A stretch of 44,444 bases of DNA from a virus. The notes under the pieces are model-generated. The model saw only the letters and a program-made list of their open reading frames with translations, was not told the DNA's origin and searched no databases. Every line of letters begins with the position of its first letter. The first letter of the stretch is position 1. This document shows positions 1 through 44,444 of this stretch, piece after piece. Where the stretch lies: IMG/VR virus record IMGVR_UViG_3300045996_000519, positions 1 through 44,444 of that record; one strand, given 5' to 3'. A program made the translations under genes and the position numbers.

Positions 1-178
1 GGTCAACGGCGCCGAGGGTGTCGGTCTGCCACTCGGGGTGAACAGACGAGACCGACTTGCGGCCGATGAGGGAAAGGAACGGGGTTTCTTCTGGAGTGAT
101 CATCCAGATGCGATCCGCCAGTTCCTCTCGATTGCCTACGGCGTCGTAGGTTTCGAAGGTGTTGGCTGCCTGAGCCAT
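1..178 (-). CDS. Major capsid protein, N-terminal part (duplicate of the 3'-end copy)
   Basis: The first 59 codons of the major capsid gene, cut by the window edge. The complete gene lies at 43315-44316. The encoded residues are identical to the full copy; codons for Asp, Gly and Arg differ synonymously. It follows the scaffold gene by about 13 bases on the minus strand with a GGAGAA ribosome-binding site between them. It is not a second gene but the other end of the circular assembly. Confidence 0.9.
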   Translation of the reverse strand, partial: MAQAANTFETYDAVGNREELADRIWMITPEETPFLSLIGRKSVSSVHPEWQTDTLGAVD

Positions 179-308
179 GTGGGGTTTCTCCTTAGAGGTC
201 GAAGTCCTGAAGCGCGGCAACGCCGTCATGGAAGCTGCCGCTGTTGCGAAGCCGCTCAGACCGGGCCTGACGTTCCTTGGAGACTGCTGCTTGGGGGGCT
301 GTGCGCTT
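1..308. repeat. Terminal overlap, left copy (genome closes on itself)
   Basis: These 308 bases recur with small differences as the last 306 bases of the window (44139-44444). The differences I see are substitutions at 128, 134, 143 and 230, a one-base deletion plus a substitution around 179-181, and a one-base deletion in the run before the scaffold stop. Three of the four coding changes are synonymous and one is His to Asn in the scaffold, which looks like natural strain variation rather than read error. The contig therefore represents a circular or circularly permuted genome of about 44,138 bases. Confidence 0.9.
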
Positions 309-1232
309 GCCCGGCTTCATGGCCGGTTTGGCGGCAACCTGTGCCTGCACCTTGGGGGCCTGTGCCTTGATCCTGCGGTACGCAAGCGCGTCACGCAGGG
401 CCACCAGCATGCGGTGATCCCCAACGGTGTTCACTTCCTCTGCCGAGATGCCGTAGTGCTCTGAAGCACCCGACACGATGGCTTCCCATGTCTGCTTGCC
501 CTTCACCGGGTCCTTGAGGACCGGGATGGCTTTGAGCAGCGCGTCACGCTCACGAGCGAGCCGGGTTTCGGCCTGCTTCTGGGTTTCCCCGGCCTTCTGC
601 TGTTCAACAACGGTCTTCTGCTGCTGGAACTGCTGCCAGGCTTGGGCGTGCGCTTGCCACTTGTCGTTCTCTTCGGACCACGCCAGATAACCCATCGGGT
701 CAGTCAGGCGGTTTCCCTTGAACGGCTCGGGCTGTTTGGGAAGGTGTTGTTCGGCATACCAAGCGGCGTACTCGCGGAACTGGTCCAGCGATTGAGCCTG
801 CTGACTCACCTCGGACTTGAGCGTCTCGACTTCGGTTTCCCGTGCCTTCAGCTCAGTGGTCTTTTTGGTGTAGTCGCGCTGAAAGAGGTTGTTGCGCTTC
901 AGGTCCGCAACGGTGATCACGGTGCCATCGTCAAGGGTGACTTTCGCACTGTCGGGTGCAAATCGTCCGCCCTTGATTTCAGGCTCATCGGAGCCGTCCG
1001 GGTCTTCTGCGTCAGCCTCGCCAACGTCTTCCGCCTCGACTTCAAGACCTAGAGGATCGTCGTCTTCGACGGCCTCTGGTTCTGCTTCGGCGGCTTCGCT
1101 ATCCTCAGGCTCTTCGTGGGGGTCCGTTGCCGGGTCCTCTAGGAGATTGGATAAGTCCTCAACCTGTTCGTTATAGGTCTGAGGCGTCGTGACATCAGGC
1201 TCCGCCGAAGCGGAGAGATTGTTGTCAGCCAT
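192..1232 (-). CDS. Capsid scaffolding protein
   Basis: 346 residues, directly upstream of the major capsid gene, the usual place for a scaffold in podovirus-like and related phages. The N-terminal third (about residues 30-85) is extremely acidic with runs of Glu, Asp and Ala. A central stretch (about 115-230) is charged and Gln-rich and reads as coiled coil. The C-terminus is basic (Lys/Arg-rich, about 290-335), matching the known need of scaffolds for a positively charged capsid-binding tail. This composition and position support the call; there is no catalytic motif. It would form the internal core during procapsid assembly and then leave. The start is preceded by AGAAGGAC. The right-hand terminal copy encodes Asn for one His near the C-terminus and ends in TAG rather than TAA. 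Confidence 0.8.
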   Translation of the reverse strand: MADNNLSASAEPDVTTPQTYNEQVEDLSNLLEDPATDPHEEPEDSEAAEAEPEAVEDDDPLGLEVEAEDVGEADAEDPDGSDEPEIKGGRFAPDSAKVTLDDGTVITVADLKRNNLFQRDYTKKTTELKARETEVETLKSEVSQQAQSLDQFREYAAWYAEQHLPKQPEPFKGNRLTDPMGYLAWSEENDKWQAHAQAWQQFQQQKTVVEQQKAGETQKQAETRLARERDALLKAIPVLKDPVKGKQTWEAIVSGASEHYGISAEEVNTVGDHRMLVALRDALAYRRIKAQAPKVQAQVAAKPAMKPGKRTAPQAAVSKERQARSERLRNSGSFHDGVAALQDFDL

Positions 1233-1256
1233 TTAAGGGTCCTTCTATGGGCCGTG

Positions 1257-1270
1257 CCGCATCACTGCGG
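1257..1270. other. Leader hairpin shared with 42774-42785
   Basis: A perfect 5-bp stem with a TCAC loop (CCGCA/TGCGG) lies between the upstream small gene and the scaffold start, about 25 bases before the scaffold ATG. A 14-base identical string occurs at 42774-42787 before the decoration-like gene 42070-42726. In both places it is followed by GAAGGAC, the ribosome-binding site. It may be an mRNA processing or stability element for abundant structural proteins; this is inference. Confidence 0.5.
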
Positions 1271-1287
1271 GAAAGAGCCGAGGTCGC

Positions 1288-1563
1288 TTACGCGGTCGGC
1301 TCGCGCTCTACCACCACGCCGCCATCCATCTGCCCGGAGGCAGCGATCTTGGCATTGAGGCGGTCGAGAATTTCGTGCGCGACATAGGTCCGCGCCTGGA
1401 GTTTGATCACTGCCGCAAGGTTCTCGGGCGTGATCTCGATGTCCTTGAACTCGGCAAAGGCGTCCGCCATGATGCCATCCAGCGCTTCAACAAGAAGCGG
1501 CTCACTGAGCAGGCGTTTAGCCTCTGCGGCGTTGCGTTCTGCCGGGGTCAAAGCGCTTGGCAC
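1288..1563 (-). CDS. Small hypothetical virion-region protein
   Basis: 91 residues, predicted soluble and mostly helical, with an Ala/Glu-rich N-terminal half and a short acidic end. It lies between the 158-residue structural-type protein (overlapping its 3' end by 16 bases) and the scaffold gene, so it belongs to the head assembly module. I recognise no motif. A role as assembly accessory or minor head protein is only a guess from position. Confidence 0.6.
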   Translation of the reverse strand: MPSALTPAERNAAEAKRLLSEPLLVEALDGIMADAFAEFKDIEITPENLAAVIKLQARTYVAHEILDRLNAKIAASGQMDGGVVVEREPTA

Positions 1564-2024
1564 TGGATGGTGACGGTGTGCGCTACGGCTTCAGCGGTTA
1601 GCGTGGTCACGTTGACCAGATAGCCAAATACCGAAGTGCCAGCGAGCTTGATCTGCTTGCCGAGGTTCGGCATGTCGATGTAGAGCGTGGCGCCCATATC
1701 CACGAGCTGCGAAATGTCGACGTAACCGAGATAGGACGCGCGGTCGCCGGACGGCACGTCAAACGCGGCGTCATCGGCAATCGCAGACGGCGGCGTGACG
1801 GTGTAGAGGTGCAAGCGCCAGACCGAGGTCACATTCGTGCCGGTGGCCTGCGTGAAGGTCACAGACGTGATCTTGAGGTGCGAGCCAGATGCCGGAGGGG
1901 CGCCAAGGCGGTCGAGCAACTTGAATTCCTGTGCTGCGCCGAAGCAGTCACCACCAGTATGCGAGGTTGCAGCCGGGGTGAAGGTCGCACTCGCGCTGTA
2001 GAGGTTGGTCGAGTAATTTGCCAT
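1548..2024 (-). CDS. Putative minor virion protein (head or decoration-like)
   Basis: 158 residues, rich in Thr, Ser, Ala, Val and short hydrophobic strands, with few charged residues. This is the composition of an all-beta virion protein. There is no signal peptide and no membrane segment. The start ATG lies 8 bases before the portal stop region with a GGAG-like ribosome-binding site (TAGGAGCC). It lies between portal and scaffold, where head completion or decoration proteins are often coded. No specific family recognised. Confidence 0.6.
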   Translation of the reverse strand: MANYSTNLYSASATFTPAATSHTGGDCFGAAQEFKLLDRLGAPPASGSHLKITSVTFTQATGTNVTSVWRLHLYTVTPPSAIADDAAFDVPSGDRASYLGYVDISQLVDMGATLYIDMPNLGKQIKLAGTSVFGYLVNVTTLTAEAVAHTVTIQCQAL

Positions 2025-2032
2025 GTCGGCTC

Positions 2033-4261
2033 CTATTTGCCCGCAGGCTTGCCCGGCTCGGGCTTTGGTTTCATCGCTGCGATAGTGGCGGCGTTCGCCA
2101 TGCGCTCGCGCTCTAACTGCAACTGGAACGCATGGTCACGGGCCTGCATTTCGAGTTTCAATTGCGCGTCCTGCTGGGCGAGGATGAGCGCGTTCTGGCG
2201 GTCGGCTTCCTTGGTCTGAAGGTCGGCCTCAAGCTCGGCGCGGTTCTTCACCACGTCGCCTTCGGCCTTCATCTGGGCTTCCTGCAATGAAACCTGGGCA
2301 TCGACGCCCTTCAGTTCCTTGGCGTTCTGGCCCTTCATCTGCTCAAGCTGAATTGCCGGATCAGGCGGAGGCGGCTGGTTCGCCATCTCGATCATGGCCC
2401 TCAATTCGGGGTCGGTGATTTCCGGGTAATACTCGTCCGGGTTTTTCAGCCCCGAACTTTCCGCCATCTCAACAGCGGTCTTGCGGATCTTCGGGATGAA
2501 CTCGATGGCCTTGGCCTTCATGCCGAAGTTGGCGAGGCGGTCCGCCATGCCGATCTGGCCATTGAGGATCAGGTTGAGCATCGACATGTCGCGATCCCGA
2601 GAGCCCGTACCGAGGCCAACATTGATCGTGCAGGCCATATCGTCCGACCACAGCTCTGGCTGGATCGTGCGGTACTTGCTGGTGGTCTTGCCGCCCTCTT
2701 GCCCTTCCTGCACGTCGCCGTTGCGGGATGGGATTTTGACCGGCTGCTTGATGTACTTCTTGGCGAGGTTGCGGCGCTTGGCGAAGAACTTGGTCCAGCC
2801 AAGCTCAGCCTGGTTGCGAGCGATGAGTTCAATCTGTGAGTAGCCGGCGTCACGCTGGTTCTGGTTGGCCGTCGCGGTCTGGTTCTGAAGCGCTTCGGGG
2901 TCCAGTGCCATTGTGGTCTTGGAGATGCCCGTGCGCTTGGAGTTCTGCTCATCCATGTAGCCGAGGGCCAGCATCAGCTTGTCGCCAATGAAGGGCGTCT
3001 CGTGCGGCACGATGGGCAGCGTGGCCTTCTTCTTCCAGATCAGTCCACCAAACTTGGGATTGATGAGGATTTCCGGGTTGAGAACCGAACCCTCTTCAAC
3101 CTCGCGCATCGGCATGCCGACCGCGTAGGTGTTGTCGAGCATCTGCCGGAGCAGCGTGGTCTTGACCCGCATAATGTCAGCGGATCGGTCGTACATGCCC
3201 TCAGCTTCCCAGCGATGGGGAACCGGGTAGCAGGGAATGTCGGTGAACGGGACATCATCTTCCCATTCGTCTTCACTGAGCACCATGCCGGAGCCAGCAT
3301 TGCCGGCGTACCAGACTTGCAGCAGTTCAGCGATGCCGTCACCGTCGCGATCCGCGCGGATGTAGCACTCGTAAAGGTCGATGATGTCGCCTGACGAAAT
3401 GGGCGAGTTGTCGTTCAGCGTTTCCGAGGACGAGCGGCGCGCGTCCGATACCTCGGTGCTATCGCGGCGGCTATAGGCCGGGATTTCCTCAATCTCTGCC
3501 TTGTCCCAGCCGTACTCATCGGCCATTGCAATGAGGTCGGAGCGGGTCTTGTCGTCGTGCAGGTAGCCAACGAAACGCGCATCCTCGATGGTCGTGGCGT
3601 AGTTGTTGAGAAGCAGGTTTTCCGGCTTCAGCGTCAAGTCGAGGATTTGACCGCGCTTGTTGACCTTCTTGAGCCGTACCGTGAATGTCGGCACCTCTAT
3701 CTCAACGATGCTCCCGTCAATCGGGTCCTCAGCGTCTACAATGCGGGGCTTGCCCACCACGGGCTCCTTGCCCATCCCCTCCCAGCCCTCTTCATTGAGG
3801 AGAAGCTGCAATTCCTCGCCAGTCTTGTCGCGGAACAGTTGCGTTTCTTCTTCGGGAGGGCACCAGTACGAACAGGCCGCGCCATTGCCGAACAACAGGC
3901 TGTCATAGGTCGCATTGTAAAGGATGCGATAGCCGTCATTCTCCCGAAAGAAGCTGTAATTCGTGTACTCGCTGGCCTCTTCCGCGTGCTGCTCGCCACC
4001 CTCTTGAGTGGCCTCAAACTGCACCATCTGGTCGGATGCAGCGAAGACACGCACCACGCCCGGGAGCGTCCACGAAATGTTGTCGGCCAGCGTGCGGTCG
4101 GTCTGCGTCGAGCCGTTGGGCCGCGCCGGCAGGTCGCGCATTTCGCCGCGCATGTACTCAATGGCGAGGGTGCGCTTGGTCTGGTCGAAGGTCTGCGCCT
4201 GACGGATTTCGGACGCGATGATGGCAGAGAGGTCGCTGTCTTCGACTTCAGTGTCAGCCAT
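2033..4261 (-). CDS. Portal protein (P22-portal-like)
   Basis: 742 residues, the size of long podovirus portals. It is followed in transcription by head genes and preceded by terminase. The N-terminal part carries the usual portal start with charged helices and a Trp/Tyr-rich body. The C-terminal 130 residues are a long Gln/Glu/Lys/Ala-rich helix typical of the portal barrel that lines the DNA channel. A Gln/Asn-rich stretch around residue 460 resembles the crown-side region of P22-type portals. I chose ATG 4261 rather than the longer frame opening at 4336: an AGGAAGAG ribosome-binding site lies just before it and its ATGGCTGA overlaps the stop of the upstream small gene. The dodecameric ring forms the unique vertex through which DNA is pumped. 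Confidence 0.85.
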   Translation of the reverse strand: MADTEVEDSDLSAIIASEIRQAQTFDQTKRTLAIEYMRGEMRDLPARPNGSTQTDRTLADNISWTLPGVVRVFAASDQMVQFEATQEGGEQHAEEASEYTNYSFFRENDGYRILYNATYDSLLFGNGAACSYWCPPEEETQLFRDKTGEELQLLLNEEGWEGMGKEPVVGKPRIVDAEDPIDGSIVEIEVPTFTVRLKKVNKRGQILDLTLKPENLLLNNYATTIEDARFVGYLHDDKTRSDLIAMADEYGWDKAEIEEIPAYSRRDSTEVSDARRSSSETLNDNSPISSGDIIDLYECYIRADRDGDGIAELLQVWYAGNAGSGMVLSEDEWEDDVPFTDIPCYPVPHRWEAEGMYDRSADIMRVKTTLLRQMLDNTYAVGMPMREVEEGSVLNPEILINPKFGGLIWKKKATLPIVPHETPFIGDKLMLALGYMDEQNSKRTGISKTTMALDPEALQNQTATANQNQRDAGYSQIELIARNQAELGWTKFFAKRRNLAKKYIKQPVKIPSRNGDVQEGQEGGKTTSKYRTIQPELWSDDMACTINVGLGTGSRDRDMSMLNLILNGQIGMADRLANFGMKAKAIEFIPKIRKTAVEMAESSGLKNPDEYYPEITDPELRAMIEMANQPPPPDPAIQLEQMKGQNAKELKGVDAQVSLQEAQMKAEGDVVKNRAELEADLQTKEADRQNALILAQQDAQLKLEMQARDHAFQLQLERERMANAATIAAMKPKPEPGKPAGK

Positions 4262-4448
4262 CAGCACTCTTCCTGTCGATACTGATGGCCCGCAAATCGC
4301 GGTTTGCCACCTTGCCGCGCCGGAACAATCGGACAAACGTTGAGCGCTTCTCTGCGAACTGATCGCGGAAGCTCTCCCCGTTCTTCAACTGAACGAACAC
4401 GTGCTGCCCTTGGTGAAAACTGGTGTGCGCTGCCATCAGCGAACCCAA
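4254..4448 (-). CDS. Small conserved-looking protein between terminase and portal
   Basis: 64 residues. The sequence is a compact charged beta/alpha-looking domain (Gln-Leu-Lys-Asn-Gly near residue 20, then Phe/Arg-rich). It overlaps the terminase large subunit by 13 bases upstream and the portal start by 8 bases downstream. This tight coupling is why I accept it as real and why the portal start is moved to 4261. Function unknown; the strand starting with Val-Gln-Leu-Lys-Asn-Gly is reminiscent of small Sm-like RNA-binding folds, but this is weak. Confidence 0.6.
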   Translation of the reverse strand: MGSLMAAHTSFHQGQHVFVQLKNGESFRDQFAEKRSTFVRLFRRGKVANRDLRAISIDRKSADG

Positions 4449-5731
4449 TCCGTTTCAACCTGGGGCATCAGCGAAGTCGTTGGCTCTTCGTAGGTGATCG
4501 CCATGAGGCCAAACCCATCCGACCCGTGCGATGCCCAGTCGTGCTCGGGCCCAAGGCCAACGTCACGCTGCTCGTCGCGTTTCTCGTGATACCAACCCAG
4601 CGCATCCAGCAACGGGCCAGTCGTGGCTTCGTTGAACCAGATGCGAGGGAACCAACGGCGGCCGGCTTCCACCCGCATCATTGCGGCGCCAGTGCCTTGG
4701 TTCGGAATAATCTCGACCTCGTACCCAGCAGCCTCAAAGGCACTCTTGTACGAAACGTCATAGACCTTATCGTGTGTGTCGCCGTCATGCGGCAGAACAA
4801 TGATTGCCCGGCCTGGCGTGTACCCGTTGCGCCTCAACCAATCGAGGTGATGCCCAATCGGCTGGCCTTGTGCCTCGTAGTAGTTCAGGACGTTGATGCG
4901 CTGCCCAACGAATTGATCGGCCTGCATCGTGAAGGCGTCCGCCTTCTTGCCCGTGCCGCCAATGTCGCAGTGTATGCGAATGGCAAACAGCGGGTCTTCA
5001 GAGACTGTCGTTACCCGGCCCTGTTCACGAGCTGCCGTGATTTGCTTGGCGTAGTACGCGCCCTCAATGACCGACTTGAAGTCGCCTTCCCACACATGCG
5101 GATATTGGTCAGGGCGTTCCGCCTTGTCCTTCAGTCGCACCCGGTCGAGGATAGCTGGGAACCACGGATTATCGCGCCAATTGATCTCAACAATCTTGGT
5201 ACGCGGGTCGGTCGAGTTTCCGAACCGCAGGTTGGTGGCGCTCTTCTTGCGCTCCCGGTTCCACGTGACCCAAAGCTCGCTGTCTTCCTCGCGAAGCGTC
5301 GGGATCAGCTTCATCCAGGCTTCTTCGGTAACCGGCTCGGCCTCGTCTACCCAGCACAGGAGGATGCGCGACTTGGACTTGACGCTATCGACGTTCCGGT
5401 CAAGTCCGGTGAATTTGTAGGAGATGCGACCGTCCTTGGTGCGGACGTATTTCTCACCGATCTCGAAATGCTCTTCCAGCCACGGCTCAGACCGGATGGC
5501 CGCCTTGATTTCCTCGAGGCTGCTTTCATCCAGCGAGTTCATGAACTGCCGGCCGCAGAGGATGATGCCCTCACGCCCCGCCTTGGACCACATATAGGCC
5601 CGAACCGCTGTCATCTTGGCAAAGCTGCGCGTCTTGGCCGAACCGCGCCCGCCGTATGCGCCCCGCACATCAGCCTCACCCGCAAAGACCGGGATCAGCT
5701 TGGGCGGAAGTTCAACCCTGACTGCTGTCAT
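4436..5731 (-). CDS. terL: Terminase large subunit
   Basis: 431 residues, normal length for the PBSX/Terminase_3 type. The ATPase half shows a Walker A motif GGRGSAKT at residues 27-34 and a Walker B with acidic pair (hydrophobic strand then WVDEAE, Asp129-Glu130). The nuclease half has the expected acidic residues: Asp256 in HCDIGG, Asp316/Asp318 in PHDGD and Asp405 in HGSDG, consistent with an RNase-H-fold nuclease. It cuts concatemeric DNA and pumps it into the procapsid through the portal. It overlaps the small-subunit candidate by 20 bases. Confident from motifs and gene order. Confidence 0.95.
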   Translation of the reverse strand: MTAVRVELPPKLIPVFAGEADVRGAYGGRGSAKTRSFAKMTAVRAYMWSKAGREGIILCGRQFMNSLDESSLEEIKAAIRSEPWLEEHFEIGEKYVRTKDGRISYKFTGLDRNVDSVKSKSRILLCWVDEAEPVTEEAWMKLIPTLREEDSELWVTWNRERKKSATNLRFGNSTDPRTKIVEINWRDNPWFPAILDRVRLKDKAERPDQYPHVWEGDFKSVIEGAYYAKQITAAREQGRVTTVSEDPLFAIRIHCDIGGTGKKADAFTMQADQFVGQRINVLNYYEAQGQPIGHHLDWLRRNGYTPGRAIIVLPHDGDTHDKVYDVSYKSAFEAAGYEVEIIPNQGTGAAMMRVEAGRRWFPRIWFNEATTGPLLDALGWYHEKRDEQRDVGLGPEHDWASHGSDGFGLMAITYEEPTTSLMPQVETDWVR

Positions 5732-5999
5732 GCGCCGGAGCGACTAGCTCAATGGTCGTGACGGTCCGCAGTGGGTTCTCGTCGTCACCCGTGATCTGCA
5801 CGGGCAAGAGCTTGGCGTATAGTTTGTAGAACTCACTCAACTCGCTTCGCCCCCAGGTAACGAGGGCATCAACACCACCAAGCTCTTCAAAGGCCGCCTC
5901 AAAGGCTTCCTTGACCTTGACCGTGGTTTTGTTCTTGGCGCCCTTGGGCCTGCCCTTACCGGCATTCCCCCTATTCGGGCCTATTTTAGGATTTGTCAT
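5712..5999 (-). CDS. terS: Terminase small subunit candidate
   Basis: 95 residues. A basic Gly/Arg/Lys-rich N-terminus containing GRPKGAKNKTT (about residues 16-26) is a common opening of phage small terminase or terminase-associated proteins. A helical middle and short acidic end follow. It precedes terL and overlaps it by 20 bases. It would recognise the packaging start site. It is short for a TerS; the 200-residue protein at 6346-6948 is an alternative candidate for DNA recognition. Confidence 0.65.
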   Translation of the reverse strand: MTNPKIGPNRGNAGKGRPKGAKNKTTVKVKEAFEAAFEELGGVDALVTWGRSELSEFYKLYAKLLPVQITGDDENPLRTVTTIELVAPAHDSSQG

Positions 6000-6081
6000 G
6001 TGGTGCGCCTCGCTGGGGCCGCGTGCGGCAGATCAGCTTGTTGGCTATGCGACTGCTCTAGGCTTGGTCGCTTGGATGTGG

Positions 6082-6306
6082 TTATTCGCCGTGGATCAAC
6101 TGATGCTTTGCCAGTTCCATCAGCACCAGGGCCATGCCAGCGTTCGATGCGCCGGAGATGTACAGCGAACCATCCGCGCATTGGCCGAGGATCAAGAGGT
6201 TGGTGAAGTCCTGCCCCTTGGCATCCTCTAAAAGCTCGTCTGCATCGAAGCGGTAGTTGTCGCCTATCTCGGTGAGATGGTCAGCGAGCTTCACGACTTC
6301 TGCCAT
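6082..6306 (-). CDS. Small phage protein of unknown function
   Basis: 74 residues, soluble, with an acidic N-terminal half and an Ile/Leu-rich beta-like core (Leu-Leu-Ile-Leu-Gly at about 37-41) followed by a helix ending in His-Gln. I recall proteins of this look beside terminase genes in alphaproteobacterial phages, but I cannot name a family. It sits in the packaging operon, separated from the terminase small subunit by an 82-base gap in which I see no gene or clear signal. Confidence 0.65.
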   Translation of the reverse strand: MAEVVKLADHLTEIGDNYRFDADELLEDAKGQDFTNLLILGQCADGSLYISGASNAGMALVLMELAKHQLIHGE

Positions 6307-6345
6307 GAGAGATTGCCTCGCTGGAAATGCGAAACGGCCCGAACG

Positions 6346-6948
6346 TTACGCGGCTTCTGGCGCAACTGTCGGACCGTAGAATTCACGCCTTTGATGCACT
6401 GATTTGCGTCCACCCGTCAAGTGGTGCGCAACAGCATTCAGTGCAATTCGCACATCGCCCACCATATGGGGCCATTCCTCGTTGCGGAACACGATGTAGT
6501 CGATTGCAGCGTGCAGGTTGGCGCCCCGGTTGGCGTGCAGCGCGTTCTCCGCTGTGATGGCGTTCATGGCGTCTACGTAGCGGTTGATCGCGCCGTGGCA
6601 CCACGTGGCGTAGGTTTCAGTCTCCTCCATATCGCCGCCCGAGCCGGTGCTGTTCTTGAGGGCGTCTGGCGCCTTCATGGCTCGCTTGTAGGCATCGCGG
6701 AAGCGCAGCAGCTCTTGCGCGGCCTCCCACATGGCGTTCTTTGCAGCTGGGTCCTTGCCGAGCGCGCCGGTCAGGTAGAGGCGCCCGAGATAGGTTGCCG
6801 CCTTCTGGTCCCGCGCGTCCTGCTCAGTGAGGCCAAAGAGGCGGATGCGGGTCTGTATCGCCTCGATGTGCTCCTGGTATGCGTCGGATGCGCGAGACTT
6901 TCGCCCACTTGCCGTTCGCTTCACTCCAGCTTGCTTTTTCCTGCTCAT
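6346..6948 (-). CDS. Helical protein near terminase; possible DNA-recognition or packaging factor
   Basis: 200 residues with a strongly basic N-terminus (first 20 residues rich in Lys/Arg) followed by mostly helical sequence. There is a Trp-Cys-His-Gly stretch near 115 and a His/Arg-rich tail. No known catalytic motif is visible. The position just upstream of the small terminase candidate, and the basic N-terminus, fit a packaging-site or regulatory DNA-binding role, but this is inference. Upstream, at 6970-7006, an 8-base inverted repeat AAAACTAT/ATAGTTTT lies in the gap before the start. Confidence 0.65.
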   Translation of the reverse strand: MSRKKQAGVKRTASGRKSRASDAYQEHIEAIQTRIRLFGLTEQDARDQKAATYLGRLYLTGALGKDPAAKNAMWEAAQELLRFRDAYKRAMKAPDALKNSTGSGGDMEETETYATWCHGAINRYVDAMNAITAENALHANRGANLHAAIDYIVFRNEEWPHMVGDVRIALNAVAHHLTGGRKSVHQRREFYGPTVAPEAA

Positions 6949-7007
6949 TCATGTGCCCCATGAGGTGAGAAAACTATAGACGATTCAGCGAGTTAATGAT
7001 AGTTTTA

Positions 7008-7262
7008 CTACCATAAATCCTCAGAAAAGAGGTGCATATGGGTGGTCTTTGTCTGCCCTGCAGCGATAGCAATCGCCTTGGCTTCAGGTCGCTCGACAAA
7101 CCGCCCAATGTTTGTCACGAAGCCCTGTTCGTCAGGACCGATGATGGCATCCGGTCGCAGGGCATGGATCGCGTGCAATATGGTGTGATGCCTCGCTGGC
7201 GGCGGCAGGACGCATGCAACGCCCTCGAATAGAATTGCAGCTGCTGCGATTGTCTCGCTCAC
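7008..7262 (-). CDS. Small conserved phage protein (RHH...EQGF...SEDLW type)
   Basis: 84 residues with GTG start coupled to the upstream stop (GTGA). It carries an Ala-Arg-His-His segment near 23, a Gln-Gly-Phe-Val-Thr segment near 45, a Gly-Arg-Phe-Val segment near 52 and a C-terminal Leu-Phe-Ser-Glu-Asp-Leu-Trp. I have seen this arrangement in many tailed-phage early-region proteins of unknown function. The conserved order of aromatic and acidic residues suggests a compact enzyme-like or binding fold, but I cannot name a reaction. Confidence 0.65.
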   Translation of the reverse strand: MSETIAAAAILFEGVACVLPPPARHHTILHAIHALRPDAIIGPDEQGFVTNIGRFVERPEAKAIAIAAGQTKTTHMHLFSEDLW

Positions 7263-7462
7263 GGTATTCCATCCTTGGCGGGGGTGGGCGAAACGAGGTA
7301 GTCAATGAACAAATCCCGCGATCCGACCCACCCGCCAGAACAGCACTTGGCGTAACCGGACGGTGGGTCAGCCTCGCTGGCTTCGAGGAAGGCGTCCGCA
7401 TCATCGAAGAAGTAGCGACGGAACCCGCCCAAGATCGGCTCTGTGTGCTCTGTCTCACTCAT
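7259..7462 (-). CDS. Small acidic hypothetical protein
   Basis: 67 residues, acidic N-terminus, Phe/Tyr/Asp-rich centre and two adjacent cysteines near residue 40. It overlaps the next gene by GTGA and is one of five consecutive small genes (7008-8094) in the same direction. Starts in this series share the opening Met-Ser-Glu-Thr, also seen in the 84- and 83-residue neighbours; this may reflect a common ribosome-binding context or old duplication. Function unknown. Confidence 0.6.
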   Translation of the reverse strand: MSETEHTEPILGGFRRYFFDDADAFLEASEADPPSGYAKCCSGGWVGSRDLFIDYLVSPTPAKDGIP

Positions 7463-7502
7463 AGTCTACGTCCTCTATGCTGGTGGGGTTTGGTGGGGGA
7501 GA

Positions 7503-7682
7503 CTAGGCATTGGCGAGGTTGCGGCTTGCCTGCTCTTGAGCGAGTGCAAGCTCCCTCGCGTCCCTGTCTGTGCGTGGCGTAATGCCCATACTGGTGTTGC
7601 ACGAGAGCCAGTCGGCATCGCTTTTGGTGCGACCGAAATGTTCCCGGAGGATGCGGGCGACTTCCTTGGAGTGGGCGCTCAT
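7503..7682 (-). CDS. 59-residue hypothetical protein
   Basis: A short reading frame of 59 codons that starts inside the stop of the upstream gene (ATGA coupling at 7679-7682) and ends in TAG. The product is helical and charged with an Ala/Gln/Glu-rich C-terminus. Coding is supported by the overlap, by the filled gap between two accepted genes, and by the amino acid composition. Function unknown. Confidence 0.6.
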   Translation of the reverse strand: MSAHSKEVARILREHFGRTKSDADWLSCNTSMGITPRTDRDARELALAQEQASRNLANA

Positions 7683-7930
7683 TTGCGGCTCTCCAAGAAG
7701 GCATCCCGGAGGCGGTCATGCTCTTCTCGATTGCCAGCGAATAGCGAGCACGCTGCCCAATAGCCTTCGATCCAGTCGGAACGGTCGAGAGCGGCAACTA
7801 CGCGCTCCCAGTCGTCATCATCGAGGCGAGTTTCCAGATCGTCTGGATGCACGCCAATAATGCGCTGCCGGATAACCTGCTGCAGCGTCAGCTTCTTGAG
7901 TTCGGGATCGTGGATGTTGGTCTCGCTCAT
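7679..7930 (-). CDS. Small acidic hypothetical protein
   Basis: 83 residues, with many Asp/Glu/Arg, an Asp-Asp-Asp-Asp-Trp stretch near 40 and a Trp/Tyr segment near 53-57. It overlaps both neighbours by four bases (ATGA), so it is translated as part of the small-gene cluster. Soluble and probably helical. No recognisable family; the strong acidity is a feature of small phage proteins that mimic DNA or bind host enzymes, but nothing here proves this. Confidence 0.6.
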   Translation of the reverse strand: MSETNIHDPELKKLTLQQVIRQRIIGVHPDDLETRLDDDDWERVVAALDRSDWIEGYWAACSLFAGNREEHDRLRDAFLESRK

Positions 7931-8094
7931 GCGTCACCTGCGGCATTGAGGAAGGCGATTTCATTCGGGTCGGCCCATCCGCCTTCGGCCCACCAGTGAT
8001 CGGGAACATCGTCCTCCCAATCTTCGGGCGTATCGTCCGCCTCGTCGTCATACGGAGGGTCTAGGTGCCAGCGGCTAAACGGGTGCCAAATCAT
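7927..8094 (-). CDS. 55-residue acidic Trp-rich protein
   Basis: I place the start at 8094 (ATG preceded by AGGAAAATC) rather than the longer frame at 8133, because the candidate promoter lies just upstream at 8125-8154. The product has five Trp and about 14 acidic residues in 55, with a Pro/Asp/Glu-rich centre and Trp-Trp near 34. It is the first gene after the candidate promoter. Function unknown; small acidic aromatic proteins of phages often bind host proteins, which is only suggestive. Confidence 0.55.
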   Translation of the reverse strand: MIWHPFSRWHLDPPYDDEADDTPEDWEDDVPDHWWAEGGWADPNEIAFLNAAGDA

Positions 8095-8124
8095 GCTGAT
8101 TTTCCTTTGCCGACACAGTGATTT

Positions 8125-8154
8125 ACAGTACACTCAGAACGTCAAAAAGTCCAA
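8125..8154 (-). promoter_or_regulatory. Candidate promoter for the packaging/structural block
   Basis: On the minus strand TTGGAC (8149-8154), an 18-base spacer and TACTGT (8125-8130) form a reasonable sigma70-type promoter. Transcription would begin about 24 bases before the ATG at 8094, leaving room for its AGGAAA ribosome-binding site. It sits in the only gap of more than 100 bases between the replication genes and terminase, where a late promoter would be expected. The rest of the 8095-8245 gap holds no gene I can support. Confidence 0.4.
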
Positions 8155-8245
8155 GTTTTACAAGGGTTTTTCGCGATCTTTCCACCCGTTCCCCACCCCG
8201 AAAATCGCCCACAAAACGCCCCGCAGTCCCCATCGTCCAAACCCC

Positions 8246-8449
8246 CTATTCAACAGAAGGGGGAGAGGGCAAAGGCATCCAGTGAGTGGGCTTGACCGAC
8301 CTAGTGGCGTCCATATCGCCCCACACGGTCCAAGCGTCTCCGGTCCAATAGGCCACGTACCGAAAGAAGTGCTGGTCGCTTTGCACCCCAACTAGGATTT
8401 CCTCCCGGTCCTTCGGCGCTGTTTCAATCGGTTGCCATTCATTCGTCAT
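8246..8449 (-). CDS. DUF551-type protein, copy 1
   Basis: 67 residues with the family pattern: W-Q-P-I-E-T-A-P-K-D at the N-terminus, a Trp-rich middle and P-T-H-W-M-P-L-P at the C-terminus. DUF551 proteins are small, common in phages and prophages, and of unknown function. Two further members lie at 25019-25228 and 26852-27094 on the other strand, so the genome carries three diverged copies. This one is in the replication-packaging train after the replication genes. Confidence 0.85.
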   Translation of the reverse strand: MTNEWQPIETAPKDREEILVGVQSDQHFFRYVAYWTGDAWTVWGDMDATRSVKPTHWMPLPSPPSVE

Positions 8450-8485
8450 TTCTCACCCTTCCCCTTGAATGTGGGAGTGAGAGGA

Positions 8486-9325
8486 TCATGCGGCTTGGTC
8501 CTCAAGTAATTCGGGCGGCACGCGGCACTTCGGTTCGCCAGGTCGTGGGCCATACCGCTGCTCGTACCAAATGCCCTGAGATTGGAAGGCGCGCAGCGCA
8601 GCAGGCCAGTCGATGGCCTGCACCGGCCTCTGCGGCTTCGGCTTGATTGCTGCCTTCTCCGCAGCCCGGCGCTCGATGACGCGAACGAAGAAATTCCAAC
8701 TGCCAATGTCCGGACGGGAGGTTTCCTCGATGGCCGGGATGATGTCGGCATCGAGGTCGTACCCCTTCGCGATGAGGGCCACGATGGGGCTGATACCGAG
8801 AGCCAGGTTGGGATGGTGGCCGCCGTTCTTGCCTGCTGCGGCCAAGAGGCGGTCATACGGGAAGTCGCTCGCGCGCTGTTGCGAAGCAACATTCTGGTTT
8901 CTGGTTTCTGGCATATGAGTAATAGGTGGGCCAATGGCAGACCCATTAGGTGCATCTGATTGTTCAACGTCATCAGAGGTTTGCGACCAACGCTTGTTGG
9001 CCGCTTTCCGCCCTTTTTGAGCACGTGCATGATCTTTCGTCATGCGGCGCGAGAAGACGACACCTTTGCCCGTCATGCTCAGCACGCCCGCTTGTCTCAG
9101 TTCGGCCATGAGGGCCGTAACCTCGTCCACGGGCACGCCTGTCATACGAGCTAGGGTGGCGCCTTCTACCTGTTGACCGTTAAGCACTAGGTGCCCATAC
9201 GGCTTTGCCTCGTGCATGATGCAGAGGCATTCGATCCAGAGCCCGCGAGCCGCGAGGCTCACTGCCCTGAGAGCTTGGTCGCCGCGCCAATCGCGCGGGT
9301 AGAACTTCATCCAGGGGTCGCTCAT
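8486..9325 (-). CDS. Replication protein, helicase-partner type (winged-helix N-terminus)
   Basis: 279 residues, overlapping the DnaB-type helicase by four bases (ATGA). The N-terminal 90 residues (W-M-K-F-Y-P-R-D-W near 5-13, then a helix-turn-helix-like section around 55-85) resemble the N-terminal domain of phage replisome organisers and DUF1376-like proteins that bind origin DNA. A basic linker follows (about 98-112). The C-terminal part is helical and could contact helicase. There is no Walker motif, so it is not a DnaC-type ATPase. It probably brings the helicase to the origin near 10.85 kb. Confidence 0.7.
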   Translation of the reverse strand: MSDPWMKFYPRDWRGDQALRAVSLAARGLWIECLCIMHEAKPYGHLVLNGQQVEGATLARMTGVPVDEVTALMAELRQAGVLSMTGKGVVFSRRMTKDHARAQKGRKAANKRWSQTSDDVEQSDAPNGSAIGPPITHMPETRNQNVASQQRASDFPYDRLLAAAGKNGGHHPNLALGISPIVALIAKGYDLDADIIPAIEETSRPDIGSWNFFVRVIERRAAEKAAIKPKPQRPVQAIDWPAALRAFQSQGIWYEQRYGPRPGEPKCRVPPELLEDQAA

Positions 9326-10677
9326 TTCGCGTCCCTCACTCGGGAATGCGCCATGTCAGCCCATAGCGTCACGTCGCCGGTTTCCCCTTGGCGGTTTTTC
9401 CGCACAAGGAAGTCCATATCGAAATGGGTTTCTGTTAGCCGGTGGTGGTCAGCGTCCGGGTCGTTCGCGAGGTAGTAGTTCTCGCGATAGAGGAACGCGA
9501 CGACATGCGCGGCCTGCTCGATTTCGCCGGTCCACCGAAGATCCGATAGCGTCGGGCGCTTGTCGTCACGCTTCTCGACATCGCGCGAGAGTTGGCACAG
9601 CACCACTACGGCAATGTCCAGTTCCTTGGCGAGAACGCGCAAGCCGTCGATATTGGCGCTCACCTCCATCACCGGATTGCCACGGTAGCGGTCGCCGGGT
9701 GCGATGATGGTCAGGTGGTCAACGCAAAGGATGTCCAGCCGACGCCCGTCGCTTTCCATCTGCAACTGCACCTCGCGAGCGCGCGCCTTGATGTCGCGAA
9801 GCGAGAGGTTCGGGCTGTAGTCCACATAGAGCGGTAGGCCCTGTAAGCTGTTGTTGATCGTCTCCAACTCCTCGATCTGAGTGTCGGACAATTGCCGCTT
9901 CATGATCTGGCTATAGGTCGGCGTAAACGCGTGGTCGCCAAGGTCGGACACACACCGCGCCCATACCTCTTCCTCAGTCATCTCCAGGCTGATGAAGGCC
10001 ACGCCATGCTGTTCCCGACTGGCAGCGATAAGCGATGACAGGGCGAAGGTTGATTTGCCCATCGCCGGGCGGGCGGCTATCACATAGAGCTGCCCTGCCC
10101 TGTAACGGCCGATCTTTTTGTCGAGGGACTTGAGCCCGGTCGTGAAGCTGCGAACCGCGCGCTTCGACTTTAGCTCGATGATGAGGTTATTGCCGCCTTG
10201 GTCGAGGTAGCCAGCGTCCTTGACCTTGCGCGTGGACTGGATGCGCTCAACCTGCGCGATCATCTCTGACGAGAGGTCGAACGGGTCGTTTGCGGCATCC
10301 CGCGCCACGCGGCCCACGAACTCGCTAGTGCTGGACAGCACTCGCCGCGCCCAACGGTCCCGGACAATGTGCAGTACGCCGGGGATGGCCTCTGGAGCCA
10401 CCGCCTTGTCGATGAGGGCGATATAGAGCTTCTGGACGAGCAGCGGGTCATGGTCGTTGGCGAGGTCGGGAAGATGTCCGATCACCGCCTCGCGCGAGAT
10501 CTCGCCGCCCGCCTGGTGCACCTTTAGCGCCGCATCAAAAAACACACGCGCGGAGTCGTCGGTGAACCACTCGGCGCTAATCGTGTCGCCAATCATCAGC
10601 ATGGTTTTCGGCCATGCCAAAAGCGACCCGACCAGGGCGAATTCCGCGTCAACATTTTCGAGGGCAACGCGGTCCAT
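9322..10677 (-). CDS. dnaB: Replicative DNA helicase, DnaB family
   Basis: 451 residues, full length for DnaB. The N-terminal helical domain covers about residues 1-110 and a RecA-like ATPase domain follows from about 175. Walker A reads ARPAMGKST (202-210), Walker B ends at Asp320 (ILCVD), and the segment around 357-380 with R-D-V-E-K-R and D-L-R-W-T-G matches the DnaB arginine-finger/DNA-loop region. It unwinds DNA at the phage fork. It is preceded by a 45-residue gene overlapping by three bases and followed by its probable loader. Confidence 0.95.
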   Translation of the reverse strand: MDRVALENVDAEFALVGSLLAWPKTMLMIGDTISAEWFTDDSARVFFDAALKVHQAGGEISREAVIGHLPDLANDHDPLLVQKLYIALIDKAVAPEAIPGVLHIVRDRWARRVLSSTSEFVGRVARDAANDPFDLSSEMIAQVERIQSTRKVKDAGYLDQGGNNLIIELKSKRAVRSFTTGLKSLDKKIGRYRAGQLYVIAARPAMGKSTFALSSLIAASREQHGVAFISLEMTEEEVWARCVSDLGDHAFTPTYSQIMKRQLSDTQIEELETINNSLQGLPLYVDYSPNLSLRDIKARAREVQLQMESDGRRLDILCVDHLTIIAPGDRYRGNPVMEVSANIDGLRVLAKELDIAVVVLCQLSRDVEKRDDKRPTLSDLRWTGEIEQAAHVVAFLYRENYYLANDPDADHHRLTETHFDMDFLVRKNRQGETGDVTLWADMAHSRVRDAK

Positions 10678-10814
10678 CAGTAGACCGGCCTCCCCTCAAG
10701 AATGCGCTGGACGACCGCCCCGACAGCGGCGCCCAAAGTCTTCCATGTCGTGTTGTCGTTCGCTGGCGCCGGGTGGGCAGCAGTGTCTTGGATGCTGATT
10801 TTGATCTTGCTCAT
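10677..10814 (-). CDS. 45-residue protein upstream of the helicase
   Basis: A short frame running from an ATG at 10814 to a TGA that overlaps the helicase ATG (TGATG). The product has a Lys/Ile N-terminus, a Pro/Ala linker and a short hydrophobic helix (Gly-Ala-Ala-Val-Gly-Ala-Val-Val) near 28-35. The tight coupling and the lack of any other gene between it and the origin region support it. Function unknown. Confidence 0.6.
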   Translation of the reverse strand: MSKIKISIQDTAAHPAPANDNTTWKTLGAAVGAVVQRILEGRPVY

Positions 10815-10933
10815 GTGCCCCATCTTTCCGACTGTCGGTTAACGTCTTCTTAACCAATTTGACTGTGGATAATACTCACGTTCAGATCTATAATTCTAAG
10901 GTGATTTGCCCGGAAATGCTCTGGCCTCCGCCT
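10815..10933. other. Candidate replication origin with DnaA box
   Basis: This 119-base gap is clearly richer in A+T than its surroundings and contains a perfect consensus DnaA box TTATCCACA (minus strand, 10864-10872). A near-match TTCTCCACA lies in the opposite orientation at 10979-10987, inside the neighbouring gene. An AT-rich stretch with TATAAT at 10889-10894 could be an unwinding element or part of a promoter. The gap lies between a gene with a DnaA-type DNA-binding domain and the helicase gene, the expected place for a phage origin. Confidence 0.55.
10864..10872 (-). promoter_or_regulatory. DnaA box, perfect consensus
   Basis: Reads TTATCCACA on the minus strand, identical to the bacterial DnaA box consensus. 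It is 61 bases from the 3' end of a gene whose product ends in a DnaA domain IV-like helix-turn-helix, so either host DnaA or the phage protein may bind here. Confidence 0.6.
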
Positions 10934-11410
10934 TTACAAGCCCCCTGCCTGTGCATTGTTGATAATGACGGGAACAACTTCTCCACAGGTCTTGACGTGG
11001 GGAGACCTTTTTATGCGTCCGAGGGCGTACAAAATGCTCGAATGGTCCCGCCCGCCGAACGCGCGCCCGATGTCTGGCATGCTCAAATGGGAGCAGTGGG
11101 AGTGCACCAGGCGGATGGCTTCGTACCGGATCGCGACAGTCGCCCGGTCACGCCGGGGCCCTGTAATATCGTCGGCCAGGACGCCACGCCGTAGCGCGAC
11201 GAGTTGGATGATGTTCCGGGCGCCAGAGAGGCACACTAGGTTGATGGGCGCGCCATATGGAGGCGGTGTCGGTCGGGCGATGTTCTGTGGCTTGTAGGGG
11301 CGAACCCGTAGGTCTGGGAGCCTGTAAGGCAGCCGTGTTGGCGAACCCAGCCGCGCACGCACGCCAGCGTAGTGTTCCGCCTGTCCGGCGAACGTAGAGA
11401 GATCACTCAT
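10934..11410 (-). CDS. DnaA domain IV-like DNA-binding protein
   Basis: 158 residues. Residues about 90-135 carry the signature of the C-terminal DNA-binding domain of DnaA: a helix ending in Ser, then M-P-D-I-G-R-A-F-G-G-R-D-H-S-S-I-L-Y-A, closely matching the DnaA recognition helix with the GRDHS core. There is no AAA+ ATPase domain; the N-terminal 55 residues are Pro/Arg-rich. It could bind DnaA boxes in the adjacent gap (10864-10872) and steer or block host DnaA. Free-standing DnaA-C domains exist in phages and prophages. Good confidence in the domain, less in the role. Confidence 0.85.
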   Translation of the reverse strand: MSDLSTFAGQAEHYAGVRARLGSPTRLPYRLPDLRVRPYKPQNIARPTPPPYGAPINLVCLSGARNIIQLVALRRGVLADDITGPRRDRATVAIRYEAIRLVHSHCSHLSMPDIGRAFGGRDHSSILYALGRIKRSPHVKTCGEVVPVIINNAQAGGL

Positions 11411-11449
11411 TGCACACGCTTTCTGCCGATCCCCCGACCGGCGATTGGT

Positions 11450-11911
11450 CTAAATAGGTCGTATTTCCACGCGCACAGCACCGCCCTTGACGGGCTCACC
11501 GATTGCGTAGGTTGGTTGGAAAAGGCTGTCGTCTATGCCGAGGGCATCAGCGATCCCATCGAAGTGGGCCTTGAGGCTGGCCTGAAGGTTGTCGCGATCC
11601 CTTCGGCGCTTGTCCGGTGGGAAGAAGGTAACGGAGATGCCAACGCGCTCCCACTCGGGGCGCCGAAGCGTAACCATCCTCGTGCTGTAGTATGCCGCCG
11701 CGCGCGCCGCCTTTACCGCCTTCGCCTTCTTTGCCCAATGCACGCGAGCATTCGGGCTAAGGGCCTTGTCGGGCCAGCCGAGGACGAAGGGTGTCAGACC
11801 CTCCGTGTGGGGCTGGACATCGACCGCCCACTTCGGCAGCGGGTCACTGGCGTATTGAACGAAGCGTGTTTCCCCGCCGGCGGAATGGCGGTAGCTAACC
11901 ATATTGGTCAT
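11450..11911 (-). CDS. RusA-like Holliday junction resolvase
   Basis: 153 residues. The characteristic RusA block is present: L-S-P-N-A-R at about 51-56, R-D-R-D-N-L at 104-109 with Asp105 and Asp107 as metal ligands, and G-I-A-D-A-L-G-I-D-D with Asp127/Asp128 for the last catalytic Asp. The N-terminal 40 residues are an extension before the core; a later Met at position 4 is possible. It would resolve branched DNA left by replication and recombination so that concatemers can be packaged. Coupled by ATGA to the upstream methyltransferase. Confidence 0.9.
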   Translation of the reverse strand: MTNMVSYRHSAGGETRFVQYASDPLPKWAVDVQPHTEGLTPFVLGWPDKALSPNARVHWAKKAKAVKAARAAAYYSTRMVTLRRPEWERVGISVTFFPPDKRRRDRDNLQASLKAHFDGIADALGIDDSLFQPTYAIGEPVKGGAVRVEIRPI

Positions 11912-12549
11912 GCTGCCTCCCTCATGCTTTCGAGATGCGCGATTGCCGAGCGGCCGATGAACTCGCTATAGGCCGGCGGGATGGCTTCCCTGAGCTCGTC
12001 GCGGGTCGCCCAAGGCATACCCATGATCTCTCTAGCAAGTTCGGCGCCCGAGAAGTTCCCGACAATGTGCATGTATTCGCCGGGCTGCACGCGACGCCCC
12101 ATCTTCCGGAGCTTGGCCGTATGCTCAGGGTGATCTGGAGGCTCCAACCGGAACGAGGCCTCAAACAGACGGTGCCGGTAGGTACGAATGCCAAACATGG
12201 CCCCGCACAAGAGCACAGCGTTCCGGAGCGGCGACCCCTCGACGTTCTCAATGCAGTAGAGAAGGCCCTCTCGGCTACCCAGCCGATCCCGCACTCTGTC
12301 AATCAGATCGGGGTGGCCGTTATTCCGTATCCGCTGGGCTTTCGTGTAGGCTTGGCACGGCGGGGACGCCCACACGAAATCGAAACCCTCAAGCGGATAG
12401 TACAGCGCATCTGCCTGGTGGAACTCAAACGGATAGTTCGGCTGCGGCCGAATATCGACGCCCACCACCTCAAAGCCCGCCTGATGCAGCCCCATCCCGG
12501 CGCCGCCCGCACAGCAGAACAAGTCGAGAGCGCGAAGCTTCCGCATCAT
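11908..12549 (-). CDS. Short C5-cytosine DNA methyltransferase
   Basis: 213 residues. Motif I (L-D-L-F-C-C-A-G-G-A-G-M-G, about 8-20), motif IV with catalytic Cys65 (S-P-P-C-Q), motif VI (E-N-V, 101-103), motif VIII (R-H-R, about 125-127) and a motif X-like segment near the end (P-P-A-Y-S-E-F-I-G) are all present. The region for a target-recognition domain is very short, about half the usual size, so recognition may be loose or need a partner. It likely modifies phage DNA against restriction, or acts in regulation. Coupled by ATGATG to the upstream gene. Confidence 0.9.
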   Translation of the reverse strand: MMRKLRALDLFCCAGGAGMGLHQAGFEVVGVDIRPQPNYPFEFHQADALYYPLEGFDFVWASPPCQAYTKAQRIRNNGHPDLIDRVRDRLGSREGLLYCIENVEGSPLRNAVLLCGAMFGIRTYRHRLFEASFRLEPPDHPEHTAKLRKMGRRVQPGEYMHIVGNFSGAELAREIMGMPWATRDELREAIPPAYSEFIGRSAIAHLESMREAA

Positions 12550-12716
12550 CCCCTCCCCAGTTCTGCCTTTAGCTTCGCAGTCGTCTTTGCCTTGGCCTTT
12601 TCATAGCGGCGGAATGTCTTCGCATCCCGAGCAGGAACATAGATAACCGTAGGCTCCCCTACCCGTACTGAGACAGGCTTGCGGAGTATGGACATGAAGG
12701 AGAGGAGGGAGGTCAT
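12546..12716 (-). CDS. 56-residue basic protein
   Basis: I start it at ATG 12716, which overlaps the upstream stop (ATGA) and follows GGATGAAGG; the longer frame to 12848 has no support. The product has a hydrophobic beginning, a Val/Arg strand and a Lys/Ala-rich helical tail (last 25 residues). It might bind nucleic acid or the membrane; no family recognised. Confidence 0.55.
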   Translation of the reverse strand: MTSLLSFMSILRKPVSVRVGEPTVIYVPARDAKTFRRYEKAKAKTTAKLKAELGRG

Positions 12717-12940
12717 GCCTTCATCCACTTCAGGTGATTGCGGCTGTAGACGATCCACAGAGCGAGGTTCATGGGCAGCAGCCCCCACGTCGCCGTGGTG
12801 ACGATCCAGACCAGCCATAGAGCTTGGTTCACGAGGCCGATGGCCCATGCCCAGCGCGTCTTATTCCCCGCCAGAACCGTCATGTAGATCGTGATCGCAG
12901 ACAGCAGCCACGGCAGGTAGATGCGGATGGCGTCGCTCAT
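12713..12940 (-). CDS. Small integral membrane protein
   Basis: 75 residues from the ATG at 12940, coupled to the upstream gene; the longer frame begins inside that gene. Two or three hydrophobic segments are visible at about 5-22, 31-49 and 51-62, with short polar turns containing Gly-Asn-Lys-Thr-Arg. It would sit in the host inner membrane. Small proteins of this look occur in the early regions of alphaproteobacterial phages; exclusion or transport are possible roles but unproven. Confidence 0.6.
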   Translation of the reverse strand: MSDAIRIYLPWLLSAITIYMTVLAGNKTRWAWAIGLVNQALWLVWIVTTATWGLLPMNLALWIVYSRNHLKWMKA

Positions 12941-13194
12941 TGCTGCCCGCCCTCTACATTGTGAGAGGGGGGCGGCCTGCGCCACACAGCGGCCTCTAGG
13001 TCGCCAGGAGCGGGCCACTGTACGGCATACGCGCGGCCAGTGAGTACCCACCATGCCGCTTGCAGGCGGTTGCCATCATAGGGTTCGTAGACAGCCGTCA
13101 CGATGCGACCGTCCGGTAGGCCGCACGAGACATCCGGGCCGCCGAACATGTTGAAGATGCTGTGGACGCCCCAAGGGCGCTTCCCGACGCTCAT
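12937..13194 (-). CDS. Hypothetical protein
   Basis: 85 residues, soluble, with several Trp and Gly-Pro pairs and a Pro-rich C-terminus. It reads as a small beta-rich fold (Val-Ser-Cys-Gly-Leu-Pro-Asp-Gly-Arg-Ile-Val around 22-32). Overlaps both neighbours by four bases. No family recognised. Confidence 0.6.
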   Translation of the reverse strand: MSVGKRPWGVHSIFNMFGGPDVSCGLPDGRIVTAVYEPYDGNRLQAAWWVLTGRAYAVQWPAPGDLEAAVWRRPPPSHNVEGGQQ

Positions 13195-13553
13195 CGCCCG
13201 CCTCCATTGGAAGCGAGCGTTAGCCCCGACCTTTTCGCCTTAATTTTGCGAGCCAAAGCCGCAGCTTCAGCTTCCAAATCTTCCAGAGAGTCATCGTTGA
13301 GGGCCTTCTCAATTGCGATCTGGTGCTGAAGTTTTGTGACCTGGCGCTGGCACAGGTCAAGATAGGCCATCCGCAACCGGCCAAACAACGACACATCGCA
13401 CGACTTCGCCCGCCGCGAGCGAAGGTGCATGATCTGGTTCGGGCTGAGCCCGTAGCGCTGCTCGATCCTGAAAAGCGCACCCTCGGTGTCCGAGCCGCGC
13501 GCCTCCATTTCTACCAGTCGGCTGGCGTAGTCGTATGCCGCCTCGACAGTCAT
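13191..13553 (-). CDS. Helical, possibly DNA-binding hypothetical protein
   Basis: 120 residues from ATG 13553, which I prefer to 13586 because it overlaps the upstream stop (ATGA) and follows GAGG. The centre (about residues 33-58) reads as a helix-turn-helix with Y-G-L-S-P-N-Q-I then a basic helix, and the C-terminal half is a coiled-coil-like Glu/Ala/Lys stretch with a basic end. A regulator or nucleoid-type role is plausible from this layout. Confidence 0.6.
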   Translation of the reverse strand: MTVEAAYDYASRLVEMEARGSDTEGALFRIEQRYGLSPNQIMHLRSRRAKSCDVSLFGRLRMAYLDLCQRQVTKLQHQIAIEKALNDDSLEDLEAEAAALARKIKAKRSGLTLASNGGGR

Positions 13554-14074
13554 GGGTTGAACCTCATCCTTGGTTTTCGTGAACATGCTTCAGCTCGCTT
13601 CTCGTTAGGTTCGATCTCATCCAAACCGGATGACGAGAGGCGACGAAGGAAATGCGAGCGATCGGGGACATCTGCCAGGACGTGGTCGATCAGCTCAGGT
13701 TGGAACTTGGAGCGGGAAGCGGAGCTGCCACTGAGGCGCTCCGCCCCGGCCCACACAACCGCAGGGATGAGACTGCGGCAGCGTTTGAATTTGTGGCGAC
13801 GGCTCATCTGTCGGGAGGGGGAGAGAACCGTCGCCTTTGCGCGGGAGGAGTCGCGCAAACTGGAATAAAGGATGGTGGAGCGACTGAGTTGAGCCCCACC
13901 CAGTTGCCGTCGCCGTGGGAGGTTTGGACTGGCAACGGAGTCAGGAAAGTCGGTATCGAGATAGCCACGGTTAGCCGCCGCAAGAGGACCATGCCCCAAG
14001 GGTCCGCCGTGGTTATCTCGATAGCGGCCTATCGCGAGAGCCGGTGGCCCGTCGCTGCGCTTGGGTAAGGTCAT
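13550..14074 (-). CDS. Arg/Ser-rich hypothetical protein containing a nested DNA hairpin
   Basis: 174 residues if it starts at ATG 14074, whose ATGA overlaps the stop of the upstream membrane peptide, and ends on the ATGA of the next gene. Composition is unusual (many Arg, Ser, Pro), so parts may be read in other frames. An internal ATG at 13807 would give an 85-residue product, and a 62-codon frame (13804-13992) ends on that same ATG. The C-terminal 60 residues look the most protein-like. The 5' part contains the large inverted repeat at 13954-14023. Function unknown. Confidence 0.45.
   Translation of the reverse strand: MTLPKRSDGPPALAIGRYRDNHGGPLGHGPLAAANRGYLDTDFPDSVASPNLPRRRQLGGAQLSRSTILYSSLRDSSRAKATVLSPSRQMSRRHKFKRCRSLIPAVVWAGAERLSGSSASRSKFQPELIDHVLADVPDRSHFLRRLSSSGLDEIEPNEKRAEACSRKPRMRFNP
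13954..14023. repeat. Nested inverted repeat (17-bp arms, internal hairpin)
   Basis: The arms TATCGAGATAGCCACGG (13954-13970) and CCGTGGTTATCTCGATA (14007-14023) pair along 17 positions with one G-T. The 36-base loop itself contains a GGACC/GGTCC hairpin. The structure lies in the 5' half of the frame 13550-14074. It would form on the minus-strand transcript and also as a cruciform in DNA. Candidate regulatory RNA, processing site or protein-binding site. Confidence 0.6.
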
Positions 14075-14187
14075 GACACCAGCACCCGAATTGCGATTGC
14101 AGCCCAGGCTATGACCACAAGAGCACCAGCAGCGCCGATGAGGATGTACACGTAGGCTGGGACGGACGTGGTGGTGCGGGGCATCAT
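14071..14187 (-). CDS. 38-residue single-pass membrane peptide
   Basis: A frame of 38 codons beginning on the ATG that overlaps the upstream stop (ATGATG) and ending on the ATGA of the next gene. The peptide has a polar Thr/Arg start and one continuous hydrophobic helix (about residues 11-35, with Leu-Ile-Gly-Ala-Ala-Gly-Ala-Leu-Val-Val). Coupling at both ends is strong support. Role unknown; tiny early membrane proteins may act in exclusion. Confidence 0.6.
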   Translation of the reverse strand: MMPRTTTSVPAYVYILIGAAGALVVIAWAAIAIRVLVS

Positions 14188-14585
14188 GCGACCTCCCCTC
14201 TTTGTTCAGCCTGTCGCGCTTTCTTGGAATATCGCCGCTTAGACTCCTCGCTCCATGCGGCACGGCCCATCGTGCGATGCTTGAGCCTGCCCGTTGGTCG
14301 AAGATCTATTTCATCCACCGGCACGCCATCCTGAAGGGCACCGAGCATGTCGAGCAGCCGGGGCGTGGCAACGAACCATTCCGAATGACTATGAGCGTCC
14401 GCAAAGGCAAGATGCAGCTTGGTTTCAAGCGCCTCGCCCCCGCCCCGAATGACGTGGACCAGTTCCAGCGGAATTGGCGACCATGCGTTAAAATACTCGC
14501 GGCGCTTCTCAGGGCGCACCGAGTAGCCAATCTTTATCGGGCCGGACTGCCCAACGGGGCGAAGGAAGTAGACGTAGCTACTCAT
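14184..14585 (-). CDS. GIY-YIG-like nuclease-family protein (T5orf172 type), copy 1
   Basis: 133 residues. The first 75 residues carry the T5orf172/MUG113-like core of the GIY-YIG superfamily: Y-V-Y-F-L at 4-8, I-K-I-G-Y-S at 17-22 followed by basic residues, a Leu-Glu-X-Lys-Leu-His helix near 53-58 and S-E-W-F near 68-71 with the Glu in the metal-binding position. The C-terminal 40 residues are basic and helical, probably DNA-binding. A second member is at 24352-24768 on the plus strand. It is just after the Cro-like gene, the first position of the leftward operon. Confidence 0.75.
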   Translation of the reverse strand: MSSYVYFLRPVGQSGPIKIGYSVRPEKRREYFNAWSPIPLELVHVIRGGGEALETKLHLAFADAHSHSEWFVATPRLLDMLGALQDGVPVDEIDLRPTGRLKHRTMGRAAWSEESKRRYSKKARQAEQRGEVA

Positions 14586-14887
14586 GCTGCCACCTTGGCG
14601 CGCTTGGTTGCCTTGGTTGCCTTGGTTGCCTTGGTTGCCTTGGTTGCCTTGGCTGCTTTGCGTTTTGCCTTACGAGCGGCCTCCGAGCGGGCCTGGATCT
14701 GGTACAGCCCGGCTTGGGTAAGCGAGTGCTTGCCCTTCTCCAGCATCGCGGGCCAATACCGGGACGGTATGGAGTTGCGGTGCTTCATCGCATTGGCGGT
14801 GGAGTAATTGAGGCCGAGGTCAGCCGCGAGAGTGGCAATCCCCCACACGGCGATCAGGTCGTCAAACGTGTCGAATGCTTGGCTCAT
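14582..14887 (-). CDS. Cro-like early regulator with Lys-rich repeat tail
   Basis: 101 residues from ATG 14887, facing away from the repressor gene. The first 55 residues form a small helix-turn-helix (G-I-A-T-L-A-A-D-L-G-L-N-Y-S-T at 16-30, then a basic recognition helix), resembling the Cro/YdaS type that lets the lytic path proceed. The C-terminal 30 residues are Lys/Ala/Thr repeats coded by a 9-base tandem repeat, a likely non-specific DNA-binding tail. The -10 box ends about seven bases before ATG, so the mRNA would be leaderless or nearly so. Confidence 0.75.
   Translation of the reverse strand: MSQAFDTFDDLIAVWGIATLAADLGLNYSTANAMKHRNSIPSRYWPAMLEKGKHSLTQAGLYQIQARSEAARKAKRKAAKATKATKATKATKATKRAKVAA
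14603..14656. repeat. 9-base tandem repeat in the cro-like gene
   Basis: Five perfect copies of CTTGGTTGC and one with a single change, in frame, encoding repeated Lys-Ala-Thr in the protein tail. Such short units can gain or lose copies by slippage, so the tail length probably varies between strains. It is not a CRISPR: there are no spacers. Confidence 0.9.
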
Positions 14888-14894
14888 ACGCCAC

Positions 14895-14922
14895 ATAAAA
14901 CACAATACGCATTTTCGTGCAA
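14895..14922 (-). promoter_or_regulatory. Candidate early leftward promoter (for cro-like operon)
   Basis: On the minus strand TTGCAC (14917-14922), a 16-base spacer and TTTTAT (14895-14900) precede the ATG at 14887. The seven-base gap between -10 and ATG implies a leaderless message. The -35 lies next to the operator-like repeats at 14925-14948, so repressor bound there could block it. Confidence 0.45.
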
Positions 14923-14924
14923 TA

Positions 14925-14948
14925 GCGAAACGTGTTCTCGAACGTGTT
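14925..14948. promoter_or_regulatory. Operator-like direct repeats between cro and cI
   Basis: GCGAAACGTGTT (14925-14936) and the near copy CGAACGTGTT (14939-14948) lie between the two divergent regulator genes. The same 12-mer recurs at 15702-15713 inside the promoter of the secreted-protein gene, and a variant GCGATTTGTGTT at 15682-15693. A sequence shared only by the immunity intergenic and the next promoter is best explained as repressor or Cro operators. Confidence 0.6.
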
Positions 14949-14959
14949 TTGTTGCCTCT

Positions 14960-15634
14960 ATGATTCGAGAGCCGCACGAGCGACTAAAAGACCTAAGGAT
15001 TGCTAAGGGATTTGCGACCGCAGCGGACGCGGCCCGAGCTTATGGCTGGGCGGTGACAACCTACCAGGCACACGAGAATGGGATGCGCGGTCTGAGGCGC
15101 GACGCCGCCGAACGCTACGCCAAGGCGTTCAACTCTTCCGTCACCTACGTATTAGGCCTCAGTGAAAATACTAGGGGGCCCGACTCTTCACAAGCCGTTA
15201 ACCAAGTCATCAATGTGCCAGTAGTTGCTCGCGCTAGTGCCGGAACCTTCCGGTACGATGAAGGCTTAGAAGAGGGGACGATTCTCGTGCCTGCGGTGCC
15301 TCACAAGAGTGTGCCCGCAGTTTCGCAATACAGTGTCATAGTGGACGGGCCTTCCGTTAATTTACGGATTCCAGATGGCGCCTACGCGATCTGCGCGTAC
15401 TACGATAAATACCCTGGCGGCGCTCAGCATGGTCAGCTGGTGCATGTCGTAAGAGAGCGCGCCGGGCTTCATGAACACACGATCAAAGAATTGCGATATA
15501 CGCGTGATGGGATTGTCCTCATGCCGTGCTCCAGCGACCCACGCTTTCAAGAAGAGGTCACGCTGTCTTCCGGTGAGGATGGCGAGATCGTGCGCATTCA
15601 AGGCGTGGTCATAGGCTCCTACCAACCGCTCTAA
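14960..15634 (+). CDS. cI/LexA-type phage repressor with S24 peptidase domain
   Basis: 224 residues from ATG 14960; longer frames run back through the cro gene and are rejected. The N-terminal 65 residues are an XRE-type helix-turn-helix (A-A-R-A-Y-G-W then T-Y-Q-A-H-E-N). Residues about 85-222 match the S24 self-cleavage domain: Ala94-Gly95 scissile bond in A-S-A-G, nucleophile Ser132 in D-G-P-S and general base Lys176 in T-I-K-E-L. It would keep the prophage silent and be cleaved after DNA damage through RecA. There is no ribosome-binding site before the ATG, so translation is probably leaderless. A terminator follows. Confidence 0.9.
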   Translation: MIREPHERLKDLRIAKGFATAADAARAYGWAVTTYQAHENGMRGLRRDAAERYAKAFNSSVTYVLGLSENTRGPDSSQAVNQVINVPVVARASAGTFRYDEGLEEGTILVPAVPHKSVPAVSQYSVIVDGPSVNLRIPDGAYAICAYYDKYPGGAQHGQLVHVVRERAGLHEHTIKELRYTRDGIVLMPCSSDPRFQEEVTLSSGEDGEIVRIQGVVIGSYQPL

Positions 15635-15640
15635 AACGAC

Positions 15641-15670
15641 CGGGTGCCGTACGCCCGGCATTTTTTTATT
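15641..15670 (+). terminator. Rho-independent terminator after the repressor gene
   Basis: A GC-rich stem CCGGG/CCCGG (extended by a G-T pair) around a short loop is followed by seven T residues (15662-15668), six bases after the repressor stop. It isolates the repressor message from the next promoter. Confidence 0.8.
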
Positions 15671-15681
15671 TCGCTGCAATG

Positions 15682-15720
15682 CGATTTGTGTTGCGTCAAT
15701 GCGAAACGTGTTTTATGGTC
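15682..15720 (+). promoter_or_regulatory. Promoter with operator repeats for the secreted-protein gene / rightward operon
   Basis: TTGCGT (15692-15697), a 17-base spacer and TATGGT (15715-15720). The spacer contains GCGAAACGTGTT, identical to the site between cro and cI, and a related GCGATTTGTGTT sits over the -35 side. A repressor bound here would block the polymerase, so this is likely a second immunity-controlled promoter. Transcription would begin near 15727, giving a leader of about 40 bases. Confidence 0.65.
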
Positions 15721-15733
15721 TCTCTCACAGGCA

Positions 15734-15746
15734 GGCAATGACGCCG
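15734..15746 (+). promoter_or_regulatory. Leader motif GGCAATSACGCCG, copy 1
   Basis: GGCAATGACGCCG lies 19 bases before the start codon of the secreted-protein gene, immediately followed by the GGGAGA ribosome-binding site. Two more copies precede the starts at 16212 and 16705. The fixed distance to the start codon points to a translational or RNA-binding signal. Confidence 0.6.
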
Positions 15747-15765
15747 CCTGAAAAGGGAGAACCCC

Positions 15766-16110
15766 ATGAAACTCACGACTGCAACGATCCTCGCCATTGT
15801 GGCGATGACGGCCCCGGCCTTCGCCGCGTGCAAGAACTATCCCATCGTGACCCCGGACGACGCTCCGGTGACTCGCATCGGTGGCGGCAGCAATGCCAAC
15901 CTGAACGGCACTGCCTACACCAAGGCGACGTTCTGCCCGGCTGCTGCTGCGGCTGGCACCTGCACGGGCGAAAGCCTGTCGGAGAAGGTCAACACCCACG
16001 CCTACGTGACCTTTGACGGCGTCGTTGCCGATATCGAGCGTCACCGCAACGGGCTCCAGATCGGCCCCGTGTTCATTCCGACCACTGGATACATCCCCGG
16101 CGCCTGCTAG
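15766..16110 (+). CDS. Secreted cysteine-containing protein (lysogenic-conversion candidate)
   Basis: 114 residues. A clear Sec signal peptide occupies residues 1-20 (Lys at 2, hydrophobic core, Ala-Phe-Ala then cleavage). The mature part of about 94 residues has five Cys, Gly/Asn/Thr-rich segments and beta-like strands and should be periplasmic or secreted. It stands alone between an operator-bearing promoter and a terminator, as a one-gene unit next to the repressor. Such placement is typical of genes that change the lysogen surface or exclude other phages; the exact role is unknown. Confidence 0.75.
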   Translation: MKLTTATILAIVAMTAPAFAACKNYPIVTPDDAPVTRIGGGSNANLNGTAYTKATFCPAAAAAGTCTGESLSEKVNTHAYVTFDGVVADIERHRNGLQIGPVFIPTTGYIPGAC

Positions 16111-16131
16111 CGCCGCGGCCTCTTTGATCTG

Positions 16132-16156
16132 CCGGAGGTCGCGAACTCCGGTTTTT
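16132..16156 (+). terminator. Rho-independent terminator after the secreted-protein gene
   Basis: A six-pair stem CCGGAG/CTCCGG with an eight-base loop is followed directly by five T residues. It lies about 20 bases after the stop codon. If the operator-bearing promoter also feeds the early operon, antitermination here would be needed. Confidence 0.75.
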
Positions 16157-16183
16157 CAAAGACGCTACACACAAACACGGCAA

Positions 16184-16196
16184 GGCAATCACGCCG
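16184..16196 (+). promoter_or_regulatory. Leader motif GGCAATSACGCCG, copy 2
   Basis: GGCAATCACGCCG, 15 bases before the ATG at 16212, followed by GGAGAGA. The same motif precedes the starts at 15766 and 16705. Confidence 0.6.
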
Positions 16197-16211
16197 CCGC
16201 TGGAGAGACAG

Positions 16212-16469
16212 ATGCTCAGCAACCGGACCCGCGAAATTGCAACGAAGCTGGCGACCGACGCCAAGGCAACCGGCTTCGATCTCGGTGACCATTACGACGC
16301 CGACTGGAACCTGACTGACGCTGAGTGGAACGAGGTCTGCGACCTTGCCGAGCAGTTGATGCCGACGATCAAGGTGCCCGCGTCTGTCTATGCCGCTTGG
16401 TCGCGTGTCGATGCTGACTTCCGCGCCGAACAGCAGTCCCAGCGCCGCGCCTTTGCACTGGACGCGTGA
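16212..16469 (+). CDS. Small hypothetical early protein
   Basis: 85 residues, acidic and helical with an Asp/Trp-rich middle (D-A-D-W-N-L-T-D-A-E-W around 29-39). First gene of the rightward early operon, with a GGAGAGA ribosome-binding site and the leader motif copy 2 just upstream. No signal peptide or membrane part. Function unknown. Confidence 0.6.
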   Translation: MLSNRTREIATKLATDAKATGFDLGDHYDADWNLTDAEWNEVCDLAEQLMPTIKVPASVYAAWSRVDADFRAEQQSQRRAFALDA

Positions 16470-16690
16470 TTGCCATGACCCGCCCGCTCTATTGCCCATG
16501 CAAACACGAGACGCCTGATCCGTGCCCGGCATGTGGCGCGACCGTCAGCGGGAAAGACCCGGTTCGCGGTGTCTGCCAAGCGCTTCGCGGCTCGAAGCCC
16601 GAACCGTTGGTCGAACTTGTGACCGTCCTCAAAGGCGGTCCTAACGACCCCGCATATCCCCCAACACATCGCGGCAATCACGCCGACTAA
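16466..16690 (+). CDS. Small zinc-ribbon-like protein
   Basis: 74 residues with GTG start coupled to the upstream stop (GTGA); an in-frame ATG at 16475 is the alternative. Cys-Pro-Cys near residue 10, then Cys-Pro-Ala-Cys about ten residues later and one more Cys at 37 make a probable zinc-binding site. The 3' end of the gene contains leader motif copy 3, so the motif is coding here as well. Function unknown; could bind nucleic acid or a host protein. Confidence 0.55.
   Translation: MIAMTRPLYCPCKHETPDPCPACGATVSGKDPVRGVCQALRGSKPEPLVELVTVLKGGPNDPAYPPTHRGNHAD
16673..16685 (+). promoter_or_regulatory. Leader motif GGCAATSACGCCG, copy 3
   Basis: GGCAATCACGCCG, 19 bases before the ATG at 16705 and followed by AAGGGAGA. 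It overlaps the last codons of the preceding gene. Confidence 0.6.
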
Positions 16691-16704
16691 GGGAGACTGG
16701 AAGA

Positions 16705-16935
16705 ATGACGAAACCCTACGCAAGCACCCGCCGCGACTTTGAATACCTCGAATCTATCGCTGAGTTGGACGACTGGGTGACGCTCATGGACGAGCTGGAG
16801 AATTTCATGCGCCAGCCCACCAAGGCGTTCGCGGCCGACCTTTACGGCCAAGCCATTTGGCTTTGGCTCATGCAGCACGGGACCAGCGATAAGGGCGCGG
16901 CGCGCATCGCGAAGAAGCACGGGTTCGCCGCCTAG
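16705..16935 (+). CDS. Small hypothetical early protein
   Basis: 76 residues, helical, with an acidic middle (Glu-Leu-Asp-Asp-Trp) and a Trp-Leu-Trp-Leu-Met segment near 52-56. Preceded by the third leader motif and a GGGAGA ribosome-binding site. No recognised family. Confidence 0.55.
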   Translation: MTKPYASTRRDFEYLESIAELDDWVTLMDELENFMRQPTKAFAADLYGQAIWLWLMQHGTSDKGAARIAKKHGFAA

Positions 16936-16963
16936 GTCCCTACTACCCAGAGAGAATGGAAAG

Positions 16964-17233
16964 ATGACCCAGTACACCGAAAAGCAGAACGCAATTGGCG
17001 TCGGAATGGCAATCGCTGCTGGCATCATCGTCAGTTCCTGGGGCGATGATGTTCAGGCTGAGGAAATCCTTGGCGCGGCTTGCCTGACCACCGTGAAGGC
17101 GCTTCGAGAAGCTGGCGTGGATTGGTACGACATCCGCCTGCTTGTCCCCGTGCTCAGAACCTTCCGCGACCGTGAGCGTAGCCGTCAGGCCCGTGGTCGA
17201 TCACTGCCCGCTGCGGAGGCGAGCGCGTCATGA
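16964..17233 (+). CDS. Small hypothetical early protein
   Basis: 89 residues. The N-terminal half has a hydrophobic Gly/Ala/Ile stretch (about 12-25) that is too short and small to be a secure membrane helix; the C-terminal third is Arg/Ser/Ala-rich. It has an AGAGAGAATGG leader and overlaps the next gene by four bases. Function unknown. Confidence 0.55.
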   Translation: MTQYTEKQNAIGVGMAIAAGIIVSSWGDDVQAEEILGAACLTTVKALREAGVDWYDIRLLVPVLRTFRDRERSRQARGRSLPAAEASAS

Positions 17234-17604
17234 CCAGCCCCCTCCTCATCGGCAAGCCCGCCTACCCGCTCTGCCTCTTGGACTGCTCCTGGTTCCTCGA
17301 TGCTGAAACTGCGGCTGCTTTGAGCGCCTACAGGTCAGTGAAGACAGAGAAAGAGGCTTGGGAAATGTGGGGGGCATTGCAGCGTTCGGCGCAACTCGCG
17401 AGCCCTGAGGTTGGGCAGGCAATCTTGCTCATGCTCAACGCCATCGGGCGGGAAGTGAACCTCCGTTTCGGGCTGTCGCAGAAGCGCGGAAGGCTCGGGG
17501 ACAGCGGCAGAATTAGCCAAGTCCTCAACCTCGTCGCACTCGACAAAACCCTATCAGAAATCTCCTCCGACATCACGTCAATTCGTACGGAAAGGGCCGC
17601 GTGA
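17230..17604 (+). CDS. Hypothetical early protein
   Basis: 124 residues, helical, with two Cys near 15-19 and a Lys/Arg/Gly segment near 83-92. Overlaps both neighbours by ATGA or GTGATG. No motif I recognise. Confidence 0.55.
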   Translation: MTSPLLIGKPAYPLCLLDCSWFLDAETAAALSAYRSVKTEKEAWEMWGALQRSAQLASPEVGQAILLMLNAIGREVNLRFGLSQKRGRLGDSGRISQVLNLVALDKTLSEISSDITSIRTERAA

Positions 17605-17786
17605 TGACCACGACCACCCTCGCTGACATGGCCCGCGACGAAGCCTGCATCCCCCGTCTCGACCGCTACCGTGAAGCCGCCCTGCGCGAAATACAAGCCG
17701 CAAACTGGCCCCGTCACTTAGCCCTCATCAAATCCATCCAGCCCGCAATAGAGGCCTTACAGGCTGCGGAACAGGAGACGAAATGA
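17604..17786 (+). CDS. 60-residue helical early protein
   Basis: The ATG at 17604 overlaps the upstream stop; a GTG three bases earlier is the alternative. The peptide is an almost continuous amphipathic helix (Arg-Tyr-Arg-Glu-Ala-Ala-Leu-Arg-Glu-Ile-Gln) ending in Glu/Lys. Function unknown. Confidence 0.5.
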   Translation: MTTTTLADMARDEACIPRLDRYREAALREIQAANWPRHLALIKSIQPAIEALQAAEQETK

Positions 17787-18145
17787 CCGACATTGCAGCA
17801 CTCAAGGAAGCGGCCCTGTCCGCTACTCCGTCCCCCGCCGAATGCGACATCAACTGCGATGATCCGTTCTGCCACTACGTCCATCACCCAGTGGTCGATG
17901 CGGCGGCCGAACGAGACTACATCGCCCTCGCCAACCCCTCCACCATCCTCTCTCTCATCGCCAGCCATTCGACCTTGGTTGAGGCGCTGGGGAACCTTTT
18001 GGCGTCCTGCCCTGAACGCCTCCACTGCGGCGTTCACTGTGAAGCCGAAATCCCTCGCAACGAGGAAGAGGCTTACCAAGCCGCACTCAAGTCTGCTGAG
18101 CGAGCCCTCCAATCCATCCAGCCAGTAGAGGAGAAGAAGCTGTGA
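17783..18145 (+). CDS. Ead/Ea22-like early protein
   Basis: 120 residues. The segment A-E-R-D-Y-I-A-L-A-N-P-S-T-I-L-S-L-I (about 43-60) resembles the repeated Asn-Pro block of Ead/Ea22-type phage early proteins, whose function is not settled. Eight Cys/His lie in the first third (two near Asp-Cys-Asp-Ile-Asn-Cys) and could bind metal. Coupled to both neighbours. Moderate confidence in the family. Confidence 0.55.
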   Translation: MTDIAALKEAALSATPSPAECDINCDDPFCHYVHHPVVDAAAERDYIALANPSTILSLIASHSTLVEALGNLLASCPERLHCGVHCEAEIPRNEEEAYQAALKSAERALQSIQPVEEKKL

Positions 18146-18378
18146 ACCACCATGCACACAAGCTGACGCATGAGAAGGCTGTAGCAGCGGGGCTCACTGT
18201 CCTGCGCTCGCCCTACGCCGTCCGGTACGAGATTGAAGCCGCAGCAAGGGCTTTGGAACATGCTTCCATCCGCCTTCGCGCCCTGCCCGGCTATCCCGAG
18301 TGCGACGACATCCGGGCGTCCTATCAAGCCACCTATGACGAGTGCCTGGCTGACATGCGGAGGCTCGTGAACCAGTGA
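18142..18378 (+). CDS. Small hypothetical early protein (GTG start)
   Basis: 78 residues. The GTG at 18142 overlaps the upstream stop and follows GGAG at proper spacing. The protein is helical with a His-rich first ten residues and ends with an Arg-Leu-Val-Asn-Gln helix coupled to the exonuclease start (GTGA). Function unknown. Confidence 0.5.
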   Translation: MNHHAHKLTHEKAVAAGLTVLRSPYAVRYEIEAAARALEHASIRLRALPGYPECDDIRASYQATYDECLADMRRLVNQ

Positions 18379-19049
18379 GCACGTTCCTCTATCTTGACAT
18401 CGAGACGGTCGGCGTTTCGGACCCGGCAATCGTCGCGGAAATCGCCGCTTCGATCACCCCGCCCGGCAATTACACCAAGGCCGAAACCATAGCAGATTGG
18501 GAGGCCAATACCAAGCCCGGCCTTGTGCAATCGGCTGTCGAAAAGACAGCTCTGGACGGCGCACTTGGCAAGGTCGTTTGCATCGGCTGGGCGTGGAATG
18601 ACGAGCCGGTAGTAGCGCTCACCACGACTGACGAAGATGATCTGTTCGGCGCGTTTCTGGCGAGCCTGGCTGAGACGAGGCCGCAGGGTTTCAACCGTCC
18701 CGTCATCGTCGGGCACAACGTCGCCAGCTTCGACATTCGCTACCTGTGGCAGCGCGCCTTCGTCTTGGGCGTGAAGATGCCCGCATGGTTCCCCCGCGAC
18801 CCCAAGCCGTGGTCTGAGAACGTCCACGACACGATGGGCATGTGGGCTGGCTCACGCGACTACATCAGCCTGGACAAGCTCTGCACAGCCCTCGGTATCC
18901 CCGGCAAAGGGGAAATCACTGGCGCCGATGTTGGCCGCCTCTGGCGTGAGGGCAGATACGAAATCATCGCGGACTACTGCCGCTCCGATGTTGGGCGCGT
19001 CCGCTTCATTCACCGCAGGATGCTGCTCGCAATGGGAGAAGCCGCATGA
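18375..19049 (+). CDS. 3'-5' exonuclease of the PolB-exonuclease-like (DEDDy) type
   Basis: 224 residues with GTG start. Three exonuclease motifs are visible: Exo I Y-L-D-I-E (Asp8, Glu10), Exo II G-H-N-V-A-S-F-D (Asp120) and Exo III Y-C-R-S-D-V (Tyr201, Asp205), the DEDDy pattern of the free-standing exonuclease related to DNA polymerase B. It sits immediately before a Rad52-like annealing protein and SSB, so it probably supplies single-stranded ends for the phage recombination system. Overlaps the next gene by ATGA. Confidence 0.85.
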   Translation: MSTFLYLDIETVGVSDPAIVAEIAASITPPGNYTKAETIADWEANTKPGLVQSAVEKTALDGALGKVVCIGWAWNDEPVVALTTTDEDDLFGAFLASLAETRPQGFNRPVIVGHNVASFDIRYLWQRAFVLGVKMPAWFPRDPKPWSENVHDTMGMWAGSRDYISLDKLCTALGIPGKGEITGADVGRLWREGRYEIIADYCRSDVGRVRFIHRRMLLAMGEAA

Positions 19050-19720
19050 GCTTTACCGCCGAAGCCAAGATCGAACTGGCAAAGCCACTCGACAAGAAGA
19101 ACGTGAAGCCGCCCGCCCCTGGCAAGTACGGCGAATACGTCGAAGGCTGGCACGTCATTGCGGAGGCCAATCGGATCTTCGGATTTGATGGTTGGACCCG
19201 CGAGACGGTCGAAATGAAAGAGGTCCGCCCGCCTGAGTTGGTCAAGGCCAACAACGGTAAGGAGACGTGGCGCGTGGGCTTCATCTGCAAGGTCCGCATC
19301 ACCGCTGGCGGCACCGTAGTGCGCGAAGGCACCGGCTACGGCTCTGGCGCTATGCCTGACCTTGGCGAAGCCTACGAGAGCGCAGTCAAGGAAGCCGAGA
19401 CGGACGCGATGAAACGCGCCATGATGACGTTCGGCAATCCATTCGGGCTGGCGCTCTATGACAAGACGCACGCCAACGTTCAGGCATCCCCGCCGCCGCC
19501 GTCTGACACCTTCCCTGCGCACCAGAAAGCAATCGAGGCCGCGCCAGACATGGCCGCGCTCAAGATCGCCTTCGATGCAGCGAAGGCCGACAAGTCGCTG
19601 CTTAAGGAGGAGGCCGATGCGCTGATCCTCGCCAAGGAATTGCGCAAGCGCCAACTCACGCCAGCCCCGAAAACGCTGGGCGAGCATCTAGACAACATTC
19701 AGCAGGAGCAAGCCGCATGA
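19046..19720 (+). CDS. Rad52/22-like single-strand annealing protein
   Basis: 224 residues. The core (about 25-140) matches the bacterial/phage Rad52 family: [16 protein letters not shown] then W, a strand with G-T-G-Y-G-S-G, and the helix [18 protein letters not shown] followed by N-P-F-G-L-A-L-Y. The C-terminal third is a variable Pro/Ala/Lys helical tail. It would coat ssDNA and anneal complementary strands, with the upstream exonuclease and downstream SSB forming one recombination module. Confidence 0.9.
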
Positions 19721-20118
19721 GCGGATCAGTCAACAAAGTCATTCTCGTCGGCAATCTCGGGCAAGACCCAGAGGTGCGGACGCTGCCCAGCGGCGGCAAG
19801 GTCGTCAACCTCAGTGTCGCCACATCTGAAAGCTGGCGCGACAAATCTAGCGGTGAACGGCGCGAGCGCACGGAATGGAACCGCGTTGTGATTTTCTCTG
19901 AGGGGTTGGCGAAGGTCGCTGAGCAGTACCTCAAGAAGGGCAGCAAGGTCTACCTGGAGGGCTCTCTCCAGACCCGCAAATGGCAGGACCAGAGCGGGGC
20001 CGACAAGTACAGCACCGAGATCGTTCTCCAAGGTTTCAACAGCAACCTCACCATGCTTGACGGCCCGAACAACGGCCAGTCGGCATCCGGTGGCGGCGGC
20101 TTCGACGCCGAATTCTGA
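19717..20118 (+). CDS. ssb: Single-stranded DNA-binding protein
   Basis: 133 residues. A full OB fold covers residues 5-110 with the typical start [14 protein letters not shown], the W-R-D-K strand and R-T-E-W-N-R-V-V segment. The Gly/Ser-rich linker is very short and the tip reads F-D-A-E-F rather than the D-D-D-I-P-F of host SSB, so binding of host partners may be weak. It would protect ssDNA at forks and in recombination. Confidence 0.95.
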
Positions 20119-20139
20119 GTTCCCTGCAACCTCAAGGGC

Positions 20140-20175
20140 GGCGGGAGCCAACTGCGCAAGCAAGAAACTCCCGCC
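20140..20175 (+). other. Hairpin between ssb and the next gene
   Basis: An 8-bp perfect stem GGCGGGAG/CTCCCGCC with a 20-base loop ends 11 bases before the GTG of the next gene. No T-run follows, so it is not a clear terminator. It may lower readthrough or control translation. Confidence 0.5.
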
Positions 20176-20186
20176 GATAAATCCAA

Positions 20187-20630
20187 GTGTCCGATGTTTT
20201 GCAAGCCACCTACGCCGACCTCAAGACCGTCAAGACGAGAGGCGTTTGCCAGATCGTCTTAGAAATGCCCATAGAGGGCATGGCAGAGGCGTTCTCGCTG
20301 CTTGGGGCGCCAGTACCCGGCAATGAGGTTTGGGTCGCTGTGGCCCGCCTACGCACGCCGCAGGAGGCGTCTGCACCCAGGGCGGTCACTATCCAGACTA
20401 ACTATGCCCAACAGGCTGGCATCCTCTGCAATGAAGGCGGCTTCATCAAGTACGCTGAGTTGCAGGGGTACGCCCCGACAAGCGAGGGAGCTGCGGACTT
20501 CGTGCGCTACGAATGCGGCGTGAAGTCACGAGCGCAGATCGACGGCAATTCCGATGCGATGGGGAAGTTCAGAGGCCTTCGCGCGGACTACGACCTATGG
20601 CTCCGTGACTTCGCGGCGGACGCAGCATGA
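20187..20630 (+). CDS. Hypothetical protein in the recombination operon
   Basis: 147 residues with a GTG start and no clear ribosome-binding site; the start is therefore uncertain. The protein is alpha/beta-looking with a Gly-Ala-Pro-Val-Pro-Gly loop and a Trp/Val strand. A C-terminal helix reads R-A-D-Y-D-L-W-L-R. It lies between SSB and the HNH-like protein, so a DNA-metabolism role is likely, but I recognise no family. Confidence 0.6.
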   Translation: MSDVLQATYADLKTVKTRGVCQIVLEMPIEGMAEAFSLLGAPVPGNEVWVAVARLRTPQEASAPRAVTIQTNYAQQAGILCNEGGFIKYAELQGYAPTSEGAADFVRYECGVKSRAQIDGNSDAMGKFRGLRADYDLWLRDFAADAA

Positions 20631-21073
20631 TCCGCTCGCAGAAGGTACTCCGCCACGCCAAGGGCCAGCCGTGCACCGCGCGCTTCCCCGGCATCTGCAA
20701 CGGCAATCCCGAGACGACCGTCTTTGCGCATCTGAATGGCGCGGCTTTCGGCAAGGGGCTTGGGGTCAAGGCGCATGACGTGCTCGGGTTTTTCGGGTGC
20801 AGCGACTGCCACGCCTATTACGACACCGGCCACGGCACAAAGGCATGGCTCGACAACGCCACGCTGATGGAATGCCTGCTCGGGGCCGTCTGCGAAACGT
20901 GGGTGCGGCTGGTCAAGGACGGCATTGTGATCGTCCCGCTGGACCCCGAACGGCTGTCCAGCGAGCGCCAGGTATCGCCCCGCAAGCCTCCATCCGAACG
21001 AAAGCCGGTCCCGTATAATCCAGACCGGAAAATCCAGTCACGTAACAACCTGCGAAAGAGGGAAACGATATGA
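20627..21073 (+). CDS. DUF1364-type HNH-like phage protein
   Basis: 148 residues. The N-terminal 65 residues match DUF1364: a Cys in Pro-Cys-Thr-Ala-Arg, a Gly-Ile-Cys-Asn-Gly-Asn-Pro-Glu-Thr block, A-H-L-N, K-A-H-D and C-S-D-C-H, the pattern of a small zinc-bound HNH-like (NinG-related) nuclease fold. The C-terminus is basic and Pro/Arg-rich, probably DNA-binding. It sits with SSB, Rad52 and exonuclease, as these proteins often do in temperate phages. Confidence 0.8.
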   Translation: MIRSQKVLRHAKGQPCTARFPGICNGNPETTVFAHLNGAAFGKGLGVKAHDVLGFFGCSDCHAYYDTGHGTKAWLDNATLMECLLGAVCETWVRLVKDGIVIVPLDPERLSSERQVSPRKPPSERKPVPYNPDRKIQSRNNLRKRETI

Positions 21074-21240
21074 GCAGCAAAGCCGAATACGAAGCCCGCA
21101 AGGCCGAACGCGACAAGCGCCGGGAGGCGAGGGCAGTTCTGGACGAGAGCGACACTGACGTAGAACTGATGGAATGCCTCGACCGCATCGCCACGGCTTT
21201 CGAGCGGATTGCGGATGCGATGGAAGGCGGCACGCGATGA
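21070..21240 (+). CDS. 56-residue charged helical protein
   Basis: A short frame coupled to the upstream stop (ATGA) and to the next start. Almost every residue in the first half is charged (Lys/Arg/Glu/Ala), then a Leu/Ile heptad pattern near 33-52, so probably a coiled coil. Function unknown. Confidence 0.55.
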   Translation: MSSKAEYEARKAERDKRREARAVLDESDTDVELMECLDRIATAFERIADAMEGGTR

Positions 21241-21530
21241 GCACTCCCGTCCCTGCCATCCTCGGAATTTTCGCGGTCGCCGGTCTGTCTATCATCGTGA
21301 CTGGCTGCGAGCCGTTGGAGGCCGTGCTGAAGGTCGCCAATAACGGCCAGCCTATGCCGGGCGGTCCCTCTCCATCCGTAGCGGTCTACGTCTCTCCTAC
21401 CCCGTCTGTGGAAAGGGTGGAAGTGGCTTTGGAGGATGTGCCAGAGCCGCAAGAACCCTGCGTGGTGCCGCCCCTGAAATTCCGCGAATTGTGGTGCAAT
21501 GAGGCGGGCATCTTGGAGCCAATTCCGTAG
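21237..21530 (+). CDS. Putative small lipoprotein
   Basis: 97 residues from ATG 21237. A hydrophobic N-terminus (about 5-22) ends in Val-Thr-Gly-Cys at 20-23, a lipobox-like site, so the protein may be exported and lipid-anchored. The rest is Pro/Val/Glu-rich, like a spacer, with two more Cys near 75 and 87. There is no basic residue before the hydrophobic run, which weakens the signal. It could be an envelope protein of the exclusion type. Confidence 0.5.
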   Translation: MSTPVPAILGIFAVAGLSIIVTGCEPLEAVLKVANNGQPMPGGPSPSVAVYVSPTPSVERVEVALEDVPEPQEPCVVPPLKFRELWCNEAGILEPIP

Positions 21531-21594
21531 GTGGAAAACGGCGGAAACGCCCGGATTTCCTAGACTTTCCGCTCCAAAAAGCATAGGCTAAATC

Positions 21595-22143
21595 ATGGAA
21601 AAGCGCAAGGAATACGACGCCGAAAAGCTGGCTGATTTGCTGGCGAAAGTGGAAGCCGCGAAGAAGCCAGATCGTCAACTCAGCATTGACGTGTTGCTGG
21701 CGGCTGGCCTGTTCGTTTTTGAACGCCGTGGCCCCGACCGCAAGGAATGGCTGTACTCGACGTTCGCGGGCGGGCCGCGCCGCATTCGGAACGACTATAC
21801 ATTCATCCTGTCGCACTGGCACGTTACCGCAAGTGTCGATGCTGCATTGGCAGCAGTGGAGATGCGCCTGCCGGGCTGGGGCTGGCAGGTGGGCAAGTGC
21901 CATGTCACCGACGACGCCCTCATTTTCCCCGACTACAATAGCCCGGTCCACGGCGAACGGCTCAAGGCCGAACTCGGCTATTCTACGCTCAAGGCTGGCG
22001 ACATTTTTGACGGCGGCGTTGACATCGCGCGCGAACCATCTGGTCAGCCTGCCTTGGCAGTCTTGGAAGCTCTCATCACCGCGCTAATCCACCTTGCGGA
22101 ACGCGCTTCCACCCTCCCAAACACTCAGAAGGAAGGGACATGA
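21595..22143 (+). CDS. Phage ABA sandwich domain-like protein
   Basis: 182 residues. The block S-V-D-A-A-L-A-A-V-E then L-P-G-W-G-W (about 79-97) is typical of the phage 'ABA sandwich' family, small early proteins of unknown role. A charged helix opens the protein and an Ala/Leu helix closes it. The preceding 64-base gap holds no gene. Coupled to the next gene by ATGA. Confidence 0.6.
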   Translation: MEKRKEYDAEKLADLLAKVEAAKKPDRQLSIDVLLAAGLFVFERRGPDRKEWLYSTFAGGPRRIRNDYTFILSHWHVTASVDAALAAVEMRLPGWGWQVGKCHVTDDALIFPDYNSPVHGERLKAELGYSTLKAGDIFDGGVDIAREPSGQPALAVLEALITALIHLAERASTLPNTQKEGT

Positions 22144-22544
22144 CAAAGATCAGTGAGGACAGGCTGCGGGAACTCAGTTTCCGCAATGCCATCATCCCGC
22201 ATGGCGACGAGGTTATCTCGATGGCCCGCGAACTACTCTCCCGCCGCACCTCTCATCCCCCTTCTGGTGAAGCTGGGGAGCCGAAGGTGAAGCCGCTGGA
22301 ATGGACCGGCGGAGCGCCGTACGTGACGCGCTACTCCATCGCCCATACCGAAATTGGCGAATATCAGGCGGACCACTACGAAGAGCAAGGCGGCGACGGA
22401 TGGCAGGCGACCTACGGCGACACGTTCGTTGTGGGGCATTTCCCTACGGAAGACGAGGCCAAATCCGCCTGCCAATCCGACTACGAAACTCGCATCCGTT
22501 CGGCACTCCTCCCCACCATAAAGGAGCCTACAGATGGTAAGTGA
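22140..22544 (+). CDS. Hypothetical phage protein (VKPLEW type)
   Basis: 134 residues. V-K-P-L-E-W near 49-54, then aromatic-rich strands and E-D-E-A-K-S-A-C-Q-S-D-Y-E near 103-115 are the hallmarks of a widespread small phage protein whose role is not known. The first 40 residues are a helical extension. Overlaps its neighbours. Confidence 0.6.
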   Translation: MTKISEDRLRELSFRNAIIPHGDEVISMARELLSRRTSHPPSGEAGEPKVKPLEWTGGAPYVTRYSIAHTEIGEYQADHYEEQGGDGWQATYGDTFVVGHFPTEDEAKSACQSDYETRIRSALLPTIKEPTDGK

Positions 22545-22815
22545 ACTGGTGGCGCCAACCGATCGCGAAATCCGCCTCAAATTCTCCGTGCGCCACATCC
22601 ATCAGGACGGTGCCCGCTTTCACACGCCATCGTGGGGCCTATGTGTCGGCCGCCTTGGCAAAGAGTTCGGCACAACGTGGTGCAGTGAACCATTCTGCGA
22701 ACGCAATGCCGCCTCGGTCCTCGAATGTCAGCGAAACGGCATCGACCCCGCCAAGGTCATCCCCTCAGTCGCAGCCAAGGACTGGTTCCGTTCCCGAGCG
22801 GAGCCCAAGCCATGA
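22534..22815 (+). CDS. Hypothetical protein
   Basis: 93 residues, basic, with four Cys spread through residues 37-66 (including Cys-Val-Gly and Trp-Cys) and a Trp-Phe-Arg-Ser C-terminal part. Might bind metal. It overlaps the upstream gene by 11 bases and the next by four. No family recognised. Confidence 0.55.
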   Translation: MVSELVAPTDREIRLKFSVRHIHQDGARFHTPSWGLCVGRLGKEFGTTWCSEPFCERNAASVLECQRNGIDPAKVIPSVAAKDWFRSRAEPKP

Positions 22816-22973
22816 CCCGCCGCATCTCTAAATACGACATCCTATACGGTATAGCTGCTGTTATCCTGGTGGTGGTCGGACAGACGTTCGGATGGGCGGT
22901 CGCTGGGCACATTCTCGCCTTCGGTGCTGGCATTGGCGCGCATCGGGCGTATCTGTGGTGGAGGCGGCGATGA
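22812..22973 (+). CDS. 53-residue membrane protein
   Basis: A short frame from ATG 22812 coupled to both neighbours (ATGA). Two hydrophobic helices are visible: residues 10-24 and 26-44, with basic ends (Arg-Arg at the start, Trp-Trp-Arg-Arg-Arg at the end). It would be a small inner-membrane hairpin. It precedes the excisionase. Confidence 0.6.
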   Translation: MTRRISKYDILYGIAAVILVVVGQTFGWAVAGHILAFGAGIGAHRAYLWWRRR

Positions 22974-23260
22974 ACCCAGCCGTCAACGACAATCGCCCCT
23001 ATTCGAGCGAGGAGCTTGCCGAGCGCTGGGGCGTATCTGCCCAGCATGTTCGCGACCTCATCGCCAAAGGCACCTTGCGCAGCTTCCGGGTCGGGCGTTT
23101 GATCCGCATCCCCGCCGTTGCCGTCAGAGAGTTCGAAGAATGCCCGTCTACCGCGCCAAGCTCTACCGAGGATCATACTACGCAGTCTGGTCCGAAGGTG
23201 GAAAAACGAAGAGGGCGGCGCTTCATACCGACGACCCCGAACAGGCAAAGCGCAGCCTAG
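22970..23260 (+). CDS. Excisionase-like (MerR-type helix-turn-helix) protein
   Basis: 96 residues. Residues about 10-58 form the excisionase-family winged helix: Y-S-S-E-E-L-A-E-R-W-G-V-S then H-V-R-D-L-I-A-K-G-T-L and a wing V-G-R-L-I-R-I-P, the common pattern of prophage directionality factors. The C-terminal 38 residues are Ser/Thr/Pro/Arg-rich and are read through the first 121 bases of the integrase gene in another frame. It probably biases the integrase towards excision and may bind near attP. Confidence 0.8.
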   Translation: MNPAVNDNRPYSSEELAERWGVSAQHVRDLIAKGTLRSFRVGRLIRIPAVAVREFEECPSTAPSSTEDHTTQSGPKVEKRRGRRFIPTTPNRQSAA

Positions 23261-24105
23261 TCGATTTCGAGCGCCAGCAAGCCGCGCCGGCCGGCTCAAC
23301 CGTGGGTGAGTACGTGGAAGCCTATCTCGACTATAAGGCCAGCCGCATCCGCGACATCGTGCGCCTCCGTGGCGCATGGGCGAACGCCAAGCCGACATTC
23401 GGCCATCTGCGGCCGGACCAGATTTCGCCGGAGCTGTGCGAAAAGTACGCCCATCAGCGGCGCGTCTTAGGCCGCAGCGACGGTACAATCCTGAAAGAGA
23501 TCAACGTCATTCGGCAGGGCTTGAACTGGAACAAGGTCACAAGCGCCAGATTTGAGGCTCCAGCGGCCCCGCCACCCCGCGATAGGTGGTTGACCAAGGA
23601 AGAGGCGAACCGGCTCCTAGAGGGCGCTAAGCAGCCCCACGTGAAGCTCTATATCCGACTGGCACTGCTGACCGGCGCACGGCGCGGTGCACTGCTGGCG
23701 TTGACATGGGACCGGGTGCATCTGGACCGCAAGATCATCGACCTGACCGTAGTGGGTGAGCGCAACCGAAAGCGGCGCGCTACCGTGCCCATTGGCGAAC
23801 AGTTGGGCCGGGAGCTTGAGAAGGCCAAGGAGGCCAAGCAAACGCCCTACGTGATCGAATATGCGGGGGAGAGGGTGCTGAACATCAAGAAGGGCTTTGC
23901 AGCCGCCGCGAGTCGGGCAGGGCTTGATGATGTGACGCCGCACGATTTGCGACACACGGCAGCGGTATGGATGGCAGAGAATGGCGTCTCGATGGATGAG
24001 ATCGCGCAATACCTGGGTCACAGCTCGTCGCGGGTGACGTTTCAGGTCTATGCGAGGTTCAGTCCGACCTACCTCCAGCGGGCGGCGAAAGCCCTCGAAT
24101 TTTAG
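23140..24105 (+). CDS. int: Tyrosine integrase
   Basis: 321 residues from ATG 23140; longer frames run back through the excisionase gene. Domains: short N-terminal arm-binding part (1-50), SAM-like core-binding domain (about 52-140) and catalytic domain (about 148-320). The catalytic set is present: Arg181 (T-G-A-R), His268 and Arg271 (H-D-L-R), His294 (L-G-H) and nucleophile Tyr304. It would recombine attP with the host tRNA-Val gene. The attP-type tRNA fragment lies 75 bases downstream, as is usual. Confidence 0.95.
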   Translation: MPVYRAKLYRGSYYAVWSEGGKTKRAALHTDDPEQAKRSLVDFERQQAAPAGSTVGEYVEAYLDYKASRIRDIVRLRGAWANAKPTFGHLRPDQISPELCEKYAHQRRVLGRSDGTILKEINVIRQGLNWNKVTSARFEAPAAPPPRDRWLTKEEANRLLEGAKQPHVKLYIRLALLTGARRGALLALTWDRVHLDRKIIDLTVVGERNRKRRATVPIGEQLGRELEKAKEAKQTPYVIEYAGERVLNIKKGFAAAASRAGLDDVTPHDLRHTAAVWMAENGVSMDEIAQYLGHSSSRVTFQVYARFSPTYLQRAAKALEF

Positions 24106-24180
24106 TGCATTCGGTTCATTAGGGCGCACGGAGCATAGTCTAGCACTATGGACAAATCACCGGAAACCCTTAGAGCGGAA

Positions 24181-24229
24181 TGGTGGGTGTGACAGGGATT
24201 GAACCTGTGACCCCCGCCGTGTGAAGGCG
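24181..24229 (-). other. attP: attP core: 3' half of tRNA-Val(CAC)
   Basis: On the minus strand this reads as the anticodon stem-loop with CAC anticodon, the variable loop, a perfect T-arm (ACAGG/CCTGT around TTCAATC) and the 3' acceptor strand ending ACCA. No D-arm or 5' acceptor strand precedes it, so it is not a working tRNA. A truncated tRNA directly behind an integrase gene is the classic phage attachment core, which restores the host tRNA on integration. The rest of the 24106-24351 gap holds no gene. Confidence 0.85.
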
Positions 24230-24351
24230 CAAGCCCTAGGCCAAAGTAGCGGTTTCTCGGGCTTTCCTCAAGTACTCGGTGCCAAAGTGTATTCGTCTTG
24301 TTCCGGGCTTGTTCGTCTCGCTCGGCCCAACTGAACCAAGGAGCACTGTCT

Positions 24352-24768
24352 ATGCCTCGTCAGCAGGACGCCGCCACGCGGACCAGCGTCTACATCATCG
24401 CCTCGGGCGACTACATCAAGATCGGCGTCTCGGTTGACCCGAAGACCCGCTTGCGCTCGATGGGCTCTGGTATTGCCGTCAAGCCGGTCCTCTACTACGC
24501 CCGCGAATTTGGGGACAACGTGACAGCGTTCGCCGTCGAAAAGATGATGCACCGCAGGTTTCACAAGCGCCGGGAACATGGGGAGTGGTTCGCAGTGTCG
24601 CCAAAGGAAGCGCGCGGCGCACTGGCCCGCATGGCTATCCCGACCCGCGAGCATCTGGAGTCAGATGGCGGCAAGGGCTGGAAAGACCCGACGAAGGACG
24701 AAATCAGGGACGCAATGAACCGGGCATTCAGCGGGCGGCTAGATGGCACGCTCCGGCTAGACGTTTGA
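24352..24768 (+). CDS. GIY-YIG-like nuclease-family protein (T5orf172 type), copy 2
   Basis: 138 residues from ATG 24352, 12 bases after GGAG. S-V-Y-I-I at 11-15, Y-I-K-I-G-V-S at 20-26 followed by Arg, an Ala-Val-Glu-Lys helix and E-H-G-E-W-F around 74-79 match the T5orf172/GIY-YIG superfamily. The C-terminal 50 residues are helical and charged. It is the first gene beyond attP and shares its fold with the protein at 14184-14585. Possible roles: DNA nicking, or a defence or counter-defence factor. Confidence 0.75.
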   Translation: MPRQQDAATRTSVYIIASGDYIKIGVSVDPKTRLRSMGSGIAVKPVLYYAREFGDNVTAFAVEKMMHRRFHKRREHGEWFAVSPKEARGALARMAIPTREHLESDGGKGWKDPTKDEIRDAMNRAFSGRLDGTLRLDV

Positions 24769-24782
24769 GGAGGAGAAGAGAG

Positions 24783-24986
24783 ATGGGCAGGAAGGCAGAC
24801 CCCTACGCCAACATGCGCCCCGCCAAGATCGGGACCGTGCCCATGCTCGTCATCCTGCATGGCAAGGACAAGGGCAAACTGGCGCCTGGGGAGTGGGTGC
24901 GCGTCAAGTACCACGCCAAGAGCCCTTGGGAGCACGTGTACGTAACCAAGGTCGATCCCGATGGGCATTTCTTCGCAGACCGCTAA
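24783..24986 (+). CDS. Small basic hypothetical protein
   Basis: 67 residues with a strong GAGGAGGAGAAG ribosome-binding site. Lys/Arg-rich with a beta-barrel-like strand pattern (Val-Pro-Met-Leu-Val-Ile-Leu near 19-25; Glu-Trp-Val-Arg-Val-Lys-Tyr near 37-43; Val-Tyr-Val-Thr-Lys-Val). It may be a small nucleic-acid-binding beta protein. No family recognised. Confidence 0.55.
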   Translation: MGRKADPYANMRPAKIGTVPMLVILHGKDKGKLAPGEWVRVKYHAKSPWEHVYVTKVDPDGHFFADR

Positions 24987-25018
24987 CCCCTCCTCACAGC
25001 ACTCAGGGAGACGAGATA

Positions 25019-25228
25019 ATGACGGAATGGCAACCGATTGAGACGGCGCCCAAGGACGGGACCCGACTCTTGGTGTGGGCTAACAACCTTTGGCGGGAGC
25101 CCGCTATTGCCTACTGGAGCCGCAGCGGCCCCCTAAACCCGCCATGCTGGGTAGGAGGGCACTGTCACGTAGGGCACATCGACCAGCCCACCCACTGGAT
25201 GCCTCTCCCTACCCCTCCCGCCGCCTAG
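25019..25228 (+). CDS. DUF551-type protein, copy 2
   Basis: 69 residues from ATG 25019 after GGGAGACGAGATA. N-terminal W-Q-P-I-E-T-A-P-K-D-G and C-terminal P-T-H-W-M-P-L-P flank a Trp-rich middle, the full DUF551 pattern. It lies in the accessory block beyond attP. Function of the family is unknown. Confidence 0.85.
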   Translation: MTEWQPIETAPKDGTRLLVWANNLWREPAIAYWSRSGPLNPPCWVGGHCHVGHIDQPTHWMPLPTPPAA

Positions 25229-25251
25229 CCTACTCATCAAGGAGATGGAAG

Positions 25252-25461
25252 ATGGCCGGATTGGCCCGAATTCTGAAAATGTACGGCTCAATGAAAGTCG
25301 TCGGGAATGACGGCGCGCGGGTCACTTGGGTATGGGACTATGCCCGAGATGAGCCTTGCCACGATACCGAGATGCCGTTCGGCTCCGAGCGCCACAAAGC
25401 TTCCGAACGGGCTAAGTACACCGCCATTCACGCCGCCGCCCTCACCGAGAAAACAGAGTGA
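25252..25461 (+). CDS. Small hypothetical protein
   Basis: 69 residues after a GGAGATGGAAG ribosome-binding site. It has a Trp-Val-Trp-Asp-Tyr-Ala-Arg-Asp strand near 26-33 and a helical Ala-rich end. Its last 20 bases overlap the convergent minus-strand zinc-finger gene. No family recognised. Confidence 0.55.
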   Translation: MAGLARILKMYGSMKVVGNDGARVTWVWDYARDEPCHDTEMPFGSERHKASERAKYTAIHAAALTEKTE

Positions 25462-25765
25462 GATACCTGGGTGATGCTCCATGCCTTCCTTCGTTACCTG
25501 CTGGATCATCTGTGATCTGTGCAGAGCGAAGGGTGTTGCCACAGGATGAGCATCTAAGGCGCGGGGTGATCGTGCGGAGCGTTAGTTTCCAGCCTCGGGT
25601 TGCAGCTATGAGCCTGAGAGGCGTTCGGCCCGTACCGCAGTCAGGGCAGTCCTTGAGGAGCCAGATCCCCGACAGTTCTGAGATAGGAGTATCCCACGGG
25701 ATTTCTGTGGGGAGAGGCGTGTCGCGGAGCGGCGGAAATCCGTACTTGGAAGGCGGGTCTTTCAT
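25442..25765 (-). CDS. Zinc-finger-like protein on the opposite strand
   Basis: 107 residues. Cys-Pro-Asp-Cys near 40-43 and Cys-Ser-Ser-Cys about 30 residues later form a two-knuckle zinc site, with basic residues between them and a Leu/Ile-rich link. Many alphaproteobacterial prophages carry similar small proteins. It is the only minus-strand gene inside the plus-strand accessory block, so it must have its own promoter in the 25766-25849 gap, where I see no clear hexamers. Likely a DNA- or RNA-binding factor. Confidence 0.65.
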   Translation of the reverse strand: MKDPPSKYGFPPLRDTPLPTEIPWDTPISELSGIWLLKDCPDCGTGRTPLRLIAATRGWKLTLRTITPRLRCSSCGNTLRSAQITDDPAGNEGRHGASPRYLTLFSR

Positions 25766-25849
25766 CGGGCGAAATCTGCGAAAAACCCATGTTTTGCTGG
25801 TGTTTCAGCCCGAAAAGTGTATGCTGAAGATCAGCCTGGAGCAAGCGAA

Positions 25850-26293
25850 ATGCGCGTCGGATTTACGGGAACTCAGAACGGCATGACCGACATGCAGTCG
25901 CAGTTCGTATTCAACACGATGATGGATTTGGAGCCGACCGAGGCGCACCACGGCTGCTGCATCGGGGCCGACGCACAGTTCCATGACATGCTCGGCTACA
26001 GTCAGGCGCAGGTCTATGGGCACCCGCCCATCAACACCAGCAAGATGGCCGATTGCCAGTGTGACGCCCGCGCCGTTCCCAAGGACTACCTAGAGCGGAA
26101 CCGCGCCATCGTGGACACTACGGACGTTCTCATAGCGGCCCCGAAAGGTCCTGAGGAACTCCGCAGCGGCACGTGGTCAACGGTTCGCTACGCCCGCAAG
26201 CTACGCCGCCCCATCTATATCGTGTGGCCCAGCGGGAGCATGACGGTCGAAAACGCCCCTCCCCACCATCCCAGCAGTAGCGAGGAAGCATGA
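25850..26293 (+). CDS. SLOG-fold (DprA/YspA-like) nucleotide-binding protein
   Basis: 147 residues from ATG 25850 after CTGGAGCAAG. The opening R-V-G-F-T-G-T-Q-N-G-M-T (2-13), H-G-C-C-I-G-A-D-A (34-42), the H-P-P loop, R-N-R-A-I-V-D-T-T-D-V-L-I-A-A-P (83-98) and a Gly-Thr-Trp-Ser-Thr segment (about 106-110) are the marks of the SLOG/Rossmann superfamily, which binds nucleotides or nucleotide-derived signals. It directly precedes the GGQ protein and overlaps it. SLOG proteins are frequent in phage defence and counter-defence; a sensing role is inference. Confidence 0.8.
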   Translation: MRVGFTGTQNGMTDMQSQFVFNTMMDLEPTEAHHGCCIGADAQFHDMLGYSQAQVYGHPPINTSKMADCQCDARAVPKDYLERNRAIVDTTDVLIAAPKGPEELRSGTWSTVRYARKLRRPIYIVWPSGSMTVENAPPHHPSSSEEA

Positions 26294-26508
26294 GCGACAT
26301 ACTACCCGCCGAGGACATGAGCATCGAATTGCTCCGCAAGCACCCCGAGGGCGGACAGCACGCCGGTTCGCCGCCAATGCTAATGAAGGTGACGCACAAG
26401 CCATCCGGCATCACGGTCATTCTGGAGCAGCGGTCGCAGCATCGCGCTCGGTCTCTGGCCTACGAGATGATCGAATGCGCGCTCACCAGCCCGACTTACC
26501 AGCCATGA
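26290..26508 (+). CDS. Mini class-I release-factor-like protein (GGQ domain)
   Basis: 72 residues. It has the peptidyl-tRNA hydrolysis signature: G-G-Q-H at 21-24, then a spacer, V-T-H-K-P-S-G-I-T-V (34-43) and R-S-Q-H (48-51) followed by a helix, in the order and spacing of domain 3 of bacterial release factors (RF-1 family). There is no stop-codon recognition domain and no long basic C-terminal tail as in ArfB. It could act on stalled ribosomes or on free peptidyl-tRNA, or interfere with host translation; none of this is shown. Overlaps the SLOG gene by ATGA and the next gene by ATGA. Confidence 0.7.
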   Translation: MSDILPAEDMSIELLRKHPEGGQHAGSPPMLMKVTHKPSGITVILEQRSQHRARSLAYEMIECALTSPTYQP

Positions 26509-26855
26509 CCATGACACGCTTTCCTCCCGACATCATAGACGCCGTAGATACTGCCCTATCCAGGTTCTACGGTAAGGACAGGATTGTAGACCCTGCATTA
26601 GCAGAGGCTGTAGCGGAGCTGGTGCAGGGGGAGAGGGAGCGCGCGAATGGCTTTCTGCGTCGCTCGCATATTGCCCAAGGAGGTCTCGACGCAGCGAAGG
26701 CGACTCTTGGCTACGCAGAGCAATTCATGGGTCGCAACAAGAGCCTCAGCGACAACACAAAACTGATGATGCTCTGGGACTACATCAAAAAGGCCAAGGG
26801 CCAGATTGAGCGTCGAAACGAAGCCATCGCCAAGGCGATCAGAGGTAAACCATGA
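26505..26855 (+). CDS. Helical hypothetical protein
   Basis: 116 residues from ATG 26505, coupled to the GGQ gene. All-helical, with mixed charge and a basic C-terminal helix (Lys-Lys-Ala-Lys-Gly-Gln-Ile-Glu-Arg-Arg-Asn). Coupled to the following DUF551 gene. No family recognised; the coupling suggests it acts with its neighbours. Confidence 0.55.
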   Translation: MTMTRFPPDIIDAVDTALSRFYGKDRIVDPALAEAVAELVQGERERANGFLRRSHIAQGGLDAAKATLGYAEQFMGRNKSLSDNTKLMMLWDYIKKAKGQIERRNEAIAKAIRGKP

Positions 26856-27094
26856 GCGACTGGCAGGATATTTCAACGGCACCGAAGGACGTAAACATCA
26901 TTGCTGCCGATGCTAGTGACGGGTGGGTTGGTGAGGTCTACTGGTACAATCGCCACTCGGAGTACCTAGGAGGCGGGCCGGGATGGATGATCGCGAACTG
27001 CGATTCCGAGTACGGAAGCTTGGTCGAAGCTACTCACTGGCAACCCCTGCCCTCTCCTCCCAAGCCTTCGCCTTCTCCATCACCCGACGAATAA
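26852..27094 (+). CDS. DUF551-type protein, copy 3 (diverged)
   Basis: 80 residues. The N-terminus W-Q-D-I-S-T-A-P-K-D and the end A-T-H-W-Q-P-L-P-S-P-P fit the DUF551 pattern, with a longer aromatic middle and a Pro/Ser tail. It is the last plus-strand gene before the convergence point, and its final 65 bases are antisense to the minus-strand gene 27030-27206. Confidence 0.75.
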   Translation: MSDWQDISTAPKDVNIIAADASDGWVGEVYWYNRHSEYLGGGPGWMIANCDSEYGSLVEATHWQPLPSPPKPSPSPSPDE

Positions 27095-27206
27095 GCCTTA
27101 TCTCTCGATCTGAAAGCCCATGAGGCAGTGCAGACATACCGAGTTCACGGACTGCTTCGTCAATGATGCGCGCAACCTCTGCCTCAAACCGGGTGGTCAC
27201 GTTCAT
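27030..27206 (-). CDS. 58-residue helical protein, end of the leftward late train
   Basis: A frame of 58 codons that starts inside the upstream gene (23-base overlap) and ends on TAG within the convergent DUF551 gene. The product is helical with many Arg/Glu (Ile-Ile-Asp-Glu-Ala-Val-Arg-Glu-Leu; Arg-Glu-Ile-Arg-Leu-Ile-Arg-Arg-Val) and looks like a genuine protein, whereas the antisense gene is a Pro/Ser tail there. Function unknown. Confidence 0.55.
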   Translation of the reverse strand: MNVTTRFEAEVARIIDEAVRELGMSALPHGLSDREIRLIRRVMEKAKAWEERAGVASE

Positions 27207-27372
27207 CCCGAATGATGGTGAGGTTGGCCCCTGATGTCAGCCCAAAGTGCGCTATCATCTCGTCGCACGTGTCAATGATGGCCTTGGCCGCTCGGCTGTT
27301 CTTGTGCTTTGCGGCAGCGGCTTTCCACTTCGCGCACCAGTCGTAGAGATCGTGGGCCGGGATGACGCGCAT
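27184..27372 (-). CDS. 62-residue hypothetical protein
   Basis: Starts on the TGATG that ends the protease gene. The peptide is helical and basic in the first half (Lys-Trp-Lys-Ala-Ala-Ala-Ala-Lys-His-Lys), with one Cys at 13 and one at 36. No membrane part. Function unknown. Confidence 0.55.
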   Translation of the reverse strand: MRVIPAHDLYDWCAKWKAAAAKHKNSRAAKAIIDTCDEMIAHFGLTSGANLTIIRDERDHPV

Positions 27373-28010
27373 CAGGCCCGCCCGAGAAGCGAGCAGACAA
27401 CCTTGGACGGAACAACCCAGCCGAACGACGCGATGCCAGCCTGCGTCATCAGGAGTCCAACTGCGATGCCGACAACGTTTCCATCATCATCCATGACCCC
27501 GCCGCCTGATTGCCCGTAGATGATGGGGCCAGCGACCGGAACCACAGAGGCCCAGATCATCCATTCTCGTGCAGGCCCGACGACTTCACCCCGCGTATAG
27601 ACGGCATGAACGCCCATAGGATTGCCATGAGCCGTCACGGCCTGGGAGGTGAAGTTAGGGGCGCAGGAGAGGGGCGCGGCTTTCATCTTCGGACTGGCAA
27701 CACGCACCAGGGCAATGTCGTACTTGGTGTTGGTCCAGAGAACTTCGGCCTCACCATCCAACATCCGGTTGTCATCAGCGAACGCCTTCATGGACTTGTT
27801 TTTGCCCACGACATGGGCGGCGGTAATGACCAGCCCGTCGCCAATGTGGACGCCAGAACCCATTGAGATGCCCGCCTCTAGCCGAACGTGCGGAGATGGC
27901 TCGTAGAAGCCGGTCGGGACTTTTGCAGACATGTTCCAGACCACGCCGAAGAACAGCATGGCGAGGACGAGCGCGGCCAATGGGCCTGCCCAATAGATGT
28001 GACGGTACAT
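27372..28010 (-). CDS. Membrane-anchored trypsin-like serine protease
   Basis: 212 residues. An N-terminal hydrophobic helix (about 8-26) anchors the protein with the protease outside the cytoplasm. The catalytic triad reads His66 (I-T-A-A-H-V-V), Asp98 (Y-D-I-A-L-V) and Ser168 (G-Q-S-G-G-G), the standard chymotrypsin-fold set. No PDZ domain, so it is shorter than DegP. It lies at the end of the late train after the lysis genes. It might process envelope or virion proteins or weaken the host envelope; the role is unproven. Confidence 0.85.
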   Translation of the reverse strand: MYRHIYWAGPLAALVLAMLFFGVVWNMSAKVPTGFYEPSPHVRLEAGISMGSGVHIGDGLVITAAHVVGKNKSMKAFADDNRMLDGEAEVLWTNTKYDIALVRVASPKMKAAPLSCAPNFTSQAVTAHGNPMGVHAVYTRGEVVGPAREWMIWASVVPVAGPIIYGQSGGGVMDDDGNVVGIAVGLLMTQAGIASFGWVVPSKVVCSLLGRA

Positions 28011-28043
28011 GGGGGTGCCTTTCAGGCAGCGTCCAAATTTGGA

Positions 28044-29042
28044 CTAGGAGTAGCGCTCGGAAAGCTCAAGCGTTGACCAGCTCCGAACGCTCTCGATCTG
28101 GCCGTCACGCAACGTCAGTTCGGATGGGCCGTAGGTCCACCCCGTCATCGCCAACCCGGCGTATTGCTTGATGTAGCCTTGGGGCATCATCGATCCGGTA
28201 TTGAAAACCGTGATCTGATTGCCGATGCCGAACTTCGGCCGGTTGATGACTTCTCTTTTGTGTGTGTGCGACCAGACCACCGAGAACGTGGTCTCGCGCG
28301 CTACCGTCTGGTTGGCGTTCACGCCGCCGATCTCCCGGCCCATGTTGTTGATTGGGCTGTGGATGAAACCGACCCCCTCGATGAACAGCCACTCCCGGTA
28401 CTTCTTGGTGGAGAAGCCGTAGCGGGCGAACACCTGGCGCAGCGGGAGCGTATAGACGCCCTCGGTTGTTGGGTTGATGTTCTCGAACCTGTCAGCCCGG
28501 TAACAGTGGTTGCCGTCGAGGTGGTAGCGGGGGATATCATCGGCCGATGGGGCGGTTTCGTTGAACTCGCCATAGGCGTCCGTGAGGCTGGCAATCTCGG
28601 TCAGGAATGCGGGCTTGGCCCTGTCATCCATTGAACCGGGGATGGCGTGAGTGGACAGGCTATCGATGTCGGCGCTGTCGCCCAGATCAACGATAGCATC
28701 GGGCCGCAGTTCTGCCGCCAGCATGCCGAGATGCTTGAAGCGAGATTTGTCGGGAATGTTGGGGGAGTCGTGAGCGCAACCCCATGTCAGGATGCGAACG
28801 GCCTTGCCGAGCGTCGTTGGCATGGGTTGGAACGACGAGCGCGCCGGAACGCGGATGCGGGGCTTGAGAATGGGTGTCGGCGTCAGCCCCTCGTCTAGCG
28901 CGGTTAGCACCTGATGGCGGAACGTGCCGGACGCCAGCCCTAGCATCTTGGCGCCTTGGTTGTAGTTATGCCCTGCGGCCTCGAACGCATCCAAGGCCCG
29001 CTGCATCTTGTCGTGGTCAAACTTCAGGGGTGGTGTGGGCAT
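28044..29042 (-). CDS. Metallophosphoesterase-like protein with helix-turn-helix N-terminus
   Basis: 332 residues from ATG 29042 (a GTG three bases earlier is possible). The first 55 residues look like a small helix-turn-helix (Y-N-Q-G-A-K-M-L-G-L-A-S-G-T). The rest carries calcineurin-type motifs with changes: an Asp-x-His-like start replaced by C-A-H-D, L-G-D-S-A-D-I-D, D-G-N-H-C and W-S-H-T-H. The Gly-Asn-His and His-x-His blocks are intact. Phages often encode such proteins; the substrate is unknown. Coupled to the small membrane protein upstream. Confidence 0.75.
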   Translation of the reverse strand: MPTPPLKFDHDKMQRALDAFEAAGHNYNQGAKMLGLASGTFRHQVLTALDEGLTPTPILKPRIRVPARSSFQPMPTTLGKAVRILTWGCAHDSPNIPDKSRFKHLGMLAAELRPDAIVDLGDSADIDSLSTHAIPGSMDDRAKPAFLTEIASLTDAYGEFNETAPSADDIPRYHLDGNHCYRADRFENINPTTEGVYTLPLRQVFARYGFSTKKYREWLFIEGVGFIHSPINNMGREIGGVNANQTVARETTFSVVWSHTHKREVINRPKFGIGNQITVFNTGSMMPQGYIKQYAGLAMTGWTYGPSELTLRDGQIESVRSWSTLELSERYS

Positions 29043-29308
29043 CACTTGCCCCCGAAGAGTTTGAACCCCTGCACGACAAGATAGAGGAAGCCTGATGTTA
29101 CGGCGAGAATGACGGCCATGCCGACCTTGCCGGCCGCGCCCTCTACGCCCTTGCGGAAGCGCCTGACGAAGCGGAAGTCTTCCTTGGCCTCATCCTGGTG
29201 GGAGGCGTCGTCCAGCCGTAGTCCGGCCTCTGCGAATTCCTCCCGCACGGCCCGGCGAACCACGGCCTCGATCTGTAGCAATTGTTCGTGCGGAAGCGGG
29301 TCACTCAC
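29042..29308 (-). CDS. Small membrane protein, holin- or lysis-accessory candidate
   Basis: 88 residues with GTG start 9 bases after GAGG. The first 55 residues are charged and helical, then one hydrophobic helix (about 63-82, Gly-Met-Ala-Val-Ile-Leu-Ala-Val) ends close to the C-terminus. The topology (cytoplasmic domain, C-terminal anchor) fits a holin-like or accessory protein. A 15-codon leader frame with its own GGAG overlaps the start (29301-29348). Confidence 0.55.
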   Translation of the reverse strand: MSDPLPHEQLLQIEAVVRRAVREEFAEAGLRLDDASHQDEAKEDFRFVRRFRKGVEGAAGKVGMAVILAVTSGFLYLVVQGFKLFGGK

Positions 29309-29348
29309 TGTAGGGCCTCGTTAACAGCGTCGGGGCGATAGTCGGCAT
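29301..29348 (-). CDS. 15-codon leader frame before the small membrane protein gene
   Basis: ATG 29348 stands behind a good GGAGAACGACCT ribosome-binding site, and its stop overlaps the GTG start of the downstream gene by eight bases. The peptide itself (Pro/Thr/Leu-rich) is unremarkable. It could couple translation or be the remains of a longer gene. Confidence 0.3.
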   Translation of the reverse strand: MPTIAPTLLTRPYSE

Positions 29349-29446
29349 AGGTCGTTCTCCAGTTCACTCTGGGGATTGGCTTAGAGCCTCGGCACGTGTT
29401 GGACGCACTGCCGGGGCTCGCTCGATGACGCTGGTTTGGCCGATGT

Positions 29447-29526
29447 TCCCGCTCGGGATCATTTGGCGCGGTATTGGTGTTTTGCGGTCGAAATGTTCCC
29501 GTACGGGATTCACATCCCGGTCGGGA
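29447..29526. promoter_or_regulatory. Three palindromes TCCCGNNCGGGA (operator candidates)
   Basis: TCCCGCTCGGGA (29447-29458), TCCCGTACGGGA (29497-29508) and TCCCGGTCGGGA (29515-29526). The third fills most of the spacer of the plus-strand promoter at 29509-29537 and the second abuts its -35 box. Dimeric repressor sites at such positions would block transcription. The only other copy I noticed is inside a coding gene at about 35761. This lies in the 29309-29629 gap, which holds no protein gene beyond the short leader frame. Confidence 0.6.
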
Positions 29527-29537
29527 TGGGGTATATT
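29509..29537 (+). promoter_or_regulatory. Strong plus-strand promoter before the tRNA-like element
   Basis: TTCACA (29509-29514), a 17-base spacer and TATATT (29532-29537), each matching five of six consensus bases. Start of transcription is expected near 29544, five bases before the tRNA-like element at 29549. The spacer holds the palindrome TCCCGGTCGGGA. Confidence 0.65.
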
Positions 29538-29548
29538 TGAGGGCTGGC

Positions 29549-29606
29549 GTGCCCGTAGCTCAGTTGGTAGAGCCTTGGGTCGGTGGTTCAAGTCCATCCG
29601 GGGACA
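29549..29606 (+). ncRNA. tRNA-like element lacking the anticodon arm
   Basis: 58 bases. The acceptor 5' strand GTGCCCG pairs with CGGGGAC at the 3' end (six of seven), followed by discriminator A and CGA. The D-arm GCTC...GAGC is perfect with the usual AGTTGGTA loop. The T-arm GGTGG/CCATC with loop TTCAAGT has five pairs including one wobble. Between D-arm and T-arm there are only 8 bases instead of about 23, so the whole anticodon arm is missing. It is directly behind a strong promoter, and flanking GCTGGCG (29543-29549) and CGCCAGC (29624-29630) could form an outer stem. Either a decayed tRNA or a tRNA mimic. Confidence 0.7.
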
Positions 29607-29629
29607 CGAGGGTCGCTCCCTCCCGCCAG

Positions 29630-29902
29630 CTACCTCTTCCCGAAGATCGTCCGAACCTTCTTCTTCGGCTTCACGACTGGAGCAGCATCCTTACCGGATA
29701 CATGCTCATGGGTTTCGCCGGGGGCGCTGCGCACAGCTATTGCAAGGGCAATGACAGCACCCACACCCCACTTGCCAAGAATGGCCCCGACAACCATCCC
29801 GGAAGCGAATATGAAGCCGTCACGCCCGAACGGGAACCATGCCAGCCATGAGGCAACCGCGCCGTCTATGCAGGCGCCGGGATCGAGGACGCAGCCGATC
29901 AT
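29630..29902 (-). CDS. Small membrane protein, holin candidate
   Basis: 90 residues. Hydrophobic segments at about 14-25 (short, with Trp and Phe) and 29-58 (Gly/Ala/Val/Ile), then a basic C-terminal tail rich in Lys/Arg. This is the layout of a class-II-like holin with a charged cytoplasmic end. It overlaps the next membrane gene by four bases, and the endolysin is two genes upstream. Which membrane protein is the holin cannot be told from sequence. Confidence 0.55.
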   Translation of the reverse strand: MIGCVLDPGACIDGAVASWLAWFPFGRDGFIFASGMVVGAILGKWGVGAVIALAIAVRSAPGETHEHVSGKDAAPVVKPKKKVRTIFGKR

Positions 29903-30093
29903 TTCTTCACCGGCTTTTCGGCGTTCCGGACCTGGTACACACCGAATGCGGTCAACGCGCTGATGAGAAGGTCCTGCACGAGGTAGTCGAGACCGGGGAT
30001 GAGCACTTGGGCGTGCTTGGTCCAGACGAGCAGGCCGATACCTCCCACGGCAACGACGAGTTTGCCGTAGGGCTTGAGATATTTGGGCAGCAT
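29899..30093 (-). CDS. Small two-helix membrane protein, holin candidate
   Basis: 64 residues. Two hydrophobic segments (about 11-23 and 37-52) separated by a short polar loop, a Lys-rich start and a Lys-rich end (Glu-Lys-Pro-Val-Lys-Lys). This is a typical small class-II holin layout, and it is directly downstream of the endolysin. Coupled by ATGA to the following membrane protein, so the two may work as holin and partner. Confidence 0.6.
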   Translation of the reverse strand: MLPKYLKPYGKLVVAVGGIGLLVWTKHAQVLIPGLDYLVQDLLISALTAFGVYQVRNAEKPVKK

Positions 30094-30097
30094 GTCG

Positions 30098-30748
30098 CTA
30101 CCTCCGCTTGAAGAGTGAGAGGATGAAGTCGATGAGGATGGAAACCCAGCTACGAGGCTCGCCAGCGGGCGTTTCGGGCTCGGTCTGGGCAGGGAGTGCC
30201 GCGAGCGTCTTCGCCTGCTCCAAGATGCGCTCTACGCGCTCTGGCTTCACCAGCGATTTGTTGCGACCGTCGCCCGCATAATAGGACTGCCCGCGCGTGA
30301 CGTGACGCTTCTGCCCTTGCGTGTCATCGAGCACAGGAAGCGAGGCCCATTCCTTTGCCAGGTTGAGGGCGAAGCCCTTGATGGATAGTTTGCCCGACAT
30401 GAAGGTGGTGTAGCCGCGCCGCTTGAGTAGATGATACGCCATGCGGTCCTGAAGGTCGGGGGAGAACAACTCCTTGCCGGTCAGCCCCATCTCACCCTCG
30501 ATGTCGCGAAGGGTCTGCGGCGCATCCAGCGTGTTCTTCATGAATTGGTAGCGACCGGAGGCCGACGAGCCATAGCGCTTCGTCCACGAGGGCTGATGTG
30601 CCTCCAACTCGTCCAAGGTCATGGACGTGATGGGTTTCGAGAGCTTCCGCTGGTTGTTCCCGTAGATGGTTTCGTAACCAAGGGGCGCCTCGATGTTGCC
30701 GATGAAATCGAGCAGAAGCGCCGCGCCGGGGGGCACGGTTTTATCCAT
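30098..30748 (-). CDS. Endolysin (muramidase-like) with C-terminal amphipathic helix
   Basis: 216 residues. The N-terminal 150 residues look like a phage lysozyme: Glu20 in the I-G-N-I-E start, T-I-Y-G-N near 27-31, and S-S-A-S-G-R-Y-Q-F-M near 61-70, the pattern of transglycosylase/muramidase folds. The last 20 residues form a hydrophobic/basic helix ending Phe-Lys-Arg-Arg that could touch the membrane. There is no signal peptide, so it needs a holin, and two candidates follow. I cannot assign the glycosidase family. Confidence 0.75.
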   Translation of the reverse strand: MDKTVPPGAALLLDFIGNIEAPLGYETIYGNNQRKLSKPITSMTLDELEAHQPSWTKRYGSSASGRYQFMKNTLDAPQTLRDIEGEMGLTGKELFSPDLQDRMAYHLLKRRGYTTFMSGKLSIKGFALNLAKEWASLPVLDDTQGQKRHVTRGQSYYAGDGRNKSLVKPERVERILEQAKTLAALPAQTEPETPAGEPRSWVSILIDFILSLFKRR

Positions 30749-30789
30749 TTTGGGATTCTCTTTTCGTATGGGATTTGCTAAGTTCGGAG

Positions 30790-30866
30790 GCTGGCGGTTT
30801 GCGGAGCGCCTCTACCTGCTAATAGGTGCCCCATCGGCGCTGGCAGCGCAGGACCCGCCCGCCAGC
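30790..30866. repeat. Inverted repeat GCTGGCGG/CCGCCAGC
   Basis: An 8-base inverted repeat (30790-30797 and 30859-30866) encloses 61 bases that contain two further small hairpins (ACCT/AGGT and a GCGCTG/CAGCGC pair). The same arms (GCTGGCG/CGCCAGC, then TA) flank the tRNA-like element at 29543-29630. The 30749-30865 gap has no gene I can support. Confidence 0.4.
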
Positions 30867-31042
30867 TACTCCACCACCAGAAGCACTACACCCGCCACCA
30901 GCAGGCCAATCCCTCTCAATGCAGCCCATCCAAGGCTGATAGAGGGACCACGTACTACACGGTAGGCAATCAGGTCATCGAAGTAGAGCATGGCAAGGAA
31001 CAGGACCGTTCCACCGCAGAGGATCTGGCGGGTGAGGTCCAT
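30866..31042 (-). CDS. 58-residue membrane protein
   Basis: I start it at ATG 31042, after CCGGAGC; the longer frame to 31174 is antisense to the plus-strand gene there. Two hydrophobic helices are visible at about 7-24 and 40-57 with a charged linker. It is coded just upstream of the endolysin in the late train and may be a further lysis or exclusion protein. Confidence 0.5.
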   Translation of the reverse strand: MDLTRQILCGGTVLFLAMLYFDDLIAYRVVRGPSISLGWAALRGIGLLVAGVVLLVVE

Positions 31043-31050
31043 GTATGGGA

Positions 31051-31079
31051 TTGCTCCGGGGTGATGCGTCGGGTAAAAC
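31051..31079 (+). promoter_or_regulatory. Promoter of the 31086 cargo gene
   Basis: TTGCTC (31051-31056), a 17-base spacer and TAAAAC (31074-31079). The -10 box ends six bases before the ATG at 31086, so transcription would start at or next to the start codon (leaderless mRNA). Confidence 0.5.
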
Positions 31080-31085
31080 GCTGGC

Positions 31086-31325
31086 ATGTCAAACACGCTG
31101 ATAATCTGCCCCGCCTGCAAGGGCACAACGACTGCCACGATTACTGGTCTGCCGTGCCGGTACTGCAATGGCACTAGGAGCGTTTCACACGAGACAGCGC
31201 TGAGCTACGCGGACATGCTTCGCCACATGGCGATGGATGGCGAGATTGCAGGCTTGGTGAGCCAAGGGGAAGCTGCGGAACTAATGCGCGAGGCCAGGCT
31301 GCTCAGGGAGCGCGCGCCGCTCTAG
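31086..31325 (+). CDS. Zinc-finger protein on the plus strand (cargo gene)
   Basis: 79 residues. Cys-Pro-Ala-Cys (8-11) and Cys-Arg-Tyr-Cys (24-27) make a DnaJ-type or ribbon zinc site; the rest is helical and acidic/Arg-rich. It is inserted against the transcription of the late genes, has its own promoter with no room for a leader, and shares its CTAG stop with the minus-strand gene (4-base overlap). This is the typical arrangement of a cargo ('moron') gene expressed in the lysogen. Function unknown. Confidence 0.6.
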   Translation: MSNTLIICPACKGTTTATITGLPCRYCNGTRSVSHETALSYADMLRHMAMDGEIAGLVSQGEAAELMREARLLRERAPL

Positions 31326-31606
31326 CGCATCTTTGCTTTCAAAGCGGCCACGAGCTGCGCCTGTGTGTATGTAGGCAGCGGCGTGGGGAGCTTTGTGCGG
31401 ATTGTGTTGATCTCCTGGAGCAAGACCAGCGCCAGGGCTCTAAAGACGGAACCCTCCGCAGACAGGGCGGCGTTCAATGTTCCCTGGTCAACCACAGCGG
31501 GGTCGGGCGGGACATATGCGTCGGCCGCCGCTTCTTCTTCTGGTGTGAAGGGGACGGGAGTCTCATCCCCCGTCACCAGATCAATCGTTCGAGCAAAGCG
31601 TGTCAT
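31322..31606 (-). CDS. Small protein after the tail fibre
   Basis: 94 residues. The centre is an acidic Pro/Ala stretch (Pro-Glu-Glu-Glu-Ala-Ala-Ala-Asp-Ala-Tyr) and the C-terminal half is helical with a basic end. Small proteins of this kind commonly follow tail fibre genes; it may be a chaperone of fibre assembly or a minor tail component. Guess from position only. Confidence 0.55.
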   Translation of the reverse strand: MTRFARTIDLVTGDETPVPFTPEEEAAADAYVPPDPAVVDQGTLNAALSAEGSVFRALALVLLQEINTIRTKLPTPLPTYTQAQLVAALKAKMR

Positions 31607-31615
31607 TGACGCCCC

Positions 31616-32743
31616 TTATTTTTCGTAGCTGATGTTGATGGAGCCAGCATCGAAAGCGTCGGTGCCGTTGACGGTAGTGACGCGGACGCGGTCTAGCACG
31701 CCACCAAGCGTGATGGAGCCACCGCCGACAGTCACCAGCGAGCTACCCACGTCGCCTACGGTGTGAGTGGCAACCCACAGATTGCTGCCCAAGTGGTTCA
31801 GCACGATCGACCCGTATTTGGTCGATGCAGCGGCCATGCCCTGGATGGTAAAGCCACTCGTTGCGCTGCCGAAAGAACCATCAAACCCGGTCGCATTTGC
31901 GTACCCCGAAGTAGTGACGGAGCCAGATCCGATTTGCACTTGCAGCGGAGAACTTCCATTGGAGCTGACGGCGCTAAGGTTCACCGTGATACGCTTCACC
32001 CCGCTTGGGATGGACGTAAAATCAATGGCCGTGCCCGAGGTTGAGGCTACGGTCGTGCCGAGAGTGAGCCCCTTGGTGTCAGCGTACGCCTTGACGCTCT
32101 GCTGGGATGGCACCTTGGTGGCGCTATCCGAGGCCATGTCATCTTCATCAATGATTACGCCAAGGGTTCCGGCCTCGTTCGGCAGGGTCACTGTTACGTC
32201 TGCGGTGGATGCGGCCCCCTGCAAGGTGACTTTGTTGGTGCCATTGTCGGTGTCTTCAGCAAATTGCAGCGAAGCGGCGCCAGAGGATGAGGCGGCGGTA
32301 TATGGGATTGAGGACCCGCCGCCCGAGATTGCCCACACCCGAACCGTGGTGGCGCTGTATCCTTCAAAGAACAGCAGGTCACCAGCCGTGGTCGTGTAGT
32401 TGCTGGACGTAGAGCCGTTGACCACCAGCGTAGCCGAGGCAGTGATCTGGAACGCGCCCGTTGCCCGAGCCCGGCGAGAATGCCCATCGGTCAGCGTCAC
32501 AGCCGTAACCGTGGTCGTGCCGGTAATGTCGAGGAACATCGTGTCGATGCTGTCGAGGTCCAGCGTGGCGGCCGATGCGAGGTCGGACCCGCGACGGGTG
32601 AACTCCGCCACCTGGGACATCATCTCCCGGAAAGCGTTGTTAACCGCGCTAGGCACCATGACGTTTTCCGCAAGGGAAATGCCGTCAATCTCGGTGTTGG
32701 TGCCCGCCGTGGTGCTCCACGAGGGAATGGTTGCAAATGCCAT
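31616..32743 (-). CDS. Tail fibre / receptor-binding protein
   Basis: 375 residues. The composition is dominated by Thr, Ser, Gly, Ala and Val with regular short strands, as in trimeric fibres. The first 50 residues look like an attachment part. A middle segment around 190-230 carries D-M-A-S-D-S-A-T-K-V-P-S-Q-Q-S-V-K-A-Y, a helical motif widespread in phage fibre shafts. The C-terminal 140 residues are a beta-rich head that would touch the host surface. It is coded at the end of the tail genes. Confidence 0.75.
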   Translation of the reverse strand: MAFATIPSWSTTAGTNTEIDGISLAENVMVPSAVNNAFREMMSQVAEFTRRGSDLASAATLDLDSIDTMFLDITGTTTVTAVTLTDGHSRRARATGAFQITASATLVVNGSTSSNYTTTAGDLLFFEGYSATTVRVWAISGGGSSIPYTAASSSGAASLQFAEDTDNGTNKVTLQGAASTADVTVTLPNEAGTLGVIIDEDDMASDSATKVPSQQSVKAYADTKGLTLGTTVASTSGTAIDFTSIPSGVKRITVNLSAVSSNGSSPLQVQIGSGSVTTSGYANATGFDGSFGSATSGFTIQGMAAASTKYGSIVLNHLGSNLWVATHTVGDVGSSLVTVGGGSITLGGVLDRVRVTTVNGTDAFDAGSINISYEK

Positions 32744-32746
32744 GTG

Positions 32747-34078
32747 TTAGTACCCCGTCTGCCATCTGCTGTTGTTCATGGAGGCGGGCATTTGCGCGCC
32801 GGTCGTAGTCTGGAAGCGGTCTTCCTGGAATGGTGTCGTGGTGTAGGTCGGGGCCGGAGCTGGCGCCGCGTTCCCGCCCGTCACGGTGATGCCGATGGGG
32901 GCTTTCGGTGCCCCTCCCCCAAAGAGGCCGCCAGCGTTGCCCTGCCCGCCGAACAGCATCCCGAGCAGGCCGCCCGAACGCTGGGGCCCTTGCGGCGTGG
33001 CTGCCGTCGCGCCACTGTAGCGCGGGGCCACCTTGCCTGAGGGCATTGCGGCAGAACCGGCGTATTTGGGTTGGTAGACTTTGCCACCCGGCGTCTTGAC
33101 CGGGAGCCCCATCTGGTCGGCTATGATCTGCCCATCGTCCGGGGTGGGCTCGTAGTTGAGTTTGTGGGCTGGTGAATTCGTTGTAGGCGAAGCAAACCGC
33201 ATGCCCGGGGTATACCCAGCTGGAGTTGGGCCAGTGCCCGTGAAAGGCTTGAGACCAAGCGGCATCGGGTTGGGCAGGCTCGGGGCCTGCGGTCCCGGCT
33301 TGGCCTGAATGTCGTACCCGTCAACACCGGCTGCCAGCCGGTAGCCTGCGGGGCCTGTTCCGCCGCGCGGAAGCGGTATCCCCTTTGTGTCCCGAAAGGC
33401 GAGGTGCTGTTGAGCAGTCATCGGAGGCTGAGGCCACTGCCCCGACTCCATAGCGCTTACCCGGTCGGGCGAAGATGTGCCGTAGCGGTCCTGTTTCGCG
33501 TTGAGTGGGCCGCCTGAGCCAGCATTATAGTAGGCGGTAACATCGCCCTTTTTGCCGGGGGCTGGCGCCGGACCAGCAGGGAGGCGCCCAACCCGCTCAT
33601 TGTACGGAGCGTTGAAGGCGTTCACGAGCCCGCCCCAGTCAATAAGGCCGGGCGTCACGACTTCGCCAGCCGCCTGCCGTTCAAGGTAAGCGGGCGATTG
33701 CCACCATTCAGCCATTTTTGTACTCGCCTGCGGTTTTGATGGGGTAGACGCAAAGTTGAAGACATCCCCACCCGAGCGGCGGTACATGTCATCGAACGAA
33801 CCGGAGCTATTGACGGGAGGTGCAGCGCGAGCCTGTTCCAGCGTCATGCCGGGCTTGACCTGCCGCCCGCGAACGGTCTCGATGGTGACAAGCGGCTCGC
33901 CCCTGTACGGGCCGGGTCCACCCTGCAAATTGATGCGCGGCGGGGAAGGCTGGGGCGCTAGAACGCTACCCCAACCGGCCCCCGACAATTGCAGGATGCG
34001 CCACGCAACCTCTGCCGGTGTTTCGTAGCGGCGGTCATCGATATTCGTTGAGACCGGACGGCCATAGAAATCGACCAT
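32747..34078 (-). CDS. Pro/Gly-rich virion-region protein
   Basis: 443 residues, very rich in Pro, Gly, Ala and Thr and low in charge, likely largely disordered. It has no motif. It lies between the fibre gene and the ejection-type protein, so it is probably a virion component such as a fibre anchor or internal protein. The plus-strand cargo operon with its promoter sits immediately upstream, so the promoter overlaps the first codon of this gene. Confidence 0.55.
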   Translation of the reverse strand: MVDFYGRPVSTNIDDRRYETPAEVAWRILQLSGAGWGSVLAPQPSPPRINLQGGPGPYRGEPLVTIETVRGRQVKPGMTLEQARAAPPVNSSGSFDDMYRRSGGDVFNFASTPSKPQASTKMAEWWQSPAYLERQAAGEVVTPGLIDWGGLVNAFNAPYNERVGRLPAGPAPAPGKKGDVTAYYNAGSGGPLNAKQDRYGTSSPDRVSAMESGQWPQPPMTAQQHLAFRDTKGIPLPRGGTGPAGYRLAAGVDGYDIQAKPGPQAPSLPNPMPLGLKPFTGTGPTPAGYTPGMRFASPTTNSPAHKLNYEPTPDDGQIIADQMGLPVKTPGGKVYQPKYAGSAAMPSGKVAPRYSGATAATPQGPQRSGGLLGMLFGGQGNAGGLFGGGAPKAPIGITVTGGNAAPAPAPTYTTTPFQEDRFQTTTGAQMPASMNNSRWQTGY

Positions 34079-34106
34079 TGCGGGCTCCGTTCTGCATGCT
34101 TATGTT
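34078..34106 (+). promoter_or_regulatory. Promoter of the 34113 cargo operon
   Basis: TTGCGG (34078-34083), a 17-base spacer and TATGTT (34101-34106). The -10 ends six bases before the ATG at 34113, the same distance as at the 31086 gene, again implying a leaderless message. The pattern resembles the repressor-region promoter TTGCGT-N17-TATGGT at 15692 but lacks the operator sequence. Confidence 0.6.
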
Positions 34107-34112
34107 CGCGCG

Positions 34113-34430
34113 ATGCGATTGATCGTGACGGCGTTAAGCCTTGCCGCCTTGAGCAGCCCCGCCGTTGCGCAGGATTGCCGGTACTTCAATTTCAATGGAC
34201 AGAGCTTGGATTACCGCCCCGATGAGAGGCGACTGACGTTCGATCCAACGTTTTCCGATAAGGTCGAGTGCGGCATAGTCGGCCCCACTCAGGGCAACGG
34301 CTTTGCGCTAGCTTGCGAGGATGGCCCTCGGTCGCTGGTCGTCGGCATGTCCGAACTAGGGAAGCCGTTCATTGACATTCTGGTCTTTGACAGCGTGTTC
34401 TATTGGCTCAAGTGCGAGGAGACGACTTGA
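34113..34430 (+). CDS. Secreted protein, cargo operon gene 1
   Basis: 105 residues with a signal peptide (residues 1-19: Arg at 2, Leu/Ala core, Ala-Val-Ala cleavage before Gln). The mature domain has four Cys, probably two disulphides, and beta-like strands. It runs against the late genes, has its own promoter and no ribosome-binding site. Periplasmic proteins in this setting often alter the lysogen envelope or block infection. No family recognised. Confidence 0.7.
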   Translation: MRLIVTALSLAALSSPAVAQDCRYFNFNGQSLDYRPDERRLTFDPTFSDKVECGIVGPTQGNGFALACEDGPRSLVVGMSELGKPFIDILVFDSVFYWLKCEETT

Positions 34431-34648
34431 AACAGGTTGACCTAGAGCCGCGAAGGCACTCCAGCAGTTACGAACTGAAGCCGGAGAACCGGTGGTGGTT
34501 GGTGGCGGTATGCATCTTTGCTATCGCTATGGCTTGGGCGGCTGGCTTCTTCGAGGCCAGAACCTGGGCGATGTTCGCGGCCGGCGCGCTCGTATCGGGC
34601 TACGCCATCCTGTGTTTCCCGCACATTCTGCTGAAAAAGGACCGCTAA
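34427..34648 (+). CDS. Two-helix membrane protein, cargo operon gene 2
   Basis: 73 residues from a TTG at 34427 that overlaps the upstream TGA (TTGA) and follows AGGAG with five-base spacing, better supported than the upstream TTG at 34403. Two hydrophobic helices (about 25-43 and 48-66) with a charged N-terminus and a Lys-rich end. With the secreted protein it makes a two-gene envelope cassette. Its stop overlaps the stop of the minus-strand gene by four bases. Confidence 0.65.
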   Translation: MKQVDLEPRRHSSSYELKPENRWWLVAVCIFAIAMAWAAGFFEARTWAMFAAGALVSGYAILCFPHILLKKDR

Positions 34649-36201
34649 CGGCCCGCGAGTTCGCCCACCTTGCCGCCAACCAGAGGCGCCAATGGCATCG
34701 CACCACGTTGCAGCAATCCGGGCGGGCTGAGCGGCATGCGGACAGACGGACTTGCGCCGGTACGAACTGCTCGCTCCAGCGCCCTGACGCCGCTCTTTGT
34801 GGCATTGTCGGCAAGACCCTTTGCCCCGATCCCCAACCCGATTGGGATGGCGAGCGCTGGGTTAGCCGCAGTTGCGCCGATGCCGAGTGCTGCCATGAGG
34901 CCGTTGCCACTCGGGGACAGTTTGCCGACCAATCGAAGTAGAGCCTGCGTGGGCCCACCGCCCTCCACGATCTTCCGCATGGCGTCCTTTTCGGCCTGCG
35001 TGAAGCTACGGGCTTTCGATGGGTTGGTCAGGATTGCCTTGATCTGTTGGCGAAGCGCGTTGTCGATGTTGCCGCCAGAGCCGGAGGATGCGGCGTTGAG
35101 GGTCGCCCTTTCAACAGCATCCGCGAGTAGCTCGGACTTACGCAGGGTCTTGTGCGCCGTGCGTGCGGCACCAATGATATCCGACCCACCAGACTTGTCG
35201 ATGAAGTCGTCAATGGCGTCGAGCATTATGTCACCAAAGTGAGCATCAGCCTTTGACCCAGCATCAATCACGTCCCGGCGTATCACCTTCCGCAGATCGT
35301 CCAGTTGGCCGAGGGTCAACGGCGCTGAGCGGCTGTTGAGCCGGTTCAGCATGTTGATCGCCATCTTGTGGGCGCCATCGGGATTGGGGTCGATGCTCCC
35401 CGCTCCGACGCGGCGGTAGATGTCGTTGACTAGGTCGTCGAACTGCTTCGGAGTGTAGCGGAAGCCGGAGTTATCGACAGCGGCATAAGCAGCGTCACGC
35501 GCCCGATAGAGGTCGTCTATTTCAGGCATGACGGCGCCAACGCGCCCAAACAGCCCCTTCAAGCCCTCTGCGGCGGCCGGGATCGCCCCGCCAAGTGCGG
35601 CGCCAGTTGCGCCACCGAATAGCGCGCCGCCCGCGCGATCGTCGTCTCCTGCTGCTCCAGCGCCATAAACAGCGCCTTGAGCGCCGCCCACAGCCGCGCC
35701 GGAGAGAACGCGTGGCAACACCGTTGCCCCCTTGCCAGCCAACTGACCTCCAAGCCCCATCCCGGTCGGGATCGCACCGGCGAGTTCGGCGGCGAATGAG
35801 CCAACCGGGTTGGTCTTGCGCTGGTACTCCAACTTCTGGCGGCTATCGTCCACGCTGCGAGCGTAGGTGTCGCCAAAGTCGCCGCCCTGGAGAGCGGCCA
35901 AACCGCCCTGCACCGCGCCGCGCAGTTCGTCACCCCACCCGAACGTGGTGCCCTGAACGAACGGATCAAGCGGGCTGCTATCCATCTCGGGCATGAACTT
36001 GGCGGAGCGCTCGCTGACCTGTGGCAATTCCTTGCCTGCCATCGCCTGGTCGCGCGCCCAGTCAGCATATTCACGCGTGCCCGGCTTGGCCGTGGGCTGT
36101 CCCCCGCCAAACTGCTTCTGTAGTACAGCCTCGATGGCAGCCGGGGCCATGTCATCGGGGAACTGCGCCGTGCCGCCATTGGGCAGCTTTACCGTGGTCA
36201 T
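34645..36201 (-). CDS. Large internal virion / ejection-type protein
   Basis: 518 residues. The N-terminal 70 residues contain a repeat-like segment with P-G-T-R-E-Y-A-D-W-A. Long Gly/Ala-rich hydrophobic stretches (about 125-205 and 440-465) could enter or span a membrane. A central helical and charged region (about 225-400) resembles the DNA-ejection proteins that podoviruses store in the head and inject. Position among tail and internal proteins supports this; homology is not shown. Confidence 0.6.
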   Translation of the reverse strand: MTTVKLPNGGTAQFPDDMAPAAIEAVLQKQFGGGQPTAKPGTREYADWARDQAMAGKELPQVSERSAKFMPEMDSSPLDPFVQGTTFGWGDELRGAVQGGLAALQGGDFGDTYARSVDDSRQKLEYQRKTNPVGSFAAELAGAIPTGMGLGGQLAGKGATVLPRVLSGAAVGGAQGAVYGAGAAGDDDRAGGALFGGATGAALGGAIPAAAEGLKGLFGRVGAVMPEIDDLYRARDAAYAAVDNSGFRYTPKQFDDLVNDIYRRVGAGSIDPNPDGAHKMAINMLNRLNSRSAPLTLGQLDDLRKVIRRDVIDAGSKADAHFGDIMLDAIDDFIDKSGGSDIIGAARTAHKTLRKSELLADAVERATLNAASSGSGGNIDNALRQQIKAILTNPSKARSFTQAEKDAMRKIVEGGGPTQALLRLVGKLSPSGNGLMAALGIGATAANPALAIPIGLGIGAKGLADNATKSGVRALERAVRTGASPSVRMPLSPPGLLQRGAMPLAPLVGGKVGELAGR

Positions 36202-37151
36202 TGCGGTTCAAGCTTTCCGGTTGCCGGATTGTAAACGTAGTTGCCGCCCGCCTCAATGGCCGGAGCGCCACCGGCCGCCTTGATCGACTCCACCATCGTC
36301 TTAATGCGAGCCTTTTTGGCGTCTGCGCTAGCCTTGCTCTCACCAAACTTGGGTGTCACCGCATCTACAATCTTCTGGGTTTCCGCATCGGTCGCGGCGG
36401 CGCCAGAGACGCTGTAGAGGTACGACTGGGCAATGGTCTTGAGTGCGGATGTTGCCTGCTGGTAGCCGGGAGAGGTGAGCGCGAAGCCGGGAGCGCCGAG
36501 CGGCGTGTTTGCGCCGATAGCTTGGTTGGCCGGGTTCGTCAGCTCGTCCCAGTTCTCCTCTACAGCCTGAAGTTCAGGTGCCGTCACCGTGGAAAGTTGG
36601 ATGTTTCGGCGCTGCCCCTCGGTCGGCGGGCGGCTGGAACTGGAGTTGAGCTGCGCTGCATACTCGGGGTTCTGCTGAGAAAGCAGGAACTCTTGGTATG
36701 ACGTGGGCATGGCGCCTTGCGCTTCGGGCCCATCGTACAACGTCCGCACCTTCCCTGTGATTGGGTCAACGCCCAGAAGGTCGCTGCCCACGCTTCGGAT
36801 GTCCATCGGGCTCGGGGCCTTTGGTTTCATGCGCTCCAAGGCCGTCTGCCATGCCTCTGGCACCGGCATTCCAGCCTCAACCATCTGAGCCAAATCGGGG
36901 TGCTGCTGCTGGAGCCATTCGACCGTCTTGTTGATTTCTTGCGCGCGTTCGGCCTTCTCCGCCTCGGCTTGGGCGAAAGCGTCATCAAGCGGCGCAAGGG
37001 CTGCCGCACCCTGGGCCGCATAGCCAAGACCACTGCCGATATCAGTACCGCGCCCGAAGCCTGCAAACGCTCCGCGCAGGGCATTTCGGTTCTCTCCGAC
37101 AAATTGCGACACCGGGTGCTGCTTGCCGAAAAGGAGTTCTGCAAAGCCCAT
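36198..37151 (-). CDS. Internal or tail-associated virion protein
   Basis: 317 residues. An opening with G-F-A-E-L-L-F-G-K-Q, a Gly/Ala segment (about 25-55) and a long Glu/Lys/Gln helix (about 58-90) are followed by Ser/Thr/Pro-rich and helical parts. No enzymatic motif. Coupled to the ejection-type gene downstream (ATGA) and to the HNH gene upstream (TAATG). Likely another ejection or tail-tube partner. Confidence 0.55.
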   Translation of the reverse strand: MGFAELLFGKQHPVSQFVGENRNALRGAFAGFGRGTDIGSGLGYAAQGAAALAPLDDAFAQAEAEKAERAQEINKTVEWLQQQHPDLAQMVEAGMPVPEAWQTALERMKPKAPSPMDIRSVGSDLLGVDPITGKVRTLYDGPEAQGAMPTSYQEFLLSQQNPEYAAQLNSSSSRPPTEGQRRNIQLSTVTAPELQAVEENWDELTNPANQAIGANTPLGAPGFALTSPGYQQATSALKTIAQSYLYSVSGAAATDAETQKIVDAVTPKFGESKASADAKKARIKTMVESIKAAGGAPAIEAGGNYVYNPATGKLEPQ

Positions 37152-37729
37152 TACGCATGCCTCCAGAGTTGCCGGTTGACGATCTTGCCAACATGGCCGG
37201 GCTGAAGCCCAAAGGCGCGGGACACTTCAGCCTGAGAATGCGCCTTTGCCATACCGCGAATTGCCAGCACTTGCGGCAGGGTGAGGATAGCGAAGGGATG
37301 CCTCTCGCCCCATACGCGCGTCCCGTGTTCAAGCGTATCCGCAAGATTGTCGGTGTGTGTTTTCCAAGCGAGATGCCGCGGGTTGACACAGCCCTCATGC
37401 CCCTTGCCGCAGGTATGCGCAGCCTCATGATCAGGCGTCGGCGGCTCACCGTGAGCCAGTTTGCACATAACCCGGTGCGCCTGTCGCGTTTGCCCGTCGA
37501 TAGTCACCTGACCCCGGCCGTCACGATGGAAGGCGAAGGGCCATTTCAGACACTCGTCGCCCTCATGGTTCACGTGAGCATGGAGCCAAGGAACCTGCGA
37601 GCCGCGCCGATGCTTGCGCTGCGCCACCGGATGGATAGCAACGCCGCGCTTCACCTGCTTGTCATGGCCCCAGCACATGCCGTGGACAGAAGCCGTAAGA
37701 TCGCAGCCTTCAATGGAGCAAATCTTCAC
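37151..37729 (-). CDS. HNH endonuclease (homing type) within the virion operon
   Basis: 192 residues from GTG 37729, which overlaps the upstream stop (GTGA). A small N-terminal zinc part (Cys-Ser-Ile-Glu-Gly-Cys, Cys at 19) precedes the HNH_3 core (about 84-135: H-R-V-M-C, a Cys/His pair near 105-107, C-V-N-P-R-H at 114-119, T-D-N at 126-128). A C-terminal helix-turn-helix (about 150-185) probably reads DNA. Free-standing homing nucleases of this kind spread by cutting the empty site. It is neatly coupled to both virion genes, so expression is built into the operon. Confidence 0.85.
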   Translation of the reverse strand: MKICSIEGCDLTASVHGMCWGHDKQVKRGVAIHPVAQRKHRRGSQVPWLHAHVNHEGDECLKWPFAFHRDGRGQVTIDGQTRQAHRVMCKLAHGEPPTPDHEAAHTCGKGHEGCVNPRHLAWKTHTDNLADTLEHGTRVWGERHPFAILTLPQVLAIRGMAKAHSQAEVSRAFGLQPGHVGKIVNRQLWRHA

Positions 37730-38478
37730 AGGAATGACCCCATCAAGCCTGCCGCGCCCATCCACCACGGCGTAGCGGGACTCGTCTGTGTGTTTGTCGT
37801 GTTCATGCCGCCGACCGGGGCCGTGCCAGCAAGGATGGAACTGGAGCGCGCGAGCGCATCCCACTGCGGGTCACTCTGGCGGCGGAACAGATCGTTTTCG
37901 CCCTGCAAGCGAGCCTGCGCGTCGGCATCCTGCGCGCCACCCACGGCGCCGATCGCTGCTGCCGGGGCAAGGCTACCCTGGAACAGCCCGGGAAGCATTC
38001 CAGCCGCCTGCTGCTGCCGCGACACGTCACTCTGGTAATTGACGTAGTCCATGCCCGCGATTGCGTTGCCCACGCCCTCACCAGCGCTCTGGAGATAGGA
38101 GCCACCACCAAACCGACCGGAGTTGCCGAATGACTTGCCGACCGTCTGCAATGCGTCCGATGCTGCCTTCTGGCGCAACTGCGCATAGCCCGGATCATCC
38201 ATGCCGAAGCGCTGCCCGGAGGCAATCGCGCCGAACTCGCCCATCGTGTTGTTGATGGCGCCAGAATAGCCCGGGTTCTGTGCCGCTGCTAGGGTCGCAT
38301 CCCAACCGGCCTGAGTGTTGGCGCCCGTGCCAGCATAGAGGCTCTTGTCAAAGACCTTCATGCCGCCGTCATAGGCGCCCTGGAGACCCTTCAGGAGCTT
38401 GGTCTGCGTTTCCGTGACAGCCGGATTGGCCGGAGCGGTGCTGCTGGTATTGGTCGTGGTGGAGGTCGTGCCGCCCAT
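37726..38478 (-). CDS. Virion protein, internal or tail type
   Basis: 250 residues, Gly/Ala/Ser/Gln-rich with a Thr-rich start (first 15 residues) and a hydrophobic end (Trp-Trp-Met-Gly-Ala-Ala-Gly). Helical segments with Gln/Ala (about 25-60 and 140-170) resemble small podovirus ejection proteins. No motif. Its stop lies on the GTGA start of the HNH gene. Confidence 0.55.
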   Translation of the reverse strand: MGGTTSTTTNTSSTAPANPAVTETQTKLLKGLQGAYDGGMKVFDKSLYAGTGANTQAGWDATLAAAQNPGYSGAINNTMGEFGAIASGQRFGMDDPGYAQLRQKAASDALQTVGKSFGNSGRFGGGSYLQSAGEGVGNAIAGMDYVNYQSDVSRQQQAAGMLPGLFQGSLAPAAAIGAVGGAQDADAQARLQGENDLFRRQSDPQWDALARSSSILAGTAPVGGMNTTNTQTSPATPWWMGAAGLMGSFL

Positions 38479-38771
38479 TAGAGCACCTTTCTCAGTCCGT
38501 TCGGAACGCCCGGAAGTGGTTCGTAGTCAGTGAGGATGCGAGACCAGTCCCGCCCGGCTACGCGCATCTCTGCGCAGCCAGCGTCTCTTGCGATGTCTTC
38601 AATCTTGGTCAGTTCGTCGCGCATGGCCTTGAGCCACGATTTGGGAGGGAGCCGAAGCTGCCCCTCTATCTGATGGATGCCGCAGACCTGTTTGTTGCCC
38701 TCGGCGTATATTTCGAGCGTGACCAACCCGGCCCCATGAGCCAGGCGGACCCAGAACGTTGTGTAGAGCAC
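38478..38771 (-). CDS. Small protein with acetyltransferase-like C-terminal half
   Basis: 97 residues. The C-terminal 50 residues (helix with Ile-Glu-Asp-Ile-Ala-Arg-Asp-Ala-Gly-Cys, then Met-Arg-Val-Ala-Gly-Arg-Asp-Trp and Leu-Arg-Lys-Val-Leu) look like the last part of a GNAT-type fold that occurs in many podovirus tail regions, but without the acetyl-CoA loop. Probably structural rather than catalytic. Overlaps the next gene by one base. Confidence 0.5.
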   Translation of the reverse strand: MLYTTFWVRLAHGAGLVTLEIYAEGNKQVCGIHQIEGQLRLPPKSWLKAMRDELTKIEDIARDAGCAEMRVAGRDWSRILTDYEPLPGVPNGLRKVL

Positions 38772-39122
38772 TTAGCCGGTCGGCTTGTTCGGCAGCGAGG
38801 CGAGGACGTGTATCCATACCGAGGTGTCGGCGCTGGCGAGAGCCCTCAGAATGCTGCCGGTCGGCAGGATTTCGTCCCGCAGCTCAAAGTAGGATGCATC
38901 GCCGCCCTTGCCTGCCAGCGAGTGGGCTTGGCAGAGGTATTGCTGCGTCGTGCCGTCATAGATTTCGAGGTCAAACGTCCGGGCCGAAGCGTTGACGTTA
39001 TCGACCCAGATCTTCGCTATCGAGCGCGTGCCCTGCGCAGCCGACACGATGTTCTGATTGTTGGTCGTGAGCAGCACACGATACGGAACAAGGTTGCCGG
39101 CCGACGACTGAAAGATGGTCAT
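38772..39122 (-). CDS. Small beta-rich virion protein
   Basis: 116 residues with alternating hydrophobic and polar strands, many Thr/Ser/Asn and few charges. It lies between the tail nozzle-type gene and the GNAT-like gene. Likely a minor tail or decoration component. No family recognised. Overlaps the nozzle gene by four bases. Confidence 0.5.
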   Translation of the reverse strand: MTIFQSSAGNLVPYRVLLTTNNQNIVSAAQGTRSIAKIWVDNVNASARTFDLEIYDGTTQQYLCQAHSLAGKGGDASYFELRDEILPTGSILRALASADTSVWIHVLASLPNKPTG

Positions 39123-40588
39123 TTCGGCCCGCCAGTCTCGGCCTGCACGTGGTCAATGCCCGTGGCGTAGGTCCATGTTGCGGACGCCGTGATGTTGCGG
39201 CGGAAGGCGATATTCATCCCCCTGCCTCGCAAGGCCACGCGGCCAGAGGTGCCTTTGGCAACCCCGGCCTTCCATGTCACGCTGTCGGAAAGTTGAGCCT
39301 TGATGCCGAGTTCTGTCGTTCCTGCCGTCGCGTCATCTATCGGCGTGGCGCGCGTCACCAAGCCCGTCACGGGGCTGTTTTGCAGGCTGGTCTCGATGAT
39401 GGCGGCTTTGTTGGCGCCAGAGAACGTCCCGAACTTGTAGTCCGCATCGAGCGCCGCAAACACCGGCTGCCCGCCCTGCCAGAAGCGATCATCGAGCGGG
39501 GTAGTGATGCTGTCCAGCACCCCGAACGCGTCCATCGCGTCGAGGACGTAGCCGGGAGTTGCGATGCGGGTTAGGTAGGAGGTTTCTTCGTCACTCGTGA
39601 CCCAGCGGTCGTACTGCCAATTGTAACCGATCATATCGACAAACACGTCCGTCGAATTGCCCTGACGAAGCCAGCGCCACCAGATGATCTTGTTGAGCGG
39701 GTCAACGCTGCCCTGCACTTCATCGAGGTTGGCCTGATCGACGCGGCTGAGGAACCACTGGTCAATCTTGCCTGCCCCGATGCGCTCCACGTCCTGCGCG
39801 CCAACCGTGTACCGGCAGAAGCCGTCCGTCGCGAGGAAGTAGACCGAGGTATTGAATGGGACCATCGAGCGAGCGCCGACCGAGCCCGTGCCGTCCACCA
39901 GCTTGTAGAGCGAATAGAGTGCGCTGCCCGGGGCGTTGCCGAACTGCATGACCGAGATAGCCCGCTCCTGGAAGATGACGGCCGTGTTGCCCTTCACGTC
40001 GCAACCGCAGATCAGCGCGCCACCGCTTTCAAGGGGCTGGTAGTCAGCGCCCTCTCCCACCCAATCCGTATGGTCGTTGATGGCTGAGTTGCGGATCAGC
40101 CGGTTGTCCCGCACGCCGTTGTTGTCGAGGCAATCGAGCCCAATGACAACATTGGCGCAGGAGAAGATAAACCGGGGCTTGCCCGCAGCTGTAATGACCG
40201 ATGCACCGGCCGGCGTTTCGACGTTGTAGGCGTACATGCCATCGGTCGTATTCGTGCCGAGCAGTTGCGCGCCGAAGTGCAGGAAAGACCAGTGATCGCC
40301 AGAGGTCAGTGCGAACCCAGAGGCAATTGACGCCCCAAAGGTGTAGTCCGCCCCCATGTTATACCAGTCTGAAGACGTAGCGCCGAACACCGCCCAAGTG
40401 CCGTCGCGCTTGACAAGGGAGATGATCCCCTTCGGCCCCGCCGCGAGCGCTGTGGCCGTCGCAGGGACCGTCAGCCCGCGCATGGGGCCATAGCCCACCG
40501 GCAGCGGCAGAACGTTCTCAGCGGTCAAGCAGATGCCGGGAATGGTCTCGCCAGCATCAGGGGACAATGGCCCAAAGGGGAACTGCAT
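39119..40588 (-). CDS. Tail nozzle / DNA-stabilisation type protein (P22 gp10-like by position)
   Basis: 489 residues, beta-rich, with regular Gly/Thr/Trp/Tyr strands suggesting a beta-propeller-like body. In podovirus-like phages the gene next to the head-tail adaptor codes the tail nozzle (P22 gp10, T7 gp12 types), and the length fits. Sequence alone does not prove the family. Coupled by one base to the adaptor gene upstream. Confidence 0.65.
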   Translation of the reverse strand: MQFPFGPLSPDAGETIPGICLTAENVLPLPVGYGPMRGLTVPATATALAAGPKGIISLVKRDGTWAVFGATSSDWYNMGADYTFGASIASGFALTSGDHWSFLHFGAQLLGTNTTDGMYAYNVETPAGASVITAAGKPRFIFSCANVVIGLDCLDNNGVRDNRLIRNSAINDHTDWVGEGADYQPLESGGALICGCDVKGNTAVIFQERAISVMQFGNAPGSALYSLYKLVDGTGSVGARSMVPFNTSVYFLATDGFCRYTVGAQDVERIGAGKIDQWFLSRVDQANLDEVQGSVDPLNKIIWWRWLRQGNSTDVFVDMIGYNWQYDRWVTSDEETSYLTRIATPGYVLDAMDAFGVLDSITTPLDDRFWQGGQPVFAALDADYKFGTFSGANKAAIIETSLQNSPVTGLVTRATPIDDATAGTTELGIKAQLSDSVTWKAGVAKGTSGRVALRGRGMNIAFRRNITASATWTYATGIDHVQAETGGPK

Positions 40589-41208
40589 CAGACAAAGCCG
40601 TAAGAGGGCAGCGTCATCTCGGCATCGGCGTATTCAGCCAAGTTGCCCTGTGAGATGATCTGGTCGAGGATGGCGTTCGCCTTGGCGTCCAGCATTGCCG
40701 CTTCCTGATACGCCTTGAACTTGGCAGCGGCAGCGGCCTGACAGCCAAAGAGGTAGTAGTGCGGCGCGAGGGTCAGCAGCCAGTTGGTCGTGTTGCTGCT
40801 CGTGAGCGCCGGGACCACGGTGGAATAGACCGCGAGGTAGTTGTCATCGGTGACGGGCGCGACCTGTAGCGTGGTGGACGACAGCAGGGCGTAAACCTCT
40901 GCGTCGGCGCTATCCTCGTACGGGTTGCGGTCGATCAGGGCGGATGCACTCACCTGCTTGAGCGGAACCGAGCCCACTACGTCGCGGGTGAGCGAGACCA
41001 TGCCGATAAAGCTCGATGGCAGCGTGCCAACCCCGGCAGTCGTGGTGTTGATGGTTGCGCTCGTGCGGCGCCGGAAGTCGGAGGCCAGCCGGAGATTGGC
41101 ATTGGCCTCGGTGAGCAGGATGAACTCATCTGTCTCGGCAGTCGTGAAGGTGCGTTCCTCCCAAGTGCCGATGGCAGTCGAGAGGTCGGAATATGTGCCC
41201 AAGGCCAT
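40588..41208 (-). CDS. Head-tail adaptor / tail tube gatekeeper protein
   Basis: 206 residues. A helical N-terminus with T-F-T-T-A-E-T-D-E-F-I-L-L-T-E-A-N-A-N-L-R-L (split here at about 20-41), a beta-rich middle (around 80-120) and a long helical C-terminus (about 150-195, Ala/Lys/Gln). This helix-beta-helix plan matches podovirus adaptors (P22 gp4, T7 gp11 class), which close the portal after packaging. Position before the nozzle supports it. Confidence 0.65.
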   Translation of the reverse strand: MALGTYSDLSTAIGTWEERTFTTAETDEFILLTEANANLRLASDFRRRTSATINTTTAGVGTLPSSFIGMVSLTRDVVGSVPLKQVSASALIDRNPYEDSADAEVYALLSSTTLQVAPVTDDNYLAVYSTVVPALTSSNTTNWLLTLAPHYYLFGCQAAAAAKFKAYQEAAMLDAKANAILDQIISQGNLAEYADAEMTLPSYGFV

Positions 41209-41598
41209 TTACAACCGTCCTGATCTGGTCCTGAAGGGCGCATTCTCGGGCCGGTTGAGCCACCATTTCAGGTGCTCCTCATCGCCCTCTTTCATCTTGG
41301 GAGCGATGTCGGCAAAGAGCTTGTTGAGTGGGATTCTGCCAACGCGGACCATAGGGACGTTGCCGCCTTTGTCCGAACCGGCGCCGGAGGACCACGACTT
41401 GCTGTCGCGTGACAGGCGTTCCTCGGTGTTGAGAGCCTGTATGGCCTCGTCCGCCAAGTGCTCAGTCTTCATCACTTCGATGGGCAGGCCCGTTATCGGG
41501 TGTGATCCCCGCCCAACCGAACGGCGATAGGTTGGCGTCACTTCGACCACTTGCCAGGTCACGTTCCGGCAGTCGGCTTCGGTGAGCTTAATCGTCAA
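41209..41598 (-). CDS. Hypothetical virion-region protein with TTG start
   Basis: 129 residues. The open frame runs further upstream through the preceding gene, but a TTG at 41598, behind GGAGAG and overlapping the upstream stop, gives a sensible product that opens with an Ile-Lys-Leu-Thr-Glu-Ala-Asp strand. It has a basic middle and a C-terminal Trp/Arg-rich helix. It may be a head-completion protein, from its position between decoration and adaptor genes. Confidence 0.55.
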   Translation of the reverse strand: MTIKLTEADCRNVTWQVVEVTPTYRRSVGRGSHPITGLPIEVMKTEHLADEAIQALNTEERLSRDSKSWSSGAGSDKGGNVPMVRVGRIPLNKLFADIAPKMKEGDEEHLKWWLNRPENAPFRTRSGRL

Positions 41599-42070
41599 TT
41601 TCGATCTCTCCGATGCCGTTGGCGCGGATGTACCGGGCCTCGTCGGCGGTGAAGCGAACGATGGTGCCAGCCCAGATCTTGTCCACGTAGCCAACACCGG
41701 CCTTGGGCGACGGTGCGGGCTCGTCTTCGACGAAGACCTCTGGCGACAGGGTTTCTTCCTTGCCGAGCTTGTTGCGGACGATGACGGCCGGCTTCCAGTG
41801 CCCGACGATCTCAAACACCGGATCAAGCCGGCGCAACTTCTTGGGGTCGGTGGGGTCGATTTGTTCCTGCGGGCGATAGTTGCGCAGGAGTTTGACGCGG
41901 ACCATCTTGGGCTTTGGCGCCGCGACGGGCGGTTCTGCGAGGATGGCGTCAGGAATAACCGGCTTGGCCGGGGCAGATGCGTTGAGGGCGTCCGTGGACA
42001 CAGGTTCAACTCCAGTTTCAGGGGGAGGAGGCGCGGACGATTGCCCGCGCCTTTGGTACTTTCGAGCCAT
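41588..42070 (-). CDS. Hypothetical virion-region protein with Pro-rich N-terminus
   Basis: 160 residues. The first 50 residues are a Pro/Ala/Ser-rich, probably flexible arm with a basic tip (Arg-Lys-Tyr-Gln-Arg-Arg). The rest is a compact beta domain (Val-Arg-Val-Lys-Leu-Leu-Arg; Ala-Gly-Thr-Ile-Val-Arg-Phe). Such arms occur in head decoration and assembly proteins. Overlaps both neighbours. Confidence 0.5.
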   Translation of the reverse strand: MARKYQRRGQSSAPPPPETGVEPVSTDALNASAPAKPVIPDAILAEPPVAAPKPKMVRVKLLRNYRPQEQIDPTDPKKLRRLDPVFEIVGHWKPAVIVRNKLGKEETLSPEVFVEDEPAPSPKAGVGYVDKIWAGTIVRFTADEARYIRANGIGEIEIDD

Positions 42071-42726
42071 CAGGTGTCAGAGAACGCGGGGACGGTGGCC
42101 GAGGAGACCTGGCCGTTGACGATCCAGTTGGTGCCGTCGCAGATCACGTAAATGTACGTCCCTGCGCCGGGGGTGACGACCGTCAGGAAGTCGTTGGTCG
42201 AGCCGTTTGACCAGATACCCGCATGGATTTCGTCGGCACCAGCGCCAGCGTCGGTATCAGCGAATGACACGCCACCAATGAAGTAGTTGGTGGCGCTCGG
42301 GGACTTGATGATCCAGTTCTGGGCGTCGGCCGCGACGGCCTTGCCGATGAACGTGTATTCAAGCCCGGCCGCAGCGGTCGGGAGCGTCAGCGTGCAGCTT
42401 GAGGTGAAGTTGGGCATGATATGGATTTTGCCGCTGTCGGCGGCAAGCACGGTGTAGGTCGCTGCGTCGGTGACATTGACGAGGCGAGATGCGGCTGCGG
42501 ATCGAGCGTTGATCTCGGCGGCCGAAGCCGTGATGCCCATCAGCTCGAACACGTTGGCGCTGTCGGCGTATTTCGGGGTGTAGTTGTCCGATGCATCGAA
42601 CATGACGACAACGTCGCTGGTCGTGGCGGTCGTGATGTCGCTGGCAACATCGGTAACCGCGTACTTGAGTTTGTTCAGAGTACGACTGATTGTCGTCCCC
42701 TGCTGGGAACCGGCAGAGAGTGCCAT
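42070..42726 (-). CDS. Decoration-like virion protein (long paralogue)
   Basis: 218 residues, Thr/Ala/Ser-rich and beta-like. Residues about 88-218 align by eye along their whole length with the 139-residue product of 42825-43244: shared T-Y-T-V-L, P-x-F-T-S-x-C-T-x-T-L-P, A-A-D-A-Q-N, N-Y-F-I-G-G and a common C-terminus S-A-T-V-P-x-F. The first 85 residues are extra. The pair is a tandem duplication next to the major capsid gene, so a capsid-surface role is likely. Preceded by the shared leader hairpin. Confidence 0.7.
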   Translation of the reverse strand: MALSAGSQQGTTISRTLNKLKYAVTDVASDITTATTSDVVVMFDASDNYTPKYADSANVFELMGITASAAEINARSAAASRLVNVTDAATYTVLAADSGKIHIMPNFTSSCTLTLPTAAAGLEYTFIGKAVAADAQNWIIKSPSATNYFIGGVSFADTDAGAGADEIHAGIWSNGSTNDFLTVVTPGAGTYIYVICDGTNWIVNGQVSSATVPAFSDT

Positions 42727-42773
42727 GAGAGTGTCCTTCGATTGAGGGGCCGGGAGCGCCCTTGGGAAAGCCG

Positions 42774-42785
42774 CGCATCACTGCG
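42774..42785. other. Leader hairpin shared with 1257-1270
   Basis: CGCA/TGCG stem with a TCAC loop, inside a 14-base string identical to 1258-1271. A second, stronger GC hairpin (GGCGGG/CCCGCC, 42797-42816) follows towards the upstream gene, without a T-run. These lie in the 98-base gap between the two paralogues; no gene is seen there. Confidence 0.5.
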
Positions 42786-42824
42786 GGGCAGGAAGAGGCG
42801 GGACCGAAGCCCCGCCCCACTTGG

Positions 42825-43244
42825 TCACTGATCCGCGAAGGTGGGGACGGTCGCGCTGGCCGCGAAGCCGGACACAACCCAGGTCGTGCCGTTGGCGCTC
42901 TCGATGCGGAGAACGGTGCCGGATGCAGGCGTGACGAGAGTCAGCTTGCTGTTGCTGTTGCCGTCCGGGTTCACGGGGGCAACGACATCGCTGTCGTGGT
43001 CGATGAAGGTCAGGCCACCAATGAAGTAGTTGGTGTCTGAACCGGTCGTGATCACGAAGTTCTGCGCATCCGCCGCAACGCCCGAATACGCGAACTCGAA
43101 CCACAGTCCTGCCTTCGGAGAGGGAAGGGTTGCGGTGCAAGTGGACGTGAAGTCGGGGAAGTAGTGCATGATGCCGGTATTGTCCGACAGGACCGTATAG
43201 GTCGTCGCGTCCGGGATGGACACGGGAACGTGGGTGATAGGCAT
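42825..43244 (-). CDS. Decoration-like virion protein (short paralogue)
   Basis: 139 residues, almost entirely beta-like, first gene after the major capsid gene. It corresponds to the C-terminal 130 residues of the neighbour 42070-42726. It has a GGATC ribosome-binding site in the 70-base gap after the capsid gene, where an imperfect GC hairpin also lies. Probable head decoration or vertex protein. Confidence 0.7.
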   Translation of the reverse strand: MPITHVPVSIPDATTYTVLSDNTGIMHYFPDFTSTCTATLPSPKAGLWFEFAYSGVAADAQNFVITTGSDTNYFIGGLTFIDHDSDVVAPVNPDGNSNSKLTLVTPASGTVLRIESANGTTWVVSGFAASATVPTFADQ

Positions 43245-43314
43245 TTGATTGATCCTTTTGGATGGGGTGGAAGGCGGGACGACAACAAGGCCGCCCCGCA
43301 GCAGAGACCAAACT

Positions 43315-44316
43315 TTACGAGGATGCGCTCAGGCCGTAGGTGTCAGCGATGACGCCGTGGGCCGCTTCGTTGTTGACGATGAGGGTGTATTCGACGTTCA
43401 GAACCCGCTTCTCAGCGTCGCCGGTTTTGGCCGGCTTGTGGATCTGGATGTCATCGAAAATACCCAGCGTGACCATCGACGGGTCGATCAGGAACACGTT
43501 GCGGGCGATATCGGAGCCAGCGCGGGTCATCTGAACGTTGGGAACGAAGGTCACGAGGCCGAAGTCGGTCAGATAGGAATCTGCCGCGCCGACAATCATG
43601 GCCTGCCCCTTGCCGACTTCCTTGCGAAGCGGAACAACGTCCGCGTCATCGAGGAAACGGCTGGCGACGGTCTTGTTGTAGTTGGACATCATGAAGACCT
43701 TGGCCTTGCCGCCCGCGTTCGCGGTGGAAAGGACAACATCATCCATGAGGGCCTTGGTCATGGCACGCTGGGTGCCATTGGTCGCTGCGCCCTGGATGCC
43801 ATTCGAGAACGAGCCCGAGGAACCGCCCGAACCGAGGCTGTCGTTGGTAGCGAGCCACGCACGGAAGCCAGCCAGCTTGCGATTGGTGGCGCCGTTGCCG
43901 GAGCCCGCCGAAGCAGCCTGGTTGTAGAGCGCAATCGATTCCATATCGATCTTCAGCTCGGTGGACTTCTTGGCCACTTCGCGCGCCAGTTCCGACTTCC
44001 GGCCAGCCTTGTCCGTGTTTTCCTGCGTACGGGAAATCTGGAGCGACTTTTCGGAAATCTGCGTGTAGTTGCCAACGCGGGTGGTGGCGGTGATTGCGTC
44101 GTACGACCAATCGTTGCCTTCCGGCTGGTTGTTGGTGAGGTCAACGGCGCCGAGGGTGTCGGTCTGCCACTCGGGGTGAACAGACGAGACCGACTTGCGG
44201 CCGATGAGGGAAAGGAACGGGGTTTCTTCTGGAGTGATCATCCAGATGCGATCCGCCAGTTCCTCGCGATTACCTACGGCATCGTAGGTTTCGAAGGTGT
44301 TGGCTGCCTGAGCCAT
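43315..44316 (-). CDS. Major capsid protein (DUF5309 / SU10-type)
   Basis: 333 residues. The N-terminus reads E-E-L-A-D-R-I-W-M-I-T-P-E-E-T-P-F-L-S-L-I-G after about 17 residues (split at 18-39), followed by W-x-T-D-T-L and a basic segment. The middle has K-K-S-T-E-L-K-I-D-M-E and the C-terminal third the hydrophobic strands of the HK97 A-domain. This matches the DUF5309 (SU10 major capsid) family, in size as well. The gene lies directly behind the scaffold across the contig junction. It would form the icosahedral shell. Confidence 0.9.
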   Translation of the reverse strand: MAQAANTFETYDAVGNREELADRIWMITPEETPFLSLIGRKSVSSVHPEWQTDTLGAVDLTNNQPEGNDWSYDAITATTRVGNYTQISEKSLQISRTQENTDKAGRKSELAREVAKKSTELKIDMESIALYNQAASAGSGNGATNRKLAGFRAWLATNDSLGSGGSSGSFSNGIQGAATNGTQRAMTKALMDDVVLSTANAGGKAKVFMMSNYNKTVASRFLDDADVVPLRKEVGKGQAMIVGAADSYLTDFGLVTFVPNVQMTRAGSDIARNVFLIDPSMVTLGIFDDIQIHKPAKTGDAEKRVLNVEYTLIVNNEAAHGVIADTYGLSASS

Positions 44317-44444
44317 GAGGGTTTCTCCTAGAGGTCGAAGTCCTGAAGCGCGGCAACGCCGTCATTGAAGCTGCCGCTGTTGCGAAGCCGCTCAGACCGG
44401 GCCTGACGTTCCTTGGAGACTGCTGCTTGGGGGGCTGTGCGCTT
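44139..44444. repeat. Terminal overlap, right copy
   Basis: Corresponds to 1-308 with the differences listed there. Here it joins to the complete capsid gene, which fixes the order scaffold then capsid on the circular map. Confidence 0.9.
44328..44444 (-). CDS. Scaffolding protein, C-terminal part (duplicate)
   Basis: The last 38 codons and stop of the scaffold gene, cut by the window edge. It ends in TAG rather than TAA and has Asn in place of one His near the end. The complete gene is at 192-1232. Confidence 0.9.
   Translation of the reverse strand, partial: KRTAPQAAVSKERQARSERLRNSGSFNDGVAALQDFDL

Follow-up and report, generated by a model that had tools for sequence, protein, structure and literature searches.

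A phage gene predicted to encode a stand-alone release-factor domain 3, and its GGQxxG relatives

Results

Genes at the locus

The stretch of DNA analysed here (the window) is a 44,444-base IMG/VR virus record. Its portal protein is 40% identical to the portal of Rhizobium phage RHph_N3_2, and an integrase gene is also present. An open reading frame encoding 72 amino acids was confirmed at positions 26290-26508 on the forward strand; its ATG start is preceded by GAGGAAGC and its translation is MSDILPAEDMSIELLRKHPEGGQHAGSPPMLMKVTHKPSGITVILEQRSQHRARSLAYEMIECALTSPTYQP. Three short motifs follow one another on this strand: GGQ (codons GGC GGA CAG, 26350-26358), which lies in an unstructured loop of the structural model, VTHKPSG (26389-26409), which spans the second strand and turn of the domain, and RSQH (26431-26442), which forms a strand-to-helix loop. 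In ArfB and the release factors, catalytic-site residues sit on an RSQH-type strand-to-helix loop and on the GGQ loop (PMC3950681).

The neighbouring genes on the same strand encode a SLOG/DprA-like protein of 147 residues (25850-26293), a protein of 116 residues that looks helical by eye (26505-26855), and a DUF551 protein of 80 residues (26852-27094), the product of a common phage accessory gene. The translational coupling proposed in the initial annotation was upheld by ATGA overlaps at 26290, 26505, and 26852, which therefore join four genes (SLOG, release factor, helical, and DUF551) rather than the three first proposed. The SLOG fold ascribed to the upstream protein was confirmed by profiles and by structure (model pLDDT 73; best PDB match ShosA at E = 4.8e-5, with DprA at 2.8e-4), and PADLOC assigned this protein to ShosA (4e-5). 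PADLOC yielded no match for the release-factor protein. Scans of viral and genome contigs confirmed no relatives of the 116-residue protein.

Further downstream (29549-29606, forward strand) the window contains a 58-base tRNA-like sequence with an acceptor stem, a D arm, and a T arm, and without an anticodon arm. It scored 39.9 bits against the Rfam tRNA model and was not called by ARAGORN. The same shape was found in Polaribacter phage Danklef_1 (L086, 145-202), in Lactococcus phage 63301 (L087, 143-203), and near position 6458 on the reverse strand of L088. In these phages of unrelated hosts the acceptor stems differ yet stay complementary, and the element is possibly an anticodon-less tRNA mimic.

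Homology and predicted fold

Profile searches and modelling both indicate that the 26290-26508 product is a phage accessory protein made up of domain 3, the peptidyl-tRNA-hydrolase domain, of a class-I release factor and nothing else. Among NCBIfam models the best score was for PrfH (E = 9.2e-9), followed by prfB (4.4e-7) and prfA (9.5e-7). RF1 in the PDB was matched at 3.3e-6, with the GGQ, THKPSG, and RSQH motifs co-linear in one aligned stretch, and PHROG 20323 ("RF-1 domain peptide chain release factor") at 1.6e-6. The domain-3 homology first read from these motifs was thus corroborated. The Pfam RF-1 model (PF00472), suggested at the outset as a check, also matched significantly (E = 2.8e-6), although the score of 27.7 bits falls below the gathering score of 35 bits. 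The same model matched 21/21 members of the GGQxxG family described below (best 1.9e-15). PHROG 20323 matched 20 of these 21 and PHROG 35727 matched 16, the window protein being unmatched by the latter at 1e-3. A profile built from the family hit RF2 at 5e-20.

The protein is not a class-I RF1 or RF2, as the codon-recognition domains 2 and 4 are absent and the 72 residues comprise domain 3 only. Nor does it belong to ArfB/YaeJ: six residues follow the last helix, none of them basic, and there is no insert between strands 2 and 3. The lack of stop-codon reading domains and of an ArfB-type tail, noted initially, therefore stands. The features found are those of a phage mini release factor (stand-alone, approximately 60-80 residues, phage-encoded, and matched by the profiles).

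An AlphaFold2 model from 12 sequences predicted a beta-beta-beta-alpha domain (mean pLDDT 80) with strands at residues 10-16, 30-36, and 42-47 and a helix at 50-66. Residues 17-29, which include GGQ, form an exposed, irregular loop of lower confidence. In Foldseek searches of the PDB the best 45 matches were all release factors (RF1, RF2, PrfH, mitochondrial release factors, and C12orf65), with TM scores of 0.46-0.67 over the query and a best E-value of 1.6e-3. The initial annotation was to be abandoned if RF-1 gave no significant match and the predicted fold did not place GGQ on an exposed loop; the profile matches and the modelled loop support it instead. The E-values and the fold together rule out a chance resemblance to domain 3.

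A phage GGQxxG family

Single-protein scans of viral and genome contigs gave no confirmed relatives of the window protein. A DNA pattern for G-G-Q-[HQ]-[AV]-G-x9-H-x-P-[ST]-G was run on IMG/VR and on 84,980 bacterial and archaeal species genomes. It returned 29 IMG/VR loci, 27 of which are stand-alone mini release factors of approximately 68-79 residues, a few of them near-copies of one another, in which the pattern is followed by an RSQ-type loop and a helix. The species genomes gave 11 loci. Ten were chance frames that do not continue as a release-factor domain, and the eleventh (L078), flanked by tail and baseplate genes, sits on a contig of phage origin within a metagenome-assembled genome; the family is therefore phage-only at this search sensitivity. 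A contaminating host release-factor gene was ruled out for the window, where a stand-alone 72-residue frame of this phage-only family sits inside a phage operon.

The window protein shows the whole arrangement, that is, G-G-Q-[HQ]-[AV]-G, nine residues, H-x-P-[ST]-G, an RSQ-type loop, and a single final helix. In the signature GGQxxG, glycine replaces the asparagine of the release-factor motif GGQHxN. H-x-P-[ST]-G is invariant among members, which is partly imposed by the scan pattern. The window protein lacks this asparagine and also the usual N-K after RSQH. Its nearest relative, the L060 protein, is 50% identical, and several members end in A-L-T-H-P-R-Y/F-R, resembling the A-L-T-S-P-T-Y of the window. 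The mini proteins are neutral to acidic, with a mean net charge of -0.5. The family is under purifying selection: estimates of omega (dN/dS) were obtained for five close pairs and lay at 0.12-0.18, distant pairs being saturated or at 0.3-0.5. In a tree resting on 72 columns only, with long-branch joins flagged, a branch supported at 97/87 has release factors, along with the degenerate proteins of Acinetobacter and Vibrio phages, on one side and the GGQxxG proteins and Otagovirus on the other.

Retention of GGQ

The main pattern demanded GGQ, and conservation of the motif was therefore judged from scans that did not require it (two driven by alignments and one using a pattern without GGQ, supplemented by tblastn for Boevelstad and Otagovirus). 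These recovered GGQ members in the lineages of L018, L043, L057, L042, L037, and L025, and GGM in that of L022; the tblastn finds were GGQ in Boevelstad and GGM in Otagovirus. On the GGQxxG side of the tree GGQ is thus present in 7/9 lineages and Gly-Gly in 9/9. The catalytic elements are Gly-Gly and the backbone amide of the glutamine (PMC6742477), and because catalysis rests on that amide the GGM variants may remain active. In one further record (L034, near 3048) the first glycine codon of GGQ is TGA, against GGT or GGA in relatives, with the rest of the frame intact; a nonsense mutation, a sequencing error, and recoding are possible readings.

Outside the GGQxxG side the motif has decayed to SQGH and ARRW in T4-like Acinetobacter phages and to LGGW and LGQW in Vibrio phages, and these proteins are probably inactive. 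They invite the reading that the window protein is a non-catalytic RNA- or ribosome-binding regulator that merely inherited the GGQ fold. Precedents exist in MRPS35, a release-factor-domain protein that is inactive, and in baeRF-1 families without activity (PMC6514570). However, the degenerate members fall on the release-factor side of the 97/87 branch (on long branches), outside the GGQxxG family, and GGQ is retained in the window protein and its nearest relatives. We consider a non-catalytic role improbable here.

Genomic context

The idea of a conserved three-gene unit was examined by blastp of the ORFs within 5 kb of the RF-1 gene in 26 other RF-1-bearing records and the window. A unit conserved family-wide was ruled out: no neighbour is common to these records beyond related phages, except a DUF551 gene shared with L022. 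What survives of the proposed unit is the SLOG gene, and that in a minority of genomes. It lies within 2 kb of RF-1 on the same strand in 5/27 records, which are all the records with a detected SLOG. The distance between centres is 1.4 kb in G003 (L042), where a DUF551-like gene lies between the two, and the distance is 1.4 kb in the L017 record, 0.5 kb in WXIN, and 1.9 kb in prophi86-1; in WXIN and the window the SLOG and RF genes overlap at ATGA. Taken singly, each distance has a chance of 0.01-0.07, although the window and L017 were not blindly picked and accessory genes cluster.

This linkage would fit a module for nucleotide signalling or RNA repair, with the SLOG protein as sensor or producer of a nucleotide signal and the RF domain working on the ribosome. 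The same-strand neighbours in the window, G003, L017, WXIN, and prophi86-1, two of them with overlapping genes, speak for such a module. Yet 22/27 RF-1 records had no SLOG by the searches used, mycobacteriophage SLOG genes occur with no annotated RF nearby, accessory genes cluster anyway, and the L017 record was located through its SLOG gene. Of all the readings weighed here we hold this module to be the least probable.

Other phage RF-1 genes sit in tRNA arrays, in one case next to RtcB and Pth. Such surroundings are usual for the mycobacteriophage type and for some Acinetobacter phages, and not for GGQxxG loci. The L017 phage contig has 17 tRNA genes in 5.6 kb together with a mycobacteriophage-type RF-1 protein, and its SLOG protein is 45% identical to that of the window. 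In Mycobacterium prophage prophi86-1 (L026, 3795-6713) RF-1, an RtcB ligase, a YspA-type SLOG protein, and a peptidyl-tRNA hydrolase are packed into 3 kb where a tRNA array ends, and may form a translation-repair cassette. RtcB was found in this one of 32 RF-1-bearing records and was absent from the window and from every GGQxxG record searched. A PrfH-RtcB repair unit was ruled out, neither RtcB in the window nor a codon-recognition domain in the protein being present.

An L7/L12 domain in Otagovirus relatives

In the GGM-bearing RF-1 proteins of Otagovirus (L006, L007, and L013) the C-terminal part matched the C-terminal domain of ribosomal protein L7/L12. The matches exceeded the gathering score in VCM (9.4e-7) and UNO-G1W1 (1.2e-8) and fell just below it in phiPsa374. 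These proteins are annotated merely as peptide chain release factor 1 or as hypothetical. No L7/L12 domain was found elsewhere in the window. Phage bL12 domains are known as insertions in other phage proteins, one of which was recovered in ribosomal fractions (PMC6375957). Among independent indications that the family works at the ribosome, the Otagovirus fusion is the best.

Discussion

Mode of action

Our preferred, still tentative, reading is that the window protein supplies the catalytic half of a ribosome-release factor of the phage and is recruited in trans. During infection, where the A site of a ribosome or 50S subunit is empty, the domain would enter the peptidyl-transferase centre and cause the stalled peptidyl-tRNA to be hydrolysed. 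Recruitment would depend on a partner or on another substrate state, such as 50S-peptidyl-tRNA left after the subunits have split, and not on recognition of a stop codon or of an empty mRNA channel. This would free ribosomes that host defence, or mRNA decay induced by the phage, has stalled. The homology, the domain-3 fold, the retention of GGQ, the low omega, the Otagovirus L7/L12 domain, and the RF-1 genes in tRNA arrays all support this reading.

What weighs most against a self-sufficient rescue factor is a published result on ArfB. ArfB truncated of residues 101-140, which leaves the GGQ domain alone, showed no detectable peptidyl-tRNA hydrolysis and no ribosome binding (PMC3950681). A partner or a special substrate is likely needed, because tailless ArfB is inactive, the phage proteins end after the helix, and their mean charge is -0.5. 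A near-neutral to acidic charge is unlike that expected of a free rRNA binder. Also weighing against the preferred reading are the family-wide replacement of the GGQHxN asparagine by glycine, the additional loss of N-K after RSQH in the window protein, the absence of a family-wide partner gene, and the absence of RtcB from the window and from the GGQxxG records searched.

The same observations could be explained by a competitor or decoy, in which free domain 3 occupies a site that ordinarily deals with the domain 3 of release factors, be it the methylase PrmC or the side of the peptidyl-transferase centre that faces the A site, and lowers host termination or rescue without releasing peptides. 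Judging from ArfB, the isolated domain should fail to bind ribosomes, and the family is near-neutral to acidic. PrmC methylates the glutamine of GGQ and thereby boosts release about 5- to 20-fold (PMC8904536). In several phage lineages the motif drifts to GGM or GGW or vanishes. On the other hand, GGM proteins could not serve as PrmC substrates, and Gly-Gly in all nine lineages goes beyond what a decoy would obviously need. We regard a decoy as unlikely, if the foremost of the rival readings.

Small accessory genes often serve phage host takeover. The window gene is of this kind and its GGQ is intact, and the protein might therefore be a translation poison that releases peptides on active ribosomes and shuts off host synthesis late in infection. 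We judge this no likelier than the non-catalytic role, as the protein has no targeting element, the phage carries an integrase, the adjoining genes include no recognisable antitoxin, and PADLOC did not match the RF protein.

Returning to the catalytic half recruited in trans, a more general version would be that phage-only bare GGQ domains hydrolyse peptidyl-tRNA when delivered to the 50S subunit in trans, by a partner or, in Otagovirus, by the fused L7/L12 domain, making them a minimal enzyme unlike ArfB, PrfH, or RF1/2. We rate this wider claim as doubtful. If active, the window protein would rank with the smallest release-factor machinery known, and would show phages to possess a ribosome-release enzyme of their own. 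From the published truncation of ArfB the window protein is predicted to be inactive alone, and the L7/L12 fusion of a relative provides a concrete recruitment hypothesis.

Comparison with known systems

The window protein belongs to a publicly annotated kind of phage protein and is not unprecedented. Phage proteins of 64-82 residues are already annotated as "RF-1 domain peptide chain release factor" (PHROG 20323), and the claim that it is smaller than known rescue factors does not hold as a new size or a one-off, since Ac42p144 has 64 residues. Acinetobacter phage DP45 encodes an RF-1 protein of 78 residues (DP45_138), and the RF-1 proteins of Vibrio phages (82-118), Mycobacterium phages (112-120), and Pseudomonas Otagovirus (130-160) are longer. 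A viral structure library contains an uncultured-phage "Peptide chain release factor class I/class II" of 72 residues (UniProt A0A6J5NIJ4), 40% identical over the structural match. RF-1 genes within mycobacterial tRNA arrays (PMC5966550) and an RF-like protein of PA73 (PMC3483164) have been noted previously; the literature searched contained no functional study of small phage RF-1 proteins. Our analysis adds the GGQxxG subfamily and its restriction to phages, the selection signature of this subfamily, the fusion of relatives to L7/L12, and the recurrent SLOG linkage.

Proteins of PHROG 20323, PHROG 3122, and the unnamed PHROG 35727 are, like the window protein, stand-alone phage domains 3 of similar length. 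The window protein has kept the GGQ that the Acinetobacter and Vibrio phage members have lost and that is GGM, with an added L7/L12 domain, in the PrfA-like members of Otagovirus. Its stretch from THKPSG to RSQ is one residue shorter than in the known phage RF-1 proteins.

Among cellular proteins, RF1 and RF2 share the domain-3 fold and the order of motifs, but they have domains 1, 2, and 4, GGQHxN, and SGxG before GGQ, whereas the window family has domain 3 only, GGQxxG, and no SGxG. PrfH, the best NCBIfam match, has RtcB as its partner and retains a domain for codon recognition (PMC6514570); both are lacking here. ArfB/YaeJ and ICT1 are, as in the window, stand-alone GGQ domains; they differ in having an alpha-i insert and a linker with a basic C-terminal tail, which ArfB requires to bind and to act (PMC3950681). 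C12orf65/mtRF-R, although it carries a C-terminal extension absent from the window protein, is likewise a small GGQ protein, and PDB 7a5h shows it on the split large subunit.
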